From an uncultured Geobacter sp. (lineage in GTDB: Bacteria > Desulfobacterota > Desulfuromonadia > Geobacterales > DSM-12255): a stretch of DNA of 50,387 nt. Position numbers and translations under genes: made by a program. Shown here one piece after another: positions 1 to 50,387 of this stretch (its first letter is position 1; every line of letters begins with the position of its first letter). The notes under the pieces were generated by a model. The model was not told where the DNA came from, did not search any database, and was given only the letters and a program-made list of their open reading frames with translations. The stretch covers positions 1 to 50,387 of the forward strand of contig CALMOE010000071.1 in NCBI GenBank assembly GCA_937871715.1. Direction: 5' to 3'.

Positions 1-490
1 AGCCTTTCCAGCCTTTGGCGCCGCGTCCTATGGCCACCGTCCCGGTCCTCACCAGCTCCTTCAGCCCCAGGGGGCGGAGGAGCTCCAAAATGGCGTCGAT
101 CTTGGTGGGTGAACCGGTAGCCTCGATGGTGTAGGACTTGGGGGTGACGTCGATGATCTTGGCGCGGAAGATGTCGACGATGCGCAGCACCTCAGCCCGG
201 CTATCCTCCTCGGCGGTCACCTTCACCAGGGCCATCTCCCGCTCGATGCCGCTGCCGTCGGTGAAGTCGATCACCTTAATGACATCGATCAGCTTGTTGA
301 GTTGCTTGGATATCTGCTCCAGGATCTGCTCGTCGCCGCTGGTCACCAGGGTAATGCGGGAGATGCAGTCGTCGTTGGTCGGGGCGACGGAGAGGGAGTC
401 GATGTTGAACCCCCTGCCGGAGAAGAGCGCCGCCACCCGGGATAGTACGCCGAATTCGTTTTCAACCAGCACAGAAATCGTATGCTTCAT
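1..490 (-). CDS. ilvN: Acetolactate synthase small (regulatory) subunit, 3' end at window edge
   Basis: Regulatory subunit of acetohydroxyacid synthase, which sets activity and valine feedback inhibition of the IlvB catalytic subunit in branched-chain amino acid synthesis. The minus frame opens with MKHTISVLVENEFGVLSRVA, the N-terminal ACT domain (about residues 4-75), and ends within the window at GRGAKGWKG. The 163 codons seen equal the usual IlvN length, and the next base is T, so the stop codon probably lies just outside the window. It follows ilvB with a 92-nt gap that holds a heptad-repeat element. The next gene beyond the edge is probably ilvC, by analogy with relatives. Confidence 0.95.
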   Translation of the reverse strand, partial: MKHTISVLVENEFGVLSRVAALFSGRGFNIDSLSVAPTNDDCISRITLVTSGDEQILEQISKQLNKLIDVIKVIDFTDGSGIEREMALVKVTAEEDSRAEVLRIVDIFRAKIIDVTPKSYTIEATGSPTKIDAILELLRPLGLKELVRTGTVAIGRGAKGWKG

Positions 491-512
491 GGAATTGCCT
501 CCACTTAAAACA

Positions 513-579
513 AGTAAAAAGTAAGAAGTGAGTAGTGAGCAGTCATAAGCCTTTACTGTTCACTATTCACTGTTCACTG
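513..579. repeat. Intergenic heptad-repeat element, copy 1 (ilvB-ilvN gap)
   Basis: The left arm is four consecutive 7-bp units of the type AGTAAAA/AGTGAGC (513-540). After an 11-bp spacer the right arm has three units of the type ACTGTTC/ACTATTC (555-575). The right-arm unit is close to the reverse complement of the left, so the element can fold as a long imperfect hairpin. It lies inside the ilv transcript. Confidence 0.7.
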
Positions 580-582
580 CCT

Positions 583-2283
583 CTAGGCGTTCAGAACCAT
601 CTCGTTCAGTGATGCTCCTGCCGGGACCATGGGGAGCACCTTCTCCTCCCTGGCGATCTTGAACTCCATGATAACCGGCCCCGGGGTCGCGAAGGCATTC
701 TTGATGGTCTCCTCCACCTCGTCATGCCTGGTGGCCTGGAACCCCTTGGCGCCATAGGCCTCGGCCAGCTTGATGAAGTCTATGGGGAGCTCCATGCAGG
801 TCTGTGAGTAGCGCTTGTCGAAGAATAGCTCCTGCCACTGGCGGACCATGCCGAGGAAGTTGTTGTTGAGGATGACCAGCTTGACCGGCAGCCTGTTCTG
901 CACGATTGTTGCCAGCTCCTGGATGTTCATCTGCACCCCGCCGTCGCCGCAGACGCAGATCACCTGGCGCTCGGGAAATGCAGCCTGGGCCCCCATGGCG
1001 GCAGGGAGGCCGTACCCCATGGTGCCGAGACCTCCCGAGCTGAGGAGTGTGCGGGGGGCGTTGAAGGTGAAGAACTGGGCGGTCCACATCTGGTGCTGCC
1101 CCACGTCCGTGGCCACGATGGCATCCGGGTTGGAGAGCTCGCGCAGCTTCTCGATGACATACTGGGGTTTTATGGTCAACGCAGCATGTTTGTAGGTCAA
1201 GGGGTGCTTGACCTTCCAGGAGGCAATCTCCTCCTTCCAGGGGGCCATGGCCTCCTTCAGCCTGGCGATCTTCTCCCCGTTGGCCTCGGCAACCCTGATC
1301 ATCCGCTGCAGAATCCCCTTCACGTCGCCGACGATGGGGAGGTCGACCCGGACGTTCTTCTTGATGGAGGTCGGGTCCACGTCGATGTGAATGATCTTTG
1401 CATGGGGGGCGAAGGTTGAGAGCTTGCCGGTCACCCGGTCGTCGAAACGGGCGCCGATGGCCACCAGCACATCGGTATTGGTCATGGCCATGTTGGCATA
1501 GTAGGTGCCGTGCATCCCCAGCATCCGCAGGGAATTCTCATCGCTTTCCGGAAACGCGCCGAGCCCCATGAGGGTGGTGGTCACCGGAAGCTCAAGCTGG
1601 CGGCAGAAGGCGGTCAACTCTTCTGAGGCATTCCCCAGCACCACCCCGCCGCCGACGTAGACAACCGGCTTCTTGGCGCCGAAGATCATCTCCACCGCCC
1701 GCTCGATCTGCTTGGGGTGCCCCTCCACGGTCGGCTTGTAGCTGCGCAGTTCGATGCTCTCCGGATAGGAGAACTCGGTCTGAGCAATCTGCACGTCCTT
1801 TGGGATATCCACCAGCACAGGACCGGGGCGGCCCGTACGGGCGATGTAGAAGGCCTTCTTCAGGATGGTGGCCAGCTCCCTCACGTCCTTCACCAGGAAG
1901 TTGTGCTTGGTGCAGGGACGGGTGATGCCGATGATATCCACCTCCTGGAACGCGTCGTTGCCGATGAGTGCCGTGGGGACCTGGCCGGTGATGATCACCA
2001 TGGGGATGGAGTCCATGTAGGCGGTGGCGATGCCGGTAACCGTGTTGGTAGCCCCCGGCCCGGAAGTGGCGATGGCCACCCCTACCCTGCCGGTCGCCCG
2101 GGCGTAGCCGTCAGCCGCATGCACCCCTGCCTGCTCGTGGCGGGGGAGGATATGGCGGATCTCCTTGAAGTTGTAAAGCTCGTCGTAGATATTGATAACC
2201 GTGCCCCCGGGATAGCCGAACACCAGGTCCACCCCCTCCTTCTTGAGGCACTCAAGCAGAATTCTTGCACCGTTCATTTTCAT
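583..2283 (-). CDS. ilvB: Acetolactate synthase large (catalytic) subunit
   Basis: Condenses pyruvate with pyruvate or 2-ketobutyrate using ThDP, FAD and Mg2+, the first shared step of valine, leucine and isoleucine synthesis; cytosolic. At 566 aa it has the normal length. The N-terminal ThDP domain shows VFGYPGG and the catalytic glutamate in PRHEQAGVHAADGYAR. The central FAD-binding domain lies at about 190-325. The C-terminal ThDP domain has the GDGGVQMNIQEL motif near residue 440 followed by NNNFLGMVRQWQ. The start ATG at 2283 is preceded by GGAGG with a 5-nt spacer, which favours it over the ATG two codons downstream. It sits between ilvD (upstream) and ilvN (downstream) in one operon. 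Confidence 0.97.
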   Translation of the reverse strand: MKMNGARILLECLKKEGVDLVFGYPGGTVINIYDELYNFKEIRHILPRHEQAGVHAADGYARATGRVGVAIATSGPGATNTVTGIATAYMDSIPMVIITGQVPTALIGNDAFQEVDIIGITRPCTKHNFLVKDVRELATILKKAFYIARTGRPGPVLVDIPKDVQIAQTEFSYPESIELRSYKPTVEGHPKQIERAVEMIFGAKKPVVYVGGGVVLGNASEELTAFCRQLELPVTTTLMGLGAFPESDENSLRMLGMHGTYYANMAMTNTDVLVAIGARFDDRVTGKLSTFAPHAKIIHIDVDPTSIKKNVRVDLPIVGDVKGILQRMIRVAEANGEKIARLKEAMAPWKEEIASWKVKHPLTYKHAALTIKPQYVIEKLRELSNPDAIVATDVGQHQMWTAQFFTFNAPRTLLSSGGLGTMGYGLPAAMGAQAAFPERQVICVCGDGGVQMNIQELATIVQNRLPVKLVILNNNFLGMVRQWQELFFDKRYSQTCMELPIDFIKLAEAYGAKGFQATRHDEVEETIKNAFATPGPVIMEFKIAREEKVLPMVPAGASLNEMVLNA

Positions 2284-2299
2284 ATAAGCCTCCAGAAAC

Positions 2300-2378
2300 G
2301 GCTCAGGTCTCAGGTCTCAGGGCTCAGGGGGCAACTGTTTCTGCCTCTCCTTTAGCCTTCAGCCATTCGCCTTAAGCC
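2300..2378. repeat. Intergenic heptad-repeat element, copy 2 (ilvD-ilvB gap)
   Basis: Four tandem units GGCTCAG/GTCTCAG/GTCTCAG/GGCTCAG (2300-2327), a spacer, then four units CCTTTAG/CCTTCAG/CCATTCG/CCTTAAG (2349-2376). The unit length (7 bp) and two-arm layout match the element between ilvB and ilvN, but the unit sequence differs. It fills almost the whole 102-bp gap. Confidence 0.7.
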
Positions 2379-2385
2379 GGAGTTG

Positions 2386-4047
2386 TCAATCTGCCGTAGT
2401 TACTGCGCCGGTGTGGGCCGAGGTGACGACTTTCGCATACCTGGCCAGCCACCCCCCCTTGATCTTCGGTTCGGGGCGGACCCACTTCGCCTGACGATCT
2501 GCCAGGATCTCGTCGCTCACGAGAAGTTCCAGTTTCCGATTGGGGATGTCCAGCCGTATCCTGTCACCCTCCGCCACGAAGGCAATCGGGCCACCCTCGG
2601 CTGCCTCGGGTGAGATGTGGCCGATGCAGGGGCCGCGTGTGCCGCCGGAGAAGCGGCCGTCGGTGATCAGGGCCACCGAGTCCCCCAGCCCCATCCCCAT
2701 GATGGCTGCTGTCGGTGCAAGCATCTCCCGCATACCCGGACCACCCTTGGGCCCCTCGTAGCGAATCACAACCACGTCGCCGGAGACGATCTTCCCCTCC
2801 ATGATGGCCGCCATGGCCGACTCTTCCGTCTCGAAGCAGCGGGCAGTCCCCTCGAACTGCATCATCGGGGCGGATACGCCGGACTGCTTGACAACCGCCC
2901 CCTTCGGCGCAAGGTTGCCGAAGAGGACAGCTATCCCTCCTTCCTTCTTCACGGGGTTGTCCAGGGAGCGGATCACCGTGTCATCGATATTTTCAACGCT
3001 GGCGGCCAGCTCCAGGGTAGAGAGGCCGAAGAGAGTCGGGTTGTCCTTGATCTTGTCGCCGAGCTGCTTCAGCACGCCGGCAACCCCGCCGGCCACGTCC
3101 AGGTCTTCCATGAAGTGCTCCCCTGCCGGGTTCATGGAGGCAAGCTGGGGGGTCTCCTTGGCCAGGATGTCGAAGGTCTCCAGGGGGAGCTCCACGCCGG
3201 CCTCCCTGGCAATGGCGAGCAGATGCAGGACGGTATTTGATGAGCCCCCAAGGGCCAGGTCGACGCGGATGGCGTTCTCGAAAGCCTCCCTTGTCAGGAT
3301 GGAGCGGGGGGTGACGTTATTCCTTACCAGTTCGACGATCTTCTCCCCCGAGGCGTAGGCGATGCGTCGCTTCAGTGCAGAGACCGCCAGGGCGGTGCCG
3401 CAGCGGGGGAGGCTCATACCCAGGGTCTCGGTGAGAATGGCCATTGTATTGGCGGTGAAGAGCCCCTGGCAGGAGCCCATCCCCGGGCAGGCGTTGTCCT
3501 CGCAGACCTTCAGCTCCTTCTCGTCGATCACCCCGGCCTTGTAGCGGGCCATGGCCTCGAAGGTGTCGGTGACAAAGGAGTATTTGCGCCCGGCCGAACC
3601 GCGGCCGCTCATCATCGGCCCGGCGGTCACCACGATGCAGGGGATGTCCAGTCGGGCGGCGGCCATGAGCATGCCGGGGGTGATCTTGTCGCAGTTGGTG
3701 AGGAGGACCAGGCCGTCCAGGCGATGGGCCTCGGCCACCGACTCGACCATGTCGGCGATCAGTTCTCGGGTGGGGAGGGAGTAGTGCATACCCTTGTGCC
3801 CCATGGAGATGCCGTCGCAGACCCCTGGTATGCCGAAGAAAAGGGAGTAGCCGCCAGCCGAGTGGACCCCCTTCTCGATGAAGCGCTCCAGGTCGCGCAT
3901 CCCCACGTGGCCGGGGATGAGGTCGGTAAAACTGGTGGCCACGCCGATGAACGGCTTGTCCATGGCGCTGTCCGGCATGCCGGTCCCCTTGAGCAGTGCC
4001 CGGTGGGGTGTCCTTTCCAGCCCTTTTGTTATGGTATCGCTCCGCAT
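2386..4047 (-). CDS. ilvD: Dihydroxy-acid dehydratase
   Basis: Fe-S enzyme that dehydrates 2,3-dihydroxy-isovalerate and -methylvalerate to the 2-keto acids, third step of branched-chain amino acid synthesis. 553 aa from the chosen start. Family signatures visible are [16 protein letters not shown], the cluster cysteine region [16 protein letters not shown], and near the C-terminus [21 protein letters not shown] possible start four codons upstream (4059) has no ribosome site, while the ATG at 4047 has GGAG 7 nt upstream and gives the family N-terminus [20 protein letters not shown]. First gene of the operon, with a good sigma-70 promoter at 4163-4191 and a leader of about 110 nt. Confidence 0.96.
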
Positions 4048-4162
4048 ATGCTTCTCCATGCTGATGGTGTCGCCGGGGGAAAGTTCGGCCCGGCCGAAAA
4101 AATGTCAGGCAGACTAAAACCCGCGTCTTTCAGGCAGGTTAGGTCAATTGAGTGAACGAACA

Positions 4163-4191
4163 AGATAATACAACTTCACATATACTGTCAA
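4163..4191 (-). promoter_or_regulatory. Sigma-70 promoter of the ilvD-ilvB-ilvN operon
   Basis: On the minus strand a perfect -35 TTGACA (4186-4191) is followed by a 17-nt spacer and a -10 TTATCT (4163-4168). It lies about 110 nt upstream of the ilvD start. I see no obvious leader peptide rich in Ile/Leu/Val codons and no terminator in the leader, so attenuation control is not supported. Confidence 0.7.
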
Positions 4192-4217
4192 CAAATTCGC
4201 AACACCGTTATGGAGAG

Positions 4218-4556
4218 CTAGCGGAGGAGAAACTGGTGCAGGAGTGCCGCGCCAACCCAGACGGCGCACCCCGCGCCGAGGGCGTCGCCGAGGGGGATGC
4301 CACGGCGCAGACAGAGCCAAAGAATGCCGAAGAAAAAGAGTGTCGGGACCACACCGAAGAAGACGCCACCCACGTAGGAGGTAAGCGCCTCCTTCTCCCG
4401 GGGGTTGTCGAAGTGAAGCCAGAGCAGGACTATTAGGGAGGTGAGGGGCATGGTGGCTATCAGCCCCGCCAGGGGTGGGTGCCGCCGCCCCAGCCAGACG
4501 CAGGAGATTATAACCAGATTGGAGATGAGGAGCTTCAGGAAAAAAGTGCGTGTCAT
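4218..4556 (-). CDS. DUF3147-family small membrane protein
   Basis: 112-aa integral membrane protein of unknown function. Hydrophobic segments at about residues 5-22, 28-47, 62-83 and 90-108 predict four membrane helices, with short charged loops such as HFDNPREKEA. The sequence resembles the DUF3147 group (small inner-membrane proteins). The start codon overlaps the tsaB stop by 4 nt, so it is translationally coupled and the last gene of the rpsB-side block. No substrate or partner can be read from the sequence. Confidence 0.75.
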   Translation of the reverse strand: MTRTFFLKLLISNLVIISCVWLGRRHPPLAGLIATMPLTSLIVLLWLHFDNPREKEALTSYVGGVFFGVVPTLFFFGILWLCLRRGIPLGDALGAGCAVWVGAALLHQFLLR

Positions 4557-5230
4557 CGCCGGCTAAGCTCCGCCTCGGAGAGGCGCAGGTAGCGGGGGAG
4601 AAGCTGTGCCGGAGGGGTCCCCCCCCCCCTGGCGAACACCTCCAGTGCCAGCTCCGTCCCGGCTGAGGCTCTGGGATGGTGCAGATCCCCCTCGGCGAAC
4701 TGGGCTCTCCCCCCCATGATCTCTTCGATCAGCTCCCGGTAGCGGAGGGCGCCGTCCCCGAGAAAAAGGGCGCTCCCCTCGATGCCGCGGAGGAAGAGAG
4801 CCGGATCGGCGGCAGCCTCGCTAACCACCGGCTCACGGCCTACCCTGAAATCGTAGACGGCGGCGTAAACTTCCCCCTTGCGGGCGTCGAACATGGGGGA
4901 AACCGGGATTTGGCTCTGCCTGGCATTCATGGCAAGGAGGGCGAGGGAGGAGATGGGGACCACGGGCTTGCCCGTGGCCAGCGCAAGCCCCTTCACCATG
5001 GCGATGCCAACCCTCAGGCCGGTGAAAGCTCCCGGTCCGACTGTGACGGCGAAAAAATCCATGTCAGCCGGTGTCAATCGGGCTCCTGAAAAGAGGGCGC
5101 TGACGGCCGGAGCGAGACGGGCAGCGGTGGTCGGCCCGGCCACCCCACCATCCTGGGCAAGAATTCCGGAGCCGTCTCCGATGGCCATGCTGTAGACCGA
5201 GGTGGATGTGTCGAGGATGAAGAACTTCAT
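4553..5230 (-). CDS. tsaB: tRNA threonylcarbamoyladenosine biosynthesis protein TsaB
   Basis: Scaffold subunit that partners TsaD (and TsaE) in making t6A at position 37 of ANN-decoding tRNAs; an ASKHA-fold protein. 225 aa. The N-terminus MKFFILDTSTSVYSMAIGDG and the segment VTVGPGAFTGLRVGIAMVKGLA (about residues 64-85) are diagnostic. Odd feature: the coding strand has an uninterrupted run of 11 G residues (plus-strand C run 4619-4629), read as Arg-Gly-Gly-Gly in the last quarter of the protein and prone to slippage. rseP ends 7 nt upstream, and the DUF3147 gene overlaps the 3' end. Confidence 0.93.
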   Translation of the reverse strand: MKFFILDTSTSVYSMAIGDGSGILAQDGGVAGPTTAARLAPAVSALFSGARLTPADMDFFAVTVGPGAFTGLRVGIAMVKGLALATGKPVVPISSLALLAMNARQSQIPVSPMFDARKGEVYAAVYDFRVGREPVVSEAAADPALFLRGIEGSALFLGDGALRYRELIEEIMGGRAQFAEGDLHHPRASAGTELALEVFARGGGTPPAQLLPRYLRLSEAELSRR

Positions 5231-5237
5231 GGCCGCC

Positions 5238-6305
5238 TTACCCCTGCTTGAAGATGTATCGGACGATGTCGTTGTAGAAGGCCAGCACCATCAGGCTCAA
5301 AAGGAGCACCAGTCCGACCTGCTGGGCCATCTCCCTGACCCGCATGCTCACAGGCTTGCGGAAGATCAGCTCCCAGGTGAAGAAGAAGAGATGGCCACCG
5401 TCGAGAATCGGTACCGGCAGAAGGTTCAGCACCCCAAGGTTGATGGAGAGGAGTGCCATGAATGCCAGGAAGCTAACCCCTCCTGCGGTGGCCTGCTCCC
5501 CTGCCATCTTGGCGATCATGATCGGTCCGCCTACCGTGTCCAGGGGGACTACCCGCTCCAGCATCTTGAGGATGGAGACGATGGTCAGATTGATCACCTT
5601 CCAGCACTGCTCCCCCCCCCTGATGATGGCCTGGCCCGGGGGGAAACGGTCAGTAACCATCTCGCCCGCGGCGATGACTCCGATGGCCGGGTAGGAGATC
5701 TTCTCGCCGAAGAGATTCTTCCCCTGCCTGGTCTCAGGGGTGATGCGGAATAGAATTGTCTCCCCCCCCCTTCTTACGCGAATATCCAGGGGAGCCCCCT
5801 TGCTGTCGGCAACCATGGAGGAGAATTCGTCCCAGCGGCTTACATCCCGGCCGTTAACAGCCTCCACCCTGTCGCCAACCATCACCCCGGCTGCTGCAGC
5901 CGGCTTGCCGGCGACCACTTCGCCGATCCTGGTGGTGGCTGCGGGGACGCCTATCATGTAGATGGAGATAAAGAGCAGAAGGGCGAAGAGGAGGTTGAAG
6001 ACCGGGCCGGCGGCGACGATGACGATCCGCTTCAGAGGGTGCTTCCCCATGAAGGAGCGGGGGAGATCCTCATCGCTAAGCTCGGCGTCCGGACTCTCGC
6101 CGACCATCTTCACATACCCACCCAGGGGGAAGGCGGAGACCAGGTACTCGGTCTCGCCGAACTGCTTCCCCACAAGCTTGGGGCCGAAGCCGAGGGAGAA
6201 CTTCTCCACCCCGACTCCGAACAGCTTGGCGAAGAGGAAGTGCCCCAACTCGTGGACGAAAATGAGAAGACCTAGGACGACAACAGCTGAAATGACATAG
6301 ATCAT
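5238..6305 (-). CDS. rseP: Site-2 intramembrane zinc metalloprotease RseP
   Basis: Inner-membrane protease that cleaves anti-sigma factors and signal-peptide remnants in envelope stress signalling. 355 aa. Zinc motif HELGH lies in TM1 ([15 protein letters not shown], about residue 18). A periplasmic PDZ domain spans about 115-200, and the second zinc-ligand motif [12 protein letters not shown] is near residue 295. The start overlaps the dxr stop by 4 nt (ATGA type). Two long C runs on the plus strand (8 and 9 bases, near 5610 and 5765) lie in the coding region. dxr-rseP linkage is usual in bacteria. Confidence 0.96.
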
Positions 6306-7456
6306 GCCGGCAAAAGCTCCCTGGTTTTAGTGCGGCTCCAGACGTCCGCCTCAAGCACGTCGGCGATGGAACCGAGATCGTGGGGCAGATGGCTCTCCAT
6401 CACCCTCTCGATCAGTGCGGCTATGCCGCTGAAGCCGATCCTCCCCTGGAGGAATGCCTCCACGGCGACCTCGTTGGCGGCGTTCATCACAGCCGGCATG
6501 CTCTCCCCCTCGGCCAGGGCCCGGTAGGCAAGCCCCAGGCAGGGGAAGCGCTCCATGTCCGGCTTGAAAAAGGTCAGCCCGGAGAGCTCGGTAAGATCCA
6601 GGGGCTTCACCCCGCTAGGGACCCGCTCCGGGTAGGTGAGGGCATAGGCGATGGGGGCCTTCATGTCCGGTGTGCCGAGCTGGGCAATGACGCATCCGTC
6701 AACGTACTCAACCATGGAGTGGATGATGCTCTGGGGGTGGATGTTGACCGCGATCCGCTCGGCAGGGAGGTCAAAGAGCCACCTGGCCTCGATAACCTCC
6801 AGCCCCTTGTTCATCATGGTGGCCGAATCGATGGAGATCTTCTTCCCCATGCTCCAGTTCGGGTGGTTGAGGGCATCGGCCACGGTCACCCGCTGCAGCA
6901 TCTCCGTCGGGGTATTGAGAAAGGGACCGCCGGAGGCGGTGAGGATGATCCTGGAGATGTCGTGGCTGCGGTGCCCCTCCATGGACTGGAATACGGCGCT
7001 GTGCTCGCTGTCCACCGGGTAGAGCCTCACTTCGTGGCGCTCCACCAGATCCATGATGAGATGGCCGGCGGTGACCAGGGTCTCCTTGTTGGCCAGGGCC
7101 AGATCTTTGCCGGCCTTGATGGCCGCGGCGGTCGGCACCAGCCCGGCGGCTCCGACTATTGCTGCGACCACCATCTCGGTTTCGGGGAGGGTCGCAGCGG
7201 CTATCAGCCCCTCCACGCCGGACATGATCTCGGTGGAGCACCCGGTGGGGAGCATGTCTCGCAGCTCCCCTGCCAGCTCCTCGTTCTGAACGACTGCCAG
7301 CCGCGGGGAGAATCTCCGGACCTGCGCTGCCAGCAGCTCGATGTTGGATCCAGCGGTAAGAGCCTCCACCCTGAACCTCTCCCCATGGGCGACGACGATA
7401 TCAAGGGTGCTGGTGCCGATGGATCCAGTTGAACCGAGTATGGTGAGATGTTTCAT
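6302..7456 (-). CDS. dxr: 1-deoxy-D-xylulose 5-phosphate reductoisomerase
   Basis: NADPH-dependent conversion of DXP to MEP, the committed step of the non-mevalonate isoprenoid pathway; cytosolic. 384 aa, normal length. The N-terminus [20 protein letters not shown] is the Rossmann dinucleotide site. Metal and substrate motifs include [12 protein letters not shown] and [12 protein letters not shown], with the catalytic segment [22 protein letters not shown]. It lies between cdsA and rseP and supplies the pathway that feeds UppS, encoded two genes upstream. No strong ribosome site is seen at 7456. Confidence 0.97.
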
Positions 7457-7509
7457 ATGCAGTGCCCGACGCTATTTTTGGCTGGTGACGTTTCTCTTCC
7501 TGTCGTAGC

Positions 7510-8295
7510 CTACAGCAGGGTGGAGAAGTACCAGATTACCGGTGCGGCGAAGATGATGCTGTCCAGACGGTCAAGGACGCCACCGTGCCCGGGGATGATG
7601 TTTCCCGAATCCTTCACGCCGCAGCTCCTCTTGAGGAGGGACTCGAACAGGTCACCCACCTGGCCGAAGATGCCGACCACGACCGCCGCGGCAATGCAGA
7701 GGGGGATCCCCAACTGGGGGAAGAAGATGGCGCGGAACAGCAGGGAGCCCACCAGGGAGCCGGCTATCCCCCCCAGCGCCCCTTCTATGCTCTTGTTCGG
7801 GCTGACCGCCGGATAGAGCTTGCGTCTCCCCAGCATGGAACCCACGTAATAGGCTGCGCTGTCCCCCGACATGACTATGAACATCATGAGGAAGATCCAC
7901 TGCACACCCAGGTGGCCGGAGCGGAGCATGACCAGGTAACCGAGGAGCAGCGGCACATAGAGGATGCCGAAGACCATGATGCCGCACTCTGCGGCGACCT
8001 GGCGGATATCCTTGAAGCGGAAGAGGTAGTAAGTGGAGGCAGACAGGACGAAGAGTGTGATGGCAACTATGACGTAGTGCCAGCTGCGGAGGTGGAACAG
8101 GTAGGTGACTCCGGCGCCGTAGAGGGCCGTGACCACCCCCGGGAGTTCCCTCCCGGGGAGAGCCATGCGGCAGTACTCCAAAAGGCCTATGAAAGCCATC
8201 AGGCAGATGAATACGGCAAACAGGAAGGCGCTCCCCTTGAGTAGCAAGAGTATCAGCAGGGGGAGGGCGACAGCGGCGGACAGTAACCGTTTGAT
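7510..8295 (-). CDS. cdsA: Phosphatidate cytidylyltransferase (CDP-diglyceride synthase)
   Basis: Makes CDP-diacylglycerol from CTP and phosphatidic acid in the inner membrane. The C-terminal signature KDSGNIIPGHGGVLDRLDS and SPNKSIEGALGG are diagnostic, with about eight predicted membrane helices. No ATG or GTG opens the frame. The first in-frame TTG (8247) would remove the first half of TM1 and has no ribosome site. At 8295 an in-frame ATC begins a family-typical N-terminus (xKRLLSAAVALPLLILLLLK), and AAGGAG lies 7 nt upstream, directly after the uppS stop. I therefore place the start at ATC (261 aa). A base error of ATG to ATC would look the same. Confidence 0.85.
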   Translation of the reverse strand: MKRLLSAAVALPLLILLLLKGSAFLFAVFICLMAFIGLLEYCRMALPGRELPGVVTALYGAGVTYLFHLRSWHYVIVAITLFVLSASTYYLFRFKDIRQVAAECGIMVFGILYVPLLLGYLVMLRSGHLGVQWIFLMMFIVMSGDSAAYYVGSMLGRRKLYPAVSPNKSIEGALGGIAGSLVGSLLFRAIFFPQLGIPLCIAAAVVVGIFGQVGDLFESLLKRSCGVKDSGNIIPGHGGVLDRLDSIIFAAPVIWYFSTLL

Positions 8296-8311
8296 GGGCT
8301 TTCTCCTTGGG

Positions 8312-9061
8312 TCAGCTCCTGGCCTTGATCTGGTCGCCTGTCAGGCCGAAGCGGCGCTCGCGCGACTGGAAGTCGGCGATCGCCCTGAGGAGCTCCTGAC
8401 GATTGAAGTCCGGCCAGTTGATGTCGGTGAAGTAGAGTTCCGCATAGGCAAGCTGCCAGAGGAGAAAGTTGCTGATTCGCATCTCCCCGCTGGTCCTGAC
8501 AAGCAGATCCGGATCTGGCAGGCCGGCGGTGTACAGATAATCGGCGAAGACGGCTTCGTTAACACTCTCTGCAGACAGCCTCCCGGCAGCGATGTCAGCG
8601 GCGACCCGGCCAACCGCATGGAGGATCTCCTGGCGGGAACCGTAGGAGAGGGCCAGGGTCAGGGTCAGGCCGGTGTTGCTTGCGGTAAATGCCATCGCTT
8701 CCTCAAGTTCGCGGCTGATCTCCTCCGGCAGGTCACCCCTGTTGCCGATAACGTTGAAGCGGATGTTGTCTCGCATCATCCTCGGCACTTCCGACTGGAT
8801 GTACTTCTTGAGGAGGTTCATCAGGGCGCTCACCTCCGCCGTGGGGCGAGACCAGTTCTCGGCTGAGAAGGCAAACAGGGTGAGGTAGGCGATCCCCAGC
8901 CTGGAGCATTCGGTAACCACCATCCTCACCGTCTCGGCACCCTTGCGGTGCCCCATGAGGCGTGGGAGCATGCGGGCCTTGGCCCACCTGCCGTTGCCAT
9001 CCATGATTATTGCCAGGTGATGTGGCATTTTCCCGGTGGCGACCGCTGTCACATCAGTCAT
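8312..9061 (-). CDS. uppS: Undecaprenyl diphosphate synthase (cis-prenyltransferase)
   Basis: Adds eight isoprene units to farnesyl diphosphate to make the C55 carrier lipid precursor for peptidoglycan and surface glycans. 249 aa. Signature HLAIIMDGNGRWAKAR with the catalytic Asp, then GHRKGAETVR, LTLFAFSAENW, and the C-terminal DLLVRTSGEMRISNFLLWQ and FTDINWPDF. The ATG at 9061 adds 11 residues before the conserved core; the ATG at 9028 is a possible alternative. Ribosome sites are weak for both. The frr terminator lies just upstream, so uppS needs readthrough or its own promoter, which I could not identify. Confidence 0.96.
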   Translation of the reverse strand: MTDVTAVATGKMPHHLAIIMDGNGRWAKARMLPRLMGHRKGAETVRMVVTECSRLGIAYLTLFAFSAENWSRPTAEVSALMNLLKKYIQSEVPRMMRDNIRFNVIGNRGDLPEEISRELEEAMAFTASNTGLTLTLALSYGSRQEILHAVGRVAADIAAGRLSAESVNEAVFADYLYTAGLPDPDLLVRTSGEMRISNFLLWQLAYAELYFTDINWPDFNRQELLRAIADFQSRERRFGLTGDQIKARS

Positions 9062-9099
9062 CTAGGAGGGTCTCCGTTGGTACTCTTCGAATCTGAAAC

Positions 9100-9124
9100 A
9101 AAAAATCCCCCGCCGGAGCGGGGG
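9100..9124 (-). terminator. Rho-independent terminator after frr
   Basis: On the minus strand a 7-bp GC stem CCCCCGC/GCGGGGG with a 4-nt loop is followed by ATTTTTT. It lies about 70 nt after the frr stop and ends the pyrH-frr unit. Confidence 0.8.
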
Positions 9125-9192
9125 AAATCATTTAAACACAGTGACTTTTCCGAGGCAAGCAAAATAACCTTCCACGGCGCAAGGAGTGAGGG

Positions 9193-11499
<2,307 letters not shown>

Positions 11500-11564
11500 C
11501 GTATCCTCCTGACAATCGCGGCGTTGCCGCAATTAGGTATGTTTGTTTACCGAACCTGCCGGGG

Positions 11565-12335
11565 TTACTCCGCGGCAGCCTCTTCCTGGACAGACTCCGC
11601 GCTCCCCTCTTCCAGGTCAGCACCTTCGTTGTAGTTCTGCAGCTGCTGATCCCTGGCCTCGCGACCCTCGAGGATCGCATCGGCTATCTTGCTGGTCAGC
11701 AGGCGGATGGCGCGGATTGCATCGTCATTGCCCGGGATGACGTAGTCGATCTTGTCCGGGTCGCAGTTGGTGTCGACGATGGCCACAACGGAGAGACCCA
11801 GCTTCTTGGCCTCGCACACGGCGATATCCTCGTTCTGGGGATCTACTACGAAAAGGACGCCGGGGAGCTTGCTCATCCCCTTGATGCCGCCCAGGGTCTT
11901 CTCCAGCTTCTCACGCTCCTTCTCCAGCTGCAGGCGCTCCTTCTTGGTGTAGGCTTCGATGGAGCCGTCGGCGTTCATGCTGTCCAGCTTCTTCAGGCGC
12001 TCGATGCTCTGCTTGACCGTGGTGAAGTTGGTCAGCATGCCACCCAGCCAGCGCTGGTTTACATAGTACATGCCGCAGCGGCTCGCTTCTTCGGCCACCG
12101 CGTCCTGACCCTGCTTCTTGGTGCCGACGAAGAGGAAAGTTTCGCCGTTTCTGGCCGCATCGACCACGTAGCTGTAGGCGTTCTTGAAGAGACGCACGGT
12201 CTTCTGCAGGTCGATGATATAGATGCCGTTGCGGGCGCCGAATATATACGGCTTCATCTTCGGGTTCCAGCGCTTGGTCTGGTGGCCGAAGTGGACGCCG
12301 GCCTCCAGGAGTTCCTTCATGGTAATGCTTGACAT
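11565..12335 (-). CDS. rpsB: 30S ribosomal protein S2
   Basis: Small-subunit ribosomal protein. 256 aa. Start ATG at 12335 with AAGGAG 7 nt upstream, giving [20 protein letters not shown]; signature [20 protein letters not shown] and the later [20 protein letters not shown]. The C-terminal tail is acidic ([20 protein letters not shown]). A possible promoter and stem-loop occupy the leader, where autogenous control by S2 would be expected from other bacteria. Confidence 0.98.
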
Positions 12336-12378
12336 GTCTTTTCTCCTTGGTTTGGTTTTTTCCTCCGCTACCCCAAAA

Positions 12379-12410
12379 CCCCGGGATCCCCTTATGGGGA
12401 CACCCCCCGG
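12379..12410 (-). promoter_or_regulatory. Stem-loop in the rpsB 5' leader
   Basis: On the minus strand TCCCC-ATAA-GGGGA with further outer GC pairing (CCGGG.../CCCGG) lies about 45-75 nt upstream of the rpsB start, with no T-run after it. It may be an S2 autoregulatory leader structure. That role is inference from other phyla; only the hairpin is seen. Confidence 0.35.
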
Positions 12411-12446
12411 AGCAGACGGGAGCGTGCGAAATTTATACAGCGGATT

Positions 12447-12476
12447 TATATACCACATGAAAGCCGCCGCAGGCAA
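12447..12476 (-). promoter_or_regulatory. Candidate sigma-70 promoter of rpsB-tsf
   Basis: Minus strand -35 TTGCCT (12471-12476), 18-nt spacer, -10 TATATA (12447-12452). The position, about 110 nt upstream of rpsB, is sensible for a leader-containing transcript. The lptF start region overlaps on the other strand, so this gap is divergent. Confidence 0.45.
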
Positions 12477-12553
12477 GGGGGAAAATGATCCGGCCGGACG
12501 CCATCCCATCTCCTCGGGTTTACTTCCGCGCCACTCTCATGTATGATGCGCCG

Positions 12554-13723
12554 ATGTTCTCCACCCTCTACCGCTACATAAGCAGAGAGATTCTCTCCCC
12601 CCTCCTGCTGGGGCTGGTCACCTTCACCTTCGTCCTCCTCATGGGGAGGATGCTCAAGCTGGCCGACATGGTGGTCAGCAAGGGGGTGTCGCTGACCGAC
12701 CTCCTACTCCTCATCGCCTACCTCCTCCCCAACTTCGCCATGATAACCATCCCCATGGCGGTGCTCCTGGCGGTGCTCCTGGCATTCAGCCGGCTGTCGG
12801 CCGACAGCGAGGTCGTTGCCATGAAGGCTGGCGGCATAAGCCTCTACAGGCTGCTCCCCCCTGCGCTGGCCATAGGCGCCCTTGCCTACGCCGCCGCCAC
12901 CCTTGTCTCCCTCTACGCCCTCCCCGCCGGCAACGTGGCCTTCAAAAAGCTCCTTTATCATGTAATAGAGGCCAGGCTGAACCTGAACCTCAAGGAGCAG
13001 GTATTCAACAGCGCCATCCCGGGGCTGGTGATCTATATCGACCGCAACGACGAAAAGAGCGGCAGGCTCTCGGGGATCATGATCAATGACGAGCGCAACC
13101 CGAAGGAGATCTCCACTATCTTCGCCGAAATGGGGAGCATCGCAAGCGACCAGGAGAAGAGGAAAATTACCCTCCACCTGGAGAGGGGGAGCATCCACCA
13201 GCCCGGGGAAAAGGGGAAGTACCGGAGGCTGGAGTTCGGCGAGTACGACCTGTCAGTCGACCTCTCCAAGTCGGTGAAGAGCTTCGAGAAGAAGGAGCAG
13301 GACATGACCCTTGCCGAAATCCGCGCCAACCTTGGGAGCGGAGGGGTCAGCAGGAAACTTGCTACTGAAATGAAGCTGGAGCTGCAGCGTCGCTTCGCCC
13401 TCCCCTTCGCCTGCATCATCTTCGCCATCGTGGCCATCCCCCTGGGGATTCAGAACCGGCGCTCTGGCAAGGCAGCCGGCTTCACCTTCAGCATTGCGGC
13501 GATCCTGGTCTACTACATCGTCCAGTCCTTCGGCAGGACCCTGGGGGAGAAGGAGCTGCTCCCCCCGGCCCTGGCGATCTGGCTTCCCAACATCCTCTTC
13601 CTCGTTGGCGGGGCCATCCTCTTCAGGCAGGCAGCCATGGAGCGGCGCATAGAGATGCTCGACAGGGGGATCGCCGCTGCTGCCGCCCTTGCCGCCAGAA
13701 TCGGCTCAAGGAGCTCTTCATGA
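12554..13723 (+). CDS. lptF: LPS export ABC transporter permease LptF
   Basis: Inner-membrane permease that, with LptG and the ATPase LptB, extracts LPS from the inner membrane. About 389 aa. Three N-terminal membrane helices (about 10-115), a periplasmic beta-jellyroll region (about 130-265), and three C-terminal helices (about 275-365). Motifs are LLMGRMLKLADMVVSKG and LLAVLLAFSRLSADSEVVAMKAGGIS. The start is uncertain: ATG 12554 gives the family N-terminus MFSTLYRYISREILSP, ATG 12539 is five codons earlier, and neither has a clear ribosome site. Its stop overlaps the lptG start by 4 nt. Confidence 0.93.
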   Translation: MFSTLYRYISREILSPLLLGLVTFTFVLLMGRMLKLADMVVSKGVSLTDLLLLIAYLLPNFAMITIPMAVLLAVLLAFSRLSADSEVVAMKAGGISLYRLLPPALAIGALAYAAATLVSLYALPAGNVAFKKLLYHVIEARLNLNLKEQVFNSAIPGLVIYIDRNDEKSGRLSGIMINDERNPKEISTIFAEMGSIASDQEKRKITLHLERGSIHQPGEKGKYRRLEFGEYDLSVDLSKSVKSFEKKEQDMTLAEIRANLGSGGVSRKLATEMKLELQRRFALPFACIIFAIVAIPLGIQNRRSGKAAGFTFSIAAILVYYIVQSFGRTLGEKELLPPALAIWLPNILFLVGGAILFRQAAMERRIEMLDRGIAAAAALAARIGSRSSS

Positions 13724-14799
13724 CCATCCTCAGCCGCTACCTGACCAGGACATATCTCGGCATGATCGCTACCTGCCTGAGCGCCTTCATCTCCATCTAC
13801 CTGGTCATCGACTTCCTGGAGAGGATCGGCAAGTTCAGCCGCGCCGGCGTGCCGCTGCAGGAGACCCTCCTCTACTTTCTCTGCAAGACCCCGGAGATAA
13901 TCAACCAGACCACCCCAATGGCGGCCCTGATGGGGACCATCCTCACCATGGGTGCCCTCTCCAGGAACAGCGAAATAACCGCCATGCGCAGCAGCGGCAT
14001 AAGCCTGGTGCGTATCGGCAGGCCGCTGCTCGCCACGGCAGTGTGCATCAGCGCAATACTTCTCTTCATGCAGGAGTTCGTCGTCCCCAGGGCAAACGAG
14101 AGGGTCCGCTACATCGACCAGGTCATGGTGCAGAAGAAGGGGACCGAGACCTTTTTCCGCCGCAACAACATCTGGCACAAGAGCGGCAACATGATCATGC
14201 AGGCAAAGCTGTTCGACCCAGCATCCCAGACCCTAAAGGGGCTCACCATCTGGGAGATGGGCAATGGGATGGCCCCTGTGGCAACGATCGCCTCCCCCCT
14301 CGCCACGCTCCAGGGGGATGAGTGGAGCCTGAAGGATGCCGTCAGGACAGATCTGGGGCAGTCGGGAGAGACGAAGCCCCAGCGGCTCCCCAACCTGAAG
14401 CTCGACCTCGACCTGGAGGTCGCCGACCTGAAGGTGGTTGCCAAGTCGGCGGAGGACATGGGGTTCGTCTCCCTCTGGCAGTACTGCCGCTCCCTCGGCG
14501 AAGGAGGGTACGACACCTCCCGGTATCGCACCCTGCTCCATGCCAAGATATCCCTCCCCTTCGCCGCCCTGGTGATGGCTTTCCTCGGCATCCCCTTCTC
14601 CCTGCGGGAGGGGCGCTCCAGCGGCATCGGCATAGGGATCGGCATCAGCATAGTCATCGGCTTCGCCTACTTCGTCCTCAACGCCCTGCTCCTATCCCTC
14701 GGCCAGGCGGGAGCCCTCCCCCCGCTGGTGGCGGCCTGGTCGGCCAACTTGATTTTTGCGGCCAGCGGTTTATGGTTTACACTTACGGTAGACAGCTAA
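13720..14799 (+). CDS. lptG: LPS export ABC transporter permease LptG
   Basis: Second permease of the LptB2FG complex. 359 aa with the same plan as LptF: N-terminal helices (MTILSRYLTRTYLGMIATCL onward), periplasmic domain at about 130-260, and C-terminal helices. Family motifs are IDFLERIGKFSRAGVP, QTTPMAALMGTILTMGALSRNSEITAMRSSGIS and, late, LPFAALVMAFLGIPFSLREGRSSG. The 4-nt overlap with lptF shows coupling. The partners lptC, lptA and lptB are about 27 kb away in this window; lptD and lptE are not here. Confidence 0.95.
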   Translation: MTILSRYLTRTYLGMIATCLSAFISIYLVIDFLERIGKFSRAGVPLQETLLYFLCKTPEIINQTTPMAALMGTILTMGALSRNSEITAMRSSGISLVRIGRPLLATAVCISAILLFMQEFVVPRANERVRYIDQVMVQKKGTETFFRRNNIWHKSGNMIMQAKLFDPASQTLKGLTIWEMGNGMAPVATIASPLATLQGDEWSLKDAVRTDLGQSGETKPQRLPNLKLDLDLEVADLKVVAKSAEDMGFVSLWQYCRSLGEGGYDTSRYRTLLHAKISLPFAALVMAFLGIPFSLREGRSSGIGIGIGISIVIGFAYFVLNALLLSLGQAGALPPLVAAWSANLIFAASGLWFTLTVDS

Positions 14800-14821
14800 A
14801 CTATGAATAGGGAGCCTGACA

Positions 14822-15688
14822 ATGAAACGTCTGCTGCTGGCAATCATCCTGTCCCTGACCGCATGGACAGGCGCCTTCGGGGCAAACGAGGAGAACCAGT
14901 CCCCGGCGATCCTCAGCATCATCCCCGGCCAGGGGGGGCCGGGAACCACTGTCGTCATTTCCGGCAACGGCTTCAGCGAGCAGACCACCGCCTACCTGGG
15001 GACCAACGAAATTGCCACCAGACTTGTCAACCCCAGACAGATAAGCTTCGACATCCCACCCTTGGCAGCCGGCAACTACGCCCTCTATCTCCGCCAGGGG
15101 GAGGCTCCCCCGGGCAGGGCGTACTCCTTCACGATCATCCCCCTCAAGCCGGCGGCTAGCTCCATCTCGCCGGAGAGCATCAGCTTCTGCGCCACTGGCC
15201 AGGATCGCATCATAACCGTCAGGGGGAAAAACATCCAGGAAGGGGCCCAGCTACTCTTCGACGGGGCAATAATCAGGAGCAGCAGAATCTCCGCCGAAGA
15301 GATGACCTTCACCGCACCCAATGTCCCCGGAGGGCTGCACCAGGTGCAGATAAAGAACCCTGAGGAGGCCCTCTCCTCCCCCCTCGGCCTGCTGGTGGTG
15401 ACCAGGCCGGAGATAAGGAGCGTCTCCCAGGGGGCGGATTACGTCAACCACTACGAGCTGAACATCGAGGGGATAAACTTCCAGCACGGCTCCAGCCTGA
15501 TTGTGGACGGCAGGAGGATCCAGAGCGGCACCACCATCCCTGGGGAGAGGGACCGCCTGCAGTTCCTCAGCTGCAACCGCCTCGTCTACCAGCGCTACCC
15601 CTACGACCCATCCATGAAAAGCTTCCGCATGATCATCACCAACCCGAGCGGCGAAGAGAGCGACCCGGTGAGCGTCAGCGCCCCCTGA
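14822..15688 (+). CDS. Secreted IPT/TIG-domain protein
   Basis: 288-aa exported protein of unknown role. A signal peptide (MKRLLLAIILSLTAWTGAFG, cleavage near residue 20) is followed by Ig-like IPT/TIG repeats. The first has ILSIIPGQGGPGTTVVISGNGFS (about 30-110) and is the clearest; two weaker repeats cover about 110-195 and 200-288. A good ribosome site (GGGAGC, 6 nt) precedes the ATG, 22 nt after lptG, so it is probably co-transcribed with lptFG. No cell-wall anchor or lipobox is visible. Its 3' end overlaps the convergent TPR gene by 14 bp. Confidence 0.7.
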   Translation: MKRLLLAIILSLTAWTGAFGANEENQSPAILSIIPGQGGPGTTVVISGNGFSEQTTAYLGTNEIATRLVNPRQISFDIPPLAAGNYALYLRQGEAPPGRAYSFTIIPLKPAASSISPESISFCATGQDRIITVRGKNIQEGAQLLFDGAIIRSSRISAEEMTFTAPNVPGGLHQVQIKNPEEALSSPLGLLVVTRPEIRSVSQGADYVNHYELNIEGINFQHGSSLIVDGRRIQSGTTIPGERDRLQFLSCNRLVYQRYPYDPSMKSFRMIITNPSGEESDPVSVSAP

Positions 15689-17486
15689 CCGCGCCGCTAG
15701 CCAAACGCGCCAGGTTCTCCCTTGCCTGCTTGTTTGCCGGATCGATGCTCAGCGAACTACGAAATGCCTCGGCAGCCTCCCCCCCTCGCCCCTGCCTGGC
15801 CAGGGCGATGCCGAGATTGTTGTAAAGAGGCGCATCGCCCCCAAGGAGCAGCAGCGCCCGGCGGTACTCCCCCTCCGCCATGTCGTAGCGTCCCAAGCCG
15901 GCATAGGCGAGGCCGGCATTGCCATGGAGAGTGGCGCTGTCGGGTGCAGTCTCCAAGCCGGCAAGAAACTCCCCCAGCGCCTCGGCGTGGCGCTTATCCC
16001 CCAGATAAAGGACACCCAGGTTGTTGCGTGCCACATGGTCCAGCGGGGAGAGTCGCAGCGCCTGCCGGCACTCTGCCTCGGCCTCACCCTTCCTCCCTGC
16101 CCGCTGCAGTGCGTGGGCCAGCGCCCCGTGGGTCCGCCCCTTCATGGGGTTTTTCATTGCCGCATCCTGCCAGATTGAGACCTCGCTCTGCCAGGCGCGG
16201 TTGCGCTGCCAGGTGGCAACTCCAAGGAGCATGACAATCAGGGCAACAAGCAGTGTGAAGCCCCTACCCCTAGCCCTGCATTGACCACGGCTAAGAAGCT
16301 GGCATATTGCCAGGGGGGGGAGGATTGCCACCCCCGCCATTGGGAGGTAGAGGCGGTGCTCGGCCATGGCGTCCCTTAAGGGGACAAGGCCCGACTCCAC
16401 CGAAAGGGCAAGGGAAAACCAGCCGATGGCGAAAGCAGCCAGAGCTGCCTGACCAGCACATTCACCCCCCTTGCGTGAAAAACGCCAGAGACGGATACCA
16501 AGGATGGCGATCCCAGCAAGGAGCAGGAGGGGGAGGAAAACGGCCGGGTCTCCAAGGGAGCTGCGCAGCGCAACGTCGTGATCAAGGCTCTGGCCATAGG
16601 GTAGGATGAGGAGGCGCAGATAGGTGGCGACCACCCCGAACTGGGTGAGGAGATACTCCAGGCGCGGCGGGGCGCCAGCCTCGGCAGTATGCTCCGCCAG
16701 GGCCCGGGCCAGCCCGGCCGGCGAGCCACCCCAGAAGATGAACATCACGCCGCAGGCAACCGGCAGGGCGAAAAATGCCAGGTGGGGAAGCTCCCGCCTG
16801 GTCGTGGAAGGGAAGAAGATCACCCCGTAGAGGAGGAGCAGGGGAGGCAGGATGATTGCGTTCTCCTTGGATAGTATGGCGGCGCCGGCGGCCAGCATGG
16901 CGACAAGGTAAAGGGAGCACCTCGCGGCAGGAGTGGATCGAAGGCGGCCGGCTGCATAGGCCAGCAGGGAGATCAGGCAGAAGAAACAGGCAAGGAGGGC
17001 ATGACGCTGGGTCAGGTAGGTGACCGCCTGGGTCTGCAGCGGGTGGCTGACGAAGAGCAGGGCCGCGGCCAGGGGGATTCGGCGTATCACTGGATCGACA
17101 AGCTCCCCCTGGCGGGACAATAGTGGCGTCCCCAGGGTCAGGCGAAGGAGAAGATAAAGGAGCAGGCCGTTTAGCGAGTGGAGCAGCAGGTTGCCCAGAT
17201 GAAATCCCGGGAGGTAGAGGCCGTGCAAGCGGTAGTTGATGTTGAAGCTCAGATCGGCCAGAATGCGCGGCTTAGGTGTAAAGGCGAATGACCGCACCAG
17301 GGGGTTGGCAACGATGCTCTGCACATCGTCCAGGACAAAGGGGACATGAAAAGTGTTGCCGTAGGCCGCAAGAGCCACGGCCAAAATGGCCGTCAGTGGG
17401 ATGATGGCCCTAAGCAGACCCTTAACTTTCCCCCGTTTTCCCGCCATTGAGCCGCCATGATCCGACAAAACTGACAGTGCCACCAC
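15675..17486 (-). CDS. Polytopic membrane protein with C-terminal TPR repeats (TMTC/GT-C-like)
   Basis: 603 aa. About ten or eleven predicted membrane helices cover residues 20-430, with the GT-C-like loop VPFVLDDVQSIVANPLV after TM1 and a segment typical of the TMTC/DUF1736 group (LTQRHALLACFFCLIS). Residues about 455-600 form four TPR units (for example GNAGLAYAGLGRYDMAEGEY). Such proteins are thought to be membrane glycosyltransferases or assembly factors; no acceptor can be named. A GTG start at 17486 is set by GGAGGT 6 nt upstream; ATG 17447 has only a weak site. The gene stands alone, convergent with the IPT gene. Confidence 0.75.
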   Translation of the reverse strand: MVALSVLSDHGGSMAGKRGKVKGLLRAIIPLTAILAVALAAYGNTFHVPFVLDDVQSIVANPLVRSFAFTPKPRILADLSFNINYRLHGLYLPGFHLGNLLLHSLNGLLLYLLLRLTLGTPLLSRQGELVDPVIRRIPLAAALLFVSHPLQTQAVTYLTQRHALLACFFCLISLLAYAAGRLRSTPAARCSLYLVAMLAAGAAILSKENAIILPPLLLLYGVIFFPSTTRRELPHLAFFALPVACGVMFIFWGGSPAGLARALAEHTAEAGAPPRLEYLLTQFGVVATYLRLLILPYGQSLDHDVALRSSLGDPAVFLPLLLLAGIAILGIRLWRFSRKGGECAGQAALAAFAIGWFSLALSVESGLVPLRDAMAEHRLYLPMAGVAILPPLAICQLLSRGQCRARGRGFTLLVALIVMLLGVATWQRNRAWQSEVSIWQDAAMKNPMKGRTHGALAHALQRAGRKGEAEAECRQALRLSPLDHVARNNLGVLYLGDKRHAEALGEFLAGLETAPDSATLHGNAGLAYAGLGRYDMAEGEYRRALLLLGGDAPLYNNLGIALARQGRGGEAAEAFRSSLSIDPANKQARENLARLASGAVRGR

Positions 17487-17539
17487 TTACCTCCGCGGCA
17501 GGCCGCATCGCCCGCCTCCCCGACAATTGATCCAAAAAA

Positions 17540-17722
17540 CGGCAGGTGGACGTTGGCGAAGAGAGTGCTTAGGGCATATTTCGTCGTAATTCTTAGTAAA
17601 ATTGAGCGACCACAGCAGATACTGTCCGAACCCGAAGGGTGAGTTTATCTGCTGTAGCTTCCATGAGCTTAGAATTACAGAAATATGGCCTTCACACGAA
17701 CGAAGCCAATGTTCAACTGCCG
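17540..17722. repeat. 183-bp imperfect palindrome, MITE-like or structured
   Basis: Two inverted arms of about 80 bp match along their whole length with substitutions and a few 1-2 nt gaps. Both begin CGGCAG(G/T)TG(G/A)AC(G/A)TTGGC, share CATATTTC and TAATTCT(T/A)AG, and end in CAGCAGATA before a loop of about 25 nt with its own ACCC/GGGT stem. It is richer in A+T than the flanking genes. No gene is visible in it. The 17487-17820 gap otherwise holds only the hairpin at 17773-17803. No target-site duplication was found. Confidence 0.6.
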
Positions 17723-17772
17723 AACCCAGGTTGATATCATCTTGTCCGCGGGAGAGCAAACCTTATCCACAG

Positions 17773-17803
17773 GGCGGCGGCCTTCATGGCGAAGGCCACC
17801 GCC
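17773..17803 (-). terminator. GC-rich hairpin downstream of ahcY
   Basis: Stem GGCGG plus GGCCTTC paired with GAAGGCC plus CCGCC around a 5-nt loop, 18 nt past the ahcY stop. It has no T-run on the minus strand, so it may be a weak or factor-assisted terminator or an mRNA 3'-end structure. Confidence 0.45.
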
Positions 17804-17820
17804 AGCGGAAAAATGTAAGA

Positions 17821-19215
<1,395 letters not shown>

Positions 19216-19261
19216 GTCTGTTTCTCCTTTGCGTAAATTATACTTCACGTCTGCTGACTGA

Positions 19262-20179
19262 TTAGTTGACGCTCCCCCTTGCCAGCAGCAGCGACTCCTC
19301 TCCCGCCCCCCCCGCAATCCGGTGAATGTTTACATCGGCAAACCCGGAACCTGCAAGCCACCGCCTAAGCTCCGCCTCGTCGAAACCGAGCCACTGGTCG
19401 GCCAGCTGCTCACGGGCGGCCTCCCGATCGTGGCGGGCCAGGTCGGCGATGAGGAGCAGTCCGCCCGGGGCCAGCACCCGCCGGATTTCCGCCAGCACCC
19501 GTGGGGGGTCAGGGGCATGGTGCAGCACCATGTTGAGCAGGAGGCAACCCGCCGTGGCATCGGGAAGGGGCAGATGGGTCATCTCCCCGAGGCGAAGCTC
19601 GACTCTGCCGCCGCCGGCCACCGCAACCCGGCGGCGCGCCTCCTCCAGCATGGCCGGTGAGTGGTCCACACCGATCACCCGGTCGGCTCTTGCGGCCAGA
19701 TCTATCAAGAGCCCCCCCGTGCCGACTCCGATCTCCACCACGGTGTCGCCGGTTGGAACCATCTCCAGCAGCAGCTGACGATACTCCGGAACCGGCAGGA
19801 GTGTCCGCGCCAGGTCGTCCCATTGGCGGGCATGGCGGTCAAAGAACTCCTGGCTCCGACTGCGTCGCTCCTCAAGCACCCGCGCCACTGCGGCCAGGTC
19901 ATGGTGACGCCCGGGCAGGGACGGGAGGGAGTGCTCCACCGCCGGGAGGATGGCGGCGAAGAAAGGGGACTCCCCCCCGACCCGGTAGTAGCTCCAGGTC
20001 CCCTGCCTCTTCACCGTCAGAATCCCCGCGTCAACAAGGATCTTCAGGTGCCAGGAGACCTTTGACTGTCCCACCCCGAGGATGGCAGTCAGCTCCTGCA
20101 CGGTGAATTCGCCGCCGAGGAGGATAGCCACCAGGCGAAGGCGACTCGGGTCAGCCAAGGCTTTTAGCACTTCGAGCAT
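19262..20179 (-). CDS. ArsR-family regulator fused to a SAM methyltransferase domain, SahR-like
   Basis: 305 aa. Residues 1-90 are an ArsR-type winged helix ([20 protein letters not shown], recognition region [17 protein letters not shown]), without the metal-binding Cys motif of classical ArsR. Residues about 140-250 are a class I SAM-methyltransferase fold ([47 protein letters not shown]). Linkage to ahcY and the promoter-overlapping palindrome fit SahR, a known SAH-responsive repressor of methionine-cycle genes in Proteobacteria; sensing through the SAM/SAH fold is inference. It could instead be a true methyltransferase. The start at 20179 has only a weak ribosome site. Confidence 0.85.
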
Positions 20180-20204
20180 AGATCAATTCCGCCAACACAC
20201 ATAA

Positions 20205-20220
20205 ATCAATATTTATTGAT
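20205..20220. promoter_or_regulatory. Candidate SahR-type operator (perfect palindrome)
   Basis: ATCAATATTTATTGAT, a perfect 6-4-6 inverted repeat of the ATCAA...TTGAT type used by ArsR-family regulators. It lies 26-41 nt upstream of the regulator start and overlaps the -10 box on the minus strand, so binding would block transcription of the regulator and ahcY. Confidence 0.75.
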
Positions 20221-20246
20221 ATACCATACAGCCCCTGCCATGGCAA
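20218..20246 (-). promoter_or_regulatory. Sigma-70 promoter of the regulator-ahcY operon
   Basis: Minus strand -35 TTGCCA (20241-20246), 17-nt spacer, -10 TATATC (20218-20223). The last three bases of the -10 belong to the palindromic operator, which is the layout of an autorepressed promoter. Confidence 0.7.
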
Positions 20247-20253
20247 GACGAAT

Positions 20254-20297
20254 AAAAAAACCAAGGCCCGCCGGCAGAGTGCCGGCGGGCCTTGGTT
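20254..20297 (-). terminator. Strong rho-independent terminator after the NMO-family gene
   Basis: An 18-bp perfect stem (20259-20276 with 20280-20297) with a 3-nt loop, followed on the minus strand by seven T, 33 nt past the stop codon of the oxidoreductase. It insulates the ahcY promoter just downstream. Confidence 0.93.
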
Positions 20298-20329
20298 CGC
20301 AACATGCTGATTTTCCGGGCTCGCCAGGG

Positions 20330-21412
20330 CTATCCCTGCTCATCCTCCGCAAACAGCTCGTCGAAGATGGCCTTTACGGTGGTGATTCGATCCGCCTTCC
20401 AGGCGTTGGTGCCGCAGAAGACCAGGCCGGTCTCCACATCCCCCCGCTGGGCGCGGTCCAGGGCGGTGACGATGCAGAAGCGCTCGCCCCCCTCCTTGTA
20501 GGAGCACTTCTTCAGGCACCCCATGCGGCAGACGGTGTGGTGGTCCAGATCGTACTGGCGGATGTTGTCCTTGTTGTCCAGAATAGCCCTGCCGGGCAAA
20601 CCTGCCGGGCTCATGATCAGGCCGATATCATCCTTAGTGCAGTTCACGTACTTCATCTTGAAAGCTAGATCGGCGTCGCACTCCTCTGTGCAGACGAAGC
20701 GGCTGGCCATCTGCACCCCGTCCGCCCCCTGCTCAAGGGCATTCAGCAGGTCTGCCCGATCCCAGATCCCTCCGGCGGCGATCACCGGGATGTTGGCCTC
20801 CGGAAACTCGCTCTTGAGATACTCCTTGATCTCCCTGATGGTGGCGTACTGGTCGTACTGACCGGTGCCGATCAGCTCCATCTTCTCACCCAGGTGCCCC
20901 CCGGCAGTGTCAGGGTCCTCACAGACGATGGCGTCCGGAAGGCGGCCATACCCCTTGTCCCACTTGCGCACGATCAGCTGGGCCGCACGCAGGGATGATA
21001 CGATGGGAACGAGGGCCACCTCAGGGGCGTGGGCAGTAAGGCCCGGGAGGGTAAGTGGGAGACCGGCGCCGCAGACGATCACCTTGGCCCCACCATCGAT
21101 GGCCGCTGCCACCAGCTGCTCGAAGTCGGCCAGGGCTACCATAACATTGACGCCGATGATCCCGTCGGGGGCGATCTCATAGGCCTTCTTCAGCTCCGCC
21201 TTGAACGCCTCGGGCTCGGCCTGGAAGTAGTTCCTGCCGTCGTAGAACTCGCTGTTCAGGGCGATCCCGGCGGCCGCCACCAGCCCGACCCCGCCGCACT
21301 TGGCCACGTGGCCGGCAAGGGAGCCGGCGGAGATCCGCACCCCCATACCCCCCTGGATGAGTGGATACTTGACTGTGTAGCGGCCTATCTGCAGCGGCTT
21401 GATCATGGTCAT
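20330..21412 (-). CDS. FMN-dependent nitronate monooxygenase / FabK-family oxidoreductase
   Basis: 360 aa, a TIM-barrel flavoprotein of the 2-nitropropane dioxygenase family, which also includes the enoyl-ACP reductase FabK. FMN-site motifs are YPLIQGGMGVRIS (about 16-28), GVNVMVALADFEQL, VIVCGAGLPLTLPG, IPVIAAGGIWDRADLL and GADGVQMASRFVCTEE. The C-terminal part is unusually rich in cysteine, including CRMGCLKKC and further single Cys, which suggests a bound metal or cluster. Substrate is not determined by sequence; denitration and enoyl reduction are both possible. GGAG lies 7 nt before the ATG. It is transcribed alone and ends in a strong terminator. Confidence 0.8.
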   Translation of the reverse strand: MTMIKPLQIGRYTVKYPLIQGGMGVRISAGSLAGHVAKCGGVGLVAAAGIALNSEFYDGRNYFQAEPEAFKAELKKAYEIAPDGIIGVNVMVALADFEQLVAAAIDGGAKVIVCGAGLPLTLPGLTAHAPEVALVPIVSSLRAAQLIVRKWDKGYGRLPDAIVCEDPDTAGGHLGEKMELIGTGQYDQYATIREIKEYLKSEFPEANIPVIAAGGIWDRADLLNALEQGADGVQMASRFVCTEECDADLAFKMKYVNCTKDDIGLIMSPAGLPGRAILDNKDNIRQYDLDHHTVCRMGCLKKCSYKEGGERFCIVTALDRAQRGDVETGLVFCGTNAWKADRITTVKAIFDELFAEDEQG

Positions 21413-21559
21413 GGCAACTCTCCGTCACGGTTTCATTAATTTGTAAACAGTATCAGATCGGGAGAAAATCATGTGTAATAGAAATGTAAAAGCTTGCGCT
21501 ACAGGCGAACAATATCGCTATTACCGATAGCAGCAATCTGTTCCATGAAAATAATCAAT

Positions 21560-21588
21560 TTGACCTTGAGCGCTTCTTGCTTAATAAT
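21560..21588 (+). promoter_or_regulatory. Sigma-70 promoter of the rhodanese-transglutaminase pair
   Basis: -35 TTGACC (21560-21565), 17-nt spacer, -10 AATAAT (21583-21588), about 40 nt before the rhodanese start, in the divergent 200-bp gap with the NMO-family gene. Confidence 0.6.
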
Positions 21589-21629
21589 CTGGCGCCTCCC
21601 GAACTCAGCATTTAATGAAAGGAATCGCC

Positions 21630-22052
21630 ATGCATAGAGTCAGCGCGCTCCTTTGCGCCTTAATCCTCTTCGTCGCCGTCTCCGCCAAGGCGGGAGAGTA
21701 CCGCTATGTCTCCACCAACAGCTTCAAATGGTGGCTGGAGTCCAACAAACAGATGTTCATCGTCGACATCCAACCACCGGCCGACTACAGCCGCAGGCAC
21801 TTCAGGGGGGCATTGGAAACCAACGCCTTCCCGGTGAAGAGCGAAGATGACAAGAAAAAGCTCGACGTGATCCTGGGTAAAATAGGTTCCGCCCGTGACG
21901 ACATCGTCATCGTCTGCCCCAGGGGTGGTGGTGGAGCCAGGAACACCTACGACTACCTGAAATCCAGGGGGGTTGACGAGAAGCGGATGTACATCCTTGA
22001 GAAGGGGGCCGAAGGCTGGCCCTGGCCGACCCTGACCGTCACCGGTCGCTGA
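21630..22052 (+). CDS. Exported rhodanese-like domain protein
   Basis: 140 aa. A signal peptide (MHRVSALLCALILFVAVSAKA) is followed by a single rhodanese domain (about 25-140). The active-site loop is CPRGGGGARN, with the putative persulfide-carrying Cys. Domain landmarks are IVDIQPPADYSRRHFRGALE and YLKSRGVDEKRMYILEKGAEGWP. It would act in the periplasm in sulfur or redox chemistry; the donor and acceptor are unknown. The ATG at 21630 is chosen because AAAGGA lies 6 nt upstream; the ATG five codons earlier has no site. 17 nt separate it from the transglutaminase gene. Confidence 0.82.
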   Translation: MHRVSALLCALILFVAVSAKAGEYRYVSTNSFKWWLESNKQMFIVDIQPPADYSRRHFRGALETNAFPVKSEDDKKKLDVILGKIGSARDDIVIVCPRGGGGARNTYDYLKSRGVDEKRMYILEKGAEGWPWPTLTVTGR

Positions 22053-22069
22053 AACAACAGGAGCAAAAG

Positions 22070-23086
22070 ATGATTCTGAAACGATTTATCGCAGCCGCAA
22101 CCATGATCACTCTACTCGCCGCGCCAGCCGCCTGGGGTAAGAGCCGGGGTGGAGTGGTCAGCGTCGACGTCGACCTGACCGCCCAGGATGGGGGGAAGGA
22201 GACCAGGCTCTGGCTCCCCTACCCGGTAACCGACGAGAACCAGACAATAACCGGCATCAAGGTTACGGGTGACTACGCCGAATCGGCGGTCTACACCGAC
22301 CGGACTAACGGCACCCCCATCCTCTATGCCAGTTGGCCGAAAGGGGTCAATAGCCGCAAACTAACCTTCACCTTTAACGCCGAGCGCCAGGAGGTTATCC
22401 GCCGCGACTTCCCGACAAAGGAGACAAACTGGGATCCGGCGGAGTACCGCCAGTACATGGGGGCAACAAGCCTGGGTCCGGTGGACGGCGAGGTGAAGAG
22501 GCTGGCCGACCGGATAACCAAAGGGAAGCTGACGGTGCTGGAGAAGGCCAGGGCCATCTACGACTGGACATGCGAGAACAGCTACCGCAACCCGAACACC
22601 AGGGGGTGCGGCAAGGGTGACGTCTGCCAACTACTCCAGGATCCCGGTGGCAAGTGTACCGACATATCATCCCTCTTTGTAGCCCTCTGCCGCGCCGCCG
22701 GGGTACCTGCCAGGGAGATATTCGGCATCCGCCTGGGGAAGAAGGAGACGGAGGAGATCACCACCTGGCAGCACTGCTGGGCAGAGTTCTACCTCCCCGG
22801 TTACGGCTGGGTGCCGGTGGATCCGGCCGACGTGCGCAAGGCGATGCTGGTGGAGAAACTGGAGCTAAAGGACGCCAAGACAAGGGAGTACCGCGACTAC
22901 TTCTGGGGGGGGATCGACCCCTACCGCATCAGGATTGCAACCGGCCGCGACATCGTCCTCAACCCGTTACAGGCCGGTGCCCCCCTGAACACCTTCGGCT
23001 ACCCATACGCCGAAGTGGGTGGGAATCCGGTGGACTTCTACGACCCCAAAAAGTTCCGCTACACCATCAGCTTCAGGGAGAAGTAA
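22070..23086 (+). CDS. Exported transglutaminase-like cysteine protease-fold protein
   Basis: 338 aa. A signal peptide (MILKRFIAAATMITLLAAPAAWG) precedes a beta-rich N-terminal region (about 25-140) and a transglutaminase core at about 160-270. The Cys-His-Asp triad is visible: GGKCTDISSLFVALCRAAGV, WQHCWAEFYLPGYGW and VPVDPADVRKA. Bacterial members are mostly periplasmic peptidases or of unknown substrate. AGGAG 5 nt before the ATG. Co-transcribed with the rhodanese gene and ended by a large palindrome. Confidence 0.83.
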   Translation: MILKRFIAAATMITLLAAPAAWGKSRGGVVSVDVDLTAQDGGKETRLWLPYPVTDENQTITGIKVTGDYAESAVYTDRTNGTPILYASWPKGVNSRKLTFTFNAERQEVIRRDFPTKETNWDPAEYRQYMGATSLGPVDGEVKRLADRITKGKLTVLEKARAIYDWTCENSYRNPNTRGCGKGDVCQLLQDPGGKCTDISSLFVALCRAAGVPAREIFGIRLGKKETEEITTWQHCWAEFYLPGYGWVPVDPADVRKAMLVEKLELKDAKTREYRDYFWGGIDPYRIRIATGRDIVLNPLQAGAPLNTFGYPYAEVGGNPVDFYDPKKFRYTISFREK

Positions 23087-23114
23087 TCCTTCGCTGCTGT
23101 GAAAAGCAACCATT

Positions 23115-23156
23115 GAAACGGATAAAGGCGGCCCATAGGCCGCCTTTATCCGTTTC
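23115..23156. terminator. Bidirectional terminator with a perfect 19-bp stem
   Basis: A perfect inverted repeat of 19 bp around a 4-nt loop (CATA), with a GC core GGCGGCC/GGCCGCC and A/T-rich outer part. It lies between convergent genes, 28 nt past the transglutaminase stop and 23 nt from the methyltransferase stop, so it can end both transcripts. Confidence 0.85.
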
Positions 23157-23179
23157 TGCAGGAGCAACGCCCCCACATG

Positions 23180-23932
23180 TCAGCTCTGGCGACGGGCTAC
23201 TGCGAAGATAGAGGTGCCTATGGGCAGGGGGACGCGGCGGAGGAAGCGGTTCTCCCATGTACCGAGCCGGGTGAGGAGAGAGTTGAGCGGACGCTGCGGG
23301 GCGGTTACGTCGGAGCGGACCTCCGGCGGCATGGTGCCGGCAGCTAAGAAGCGGCGGACAAGGCGAAGAAGGGCGATGGGGGGGAAGAGAAGGGCCAGGC
23401 GGTAGCTGGCCAGCTCCACGGACAAACCGGCCCCCTTTAGCAGGTCGACCACCTCCCGCCTGGTATAACGCTTTCTGGTCAGTACGGCGATGTCGTGGCT
23501 GCTGCGCAGGGATTCAAAGGCCACCAGGTTGAGCATCAGGATCCCCCCCGGCCTCAAGGCCCTGGAGAAGGAGGCGACCACCGCGGCGTCGTCAACCACC
23601 CATTGGTGGTAGAGAGTATCTATGGAGGTGATTATGTCGAAGCTGTCAGCCGGCAATTCCAGTGCGTTCAGGTCGGCCCGGAAAACATCGATCCCCCGCT
23701 CCCGAGTGAGAGCCAGGGCCTCGTCGCTGATGTCGCAGCCGCTCACTTTGCCGAAGGGGGTCAGCAGCTGGCAGAGCCTGCCGGTTCCGCAACCGGCATC
23801 GAGGATGCGAAGCCCCCTACCCCTTCTCAGCCGCTCCTCTGCCACCAGCCTGGCGATCAGGTCGTGGAGGGTGACGTACCACCAGTGATAATCCTCGACT
23901 TCAAACATCTGCCTGTATTCGCGGGGGTTCAA
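23180..23932 (-). CDS. SAM-dependent methyltransferase of the sugar cluster
   Basis: 250 aa, class I methyltransferase. Motif I LRILDAGCGTGRLCQLL (about 50-66), acidic end of strand 2 VSGCDISDEAL, motif IV SFDIITSIDTLYHQW, motif VI LRPGGILMLNLVAFESL. The N-terminal YHWWYVTLHDLI pattern is common in methyltransferases of polysaccharide clusters. Start TTG at 23932: GAGGAGG lies 8 nt upstream, partly inside the aminotransferase stop, and a 7-C run fills the spacer. ATG 23908 is the alternative. Last gene of the cluster. It may methylate the amino or a hydroxyl group of the sugar, or the carrier glycan; the acceptor is inferred only. Confidence 0.8.
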   Translation of the reverse strand: MNPREYRQMFEVEDYHWWYVTLHDLIARLVAEERLRRGRGLRILDAGCGTGRLCQLLTPFGKVSGCDISDEALALTRERGIDVFRADLNALELPADSFDIITSIDTLYHQWVVDDAAVVASFSRALRPGGILMLNLVAFESLRSSHDIAVLTRKRYTRREVVDLLKGAGLSVELASYRLALLFPPIALLRLVRRFLAAGTMPPEVRSDVTAPQRPLNSLLTRLGTWENRFLRRVPLPIGTSIFAVARRQS

Positions 23933-23945
23933 CGGGGGGGCCTCC

Positions 23946-25070
23946 TCAACGGTTGGCAAAGAAGTCGCGCACGGCTGATATGACAGTCTCCCCGTGCTCC
24001 GGGGGGAGGGACGAGTAGATGGGGAGGGAAAGGATCTCGCCGGCAAGCCGCTCGGTGACCGGCAGGCTCCCCGGCCTGCAGCCGAGGAAGGAGTACCCCT
24101 CCATGAGGTGGATCGGATGTGGGTAGTTGATGCGCGTCTCGATCCCCCGGCTGGCGAGGAACTCCTGCAGCTCGTCCCTGCGGGAGGTACGGACGGTGTA
24201 GAGGTAGTATCGATGGTCCCTCCCGGGGCGTACGGACGGGAGGAGAAGGTCTCCCACCCCCTCCAGCCCTGCATTATAGCGGCCGGCGATCGCCACCCTC
24301 CCGGCAACCTCCTCCTCAAGCGTCTGCATGCGGTATGCGAGGATAGCCGCCTGAACCTCGTCCAGGCGGGAGTTGTACCCCTCCTCCAGGGAGTAGTATC
24401 CCCCCTCCATGCCGTAGAAGCGCAGCCGCCGCAGGCGGGCTGCCAGTTCCGGCGAGGAGGTTACGACCATGCCGCCGTCGCCGAATGCGCCGAGCAGCTT
24501 GGTGGGGTAGAAGGAGAAGGCCCCCATGACTCCAAAACTACCCACTCTCCTGCCGGCATACGAGGCGCCGGTTGCCTGGGCGCAGTCCTCGACGACAGCC
24601 AGGCCGTGGCGTCCGGCTACCTCGCCGATGGCCCCCATGTCGGCTGCCTGTCCGCAGAGATGCACCGGCAGGATGCAGCGGCTGCGTGGGGTTATGACCT
24701 GCTCCAGCAGAGCGGCATCCATTAGGTAGCTGTCCGCCTCCACGTCGACAAAGAGCGGCCTTGCTCCCGTGGCCCTAATGGCCGCCACGGTTGGCACGGC
24801 GGTGTTGGCCACGGTGATCACCTCGTCCCCTTCCCCAATGCCCAGGGCCTTCAGGGCGATGAAGAGGGCATCGGTACAGGAGTTCACCCCCACGCCGAAT
24901 CCCGCTCCGCACCAGGAGGAGAACCCCTCCTCGAAGCGGCGCACGCTGTCGCCTAGGATGAGCCTCCCCGAGGAGAATACCCGGTCGACAACGGCCAGGA
25001 TCTCTCCCCGGTGCCGTTCGTATTCAGGCAGGTACTCCCAGTACCTGACAACAGTCCCGCCACTAGCCAT
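23946..25070 (-). CDS. DegT/DnrJ/EryC1/StrS-family sugar aminotransferase
   Basis: PLP enzyme that aminates NDP-ketosugars. 374 aa. Landmarks are GVNSCTDALFIALKALGIGEGDEV, VEDCAQATGASYAG (PLP Asp), the PLP lysine in FSFYPTKLLGAFGDGG, NSRLDEVQAAIL and RINYPHPIHLMEGY. Start ATG 25070 has GGAGGAGG just upstream, and the stop of the upstream oxidoreductase lies 8 nt inside it. Beside a 2,3-dehydratase and a 3-ketoreductase the likely product is an NDP-4-amino-2,4,6-trideoxyhexose; amination at C-3, as in EvaB, is the alternative. Confidence 0.9.
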   Translation of the reverse strand: MASGGTVVRYWEYLPEYERHRGEILAVVDRVFSSGRLILGDSVRRFEEGFSSWCGAGFGVGVNSCTDALFIALKALGIGEGDEVITVANTAVPTVAAIRATGARPLFVDVEADSYLMDAALLEQVITPRSRCILPVHLCGQAADMGAIGEVAGRHGLAVVEDCAQATGASYAGRRVGSFGVMGAFSFYPTKLLGAFGDGGMVVTSSPELAARLRRLRFYGMEGGYYSLEEGYNSRLDEVQAAILAYRMQTLEEEVAGRVAIAGRYNAGLEGVGDLLLPSVRPGRDHRYYLYTVRTSRRDELQEFLASRGIETRINYPHPIHLMEGYSFLGCRPGSLPVTERLAGEILSLPIYSSLPPEHGETVISAVRDFFANR

Positions 25071-26040
25071 GACACCCCTCCTCCATCTCCCTGGCCAGCC
25101 GGGCAAGAAGCCTTGACCGCCTGTGGAAAAAACCGTAATCCCCCCCGGCCGCGACCTGCGCGGCAACATCATCGATCATCCTGCTGAAGTGGTCGCAGGG
25201 TGGAACAGTCACCATGTCGGATTTCCCATTAGTTACCACCCTGATCCTGCCGGCAAGGTCCGCCGGAGTGGTGAAGGCCCGCTCCAGGTGAACCGACCCC
25301 TCCTCGCCGACCAGCTCGTAAAAGCACTGGTAGTGGCAACCGAAGGCTATGGAGAAGGAGAACATCTCCCCCCTGCCGGTGACCGCGGTGCCGTCCGCCG
25401 AGAGGACAAGCCCATCTCGCCTCGTCGTATGTCCCCTGAACTCCCACAGATCATCGCCGAGATGGTAGAGCGCGGCCCCCAGGGGGTAGCGGGCCTGGTC
25501 ATGAATAGATCCCCCCCCTTGCTCCGGGTCGAGGCGAAAGTCACCCCCCTTGGGGAAAGGGATGGTGAAGACCCCTCTCAGGCTCCTCACCCGACCGATC
25601 CCGCCGGAGGAGACGATATCCCTGACAACGGCATGCTGGGGGTGGTGGAGGTACATGAGGTTCTCGTAGAGCAGCCTGCCGCTCTCCTCGGCAACAGCCA
25701 GCATCCGCTCCACCGATTCGGGTGAGAGCCCCAGGGGCTTTTCGCAGATGACGTGCTTACCAGCACGCAGCGCCCTGATGCTCCACTCCTCGTGGAGATG
25801 ATTGGGGAGGGAGATGTAGACCAGGTCTACTCCGGCGGAGGCGAGCAGCTCATCATGGGAGAGGATCGCCACTGCCGGGGAGGGGGCGCAAGAAGCCCCC
25901 TTCTCCGCTGAACTGCTGGAAATCGCGGTCAACGAGACAGCACTGCAGCAAGCCAGAGCCGGAATGAATTTTCTCCGGGCGATGTCCGAACAGCCTAGCA
26001 CCCCCACCCTCAGGGGGGGGAAAGAGCAAGCTCCACCCAT
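25063..26040 (-). CDS. Gfo/Idh/MocA oxidoreductase, NDP-hexose 3-ketoreductase-like (KijD10/TylC1 type)
   Basis: 325 aa. NAD(P) Rossmann motif VGVLGCSDIARRKFIPAL (about 12-29) and the EKP motif VICEKPLGLS near residue 97. The next part, YENLMYLHHPQHAVVRDIV then IPFPKGGDFRLDPEQGGGSI, matches the pattern of sugar 3-ketoreductases that act after NDP-hexose 2,3-dehydratases in deoxysugar pathways. It would reduce the unstable 3,4-diketo-2,6-dideoxy intermediate at C-3. Its ATG overlaps the stop of the glycosyltransferase gene (TAATG) and its end overlaps the aminotransferase start. Function is from pattern and context. Confidence 0.85.
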   Translation of the reverse strand: MGGACSFPPLRVGVLGCSDIARRKFIPALACCSAVSLTAISSSSAEKGASCAPSPAVAILSHDELLASAGVDLVYISLPNHLHEEWSIRALRAGKHVICEKPLGLSPESVERMLAVAEESGRLLYENLMYLHHPQHAVVRDIVSSGGIGRVRSLRGVFTIPFPKGGDFRLDPEQGGGSIHDQARYPLGAALYHLGDDLWEFRGHTTRRDGLVLSADGTAVTGRGEMFSFSIAFGCHYQCFYELVGEEGSVHLERAFTTPADLAGRIRVVTNGKSDMVTVPPCDHFSRMIDDVAAQVAAGGDYGFFHRRSRLLARLAREMEEGCHG

Positions 26041-27737
26041 TACCCACCCCCCGAAAGAGGCGGGATCTCATAGACGACAACCCCGGCGCTGTTCGGATCG
26101 ACGAAAAGGAAAAGAGGCTTCAAACCATTGATCCTCTTCTCCGGGTCGGTCATCACGTACTCTCCGTAAGGGACTTCCTGACTGACCAGCGGCTCGAATA
26201 TCTCTCTCCCCAGGGCCGGCCTGTTGGCGTGGAGAAACCCGTCGGCGACGAAATAGCGGGCTCCCGCCTCGGCACCTGCCTGGAGAGCGCTCTCCAGCCC
26301 CACACCGGCAGGGATGTTGACCCACTCCCGCTCCGCATAGAAGGCGATGCGCGCCCAGCGGGTCATGATCTTCCCCGGCGGCAGATTCTCTTTCAGCACA
26401 AGGCCGATATGCTTTTCGTCCCTCCTGCCGTTGTCCATGGAGTAGTGGTAGGCCGAGTCCGGGACATCCGCTCTCACCTGGGGGATGAAGAGAGCCAGGG
26501 AGTAACATGCCGCTAGCGCCACCGCCGGCCGGAACATGCCGGAGGTAGACTCTCCCCCCCCAGGATTTCCCCGGGAGACAACTCCGAGCAGTTTCCCCTC
26601 GATAATTAGCAGGCCATTGGCGCCCCAGAGGAACAGGTAGGGGAGGTAGGGGTCGGCGTAACCACCCACGTAGTAGAAAACGATCAGGACTGCGAATGGT
26701 GCCAAAGCAGAGAGGATGAAGCCGTTTTTGGCCACCATGCGCCGGGAGAAACCGGAAGAGAGGAATCCGACCGCAGATAGCACCCAGAACCAGGGGGGGA
26801 GGATGGTCCGCCAGGTTTCGGCCAGGTTCCTGGCGATGTTATGCGGCAGGAAACCAGGATAATCGCGGATGATCTCCAGATACCCCTTGGGTTCATAGCC
26901 CGGGGCGTAGTTCAAGTCCGGCAGGTTGAGGTAGTAGCTCAGGGCGTCGTTCAGGGCACTGTCGGTCTTGGCCGACAACTGCCACTCCCCGGTGAGGTTA
27001 TGCACCAGCAACATGTTGAAGAGGAAGGGGACGAGAAAAGCGGCGACATAGGCTACTGGAACCCGACGATCTGACAGGATATCGCGGTAGCAGAGCAGCA
27101 GGGGGAGCGGGAGCGTCACAAAGAGCAGAATACCCTCCGGCCGGGTCAGGTATGCCACCCCGAGGCACGCGCCAGCCAATCCCCCCCTGACCGGGGTCGG
27201 CCGGCTGAACATGCGCCACACCAGATAGATGCCGCTAAGCTGGAGGAGGTTGTAGCTTGCCTGGGTCATGACCTCGCACGAAGAGGAGACCAGCGGCGGC
27301 CAGACCACTGCCACCAGCGCGGCGCAGAGGGCCACGCGCCTGGAGAAGAGATCTCTCCCCAGGAGGTAAAGAGGGACAACGAGGAGGGAGCCGCAGACCA
27401 GGGAGACAAGCCGGCCGGCCAGTTCGAAGTCACCCACGAGCCTGCTGGCCATCCAGACGAGGAGTGGGTAGAAGCCGCTGAAGCCGATGCCCGACAACTC
27501 CCCCTGACTGACAGCCCGGGCGGCTGAGACATAGCCGGTGCCGTCGGTGGAGATGACATGGCAGAAGCGGAGGGAATAAACCCTCACGGCGGCAGCCAGG
27601 AGAACCAGAAGAACCATGACAAGCCAATCCGGCTTCTCCCGACAGAACCAGTCCGGCATCTTCAGCCTGCTTCCGCCAAACTGCCGCAACATATGGCTGG
27701 AGCATTCACCAAAGGGAACTCTCTTGTCCGCCGTCAT
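26040..27737 (-). CDS. GT39/ArnT-like membrane glycosyltransferase
   Basis: 565 aa integral inner-membrane protein with about ten to twelve helices over residues 35-400 and a C-terminal periplasmic domain (about 405-565). The first periplasmic loop carries the GT-C acidic motif in HVISTDGTGYVSAARA; AYLTRPEGILL is a further family pattern. Such enzymes transfer a sugar from polyprenyl phosphate to a protein or lipid acceptor. With the adjacent ArnC-like gene this forms a donor-plus-transferase pair. The start is uncertain (ATG 27737, poor ribosome site, 10 nt after the dehydratase stop). The acceptor is unknown; lipid A, glycan or protein are all possible. Confidence 0.8.
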   Translation of the reverse strand: MTADKRVPFGECSSHMLRQFGGSRLKMPDWFCREKPDWLVMVLLVLLAAAVRVYSLRFCHVISTDGTGYVSAARAVSQGELSGIGFSGFYPLLVWMASRLVGDFELAGRLVSLVCGSLLVVPLYLLGRDLFSRRVALCAALVAVVWPPLVSSSCEVMTQASYNLLQLSGIYLVWRMFSRPTPVRGGLAGACLGVAYLTRPEGILLFVTLPLPLLLCYRDILSDRRVPVAYVAAFLVPFLFNMLLVHNLTGEWQLSAKTDSALNDALSYYLNLPDLNYAPGYEPKGYLEIIRDYPGFLPHNIARNLAETWRTILPPWFWVLSAVGFLSSGFSRRMVAKNGFILSALAPFAVLIVFYYVGGYADPYLPYLFLWGANGLLIIEGKLLGVVSRGNPGGGESTSGMFRPAVALAACYSLALFIPQVRADVPDSAYHYSMDNGRRDEKHIGLVLKENLPPGKIMTRWARIAFYAEREWVNIPAGVGLESALQAGAEAGARYFVADGFLHANRPALGREIFEPLVSQEVPYGEYVMTDPEKRINGLKPLFLFVDPNSAGVVVYEIPPLSGGG

Positions 27738-27747
27738 TGGGCCCCCC

Positions 27748-29163
27748 TCACAGCAGCAGCGACAGGACGCTGCGTGCGCAGGAGTTCACCATCTCCCCCA
27801 TGTGCACGAAGAAGCGCAGCTCACTCTGGGATAGCCAGCGGAAATCCGGGGGGAGCTCAGGCTCGACCCCGGGGGGGAGCTCCAGGACGCGATGATGGTG
27901 AGCCTCGCGAAAAAAGCGGGCACCCTCCTCGCTCTGCAGGCTCTCAAGAACCAGGGGGAAACTATCCTGAGAGCGGAACTCGTCGAAGAGGAAAGGCTTT
28001 GGTAGCCTGGCATTGCCGATGTAGTTGCCGGGGGTGAACTGGACTGTCGGCCCAAGCTGAACCAGGCTGCGGTTGCCCGGCTCCGCCTTGGCCTGCATGA
28101 GGAAGAAGCGCTCCCCGTCTTTCATGCGCGTCAGCAGGCCGATCACCCCTGTGCCAGGGTTGTCCAGGATGGGCTGCTGCCAGGAGGCGATCTCACGGCT
28201 CCCGGATTCAACCTCCAGGCCGATTACCCTGAAGAAGCGCCCCTCCTCGTGGGAAAAGGTGCCATCCCTGTCCATCCCCCACTCCTTCAGCCCGCTCAAG
28301 GGGCGCCTGGCCACGAGAAAGTGGTTGGCCGCCTTGCGGTCGTCGAGCCACTGAACCGTATCCCTGATCGAACCGCCCCTGGAGGAGATCCCCCGTGAGC
28401 CGCTCTCCTCGCCGTCGATGACCAGGGAGGAGAGAATGCTCCTGGTGCAGGCATGGACCAGGTTGTCCCTGGCCATCAGCCCTGCTATCTGCCTGGCGGT
28501 CAGCCAGATGAACCCATCGGGGAGCTCAGCCAGGTCATGGTCGTCAACCTGGACGATCATGTTGCGGTTGGACTTGAAGAGGAAGCGGCCTCCATCCTCG
28601 GTCTGCAGCTTGGCATAGATCACCCTCCCCCGGCCCCCGCCGAGAAAATAGTCGAGAAATGCCGGCGGCGAACCGCCATGGACAAGGGTGTAGTTGCTGT
28701 ATGTCGCCTGCACTGTCGGGGAGAGCTGCACCGAGTTGATGTTCCCCGGCTCCTCCTTCGCCTGGAGACAGAAGTGCATCATACCCCGGATCCTCTTGGC
28801 CAGGATGCCGAGAATGCCTATCTCCGCCTGGTCAATGAACGGCTGGTCCCACTCCAGCTCTCCCGCCCGGGTTCGATGTCGCACATAGGCGCCGGTGATG
28901 GAGAAGAACCTGCCGCTGTCGTGGCGGATATTCCCCGTCTCCTCCTCCACCTGCCAGCCGTTCATCCCCATAAGCGAGCGGGTTCCCACCTTCAGATCGG
29001 CGGCGGCGAGACGGGCATCGATCCACCTCTCCACCTTCTTGTCCGTATGGAGGGAGAGCTTCAACCTGCGAGAGCGGATGACCTCCAGCCGCATATCCCT
29101 GTCGAGCCCCGTCAGCTCTTCCCGCCAGCCGCAGATCAAACTCCGTTCACTCTTTTTACTCAT
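27748..29163 (-). CDS. NDP-hexose 2,3-dehydratase (EvaA/TylX3/SpnO family)
   Basis: 471 aa. Removes the C-2 hydroxyl of NDP-4-keto-6-deoxyglucose to begin 2-deoxysugar synthesis. The protein is an internal duplication: HDSGRFFSITGAYV (about 80) is echoed by HEEGRFFRVIGLEV (about 310), and LQAKEEPGNINSVQLSPTVQ by MQAKAEPGNRSLVQLGPTVQ, the hallmark of this family. Most known members are in actinomycete antibiotic clusters, which makes this one unusual. Its start overlaps the end of the ArnC-like gene by 8 nt. rmlA/rmlB, which would supply the substrate, are not in the window. Confidence 0.9.
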   Translation of the reverse strand: MSKKSERSLICGWREELTGLDRDMRLEVIRSRRLKLSLHTDKKVERWIDARLAAADLKVGTRSLMGMNGWQVEEETGNIRHDSGRFFSITGAYVRHRTRAGELEWDQPFIDQAEIGILGILAKRIRGMMHFCLQAKEEPGNINSVQLSPTVQATYSNYTLVHGGSPPAFLDYFLGGGRGRVIYAKLQTEDGGRFLFKSNRNMIVQVDDHDLAELPDGFIWLTARQIAGLMARDNLVHACTRSILSSLVIDGEESGSRGISSRGGSIRDTVQWLDDRKAANHFLVARRPLSGLKEWGMDRDGTFSHEEGRFFRVIGLEVESGSREIASWQQPILDNPGTGVIGLLTRMKDGERFFLMQAKAEPGNRSLVQLGPTVQFTPGNYIGNARLPKPFLFDEFRSQDSFPLVLESLQSEEGARFFREAHHHRVLELPPGVEPELPPDFRWLSQSELRFFVHMGEMVNSCARSVLSLLL

Positions 29164-30160
29164 TACTTTGCGCTCTTATTTCCTCGGCAACAGTGCCGGC
29201 CACACTCCTGAGCATCACCGCTTCGCTCCTACGCCTGGCAGACAGCCTCTCCCTGACGACGAACTGGGGATCCCTGCTCAGGGCGAGATAGATCCGCCCG
29301 ATGTATTCGCCGACGACGCTGATGGCCAGCATCTGTACGCCGCGGAAGAAGGCGGTTACCGAGGTCAGTGTCTCCAGATCGGTCAGTTCGCCATAGCTGG
29401 GGATGAAGGCATCGAATACCACGTCAGCCCCCATGTAGACACCGTACACTGCCAGGACAGTCCCGAGGATGCCGATAATCCTCAGGGGGATGAGGGAGTA
29501 GCTGACCACCATGTTCCCCCAGAGGGAGACGAGCTTGGTGAAAGTGTAGCCGGAGCGGCCGTGCATCCGTTCGTCGTGGCGCACGGAGAGCCGGCCGATA
29601 TTGGCGGTGCTGCGCAGGATTATGGCGTCGATGTAGGGGTCGGGCCCGGTGTACCTGATGATCTCGCTTACGAGGAAACGGTTCATGATCTTGAAACTGG
29701 AGAGGTAGAGGTCTGCGGGCTTGTGCAGGATGATGTTGGCCATCCGGTCGTTCACCATGCTCCCCATGTTGCGCAGCATGCTGTCATTTTTCACGGCATA
29801 GTCGGAGTAGACCACGTCATACCCCTTCTCGATCTCCTCCACCAGGCGGCCGATCTCCTCAGGCGGGTTCTGGAAATCGTCATCCATGACGACGCACAGC
29901 TCGCCGCTTGCGCTGTTCAAGCCGGCCATGACCGCATTATGCTCGCCGAAGTTGCGCGCCAGCTTTATGTAGGTGATGATTTGGGGATAACTTTCATGAA
30001 GGCGTCGACAGATCAGGTCCGAGCTGTCCCTGCTGTAGTCGTTCACCAGGACAATCTCCAGGTCGAACCTGGCAGAGTACAGGTCGATCAGGGTATTGCA
30101 GAGAGACTCGATCGTCTTCGCCGCGTTGTACACGGGTATTACCACTGATAGAGCGAGCAT
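29156..30160 (-). CDS. ArnC/GtrB-like polyprenyl-phosphate glycosyltransferase (GT2)
   Basis: 334 aa. A GT2 catalytic domain (about 1-230) with SVVIPVYNAAKTI, VNDYSRDSS, RNFGEHNAVMAGL, the DDD metal motif in VMDDDFQNPPEEIGRLVE and RMHGRSGYTFTKLV, then two membrane helices (about 235-300) and the GEYIGRIYLALSRDPQFVV tail seen in ArnC. These enzymes load an NDP-sugar onto undecaprenyl phosphate on the cytosolic face. First recognised enzyme of the cluster in transcription order. It presumably loads the product of the downstream deoxysugar enzymes for use by the GT39-like protein. Confidence 0.9.
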   Translation of the reverse strand: MLALSVVIPVYNAAKTIESLCNTLIDLYSARFDLEIVLVNDYSRDSSDLICRRLHESYPQIITYIKLARNFGEHNAVMAGLNSASGELCVVMDDDFQNPPEEIGRLVEEIEKGYDVVYSDYAVKNDSMLRNMGSMVNDRMANIILHKPADLYLSSFKIMNRFLVSEIIRYTGPDPYIDAIILRSTANIGRLSVRHDERMHGRSGYTFTKLVSLWGNMVVSYSLIPLRIIGILGTVLAVYGVYMGADVVFDAFIPSYGELTDLETLTSVTAFFRGVQMLAISVVGEYIGRIYLALSRDPQFVVRERLSARRRSEAVMLRSVAGTVAEEIRAQSNE

Positions 30161-30291
30161 TGCCTACCTCATCATTTCCTGGGGTTACGCATCCCTGGGG
30201 AACAAGCCGCGGGGTACGCTCGTGCCGGATCAATGCCGCTAAGAAAAGTGGCGCTGGCAGTGATCCGGATGCGGGAAAAACTTACTAATGA

Positions 30292-30627
30292 TCAGGCAGA
30301 TGCGGGGGGAGCGCGGGACGATCTTGGCAGCTGGGCTGCGGGCGGGAAGCTGGCGAGTTCGAGCGCTACGCACGGGACCAGGGTCGCTGGGAGAGAAATG
30401 ACATGCGCCGGCGGGAGGATGGCGGCAAAGGAGTGGTAATCCTTGAGCACCTGCTTGCAGACCTTGATCTGGTTCTGCACGATCGCCCTGGGGCGGGGCT
30501 TGGGCTTGCCGTGGGAAGAAGAGCAGCCGCTCGACCACGGCAACCTCACCCCGAGGGCGACTAGACCCAGGGTGAGCAGGGCAATGACGAAGCCTATACT
30601 CTTTCTGTTGACCAGGGGGAAGAACAA
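30292..30627 (-). CDS. Small hypothetical protein with one membrane segment
   Basis: 111 aa, not recognised. One N-terminal hydrophobic segment (IGFVIALLTLGLVALGVRLP, about 11-30) is followed by a basic, Ser/Pro/Ala-rich region. TTG start at 30627 with GGAG 6 nt upstream, and a good promoter (30663-30692) lies just before it, which is the main support that it is real. It is the first frame after the promoter that reads into the sugar cluster, 131 nt before the ArnC-like gene. It may be an anchored regulator or simply a leader ORF. No other gene is visible in 30161-30836. Confidence 0.4.
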   Translation of the reverse strand: MFFPLVNRKSIGFVIALLTLGLVALGVRLPWSSGCSSSHGKPKPRPRAIVQNQIKVCKQVLKDYHSFAAILPPAHVISLPATLVPCVALELASFPPAAQLPRSSRAPPASA

Positions 30628-30662
30628 GCCTAACTCCAGAACCGTGATACAGATATACGGTT

Positions 30663-30692
30663 AGAATATGTTTATCGCCCACAATTAGTCAA
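30663..30692 (-). promoter_or_regulatory. Candidate promoter of the deoxyaminosugar cluster
   Basis: Minus strand -35 TTGACT (30687-30692), 18-nt spacer, -10 TATTCT (30663-30668). It lies 35 nt upstream of the small hypothetical ORF and reads toward the GT2 gene. It is the only good promoter seen for 23180-30627. Confidence 0.55.
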
Positions 30693-30836
30693 GCAAGTTT
30701 ACGCCGGCCGCGGCCGAAAACGCCCAGCGGGAGCGGGAAGACGTGGGCGGAATAGAGGAGCAGAGGGGAGTTCATGGGATGATGAAATGGGAAAAAGGTC
30801 GTTGCAAGGGGCGGCGACTGATGTTAAAGAGGGTGT

Positions 30837-31781
30837 ATGCGCCGGATCAAGTCCCTCGTCAACCCGATCATCATCCTCATAGTCGTCCAGATCGTCTGGA
30901 TCGGCCTGGTGGTCTTCTGGACCCTCTGGTTCCTCGGCCGGCACGACGAGCTGCGGGAGCTGGCCAGGCAGTACCGGCCGGAGCTGGTCCCGCCGCACAT
31001 CGACTGGAGCGTGCTGACCATCGGCATGGTGCTCCTCGCCACCATGCTCGTCGGGCTGTACGTCATCTTCATCTACTGGCGCAGGGAGGCGCGCCGCTAC
31101 GCGGAGCAGAAGACCTTCATCTCCCAGATCACCCACGAGCTCAAGTCCCCACTGGCCTCGATCCAGCTCCACCTGGAGACCATCCGCCTGCGTCGGCCGC
31201 CGGCGGAGAGACTGGAGCGATTCCTCGACACCATGCTCTCCGACACCGAGCGGCTCAACAACCTGATCAGCAACTTCCTCCTGGCCGCCAAGCTGGAGCA
31301 GCGGATCGGCGACAACCACTTCACCAGCGTCGATCTGAGCCAGTTCGTCGCCGGCTGCGTGGACGACTTCCGCAGGCAGCTGCAGGACGACAGCTCCCTG
31401 ACCACGGAGATTGAGCCGGGGATAAGGGCAGAGATCGAGACAGAGAGTATGCAGATGGTGGTGAGAAACCTCCTGGAGAACGCCTTCCTCTACAGCGCCG
31501 CTTCCCCGGAGGTCCGCCTTAGCCTGAAAAGGAGCGGCAGGCGGTGCCTTCTCACGGTGAGCGACAACGGCCGGGGGATACCGAGGGGGGAGCTGAAGAA
31601 CATATTCCGCATGTTCTACCGGGTGAGGAGCAGCGGCGAAACCATCAAGGGTACGGGACTGGGGCTGTACATAGTCAAGTCGGTGGCCAGGAGACACAAG
31701 GGGAAGGTTACGGTGAGGAGCGATGGACCGGGCAAGGGGAGCAGCTTCAGCGTCATCCTCCCCATAGCTGGCGGTAACTAG
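30837..31781 (+). CDS. Sensor histidine kinase
   Basis: 314 aa. TM1 at about 9-33, a short periplasmic loop of about 28 residues, TM2 at about 60-82. HisKA domain with the phospho-acceptor in FISQITHELKSPLASIQLHL (about residue 100), HATPase domain with N box NLLENAFLYSA, G1 DNGRGIP, F box IFRMFYRV and G2 GTGLGLYIVKS. The small sensor loop suggests it senses membrane or intramembrane stimuli, or a partner protein. Pairs with the response regulator 9 nt downstream. Transcribed away from the sugar cluster, whose control by this pair is only a hypothesis. AGAGG precedes the ATG. Confidence 0.94.
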   Translation: MRRIKSLVNPIIILIVVQIVWIGLVVFWTLWFLGRHDELRELARQYRPELVPPHIDWSVLTIGMVLLATMLVGLYVIFIYWRREARRYAEQKTFISQITHELKSPLASIQLHLETIRLRRPPAERLERFLDTMLSDTERLNNLISNFLLAAKLEQRIGDNHFTSVDLSQFVAGCVDDFRRQLQDDSSLTTEIEPGIRAEIETESMQMVVRNLLENAFLYSAASPEVRLSLKRSGRRCLLTVSDNGRGIPRGELKNIFRMFYRVRSSGETIKGTGLGLYIVKSVARRHKGKVTVRSDGPGKGSSFSVILPIAGGN

Positions 31782-31790
31782 GGAGGCACC

Positions 31791-32487
<697 letters not shown>

Positions 32488-32492
<5 letters not shown>

Positions 32493-32593
32493 ACAGTAAA
32501 CAGTGGGTAGTAAGTAGTGAACGGCAATGGGCCGGGAGCTGACAGCTCCCGGCCCATTCTCACTTCTCACTTCTCACTTCTCACTTCTCACTG
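32488..32593. repeat. Intergenic heptad-repeat element, copy 3, with central hairpin
   Basis: Left arm of five units AGTGAAC/AGTAAAC/AGTGGGT/AGTAAGT/AGTGAAC (32488-32522); centre a perfect hairpin; right arm of five identical units TTCTCAC (32557-32591). The arms are in opposite orientation. The first left unit overlaps the response-regulator stop. This is the clearest copy of the family in the window. Confidence 0.8.
32526..32558. terminator. Bidirectional terminator inside heptad element
   Basis: Perfect 15-bp stem (32526-32540 with 32544-32558) around a 3-nt loop, between the convergent response regulator and metK genes. No long T-run, but the position and stem strength support termination in both directions. 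Confidence 0.7.
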
Positions 32594-32595
32594 CC

Positions 32596-33765
32596 TTACA
32601 CCCCTGCACGCTCCCGCAGTGCGTCGACCTTGTCGGTCCGCTCCCAGGTGAACTCGGGGAGCTCGCGGCCGAAGTGGCCATAGGCCGCGGTCTTCCTGTA
32701 GATCGGGCGTAGCAGGTCGAGCTGCTCGATGATCGCCCTGGGGCGGAGGTCAAAGACCTCGCGGGCGACCTGGGAGAGCTTTGCCTCGTCGATCTTGCCA
32801 GTGCCGAAGGTGTTGACCATCACCGAGACGGGCTCGGCAACGCCGATGGCGTAGGCCACCTGCACCTCGCACTTGTCGCACAGGCCGGCTGCCACCAGGT
32901 TCTTGGCCACATAGCGCCCCATGTAGGCAGCGGAACGGTCCACCTTGGAGGGGTCCTTGCCGGAGAAGGCACCGCCACCGTGCCTGCCGGCGCCGCCGTA
33001 GGTGTCGACGATGATCTTGCGGCCGGTGAGGCCGCAGTCCCCCATGGGGCCGCCGACCACGAACCTGCCGGTTGGGTTGACGAAGATGCGGGTGTTGTTG
33101 TCCATCAGGTGGGCCGGGATGACCTTCTTGATGACCAGCTCGACTATCCCCTCGCGGATGGCGTCGTAGGTCACCTCAGGTGAGTGCTGGGAGGAGATGA
33201 CCACCGTGTCCACATAGACCGGCCTGTCGTCCTCGTAGCGGACCGAGACCTGGGACTTGGAGTCGGGACGGAGGAAGTTGAGAACCCCGCTCTTGCGCTC
33301 CTGGGAGAGCTTCTCCACCAGCTGGTGGGCAAGGAGGATCGGCATGGGCATCAGCTGCTCGGTCTCGCGGCAGGCGTAGCCAAACATGATCCCCTGGTCA
33401 CCGGCACCCTGGTCCTTGAACATCCCCTCCCCTTCGGTAACCCCCATGGAGATGTCCGGGGACTGCTTGTCGATGGAGGTGAGGATGGCGCAGGTCTCCC
33501 AGTCGAACCCCATGGCCGAGTCGTTATAGCCAATTTCCCTGATGGTCTCCCTGGCGATCTTGGGGTAGTCGATGACTGCAGAAGTGGTGATCTCGCCGGC
33601 AATGACCGCCATGCCGGTGGTTACCATGGTCTCGCAGGCGACCCTGGACCTGGGGTCCTGGGTCAGGATGGCGTCGAGCACGGCATCGGATATCTGGTCG
33701 GCAACCTTGTCGGGGTGACCCTCGGAGACCGACTCGGAACTGAAGATGTAATTTTTCCTGTCCAT
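32596..33765 (-). CDS. metK: S-adenosylmethionine synthetase
   Basis: Makes SAM from methionine and ATP. 389 aa, normal length. Motifs [20 protein letters not shown] near the N-terminus, [12 protein letters not shown], and [19 protein letters not shown]. Start ATG at 33765 with GGAGG 7 nt upstream. Has its own promoter (33823-33852). With ahcY and the SahR-like regulator it completes two main steps of the SAM cycle in this window. I found no clear SahR palindrome or SAM riboswitch in the leader. Confidence 0.98.
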
Positions 33766-33822
33766 CAAGAAACCTCCGTCAACTGCCTAACTGCTGAATT
33801 GGGAATTAAATAAAGACTGATA

Positions 33823-33852
33823 TTTATAGCTTCGCAGGGCGGACATTGTCAA
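33823..33852 (-). promoter_or_regulatory. Sigma-70 promoter of metK
   Basis: Minus strand -35 TTGACA (33847-33852), 18-nt spacer, -10 TATAAA (33823-33828), about 58 nt upstream of the metK start. The -35 box lies immediately after a terminator-like hairpin. Confidence 0.7.
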
Positions 33853-33854
33853 GC

Positions 33855-33896
33855 CAAAAGCCCCTGCCTGGATTGACATCCAGGCGCTGCGGGGCT
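33855..33896 (-). terminator. Probable terminator reading leftward, upstream of metK
   Basis: On the minus strand AGCCCC ... GCCTGGAT-gtca-ATCCAGGC ... GGGGCT forms a long stem with an internal bulge, followed by TTTT. The nearest minus-strand gene upstream is ptsI, which ends at 34233, beyond the opposite-strand DUF503 gene. The hairpin would then end a transcript that runs antisense across DUF503. Confidence 0.6.
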
Positions 33897-33934
33897 ATAG
33901 GTACGCTGGGAAAGACACAATGGGGAGGGTTGTG

Positions 33935-34216
33935 ATGCACGTCTATTCGGCAATGTTCGAGCTGCGCCTGCCGTGCAGGTCGCTGAAGGGGAAGCGTGGT
34001 ATCGTCAAGAGCATCCTGGCAAGGGCGAGACAGCGCTTCAACCTGGCAGCCGCAGAGGTGGGGATGGCGGACAACCCAGAGAGAGCCCTGCTCGGTTTCT
34101 CCACCGTCAGCGGCAGTCGCATGCTTGCACGCCGTCAGTTGGAGGAGCTGGAGGAGTGGCTGGTTGAGGAGCGGCCGGACCTGGAGATAGTCGCTGCCGA
34201 GATTGAGGAGCGCTGA
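33935..34216 (+). CDS. DUF503 (YlxP-like) small protein
   Basis: 93 aa. The family N-terminus MHVYSAMFELRLP is followed by the conserved SLKGKRGIVKSIL segment and GFSTVSGSRMLARRQLEELE. DUF503/YlxP proteins are often encoded next to translation genes and may bind ribosomes or help ribosome assembly; function is not established. Start ATG 33935 has GGGGAGG 6 nt upstream; the ATG five codons earlier lacks a site. It is a lone plus-strand gene between minus-strand ptsI and metK, ending 16 nt from the ptsI stop. Confidence 0.85.
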   Translation: MHVYSAMFELRLPCRSLKGKRGIVKSILARARQRFNLAAAEVGMADNPERALLGFSTVSGSRMLARRQLEELEEWLVEERPDLEIVAAEIEER

Positions 34217-34232
34217 AGCCGGGAGTTTGGCC

Positions 34233-35969
34233 TCAGTCGATGCTGTCCGAATAGTGGGCTGAGATCTCACCGCGCAGGAAGGAGTCTACCTGTCCCGCAG
34301 TGGGGAGCTGCAATGCCCTGGCAACCAGCTCCTTCGCCTCGGCGAGGGAGCAGCGGCGCAGGATCTGCTTCACCCGGGGGATTGAGGGTGGTGACATGGA
34401 GAGTTCGTCGAAGCCAAGCCCGAGGAGGATGGGGAGGCAGGACGGGTCACCGGCCATCTCCCCGCAGATGCAGGCATCTATGCCGGCAGCATGGGCTGCA
34501 TCCACCACCTGCCTGAGGGAGCGGAGGATCGCCGGGTGGAGCGGCTCGTATAGATGGGAGAGGTGCTCGTTGGTCCTGTCGATGGCCAGGGTGTACTGGA
34601 TCAGGTCATTGGTGCCGACGCTGAAGAAATCCACCTCTCCGGCAAGGAGGTCGGCGGTCAACACAGCCGAAGGGATCTCGATCATGATCCCCAGCTTGAT
34701 CTTCTCGTCGAACGGCACCCCCCCGGCGCGCAGCTCCTCCTTGACCTCTGCCACAAGCCGCTTGACAGCGCGAATCTCGGCAACCCCGGAAATCATCGGG
34801 AAGAACATGCGCACCTGGCCGAAGGCGCTGGCGCGGAGGATGGCACGCAGCTGGGGACGGAAGGTCTCCTCGTTCCTCAGGGAGAGGCGTATGGCCCTGA
34901 GCCCCAGGGCAGGGTTGAGCTCGTCGTCAAGGTTCAGGTCCGGGACGAACTTGTCCCCACCAACGTCCAGGGTGCGGATGCTCACCGGATGGGGGGCCAT
35001 GGCCCTCACCATGGAGAGGTAGGCCGCGAACTGCTCCTCCTCGCCGGGGAGCTCGCCCCGGTTCATGAAGAGCATCTCGGTGCGGAAGAGCCCGACCCCT
35101 TCACCGCCATGCCCCTTGAGGGAAGGGACCTCCTCGACGAACTCCACGTTCCCTTTAAGGGCTATGCGATGGCCGTCGACGGTCTCCGCAGGCAGATCCC
35201 TTAGCTTGGCCAGCTCCCGCTCGCAGTATTCGTAATACTGCTTGCGCCCCAGGTATTCGCGGAAAGTGGCATCATCGGGATTGACCACCACCGCGCCGCT
35301 GGCTCCGTCGATAATGATCCGGTCGCCACTTTTCAGAGTCGAGGTGGCGGTCTCAAGGCCGACAATCGCGGGGATCTCCATGGCCCGGGCCAGTATGGCC
35401 GAGTGGGACGTCTTCCCCCCCAGGTCGGTGACAAAACCGATGACCCTGTTCTTGTCGATCTGCAAAACATCAGCCGGTGAGAGGTCGTGGGCGATGACGA
35501 TGACCTTGCCTTCCACCTCCTGCAGAGGCTCCTGGGTCACGCCGACAAGGTGGCGGAGAATCCTCTCCCCAACGATCTCCACGTCGCTGGCCCGTTCCCG
35601 CAGGTATTCGTCCTCGATGGCCTCGAAAAACTGGCGATACCTCACCAGGGTCCTCTTCAGCGCCCCCTCGGCGTTGATGCACGCCGATTCGATGCAGGCA
35701 ACCGTCTGGCCGGAGAGCATGTCGTCGTCAAGGATCATCAGGTGGGTATCGAGGACGTAGAGGTGCTCCGGCCCGCGCTCGGCCTCCAGCTGGGACTTTA
35801 TCAGGCGAAGATCATCCCGGACACTCCCCACCGCCTGGATGAATCGTTCCACCTCGGCATCCACATCCCCGGGAGGAACGGGGTGCTCCACGACCGCCAC
35901 CCTGCTGCGATCGGTCACCCTGGCCATACCGATGGCGATTCCGGGAGAAGCCGCAATCCCCTGCAGCAT
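34233..35969 (-). CDS. ptsI: PTS enzyme I (phosphoenolpyruvate-protein phosphotransferase)
   Basis: Transfers phosphate from PEP to HPr. 578 aa. Phospho-His motif GGKTSHSAILARAMEIPAIV (about residue 190), PEP-binding LFRTEMLFMNR and the C-terminal DFFSVGTNDLIQYTLAIDR, with catalytic Cys in IDACICGEMAGDP. Start ATG at 35969, 7 nt after the ptsH stop, with GAGGAG 10 nt upstream; an in-frame ATG at 35996 is inside ptsH. Last gene of the operon. No sugar permease gene is nearby, which suggests a regulatory PTS. Confidence 0.96.
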   Translation of the reverse strand: MLQGIAASPGIAIGMARVTDRSRVAVVEHPVPPGDVDAEVERFIQAVGSVRDDLRLIKSQLEAERGPEHLYVLDTHLMILDDDMLSGQTVACIESACINAEGALKRTLVRYRQFFEAIEDEYLRERASDVEIVGERILRHLVGVTQEPLQEVEGKVIVIAHDLSPADVLQIDKNRVIGFVTDLGGKTSHSAILARAMEIPAIVGLETATSTLKSGDRIIIDGASGAVVVNPDDATFREYLGRKQYYEYCERELAKLRDLPAETVDGHRIALKGNVEFVEEVPSLKGHGGEGVGLFRTEMLFMNRGELPGEEEQFAAYLSMVRAMAPHPVSIRTLDVGGDKFVPDLNLDDELNPALGLRAIRLSLRNEETFRPQLRAILRASAFGQVRMFFPMISGVAEIRAVKRLVAEVKEELRAGGVPFDEKIKLGIMIEIPSAVLTADLLAGEVDFFSVGTNDLIQYTLAIDRTNEHLSHLYEPLHPAILRSLRQVVDAAHAAGIDACICGEMAGDPSCLPILLGLGFDELSMSPPSIPRVKQILRRCSLAEAKELVARALQLPTAGQVDSFLRGEISAHYSDSID

Positions 35970-35976
35970 CAGGTTT

Positions 35977-36243
35977 TCACTCCTCGCCGAAGCCATTCTC
36001 GATAAGCTCTCCCAGGGTGCGGAACGCCTCTTCCTCATCCCCCCCGGCAACCTTCAGGCCGATTACGGTCCCCTTTGCTGCGGCGAGCATCATGATCCCC
36101 ATGATGCTCTTGCCGTTAACCTCGATACCTTCCCGGACAACCTTTATGTCCGACTTGAACTGGCTGGCAGTCTTGACGAACAGTGCCGAAGCCCTGGCAT
36201 GCAAGCCGAGTTTGTTGACAATGGTAAACTGCTGCTCAAGCAT
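35977..36243 (-). CDS. ptsH: Phosphocarrier protein HPr
   Basis: 88 aa. Phospho-His in NKLGLHARASALF (about residue 16) and regulatory Ser in NGKSIMGIMMLAA (about residue 47), the site used by HPr kinase, whose gene is three genes upstream. Between the EIIA-Man gene and ptsI in one operon. Passes phosphate from enzyme I to the EIIA protein(s). Confidence 0.96.
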   Translation of the reverse strand: MLEQQFTIVNKLGLHARASALFVKTASQFKSDIKVVREGIEVNGKSIMGIMMLAAAKGTVIGLKVAGGDEEEAFRTLGELIENGFGEE

Positions 36244-36266
36244 GATATTTCAACTCCTTGAAGACT

Positions 36267-36662
36267 CTACTTTTTCAGGTAGTCGCCGGCCACCGCAACC
36301 CCGTCACGGCCGCAATCCCTTATCTCAGCAGCCAACTCGGCCACCTGGTAGCGGCTGCGGTCCGAGGCGAACTTGATCAGCATGGGGAGGTTTACCCCGG
36401 TGAGCACCTCCACCCTGTTCTCTTCAAGGAAGGAGAGGCTCATGTTGGAAGGGGTGCCGCCGAACATGTCCGTCATGATGATTATGCCGCCAGTGGATAC
36501 CGACTTGATGGCTGTGGCCAGGGAGTTGCGGATGACGTCGACCGAATCATCCGGCCTGATCTCCACGGCAACCGCAGCATCAATCGGTCCGACTATCATC
36601 TCCGCAGCGTTGATCAGCTCTGCGGCAAGCTTGCCATGGGCAACTACGACTAGTCCTATCAT
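36267..36662 (-). CDS. PTS EIIA component, mannose/fructose (ManX) family
   Basis: 131 aa, a complete single EIIA-Man domain. N-terminus MIGLVVVAHGKLAAELINAA with phospho-His at residue 9, and TDMFGGTPSNMSLSFL, the family's conserved middle motif. The IIB, IIC and IID subunits that would make a transporter are absent, so it is likely a phosphorylation-state sensor. It sits 3 nt after rapZ, a common arrangement in deltaproteobacteria, which hints at a role with RapZ. Confidence 0.92.
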   Translation of the reverse strand: MIGLVVVAHGKLAAELINAAEMIVGPIDAAVAVEIRPDDSVDVIRNSLATAIKSVSTGGIIIMTDMFGGTPSNMSLSFLEENRVEVLTGVNLPMLIKFASDRSRYQVAELAAEIRDCGRDGVAVAGDYLKK

Positions 36663-36665
36663 AAT

Positions 36666-37544
36666 TCAACTCTTCTCCATGTCCCGATGTGTGACCTTGA
36701 GGGAAAGTTTCTTGCTGGCAAAAAACTCCTTCAAGACTTCGATGATTACCACCGAACGGTGGCGGCCGCCGGTACAGCCGACGGAAATAGTGAGGTACGA
36801 CTTCCCCTCCCGCTGGTAACGGGGGATGAGGAAGTCGACAAACCAGAGGAAGCGGTCGAGAAACTCGCTGGTGTCGGTCTGGCCGAGGACGAACTCCCGC
36901 ACCCCTTCATCCAGGCCGGAAAAAGGCTTCAGCTCCAGCACGAAATGTGGGTTGGGGAGGAAGCGCACGTCCATCACCAGGTCGGAGTCTACCGGCACGC
37001 CGTAGCGGAAACCGAAGGACTGCAGGTGCAGATTGAAAAGCCTCGGGGCGCTCTCGCCACAGACCATGGCGACGATCAGCTCTTTGAGTTGGTGGGTATT
37101 CAGCTCCGAGGTGTCGATGATGTGGGTTGAGCTTCTCTGCAGATCGACGAGCTGCTCCCGCTCGTACCTGATCGCGTCCAGCACCGAGCCGCCGATCAGT
37201 GCGGGGTGGCGGCGACGGGTCTCGGAAAAGCGCCTGATCAGCACGTTGTCGCTGGATTCGAGAAAGAGTATCTCCACCCTGTGGCCGGCATCGCGCAGCT
37301 CCTGGAAGACCCTCTCGTGCCCCTTGAAGAAGTCCCTGGCACGAATGTCGATGACTATGGCCACATTCCTGATCCGCTCCGACGACTTTTCCACCAGGTC
37401 GATGAACACCTGCAGCAGGGTCAGGGGGAGATTGTCGAGGCAGAAAAAGTCCTCATCCTCCAAGGCGCGGATGGCCGTCGACTTGCCGGAGCCGGAGAGG
37501 CCGGTTATGACGCAGATCCGCAGCTTACTCAACCTCGTCACCAA
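36666..37544 (-). CDS. rapZ: RNase adapter protein RapZ (nucleotide-binding)
   Basis: 292 aa. Walker A GLSGSGKSTAIRALED (about 15-30), DIRARDFF, and the C-terminal GCTGGRHRSVVI motif. In E. coli RapZ guides RNase E to a small RNA that controls glucosamine-6-phosphate synthase and binds GlcN6P; the role in this lineage is not known. Start: TTG at 37544 with GGAGG 9 nt upstream, overlapping the end of hprK by 20 nt; GTG 37541 is an alternative. The rapZ-EIIA-ptsH-ptsI order is conserved. Confidence 0.95.
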   Translation of the reverse strand: MVTRLSKLRICVITGLSGSGKSTAIRALEDEDFFCLDNLPLTLLQVFIDLVEKSSERIRNVAIVIDIRARDFFKGHERVFQELRDAGHRVEILFLESSDNVLIRRFSETRRRHPALIGGSVLDAIRYEREQLVDLQRSSTHIIDTSELNTHQLKELIVAMVCGESAPRLFNLHLQSFGFRYGVPVDSDLVMDVRFLPNPHFVLELKPFSGLDEGVREFVLGQTDTSEFLDRFLWFVDFLIPRYQREGKSYLTISVGCTGGRHRSVVIIEVLKEFFASKKLSLKVTHRDMEKS

Positions 37545-38484
37545 TCGGCCTGACCTCCAGGCGGGACATGAGCTTCTCGTGGAACTCCCTGGCTGAGTGA
37601 TACCCCATCCCCTTGAGGAGGAAGTTGCGCGCCGCCACCTCGATGATGGAGGTCAAGTTCCTCCCCGGTCGAACCGGGATGCTGATGTGGGGGAGATCGA
37701 CCCCGAGGATGGTATAAACCCGGTCGTCGATACCCAGACGGTCGTACTCATGCTCCGGATCCCACTCCACCAGCTCCAGGACCATGTCGATGATCTTCTT
37801 CTCCCTGATGGAGGATACGCCGTACAGGTCCTTGATGTTGATTATCCCCAGGCCGCGGATCTCCATGTGGTACTGGATCGTTTCACCTGCCTGCCCCACT
37901 AGGGATGCGGGCATCTTCTTCTTGATCAAGATGATGTCGTCACCCACCAGGCGGTGACCGCGAATCACCAGGTCCAGGGCGCATTCGCTCTTGCCGATGC
38001 CGCTCTTCCCCAAAAGGAGCACGCCGACGCCGAGAACGTCCACCAGCACCCCATGGATATGGGTTGTGGGGAGAAGCTTCTCCTCCAGGTACTTGGTGAT
38101 CAGGGAGATGAATATGGATGACTGCAGGGGGGTGACCAGCACCGGTATGCCGGCCCTGTCGGCCTCCTCCAGAAGGAAATCTGGGGGCTGGAGCCCCTTG
38201 GTGATGATCAGGCAGGAGAGGGGGAAGGAGAAGAAGCGGGCTACGTCCGCGGCTGCCTGCTCCACGGGCTTCTGCCTGAGGTAGGATATCTCCGTGTTCC
38301 CCAGCACCTGCAGCCTGTCGGGATGAAGGTGCTCAGTATAGCCGGTCAGGGCCAGGCCGGGCTTCTGGATACGGGAGCTGTAGAGTCTGTGGGAGAGGCC
38401 GCCCTCCCCGGCAAAAAGGGTGAGATCCAGGCCGTACTCCTTGTCGGCGAGGAGATCATGAATGGTGAGACAGATCGTGTTCAA
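37525..38484 (-). CDS. hprK: HPr kinase/phosphorylase
   Basis: 319 aa. Phosphorylates or dephosphorylates the regulatory Ser of HPr. N-terminal domain at about 1-130; Walker A GKSGIGKSECALDLVIRGHRLVGDD at about 155; signature MEIRGLGIINIKDLYG at about 205. In Gram-negatives with an incomplete PTS it couples metabolic state to regulation. The start overlaps the ptsN stop by 4 nt, so coupled. Confidence 0.96.
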   Translation of the reverse strand: MNTICLTIHDLLADKEYGLDLTLFAGEGGLSHRLYSSRIQKPGLALTGYTEHLHPDRLQVLGNTEISYLRQKPVEQAAADVARFFSFPLSCLIITKGLQPPDFLLEEADRAGIPVLVTPLQSSIFISLITKYLEEKLLPTTHIHGVLVDVLGVGVLLLGKSGIGKSECALDLVIRGHRLVGDDIILIKKKMPASLVGQAGETIQYHMEIRGLGIINIKDLYGVSSIREKKIIDMVLELVEWDPEHEYDRLGIDDRVYTILGVDLPHISIPVRPGRNLTSIIEVAARNFLLKGMGYHSAREFHEKLMSRLEVRPIGDEVE

Positions 38485-38939
38485 CAGCGTCTCTCCTGTT
38501 CGGCGATCACGGCGTGAATGGCAGGGGCGTCCGCTGCCTCGAGCAGAGCCTTGCGCACCGACGGCTCCTTGAGAAGACGGGATATTCTCGCCAGCATCCG
38601 CAGGTGGGTATCCACAGCGGTTTCGGAGGCGAGCATGAGAAAGAAGAGATGGGCCTTGCGGGCATCAAGGGAGTTGAAATCAACCCCCTTGATGCTCCGC
38701 CCGAAAACCAGCACCGGTTCCGGCCGAAAACCGCGCAGCTTGCCGTGGGGGATGGCCACGCCGTCACCTATGCCGGTGCTGCCGAGCTGCTCCCGCTCGC
38801 GCAGGATCCTGACTATTTCGGACTGATCAAGCTCCGGATAGCGTGCCACCACGTTGGCGGAGAGCTCGACCAGCACCTCGTCCCTGGTCACAGCGGCAAG
38901 CACGGGAATTATTGCCTCAACCGGCAGATCCAGTTGCAT
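38481..38939 (-). CDS. ptsN: Nitrogen-regulatory PTS EIIA (EIIA-Ntr)
   Basis: 152 aa. Fructose/mannitol-type EIIA fold with phospho-His in GVAIPHGKLRGF (about residue 66) and SLDARKAHLFFLMLASE. PtsN controls potassium transport and kinases according to its phosphorylation state in other bacteria; the targets here are unknown. Located between hpf and hprK, downstream of rpoN, the usual rpoN-cluster position. Confidence 0.95.
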   Translation of the reverse strand: MQLDLPVEAIIPVLAAVTRDEVLVELSANVVARYPELDQSEIVRILREREQLGSTGIGDGVAIPHGKLRGFRPEPVLVFGRSIKGVDFNSLDARKAHLFFLMLASETAVDTHLRMLARISRLLKEPSVRKALLEAADAPAIHAVIAEQERRC

Positions 38940-38978
38940 TAATCCATCTCCAGCGGGCAGCCGGCCAACAGCGGCAGG

Positions 38979-39524
38979 CTACCCCCTAGCCGGCTCGATC
39001 AGTCCGTAGTTGCCATCCTTGCGACGGTAGATGACGTTGATATTTTCCGAACCCGAGTCGGTAAAGACAAGGAAGTCCTTGTGCATCAGGTCCATCTGCA
39101 TGACAGCCTCGTCCACGGACATCGGCTTGATGGAGATGGGCTCTGAGCGGATCACCACCGGCGCCTGCTGCTGCTCGACGCTCGCAGCCTGGACGATGGT
39201 CCTGCGACCCTCGCGACCGCGGGACTCCGCAGCCGGCTTGTGACCCTTGAGGCGCTCCTTGTAGCGGCGCAGTTGGCGCTCGATCTTGTCAACCACCGCA
39301 TCGATGGAGGCGTACATGTCGTTGGTCGCCTCCGATGCCTTGATGGTAACACCCTTGGCATTAAGGGTTATCTCGGCGATGTGCCTGATCTTCTCCACGG
39401 TCAGGTATGCCTGGGCGATAATCGGCTCGTCGATGTATTTCTTCACCTTCTCCAGCTTCTCATCCACGTACCCCTTCAATGCATCAGACTGCTCCATGTG
39501 CCTGAATGTGGTCGTAATCTGCAT
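38979..39524 (-). CDS. hpf: Ribosome hibernation promoting factor, long form
   Basis: 181 aa. N-terminal S30AE domain (about 1-100: MQITTTFRHMEQSDALKGYV, NDMYASIDAVVDKIERQLRR) and a C-terminal dimerisation domain (about 125-180: SIKPMSVDEAVMQMDLMHKD, VIYRRKDGNYGLIEP). The long form makes 100S ribosome dimers by itself. Start ATG 39524 with AGGAGG 5 nt upstream. The open frame runs farther upstream but without similarity. It follows rpoN by 73 nt. Confidence 0.95.
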   Translation of the reverse strand: MQITTTFRHMEQSDALKGYVDEKLEKVKKYIDEPIIAQAYLTVEKIRHIAEITLNAKGVTIKASEATNDMYASIDAVVDKIERQLRRYKERLKGHKPAAESRGREGRRTIVQAASVEQQQAPVVIRSEPISIKPMSVDEAVMQMDLMHKDFLVFTDSGSENINVIYRRKDGNYGLIEPARG

Positions 39525-39597
39525 AACTTCCTCCTGTGATGATGGTTTACTGCCGTTTAACTGTCCCGAAAGAGGGGGGGGACCACCCCCGCAGGCG

Positions 39598-41046
39598 TCA
39601 GAAGAGACGCTTGCGTTCCGAGGAAGAGCCGATGCGCAGCATCTCCCTGTACTTGGTAACGGTTCTTCTCGCAATGTTTATGCTGCTCGATGCCAGCATC
39701 TCCGCCAGGGCCTGGTCGCTGAGGGGCTTGCGCGGGTCCTCGGCCTCGATGAGCTCCTTTATCCGCCGCTTGACGCTCTCGGAAGCCACGAAATCGCCGC
39801 CGTTGACCGAGATGGCACTATTGAAGAAGTACTTCATCTCGTAGATCCCCTGTGGGGTATGCATGTACTTGTTGGTGGTAACCCTGCTTACCGTTGATTC
39901 GTGCATGCCGATGTCCTCGGCAACGTCCCGCAGCACCAGGGGGCGCAGGTAATCGATCCCCTTCTCGAAGAACTCCCTCTGGAACTTGACGATGCTCTTG
40001 GCCGCCTTGTAGATCGTCCTCTGCCGCTGCTGGATGCTCTTGATGAGCCAAAGAGCCGAGCGGGTCTTCTCGCTGACATACTCCTCGGTGCCGCTGTCCA
40101 TCTCCTTAATCCTGGTATCGGAATAAAATGGGTTGAGGCGGAGCATGGGTAGCCCCTCGTCGTTGAGGACCACCAGATAGTCATCCCCCACCTTGTAGAC
40201 GAAGATGTCCGGCGATATGTACTGCACGTCATCGTGGCCGAACATGTGGCCCGGTTTTGGATCCAGCCCGGAGATGATCTTGGCCGCTGTGAGTATGTCC
40301 TGCACCCCGACCCCGAGGGCACGGGCTATCTGCTTGTATCTCTTCGTCTCCAGATCGCGGAGGTGGTCACGGAGGATTGCCTCCACCACCCCCCCATCCA
40401 TCTCCAGCATCCTCACCTGGATCAGCAGGCACTCCTGCAGGTTCCTGGCTGCCACCCCCGGCGGGTCGAACTCCTGTATCCGTTCGAGCACGTTCTCAAC
40501 GCAATCGGCAGCTACCTCGCAGGAGATGGCGACATCATCGACTGTACTGCGCAGGTAGCCATCCTCGTCGATGTTGCCGATGATCTCCACCCCGACCTCG
40601 GTCTCTTTCTCGTCGAAGCGGGAGAGGTGCAGCTGCCAGAGGAGATGATCGGCCAGCGTCCCCTTCCTGGTGATGAGGTTCTCGAAGGAGGGTCTCTCCT
40701 CATCGTCTCCGTACTGCTCGCCGGCGCTGTAGTTGTAACCCTCCAGATAGCTGTCCCAATCCAGCTCCCGGATCGTTTCGCTCCCTGCGGTTACCTCATT
40801 GAACTGCTCCCCCTCCTCATCATCCCCGGGATGCTGCTCCTTCTCGAGGATCTCGACCTGCTCCGCCTCCTTGACCTCATCATGGTCAAGGGTCTCCTCC
40901 AGGATGGGATTCTCCTCAAGCTCCTGGCGGACAAGATCCTGCAGCTCGATGCGCGACAACTGTAAAAGCTTGATAGCCTGCTGCAGCTGGGGGGTCATCA
41001 CCAGCTGCTGGGTCAGCTTCATCTGTTGCCGCATCTCAATTGCCAT
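39598..41046 (-). CDS. rpoN: RNA polymerase sigma-54 factor
   Basis: 482 aa. N-terminal Gln-rich activator-interacting region (KLTQQLVMTPQLQQAIKLLQ), an acidic region at about 45-110, the core-binding domain, a helix-turn-helix at about 365-390 (ESTVSRVTTNKYMHTPQGIY) and the C-terminal RpoN box ARRTVTKYRE. The ATG at 41046 follows a TTG codon that is not needed. Between lptB and hpf, as in most Proteobacteria. Sigma-54 is a major regulator in Geobacter. Confidence 0.97.
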   Translation of the reverse strand: MAIEMRQQMKLTQQLVMTPQLQQAIKLLQLSRIELQDLVRQELEENPILEETLDHDEVKEAEQVEILEKEQHPGDDEEGEQFNEVTAGSETIRELDWDSYLEGYNYSAGEQYGDDEERPSFENLITRKGTLADHLLWQLHLSRFDEKETEVGVEIIGNIDEDGYLRSTVDDVAISCEVAADCVENVLERIQEFDPPGVAARNLQECLLIQVRMLEMDGGVVEAILRDHLRDLETKRYKQIARALGVGVQDILTAAKIISGLDPKPGHMFGHDDVQYISPDIFVYKVGDDYLVVLNDEGLPMLRLNPFYSDTRIKEMDSGTEEYVSEKTRSALWLIKSIQQRQRTIYKAAKSIVKFQREFFEKGIDYLRPLVLRDVAEDIGMHESTVSRVTTNKYMHTPQGIYEMKYFFNSAISVNGGDFVASESVKRRIKELIEAEDPRKPLSDQALAEMLASSSINIARRTVTKYREMLRIGSSSERKRLF

Positions 41047-41080
41047 CAACTAAGTCCTTTGCTTCCGGGGTCTATGGGGT

Positions 41081-41818
41081 CTAAAGCCTGAACTTCTCGC
41101 CCAGGTATATCTCCCTGGCCTTCCTGCTGGAGGCGATCTCCTCGGGGGTACCGCACTCCAGGATCTCTCCGCTGTTGACTATATATGCCTTGTCGCAGAC
41201 CCCCAATGTCTCGCGGACATTGTGGTCTGAGATAAGTATACCAATACTTTTCCCCTTTAGTTCGGCGATGATGTTCTGGATATCGATGACCGCTATGGGG
41301 TCAATGCCGGCAAAGGGCTCATCCAGGAGGATGAAGCTCGGATTTGTGGCCAGGGCCCTGGCAATCTCCACCCTACGGCGCTCACCCCCGGAGAGGGCAT
41401 AACCGTAACTTTTCGCTATGTGGGTGATGCGAAACTCGCTCAGCAGCTCATCCACTCTCTCCCTGCGCAGTTGCCGGGAGGGTTCGATGGTCTCCAGGAT
41501 CGCCAGGAGGTTCTCCTCCACGGTCAGCTTCCTGAACACGGATGGCTCCTGGGGTAGATAGCTGATGCCGCACCTCGCCCGCATGAACATGGGGAGATTG
41601 GTTATGGGACGGTCACCCAGCAGGACCTCCCCCCCATCCGGACGGCAAAGCCCGACCACCATGTAAAAGGTGGTAGTCTTGCCAGCACCGTTCGGGCCGA
41701 GCATGCCGACTACCTCGCCTGCGGAGAGGTCAAGGTCGATGCCGCCAACCACCATCCGGCCTGCGAAGGACTTCTTCAGCCCCCTGGCGTGCAGGGAGCT
41801 ATTTCTTGGGGTTTCCAT
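41081..41818 (-). CDS. lptB: LPS export ABC transporter ATPase LptB
   Basis: 245 aa. ATPase that powers LptFG. Walker [21 protein letters not shown] loop [21 protein letters not shown] signature [17 protein letters not shown], Walker [15 protein letters not shown] loop [12 protein letters not shown]. Start ATG 41818 lies inside the lptA 3' end (20-nt overlap), with AGGGGA upstream. Transcribed with lptC-lptA-lptB-rpoN, the standard order. Confidence 0.97.
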
Positions 41819-42305
41819 CCGTCTTCCCCTTGGGATGGATGACGGCATCCACCCTCTCCCCCGGGCCGGAGGTCACCTCGCTCCGTTCGGCATCCAGATA
41901 GTAGATGATCTGCTTCCCGGAGATGATGTCTCCCCCCTGGAAAACCCTGGGATTGCCGTCTAGGACAATCCTGGAGAGCCTTGCATCGTAGATGGCATGG
42001 GCAGCCTCAGCCCTGCGCCCCCCCTGGACGATGCGCACGTTGCCGGAAACCTCGGCACTGCTCACCTCGCCGCCTTCCTGGGAGTAGTTGACCACCAGCC
42101 TGTCGCCATAGATCGTAATGTCTCCCTGACGGGCAACCACGTTGCCGCTGAATGTGGCCATCTTCCTGGCGTTGTCGGCAGACAGCTCATCCGACTTGAT
42201 CCTGATCGGCTCATCCCCCCTTGACTGCAGAGGGGTAGTCTCGGCCGAAAGCGGACCGGCCATGGTCATGACTATAAGGATGGCTGCAAGGGCAAACCGC
42301 ATCAT
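41799..42305 (-). CDS. lptA: Periplasmic LPS transport protein LptA
   Basis: 168 aa. Signal peptide ([20 protein letters not shown]) followed by an OstA-type beta-jellyroll (about 30-150) with [20 protein letters not shown] and [19 protein letters not shown], typical of the periplasmic bridge that carries LPS between LptC and LptD. The start overlaps the lptC stop by 4 nt. Confidence 0.93.
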
Positions 42306-42877
42306 TTATCGCTCTTTCCCGGATAGATTGTGGCAGAAACCCGGCTTTTAATCCGTGCCTGCTGGCCGGCAACGTCAAGATCCATGCCCACCCCCTCCAC
42401 AGTCATCCGCCCGTCGACCAGCCTGACTTGGGCAGCTGTGCTGAAGGCGCGCCTTGCAGTGTCATAGGTAACCCGCTGGGTGGCAAAGGATATACCCCCC
42501 TCCCCCCTGGCATCCACATCTCCGGCCAGGGTCACCCTTCTGGCAGCGTGCTGGTACTCGCCGCGACGAGCGGTCACTGTCACCGGCCCCATCCCCGACT
42601 TATGCAGGGTGAAGCGAAGATCCTTCAGGACGGAGAGATCCTTCCCCTTATTGTAATCGCCGCTTGCCGCGAACAGCTCCCACAGCTTCTGCCCGGCATC
42701 GGACTCGGTAAAATGGAGCGACTTCAGCGCCAGATCCACCGGGGCGGAAGGGGAGGATGCCTGTTTTTTTTGCTGCCCGTTGCGATTGAAATAACGGAAA
42801 ACAACCACCAGGAGAGCAACTGTAGCCAGCAGGACGAACAGCCCCAGCAGACGTCTGACAAAACGGGAGTTGATCAT
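42302..42877 (-). CDS. lptC: LPS transport protein LptC
   Basis: 191 aa, bitopic: one N-terminal membrane helix (LLGLFVLLATVALLVVVFRY, about 10-29), then a periplasmic jellyroll with FTESDAGQKLWELFAASGDY and VTARRGEYQHAARRVTLAGD. Anchors the LptA bridge to LptB2FG. First gene of the long minus-strand operon down to ptsI; promoter at 42893-42921. Confidence 0.9.
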   Translation of the reverse strand: MINSRFVRRLLGLFVLLATVALLVVVFRYFNRNGQQKKQASSPSAPVDLALKSLHFTESDAGQKLWELFAASGDYNKGKDLSVLKDLRFTLHKSGMGPVTVTARRGEYQHAARRVTLAGDVDARGEGGISFATQRVTYDTARRAFSTAAQVRLVDGRMTVEGVGMDLDVAGQQARIKSRVSATIYPGKSDK

Positions 42878-42892
42878 ATTAATTGGGTTCGA

Positions 42893-42921
42893 ACTATAGC
42901 ATTTTAGCCGATGTGAGTAAA
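42893..42921 (-). promoter_or_regulatory. Sigma-70 promoter of lptC-...-ptsI
   Basis: Minus strand -35 TTTACT (42916-42921), 17-nt spacer, -10 TATAGT (42893-42898), about 10 nt before the expected transcript start and 16 nt before the lptC ATG. The -10 is good, the -35 is fair. Confidence 0.5.
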
Positions 42922-42966
42922 GGGGTTTGTAAACAGTACATTCAAAGTTGGCACAAAGTTTGTATC

Positions 42967-43000
42967 AAAAAAGGCCGCCCAGATTGGCTGGCGGCCTTTT
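42967..43000 (-). terminator. Rho-independent terminator after kdsC
   Basis: An 11-bp stem AAAAGGCCGCC/GGCGGCCTTTT around a 10-nt loop, with a run of six T on the minus strand. It lies 25 nt past the kdsC stop and separates the KDO operon from lptC. Confidence 0.9.
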
Positions 43001-43024
43001 AATACACAGAATACTGCGAAGTTG

Positions 43025-43558
43025 TCAGAAATAGCGGGCCGTCACCTCTGTCCAGCTCCCCTGGGCCTTCATGATCATGTCGCACACCTCCCTCACCGCC
43101 CCCCAGCCACCCCCCTTGGCCGTGACGTACTGCACGTGGGGAAGCACCTCTGCCACGGCATCGGGGGGTGCGGCGGCAAAACCGACCTTGCGCAGCACCG
43201 GAATGTCTATGACATCATCACCGATGAAGGCGACCTGATCCTCCTTCAGCCCGGTTTCGGCCAGGATGGCGAGAAAAGGTGTCAGCTTGTCGATGGCCTT
43301 CTGGTGAACGATCTCGATCCCCAGCTCCTTGGCCCGGTTGGTCACCACCATAGACTGCCTGCCGGAGATGATCCCAACCTCCACGCCGCTGCGCTGCAGC
43401 ATCTTGATGCCGTGACCGTCCTTGACGTTGAAGAACTTGCTCTCCACGCCGTTGGAATCGAAAATGATCCTGCCGTCGGTCATCACACCGTCAACGTCCA
43501 GCAGCAGGAGCCTGATCTTTTTCAGGCGCTCTTCCATGGTTTCCCCCCCCATTGCCAT
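43025..43558 (-). CDS. kdsC: 3-deoxy-D-manno-octulosonate 8-phosphate phosphatase
   Basis: HAD-family phosphatase giving free KDO. 177 aa. DxD motif LLLLDVDGVMTDGRI, Thr/Ser motif GIISGRQSMVVTNR, Lys region VHQKAIDKL and acidic motif FIGDDVIDIPVL. The start is not certain: ATG 43558 overlaps the end of kdsD, whereas ATG 43537 (MEERLKKIR) has an 8-G run just upstream that may serve as a ribosome site. The upstream kdsD ends at 43560. Confidence 0.93.
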   Translation of the reverse strand: MAMGGETMEERLKKIRLLLLDVDGVMTDGRIIFDSNGVESKFFNVKDGHGIKMLQRSGVEVGIISGRQSMVVTNRAKELGIEIVHQKAIDKLTPFLAILAETGLKEDQVAFIGDDVIDIPVLRKVGFAAAPPDAVAEVLPHVQYVTAKGGGWGAVREVCDMIMKAQGSWTEVTARYF

Positions 43559-43559
43559 C

Positions 43560-44525
43560 TCAGGCTATCCCCGCCTTCAGCAGGTCGTGGAGATGAACGA
43601 TCCCCACCGGCAGTGCCGAATCCGCGCTCTCGAAAACGAACAGGGAGGTTATGGAGTACTCCTCCATCCGCTGCAACGCCTTGGCAGCCAGGTCTTCGGC
43701 GAGTATCCGCTTCGGGCTCACGGTCATCAGATCGGCAGCCGGACGCTCCATGAAATCCACACCGCGCTCCAGGGCGCGGCGCAGGTCGCCGTCGGTAACC
43801 ACCCCGATGAGGGCTCCGTTGCCATCCACCACCCCGGTGCACCCCATCTTCTTGGAGGTGATCTCGAAGATCGCCTCGCGCATGGGGAGTTCCCCCTTGA
43901 CCAGGGGGAGGTTTTCCCCTGAGTGCATCATGTCCTTCACCTTGAGGAGGAGCTTCTTACCCAGGGAGCCCCCAGGGTGGAAGAGGGCAAAATCCTCGGC
44001 CCTGAAGCCACGCTGAATAAGGAGGGCAACGGCCAGGGCATCCCCCATGGCCAGTGTGGCGGTGGTGGATGCGGTGGGGGCCAGGCCGAGGGGGCAGGCC
44101 TCCTCGCTGACGGCCACGTTGAGGAAGACGTCGCCGCACTTCGCCAGGGTTGAATTGGGGTTGCCGGTCATGGCGATCAGACTGGCACCGATCCTCTCCA
44201 CTATGGGGAGGATGCGGATCACCTCGTCGGTCTCGCCGCTATTGGAGATGGCGATCACCACATCCCCCTTGATGATCATCCCCAGGTCACCATGGATCGC
44301 TTCCGCCGGGTGGAGGAAAAAGGCCGGGGTTCCGGTGGAGGCCATGGTGGAGGCTATCTTCTGGCCTATGAGGCCGGACTTCCCCATGCCGGTGACCACC
44401 ACGCGCCCCTTGGAGCGGAGTATGAGGGAAATGGCGCTTTCGAACTCTCCGTCTATGGAGTCGGCCAGCTGGCTGAGTGCCTCGGCCTCGATGCGGATAA
44501 CTTTTTTCGCTTCTTCGATAATCAT
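43560..44525 (-). CDS. kdsD: Arabinose-5-phosphate isomerase (KpsF/GutQ family)
   Basis: Makes arabinose 5-phosphate from ribulose 5-phosphate, the first KDO precursor. 321 aa. SIS domain (about 30-180) with GRVVVTGMGKSGLIGQKIAS and HPAEAIHGDLGMI, then two CBS domains (about 205-320). It is followed by kdsC and preceded by kdsA with a repeat-rich gap. Confidence 0.95.
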   Translation of the reverse strand: MIIEEAKKVIRIEAEALSQLADSIDGEFESAISLILRSKGRVVVTGMGKSGLIGQKIASTMASTGTPAFFLHPAEAIHGDLGMIIKGDVVIAISNSGETDEVIRILPIVERIGASLIAMTGNPNSTLAKCGDVFLNVAVSEEACPLGLAPTASTTATLAMGDALAVALLIQRGFRAEDFALFHPGGSLGKKLLLKVKDMMHSGENLPLVKGELPMREAIFEITSKKMGCTGVVDGNGALIGVVTDGDLRRALERGVDFMERPAADLMTVSPKRILAEDLAAKALQRMEEYSITSLFVFESADSALPVGIVHLHDLLKAGIA

Positions 44526-44540
44526 TCAAACCCCTCCCGA

Positions 44541-44625
44541 CCTCCCCTTATCAGGGGAGGGGGAATTCTGTGTCGTGTTAAGCCTCCCCCCTGACAAGGG
44601 GGGATTGAGGGGGGTTCGCCCCCCC
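44541..44625. repeat. Triple-hairpin repeat element between kdsA and kdsD
   Basis: Three GC hairpins in 85 bp: CCTCCCCT/AGGGGAGG (44541-44560, loop TATC), CCCCCCT/AGGGGGG (44586-44603, loop GACA) and GGGGGG/CCCCCC (44609-44624, loop TTCG), the last abutting the kdsA stop. The first two are variant copies of the same unit and look like a REP-type dispersed repeat. They may modulate mRNA stability or readthrough. Confidence 0.65.
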
Positions 44626-45443
44626 TATTTGACGATGGCGTCAATATCCTTGAGCTTCTTCAGCAGCACCCCCAGATCGGAGAGCTTGACCGAGTTGGGA
44701 CCGTCGCACAGGGCCTTGGACGGGTCCTCGTGCACTTCAAGGAAGACACCGTCAATACCTGTGGCAACAGCCGCCCGGGCAAGGTACTCGACGAACTCCC
44801 GCTGGCCGCCCGATGAGCCCCCCTGGCCGCCGGGGAGCTGGACGCTGTGGGTGGCATCGAAGACCACCGGGTAGCCGAGGCGCCGCATGATGGGGAGGCT
44901 GCGCATGTCCGAGACCAGGTTGTTGTAGCCGAAGGAGACCCCCCGCTCGGTGAGGATCAGGTTGTCGTTGCCGGAGGCGACAGCCTTGCCAACCACGTTC
45001 TCCATGTCCCACGGGGCGAGGAACTGCCCCTTCTTCACGTTCAGAACCCTGCCGCTCTTCGCGGCGGCCACTACCAGGTCGGTCTGGCGACAGAGGAACG
45101 CCGGAATCTGCAGGATGTCCAGCACCTCGGCCGCCGGCTCGATCTGCTCTATGCCGTGAATGTCGGAGAGGAGCGGCAGCCCGAAGGTGCTCTTCACCTT
45201 GGCGAGGATGCGCAGCCCCTCGGCAATCCCGGGTCCGCGGAAGGAGGTCACCGAGGTACGGTTGGCCTTGTCATAGGACCCCTTGAATATCAGCTGCATC
45301 CCCACCTTGTCGGTGATCTCCATCAGCAGCTCGGCGGCCTTCAGGGTGGCAGCCTCGTTCTCCAGGACGCATGGCCCGGCAATCAATACCAGCGGGTTCG
45401 CCCCGCCGATCTTCACGTTTCCGACTGAAATTTCCTTGACCAC
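44625..45443 (-). CDS. kdsA: KDO-8-phosphate synthase
   Basis: Condenses PEP with arabinose 5-phosphate. 272 aa. Motifs [32 protein letters not shown]-like [30 protein letters not shown] and [15 protein letters not shown]. The N-terminal [11 protein letters not shown] has the Cys of the metal-dependent class (as in Aquifex), not the Asn of the E. coli type. GTG start at 45443 with GAGGAG 5 nt upstream, 15 nt after pyrG. Confidence 0.96.
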
Positions 45444-45458
45444 GATATCTCCTCTTCT

Positions 45459-47078
<1,620 letters not shown>

Positions 47079-47085
47079 TTAAAAA

Positions 47086-47157
47086 CGTGAAAAGTGAAGC
47101 AGGAAAGGCCCGCATTTCCGGACCGCACACCCTTCACTTTCACACTTCACTTCTTTT
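47086..47157. repeat. Intergenic heptad-repeat element, copy 4 (kdsB-pyrG gap)
   Basis: Left arm CGTGAAA/AGTGAAG (47086-47099) and right arm CCTTCAC/TTTCACA/CTTCACT (47131-47151), in opposite orientation around a GC-rich centre. It fills the gap between kdsB and pyrG. More degenerate than the other copies. Confidence 0.55.
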
Positions 47158-47167
47158 TTGCTGTTCG

Positions 47168-47923
47168 TTACTTACTGAGTCTGGCCAGTACCGCGTCCAG
47201 ATCCCCCGGGGTATCGACGCCGATGGAATCATGGGATGTCTCCACCACCTTGATGCGATAACCGTTCTCCAGGACCCTCAGCTGCTCCAGCTTTTCCGCC
47301 ATCTCCAGATAGGTGGGGGACATCTGGGCGAACTGGAGGAGGAACTCGCGGCGATATACGTAGAGACCCACATGCTTGTAGCAGAGGAGCCTCCCCGAGA
47401 CAAAGGCATCGTCCTTCAGGTCGTTCCACTTGTCGCGGAAGTTGGGGAGGGGCGAACGGGAGAAGTAGAGTGCATACCCCTCCCAGTCGGTCACCACCTT
47501 GACCACGTTGGGGCTGAGGAAGTCGTGCAGGGTCCTGATCCTCGACTTGAGGGTGGACATGGGGAGTGCCGGGTCGGCCACCAGCGGCTCAATCGCCTCG
47601 TTGATCATTGCCGGCTCGATGAGGGGCTCGTCCCCCTGAACATTGACGATGATCTCGGAGTCGAGCCTGGCCGCCACCTCTGCCAGCCGGTCGGTGCCGG
47701 TCTCGTGGCTGGTGGCGGTCATCTCCGCCCTGCCGCCGAAGCCGCGCACAGCTGCGGCGATCCGCTCGTCGTCAGTGGCCACGACAACCTCTGATACCAG
47801 GGGGGTGCGCATGGTCCGCTCGTAGACATGCTGGATCATCGGCTTGCCCATGATATCGGCCAAAGCCTTCCCCTCAAAACGGGTTGAACCGTACCTGGCA
47901 GGAATAATCGCTGTAATTTTCAT
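47168..47923 (-). CDS. kdsB: CMP-KDO synthetase (3-deoxy-manno-octulosonate cytidylyltransferase)
   Basis: Activates KDO with CTP. 251 aa. N-terminus [20 protein letters not shown] (nucleotide site), [20 protein letters not shown], the [12 protein letters not shown] motif and the C-terminal IKVVE...[12 protein letters not shown]. First gene of the KDO group in this window. I found no good ribosome site or promoter in 47924-48145, which otherwise holds no gene that I can support. Confidence 0.96.
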
Positions 47924-48145
47924 AGGATATGAGGACCGTCTGGATAATTGTGCAATACCGGCCTACCATCGGAACCGGTATCAGTCCCTCTAATTGCGGC
48001 GGGACGTATAACGCTACATCATCTGCACAGGAGTGTCAAGGCAGTATTGGCCCTCGGGAGTGCCTGGCAGAGAAGGCAAAGTTTGCCGTTATTGAAGCAG
48101 CCGCCCCCCCTTGTCGCCTGGCCAGGCACCCCCAGGAAACGAAAG

Positions 48146-48181
48146 CGGCAGTTGGAGCTAAATCCACGTCTCCAACTGCCG
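48146..48181 (-). terminator. Hairpin after the RND efflux gene
   Basis: A perfect 12-bp stem (48146-48157 with 48170-48181) with a 12-nt loop, 33 nt past the RND stop, followed on the minus strand by CTTTCG. Probably terminates the efflux operon, though the T-tract is short. Confidence 0.65.
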
Positions 48182-48213
48182 AATCACGGTTCATGCTTGC
48201 GTCAGCTCCCCGC

Positions 48214-50387
48214 CTACGACTCTTCCCCGCCCCTCCCCTTCTCGAACCAGCCGTAGACCGAGGGGATGATCAGCAGGGTCAACAGGGTCGAGGTTACCAG
48301 CCCACCAACCACTACTGTAGCCAGCGGTTTCTGGATCTCCGAGCCGGCGCCTCCGGAGAGGAGCATGGGAATCAGGCTGAAGATGGCGATGGACGCGGTC
48401 ATCAGCACCGGGCGGAGACGGTCCGCTGCCCCCTTCCTGATGGACTCCTCCAGTGCCATGCCATCCTCCCGCAGCTGGGCGATGCGCGACACCAGCACCA
48501 GGCCGTTCAGCACCGCGACCCCGAAGAGGACCACGAAGCCGACGGATGCCGGCACCGAAAGGTACTGGCCGGAGATGAAGAGCGCGAAGACACCGCCGAT
48601 CAGGGCGAAGGGGAGGTTGGCGATGACCAGCAGGGCCAGCCGGATCGAGCGGAAGGTTACATACAGCAGCAGCAGGATCATGGCGACTGCCACCGGCCCG
48701 ATGATCATCAGCTTCTTCATGGCACGCTGCTGGTTCTCGAACTGCCCCCCCCAGGTGAGGTAGTAGCCGGGGGGGAGCTTGACCTGCTCCCTGATCTTCC
48801 GCTTCGCCTCGGCGACGAAGCTCCCCATGTCCCTGCCGGTGATGTTCATCTCGATGCCGATCCGCCGCACCCCGTCCTGGCGGCTGATCTGCACCGGCCC
48901 CTCCACCATCTTCACCTCCGCCAGCTGCTCCAGGGGGACGTTGACCCCGGTTTTCGTGGTAATGAGCAGATTTTTGATGGCTGCAAGGGAGTTGCGCTTA
49001 TCTTCCGGCAGCCGCACCGTGATGGGGAAGCTGCGGTTCTCCTCGTAGAGCAGGGACGCCGCCTTGCCGGCCACGGCAATTTCGATCACCTTCTGCACAT
49101 CGCTGATGTTCAGGCCGTAGCGGGCTATCTTCGTCCGGTCGATGTCCACCGTCAGGTAAGGCTGGCCCGAGACCTTTTCGGCGTTCAGATCCGTCCCCCC
49201 CTTGATGGTTGAAAGCACCCTGGCTATCTCCTGGGATTTTTCGCTGAGCACCCCCAGCTCCTCCCCGAACAGCTTGACGATCAGCTGCGCCCGGGTGCCG
49301 GCCACCAGCTCGTCGATGCGACACTGTATCGGCTGGCTGAAGCCGACCGTAATCCCGGCTGTCGCCTCAAGGGCCTTGCGCATCTCGTTGGTCAGCTCTT
49401 CCTTGGTGATGTCCCGCTGCCATTCACTCCTCGGCTTGAATATCCCCACGTAGCCGGTCTTGTCCGCCCCCCTGGTATCCAGGGCCACGCCGGTCTGGCC
49501 GGTCCTCCCCACTATCGTCTCCAGCTCCGGGAACTCCATCAGCCTGGCGGCGGCCCGCCCGTTCACCTCCAGGGCCTTTTCCAGTGAGACCCCGGGTAGC
49601 ATGGAGGTATCCATGTCGAAGGCCCCCTCGTCCATGATCGGCATGAACTCCGTCCCCAGGCGTGGCGCCAGGACGAGGGAGATCGCCAGCAGCGCTGCGG
49701 CGCTCCCCAGCACCATCCGCCTCCTGCCCATTGCATAGTCGAGCATCGGCCGGTAGAGCCGGTGGGCATGCCCCATGAGGAAGCTCTCCTTCTCCGGATG
49801 GGGCTTGAGGAAGAGGGTGCAGAGGACCGGGATGATGAAGATGGAGAGCAACAGGGACGCCAGCAGGGCAATGGCCACGGTGATGGCCAGGGGGCCGAAC
49901 ATCTTCCCCTCGATCCCCTCCAGGGCCAGGATCGGGATGAAGGTGATGGCGATGATCAGTTCGCCGAAGATGCTCGGCTTGCGCACCTCCATCACCGCCT
50001 TCAGCACCGTGCCGACAGAGGGGTGGTCCCCCCCCTCCTCGCTAAGGTGGCGCTGGACGTTCTCCACCTGGATGATGGTGGTGTCGATGATCATGCCGAT
50101 GGATATGGCCAGCCCCCCCAGGGACATGAGGTTGGCGGTGATGCCGGAGAGCTTCATGACGATGAAGGTTGCCAGGAGGGAGAGCGGCAGGGCGATGAGG
50201 ACGACGATGCTCCCCCGGATGCTGTTCAGCAGCAGGTAGAGGATGATCAGCACCAGGATGGAGCCCTCGATGAGCGCCATGTTGACCGTCCCCACGCTGG
50301 CCTTGACGATGTCGCTCCGGTCGTAATAGGGGACGACCTTGACACCTTCAGGGAGGATGTTGTTTTCGTTTATCTCCCTTACCTTCG
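48214..50387 (-). CDS. Heavy-metal efflux RND transporter, CusA/CzcA family (N-terminal part outside window)
   Basis: The coding frame runs to the right edge: codons before 50295 read KVREINENNILPEGVKVVPY and YYDRSDIVKASVGTVNMALI, standard family sequence, so the visible 723 codons are the C-terminal two thirds of a protein of about 1030 aa. TM4 reads AISIGMIIDTTIIQVEN; the Asp and Glu of the proton relay are present, but the DFG Asp of CzcA is Ser (SIG), nearer the CusA type. Later parts are DIDRTKIARYGLNISDVQKV and GFVVLFGVAVLNGLVLVSRI. It exports metal ions with membrane-fusion and outer-membrane partners not in view; Cu/Ag is a weak guess. Confidence 0.93.
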   Translation of the reverse strand, partial: KVREINENNILPEGVKVVPYYDRSDIVKASVGTVNMALIEGSILVLIILYLLLNSIRGSIVVLIALPLSLLATFIVMKLSGITANLMSLGGLAISIGMIIDTTIIQVENVQRHLSEEGGDHPSVGTVLKAVMEVRKPSIFGELIIAITFIPILALEGIEGKMFGPLAITVAIALLASLLLSIFIIPVLCTLFLKPHPEKESFLMGHAHRLYRPMLDYAMGRRRMVLGSAAALLAISLVLAPRLGTEFMPIMDEGAFDMDTSMLPGVSLEKALEVNGRAAARLMEFPELETIVGRTGQTGVALDTRGADKTGYVGIFKPRSEWQRDITKEELTNEMRKALEATAGITVGFSQPIQCRIDELVAGTRAQLIVKLFGEELGVLSEKSQEIARVLSTIKGGTDLNAEKVSGQPYLTVDIDRTKIARYGLNISDVQKVIEIAVAGKAASLLYEENRSFPITVRLPEDKRNSLAAIKNLLITTKTGVNVPLEQLAEVKMVEGPVQISRQDGVRRIGIEMNITGRDMGSFVAEAKRKIREQVKLPPGYYLTWGGQFENQQRAMKKLMIIGPVAVAMILLLLYVTFRSIRLALLVIANLPFALIGGVFALFISGQYLSVPASVGFVVLFGVAVLNGLVLVSRIAQLREDGMALEESIRKGAADRLRPVLMTASIAIFSLIPMLLSGGAGSEIQKPLATVVVGGLVTSTLLTLLIIPSVYGWFEKGRGGEES

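Follow-up and report, generated by a model that had tools for sequence, protein, structure and literature searches.

In the 50,387-nucleotide stretch of DNA from an uncultured Geobacter sp. analyzed here (the window), cdsA lies on the minus strand in the gene order uppS-cdsA-dxr-rseP (Table 1). The sequence around its start reads ...CTGACCC AAGGAG AAAGCCC ATC AAA CGG TTA CTG..., with a 7-nt spacer (8302-8296) between the Shine-Dalgarno sequence and ATC. An earlier note on this DNA had taken ATC, behind AAGGAG at that spacing, as the start codon of cdsA, and its coordinates are right. Its statement that no ATG or GTG opens the frame also holds and extends to TTG, as none of the three codons occurs among the 15 codons from the TGA at 8343-8341 to the ATC. 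The two downstream candidates that it listed, CTG (8283-8281) and TTG (8247-8245), are present as claimed. Read from ATC, CdsA matches the Pfam family CTP_transf_1 (PF01148) over residues 2-259 of 261 (6.7e-59) and, under the curated cut-off, the NCBIfam model for phosphatidate cytidylyltransferase. The predicted RNA fold at the start site in the window was no better than that of shuffled sequences (z = -0.10).

Table 1 Features at the cdsA locus of the window
Feature	Position	Strand	Basis or remark
cdsA initiation codon ATC	8293..8295	-	Sequence reading; ATH at the aligned position in 169/173 class members
Shine-Dalgarno sequence AAGGAG	8303..8308	-	7 nt 5′ of ATC; most relatives carry a G-rich, SD-like block at this spacing
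cdsA, CDP-diacylglycerol synthase (phosphatidate cytidylyltransferase), 261 codons from ATC	7510..8295	-	Pfam PF01148, 6.7e-59
In-frame TGA closing the cdsA frame upstream	8341..8343	-	Sequence reading
uppS, upstream gene, ATG start	8312..9061	-	Stop ends 16 nt before the cdsA ATC
dxr, downstream gene, ATG start, control for canonical starts	6302..7456	-	

The genome that contains the window is a draft of 304 contigs, which made an error at 8293-8295 a fair worry, and the same position of cdsA was therefore read in relatives, a comparison that the earlier note had also called for. The sample comprised 173 genomes of the class from 25 families and 78 genera, of which 112 belong to the window's own order (four families) and 61 to the other 21 families. 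Judged by gene content and the set of genomes, the order is probably Geobacterales and the class Desulfuromonadia. Within the order, cdsA begins with ATC in 67 genomes, ATT in 31, ATA in 13, and GTG in one, while the rest of the class has ATT in 47, ATC in 11, and GTG in three. In total, one of the isoleucine codons ATC, ATT, or ATA (AUH in the mRNA) occupies the start in 169 of 173 genomes, GTG in four, and ATG in none, strongly supporting the reading of ATC as the start codon in the window. A sequencing or assembly error, which the earlier note had raised, is thus rejected and has a negligible probability, as the same codon class recurs in 168 other genomes, single-contig ones such as G025 among them.

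The conservation extends to the individual bases of the codon and to its surroundings. The first base is A in 169 loci and the second is T in 173/173, and the third is C, T, or A, with G present in the four GTG cases only. Across the 173 loci, bases -10 to -7 form a Shine-Dalgarno-like purine block. Outside the window's order, the conserved start is ATT AAA CAR CG, which is one residue longer than within the order. The four canonical starts (L003, L142, L228, and L230) are all GTG and reflect about three separate changes, with three of the four genes belonging to one family (f10); a canonical start is thus tolerated in some lineages. A peptide-pattern search of genome contigs for relatives returned one distant match only, and a search of open-licence papers found no report of cdsA with an unusual start. 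Non-AUG starts are already known, and what is new here is the gene concerned and the depth of conservation.

An unbiased start scan, combining codon usage, Shine-Dalgarno sequence, and a start prior, was applied to 1.2 Mb (512 gene calls) of the complete relative G025 and produced three clear non-canonical starts only: infC (ATA), cdsA (ATC), and the gene that follows a MoxR-like ATPase gene (ATC). In the window, the same scan singled out cdsA alone among 29 calls. For infC, ATA following AGGAGGT was found in 27/27 loci read from the order (L174-L203), including that of the window's own genome (L193, G000:C39:47881-48378). The idea that the AUH starts are read by a special initiator tRNA carrying an isoleucine-type anticodon was rejected as extremely improbable, given that the G025 tRNAs read, a set covering all but a few rRNA-operon tRNAs, contained one ordinary initiator (CAU anticodon, C1:A72, GGG/CCC stem) and no second one.

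The third gene from the scan (L296:1890-2789; G025:C1:2461890-2462789), which we take to be DUF58-like, was also followed into relatives (L354-L383). In one genus it starts with ATC, preceded by AAGGAGG, and in another with ATT, and about 28 of 30 relatives have no ATG, GTG, or TTG near the N-terminus, with several carrying ACG at the position. There appears to be an overlap between this start and the 3′ end of the preceding gene. From its sequence, this gene is a second candidate for non-canonical initiation, or for a coupled or frameshifted start.

The true start of cdsA might instead lie elsewhere, either hidden upstream or at an internal CTG or TTG, leaving the isoleucine as an ordinary residue, and some relatives do have a distant in-frame canonical codon upstream. 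However, ATG, GTG, and TTG are absent anywhere upstream in frame in 132 of the 169 ATH loci, and the distance from the AUH to an upstream stop is at most two codons in 10 loci and at most five in 32. On the 3′ side, the first canonical codon has a median position of codon 13, and in 54 loci it comes at codon 20 or later. No alternative is common to the loci, and the candidates on the downstream side differ among loci and would truncate the first membrane helix. This alternative is already refuted for most loci and is very improbable overall, and the sequence comparison makes it near certain that the AUH codon is the start of cdsA in vivo.

Because an isoleucine codon starts cdsA in nearly every genome of the class that was checked, this unusual start is genuine and maintained by selection. 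Two genes at the same loci served as controls, with uppS starting at ATG in 93/93 cases and dxr starting at a canonical codon in 69/69. The history of the codon was followed on a FastTree phylogeny built on 95 residues with the start codon excluded. Start-codon labels change about 33 times on this tree, with three changes to or from GTG and none to ATG, and the third base changes about 30 times among A, C, and T but never to G. If G were equally likely at the third base, the probability that about 30 changes among ATT, ATC, and ATA would include none to ATG is ~5e-6, a rough figure given that the tree comes from a short alignment. A start codon evolving neutrally would be expected to move towards AUG (PMC5622118). 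Outside the window's order, ATT is enriched at the start when compared to internal isoleucine codons (47:11 vs 368:437, Fisher p = 1.8e-7, relatedness ignored); within the order, the split among ATC, ATT, and ATA matches that of the internal isoleucine codons, and no AUH codon is favored.

The position of cdsA behind uppS raises the possibility that CdsA is made by translational coupling, in which ribosomes that finish translating uppS reinitiate at the AUH close by and the identity of the codon is of minor importance. In many genomes, uppS ends within a few nucleotides of the cdsA start or overlaps it, and the short distance seen in the window (16 nt past the uppS stop) would also allow this. 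Against coupling, the distance from the uppS stop to the AUH varies from -19 to +139 nt, while the spacing between the Shine-Dalgarno sequence and the AUH is nearly fixed. In addition, of the 56 loci in which the gap is at least 10 nt, 53 retain the AUH (order, 36/36; remainder of the class, 17/20), and coupling leaves the avoidance of ATG unexplained. We consider coupling improbable as the main explanation. Overlap with uppS as a constraint on the codon itself was rejected, as the AUH is also found where a clear distance separates the two genes.

Starts of cdsA were also read outside the class. In other classes of the phylum, an ATG or GTG lies a few codons further upstream in most cdsA genes. 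The class of G310 was represented by one genome. In the class of G292 (L234-L262, L151), where starts were read by eye and three loci could not be aligned, cdsA begins with CTG behind a Shine-Dalgarno sequence in about 16 of 30 cases, nearly all without a usable in-frame alternative; two genes there start with ATT and several with ATG, GTG, or TTG. The cdsA gene of E. coli K-12 is annotated from TTG (L353:78, NC_000913.3:195677). Because of the CTG starts in the class of G292 and the TTG in E. coli K-12, weak starts may be a wider habit of cdsA. The class-wide spread, the same kind of start in infC of this genome, and the CTG starts in another class all lay beyond the view of the earlier note.

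Precedents for non-canonical starts have been described in several bacteria (PMC5472188, PMC13009471, PMC1780047). IF3 represses starts other than AUG, GUG, and UUG, and infC is autoregulated through IF3 from an AUU start in E. coli and an AUC start in Streptomyces, where sigR, with a GTC start, is likewise repressed by IF3 (PMC5472188). In S. aureus, conserved AUU and AUA starts behind extended Shine-Dalgarno motifs give ~10% of the output of AUG, and in rich medium one of these starts reaches 30% (PMC13009471). The cdsA gene resembles the AUH-start genes of the infC and pcnB type in having a non-canonical codon with no in-frame canonical alternative, a well-placed Shine-Dalgarno sequence (AAGGAG at 7 nt), and conservation over 169/173 genomes and 25 families with no ATG.

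Among the closest known systems, infC of E. coli and other bacteria (AUU, AUA, or AUC) also has an AUH behind a strong Shine-Dalgarno sequence conserved across relatives, although cdsA usually has a shorter Shine-Dalgarno sequence than infC, with its AGGAGGT, and, as cdsA encodes a lipid enzyme, any effect of IF3 on it would not be autoregulation. The pcnB gene of E. coli shares a weak, AUU-type start, which lowers expression of the chromosomal gene, but is another gene in another lineage, whereas the cdsA feature spans a whole class. Like cdsA, sigR of Streptomyces combines a conserved non-canonical start with a good ribosome-binding site outside infC; it differs in using GTC rather than AUH and in being confined to one genus as opposed to 78 genera, and repression by IF3 is shown for sigR and inferred for cdsA. 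Staphylococcus ccpN (AUA) and cvfC1 (AUU) have a conserved AUH with an extended Shine-Dalgarno sequence and reporter output near 10% of that of AUG, but their products are a regulator and a small protein, not an essential membrane enzyme, and in the data of that study they are conserved over a narrower group (PMC13009471).

Because cdsA has the same anatomy as these precedents, a weak codon that is conserved behind a good Shine-Dalgarno sequence, the explanation that we favor, and consider likely, is that selection maintains weak initiation, which holds CdsA low and makes its synthesis sensitive to the fidelity of initiation, above all to the amount of IF3 relative to ribosomes. Translation would start at an isoleucine codon, AUC here and AUU, AUC, or AUA elsewhere in the class, which the ordinary fMet initiator tRNA would read with a third-base mismatch while the good Shine-Dalgarno sequence holds it at the weak codon. 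Selection for the weak codon would then keep CdsA synthesis low and responsive to fidelity, with control exerted chiefly by the IF3-to-ribosome ratio, as in infC and pcnB of E. coli and sigR of Streptomyces. By analogy with these genes, low initiation at the cdsA AUH is very likely, and the effect proposed in the earlier note, that an AUC start limits the amount of CdsA, is plausible. Regulation of cdsA by the level of IF3 is plausible as well.

The strongest competitor, which may well be correct even though we lean against it, is that the weak codon merely fixes a low level of CdsA, with IF3 providing constant discrimination and having no regulatory part. For pcnB, the AUU start has been described as a limit on expression, and the TTG from which cdsA of E. 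coli K-12 is annotated is also weak; together with the CTG used in another class of the phylum, these cases fit a fixed low level. A weak Shine-Dalgarno sequence would suffice for this purpose, yet strong ones are kept with the weak codon, which is the layout of infC and sigR, and infC of this order starts with AUA. These observations point towards the fidelity-sensitive explanation. A broader extension of it, which we put forward tentatively and think rather unlikely as a whole, is that cdsA and infC form a small, class-wide set under IF3 control, such that both would be translated more when IF3 is short of ribosomes, with CTG elsewhere being a second solution to the same need.

To our knowledge, genes with non-canonical starts have very rarely been characterized well, and we know of no gene finder able to call such starts; cdsA is therefore probably annotated from a wrong start in databases throughout the class. 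A non-AUG start conserved over 78 genera on an essential lipid enzyme provides a naturally occurring case in which regulation by choice of start codon can be tested, and it may directly connect the level of initiation factor with membrane synthesis. More speculatively, phospholipid synthesis could be linked to translation capacity through the start of cdsA and, if cdsA and infC do form an IF3-controlled set, that set would tie an early committed step of phospholipid synthesis to the translation capacity of the cell.
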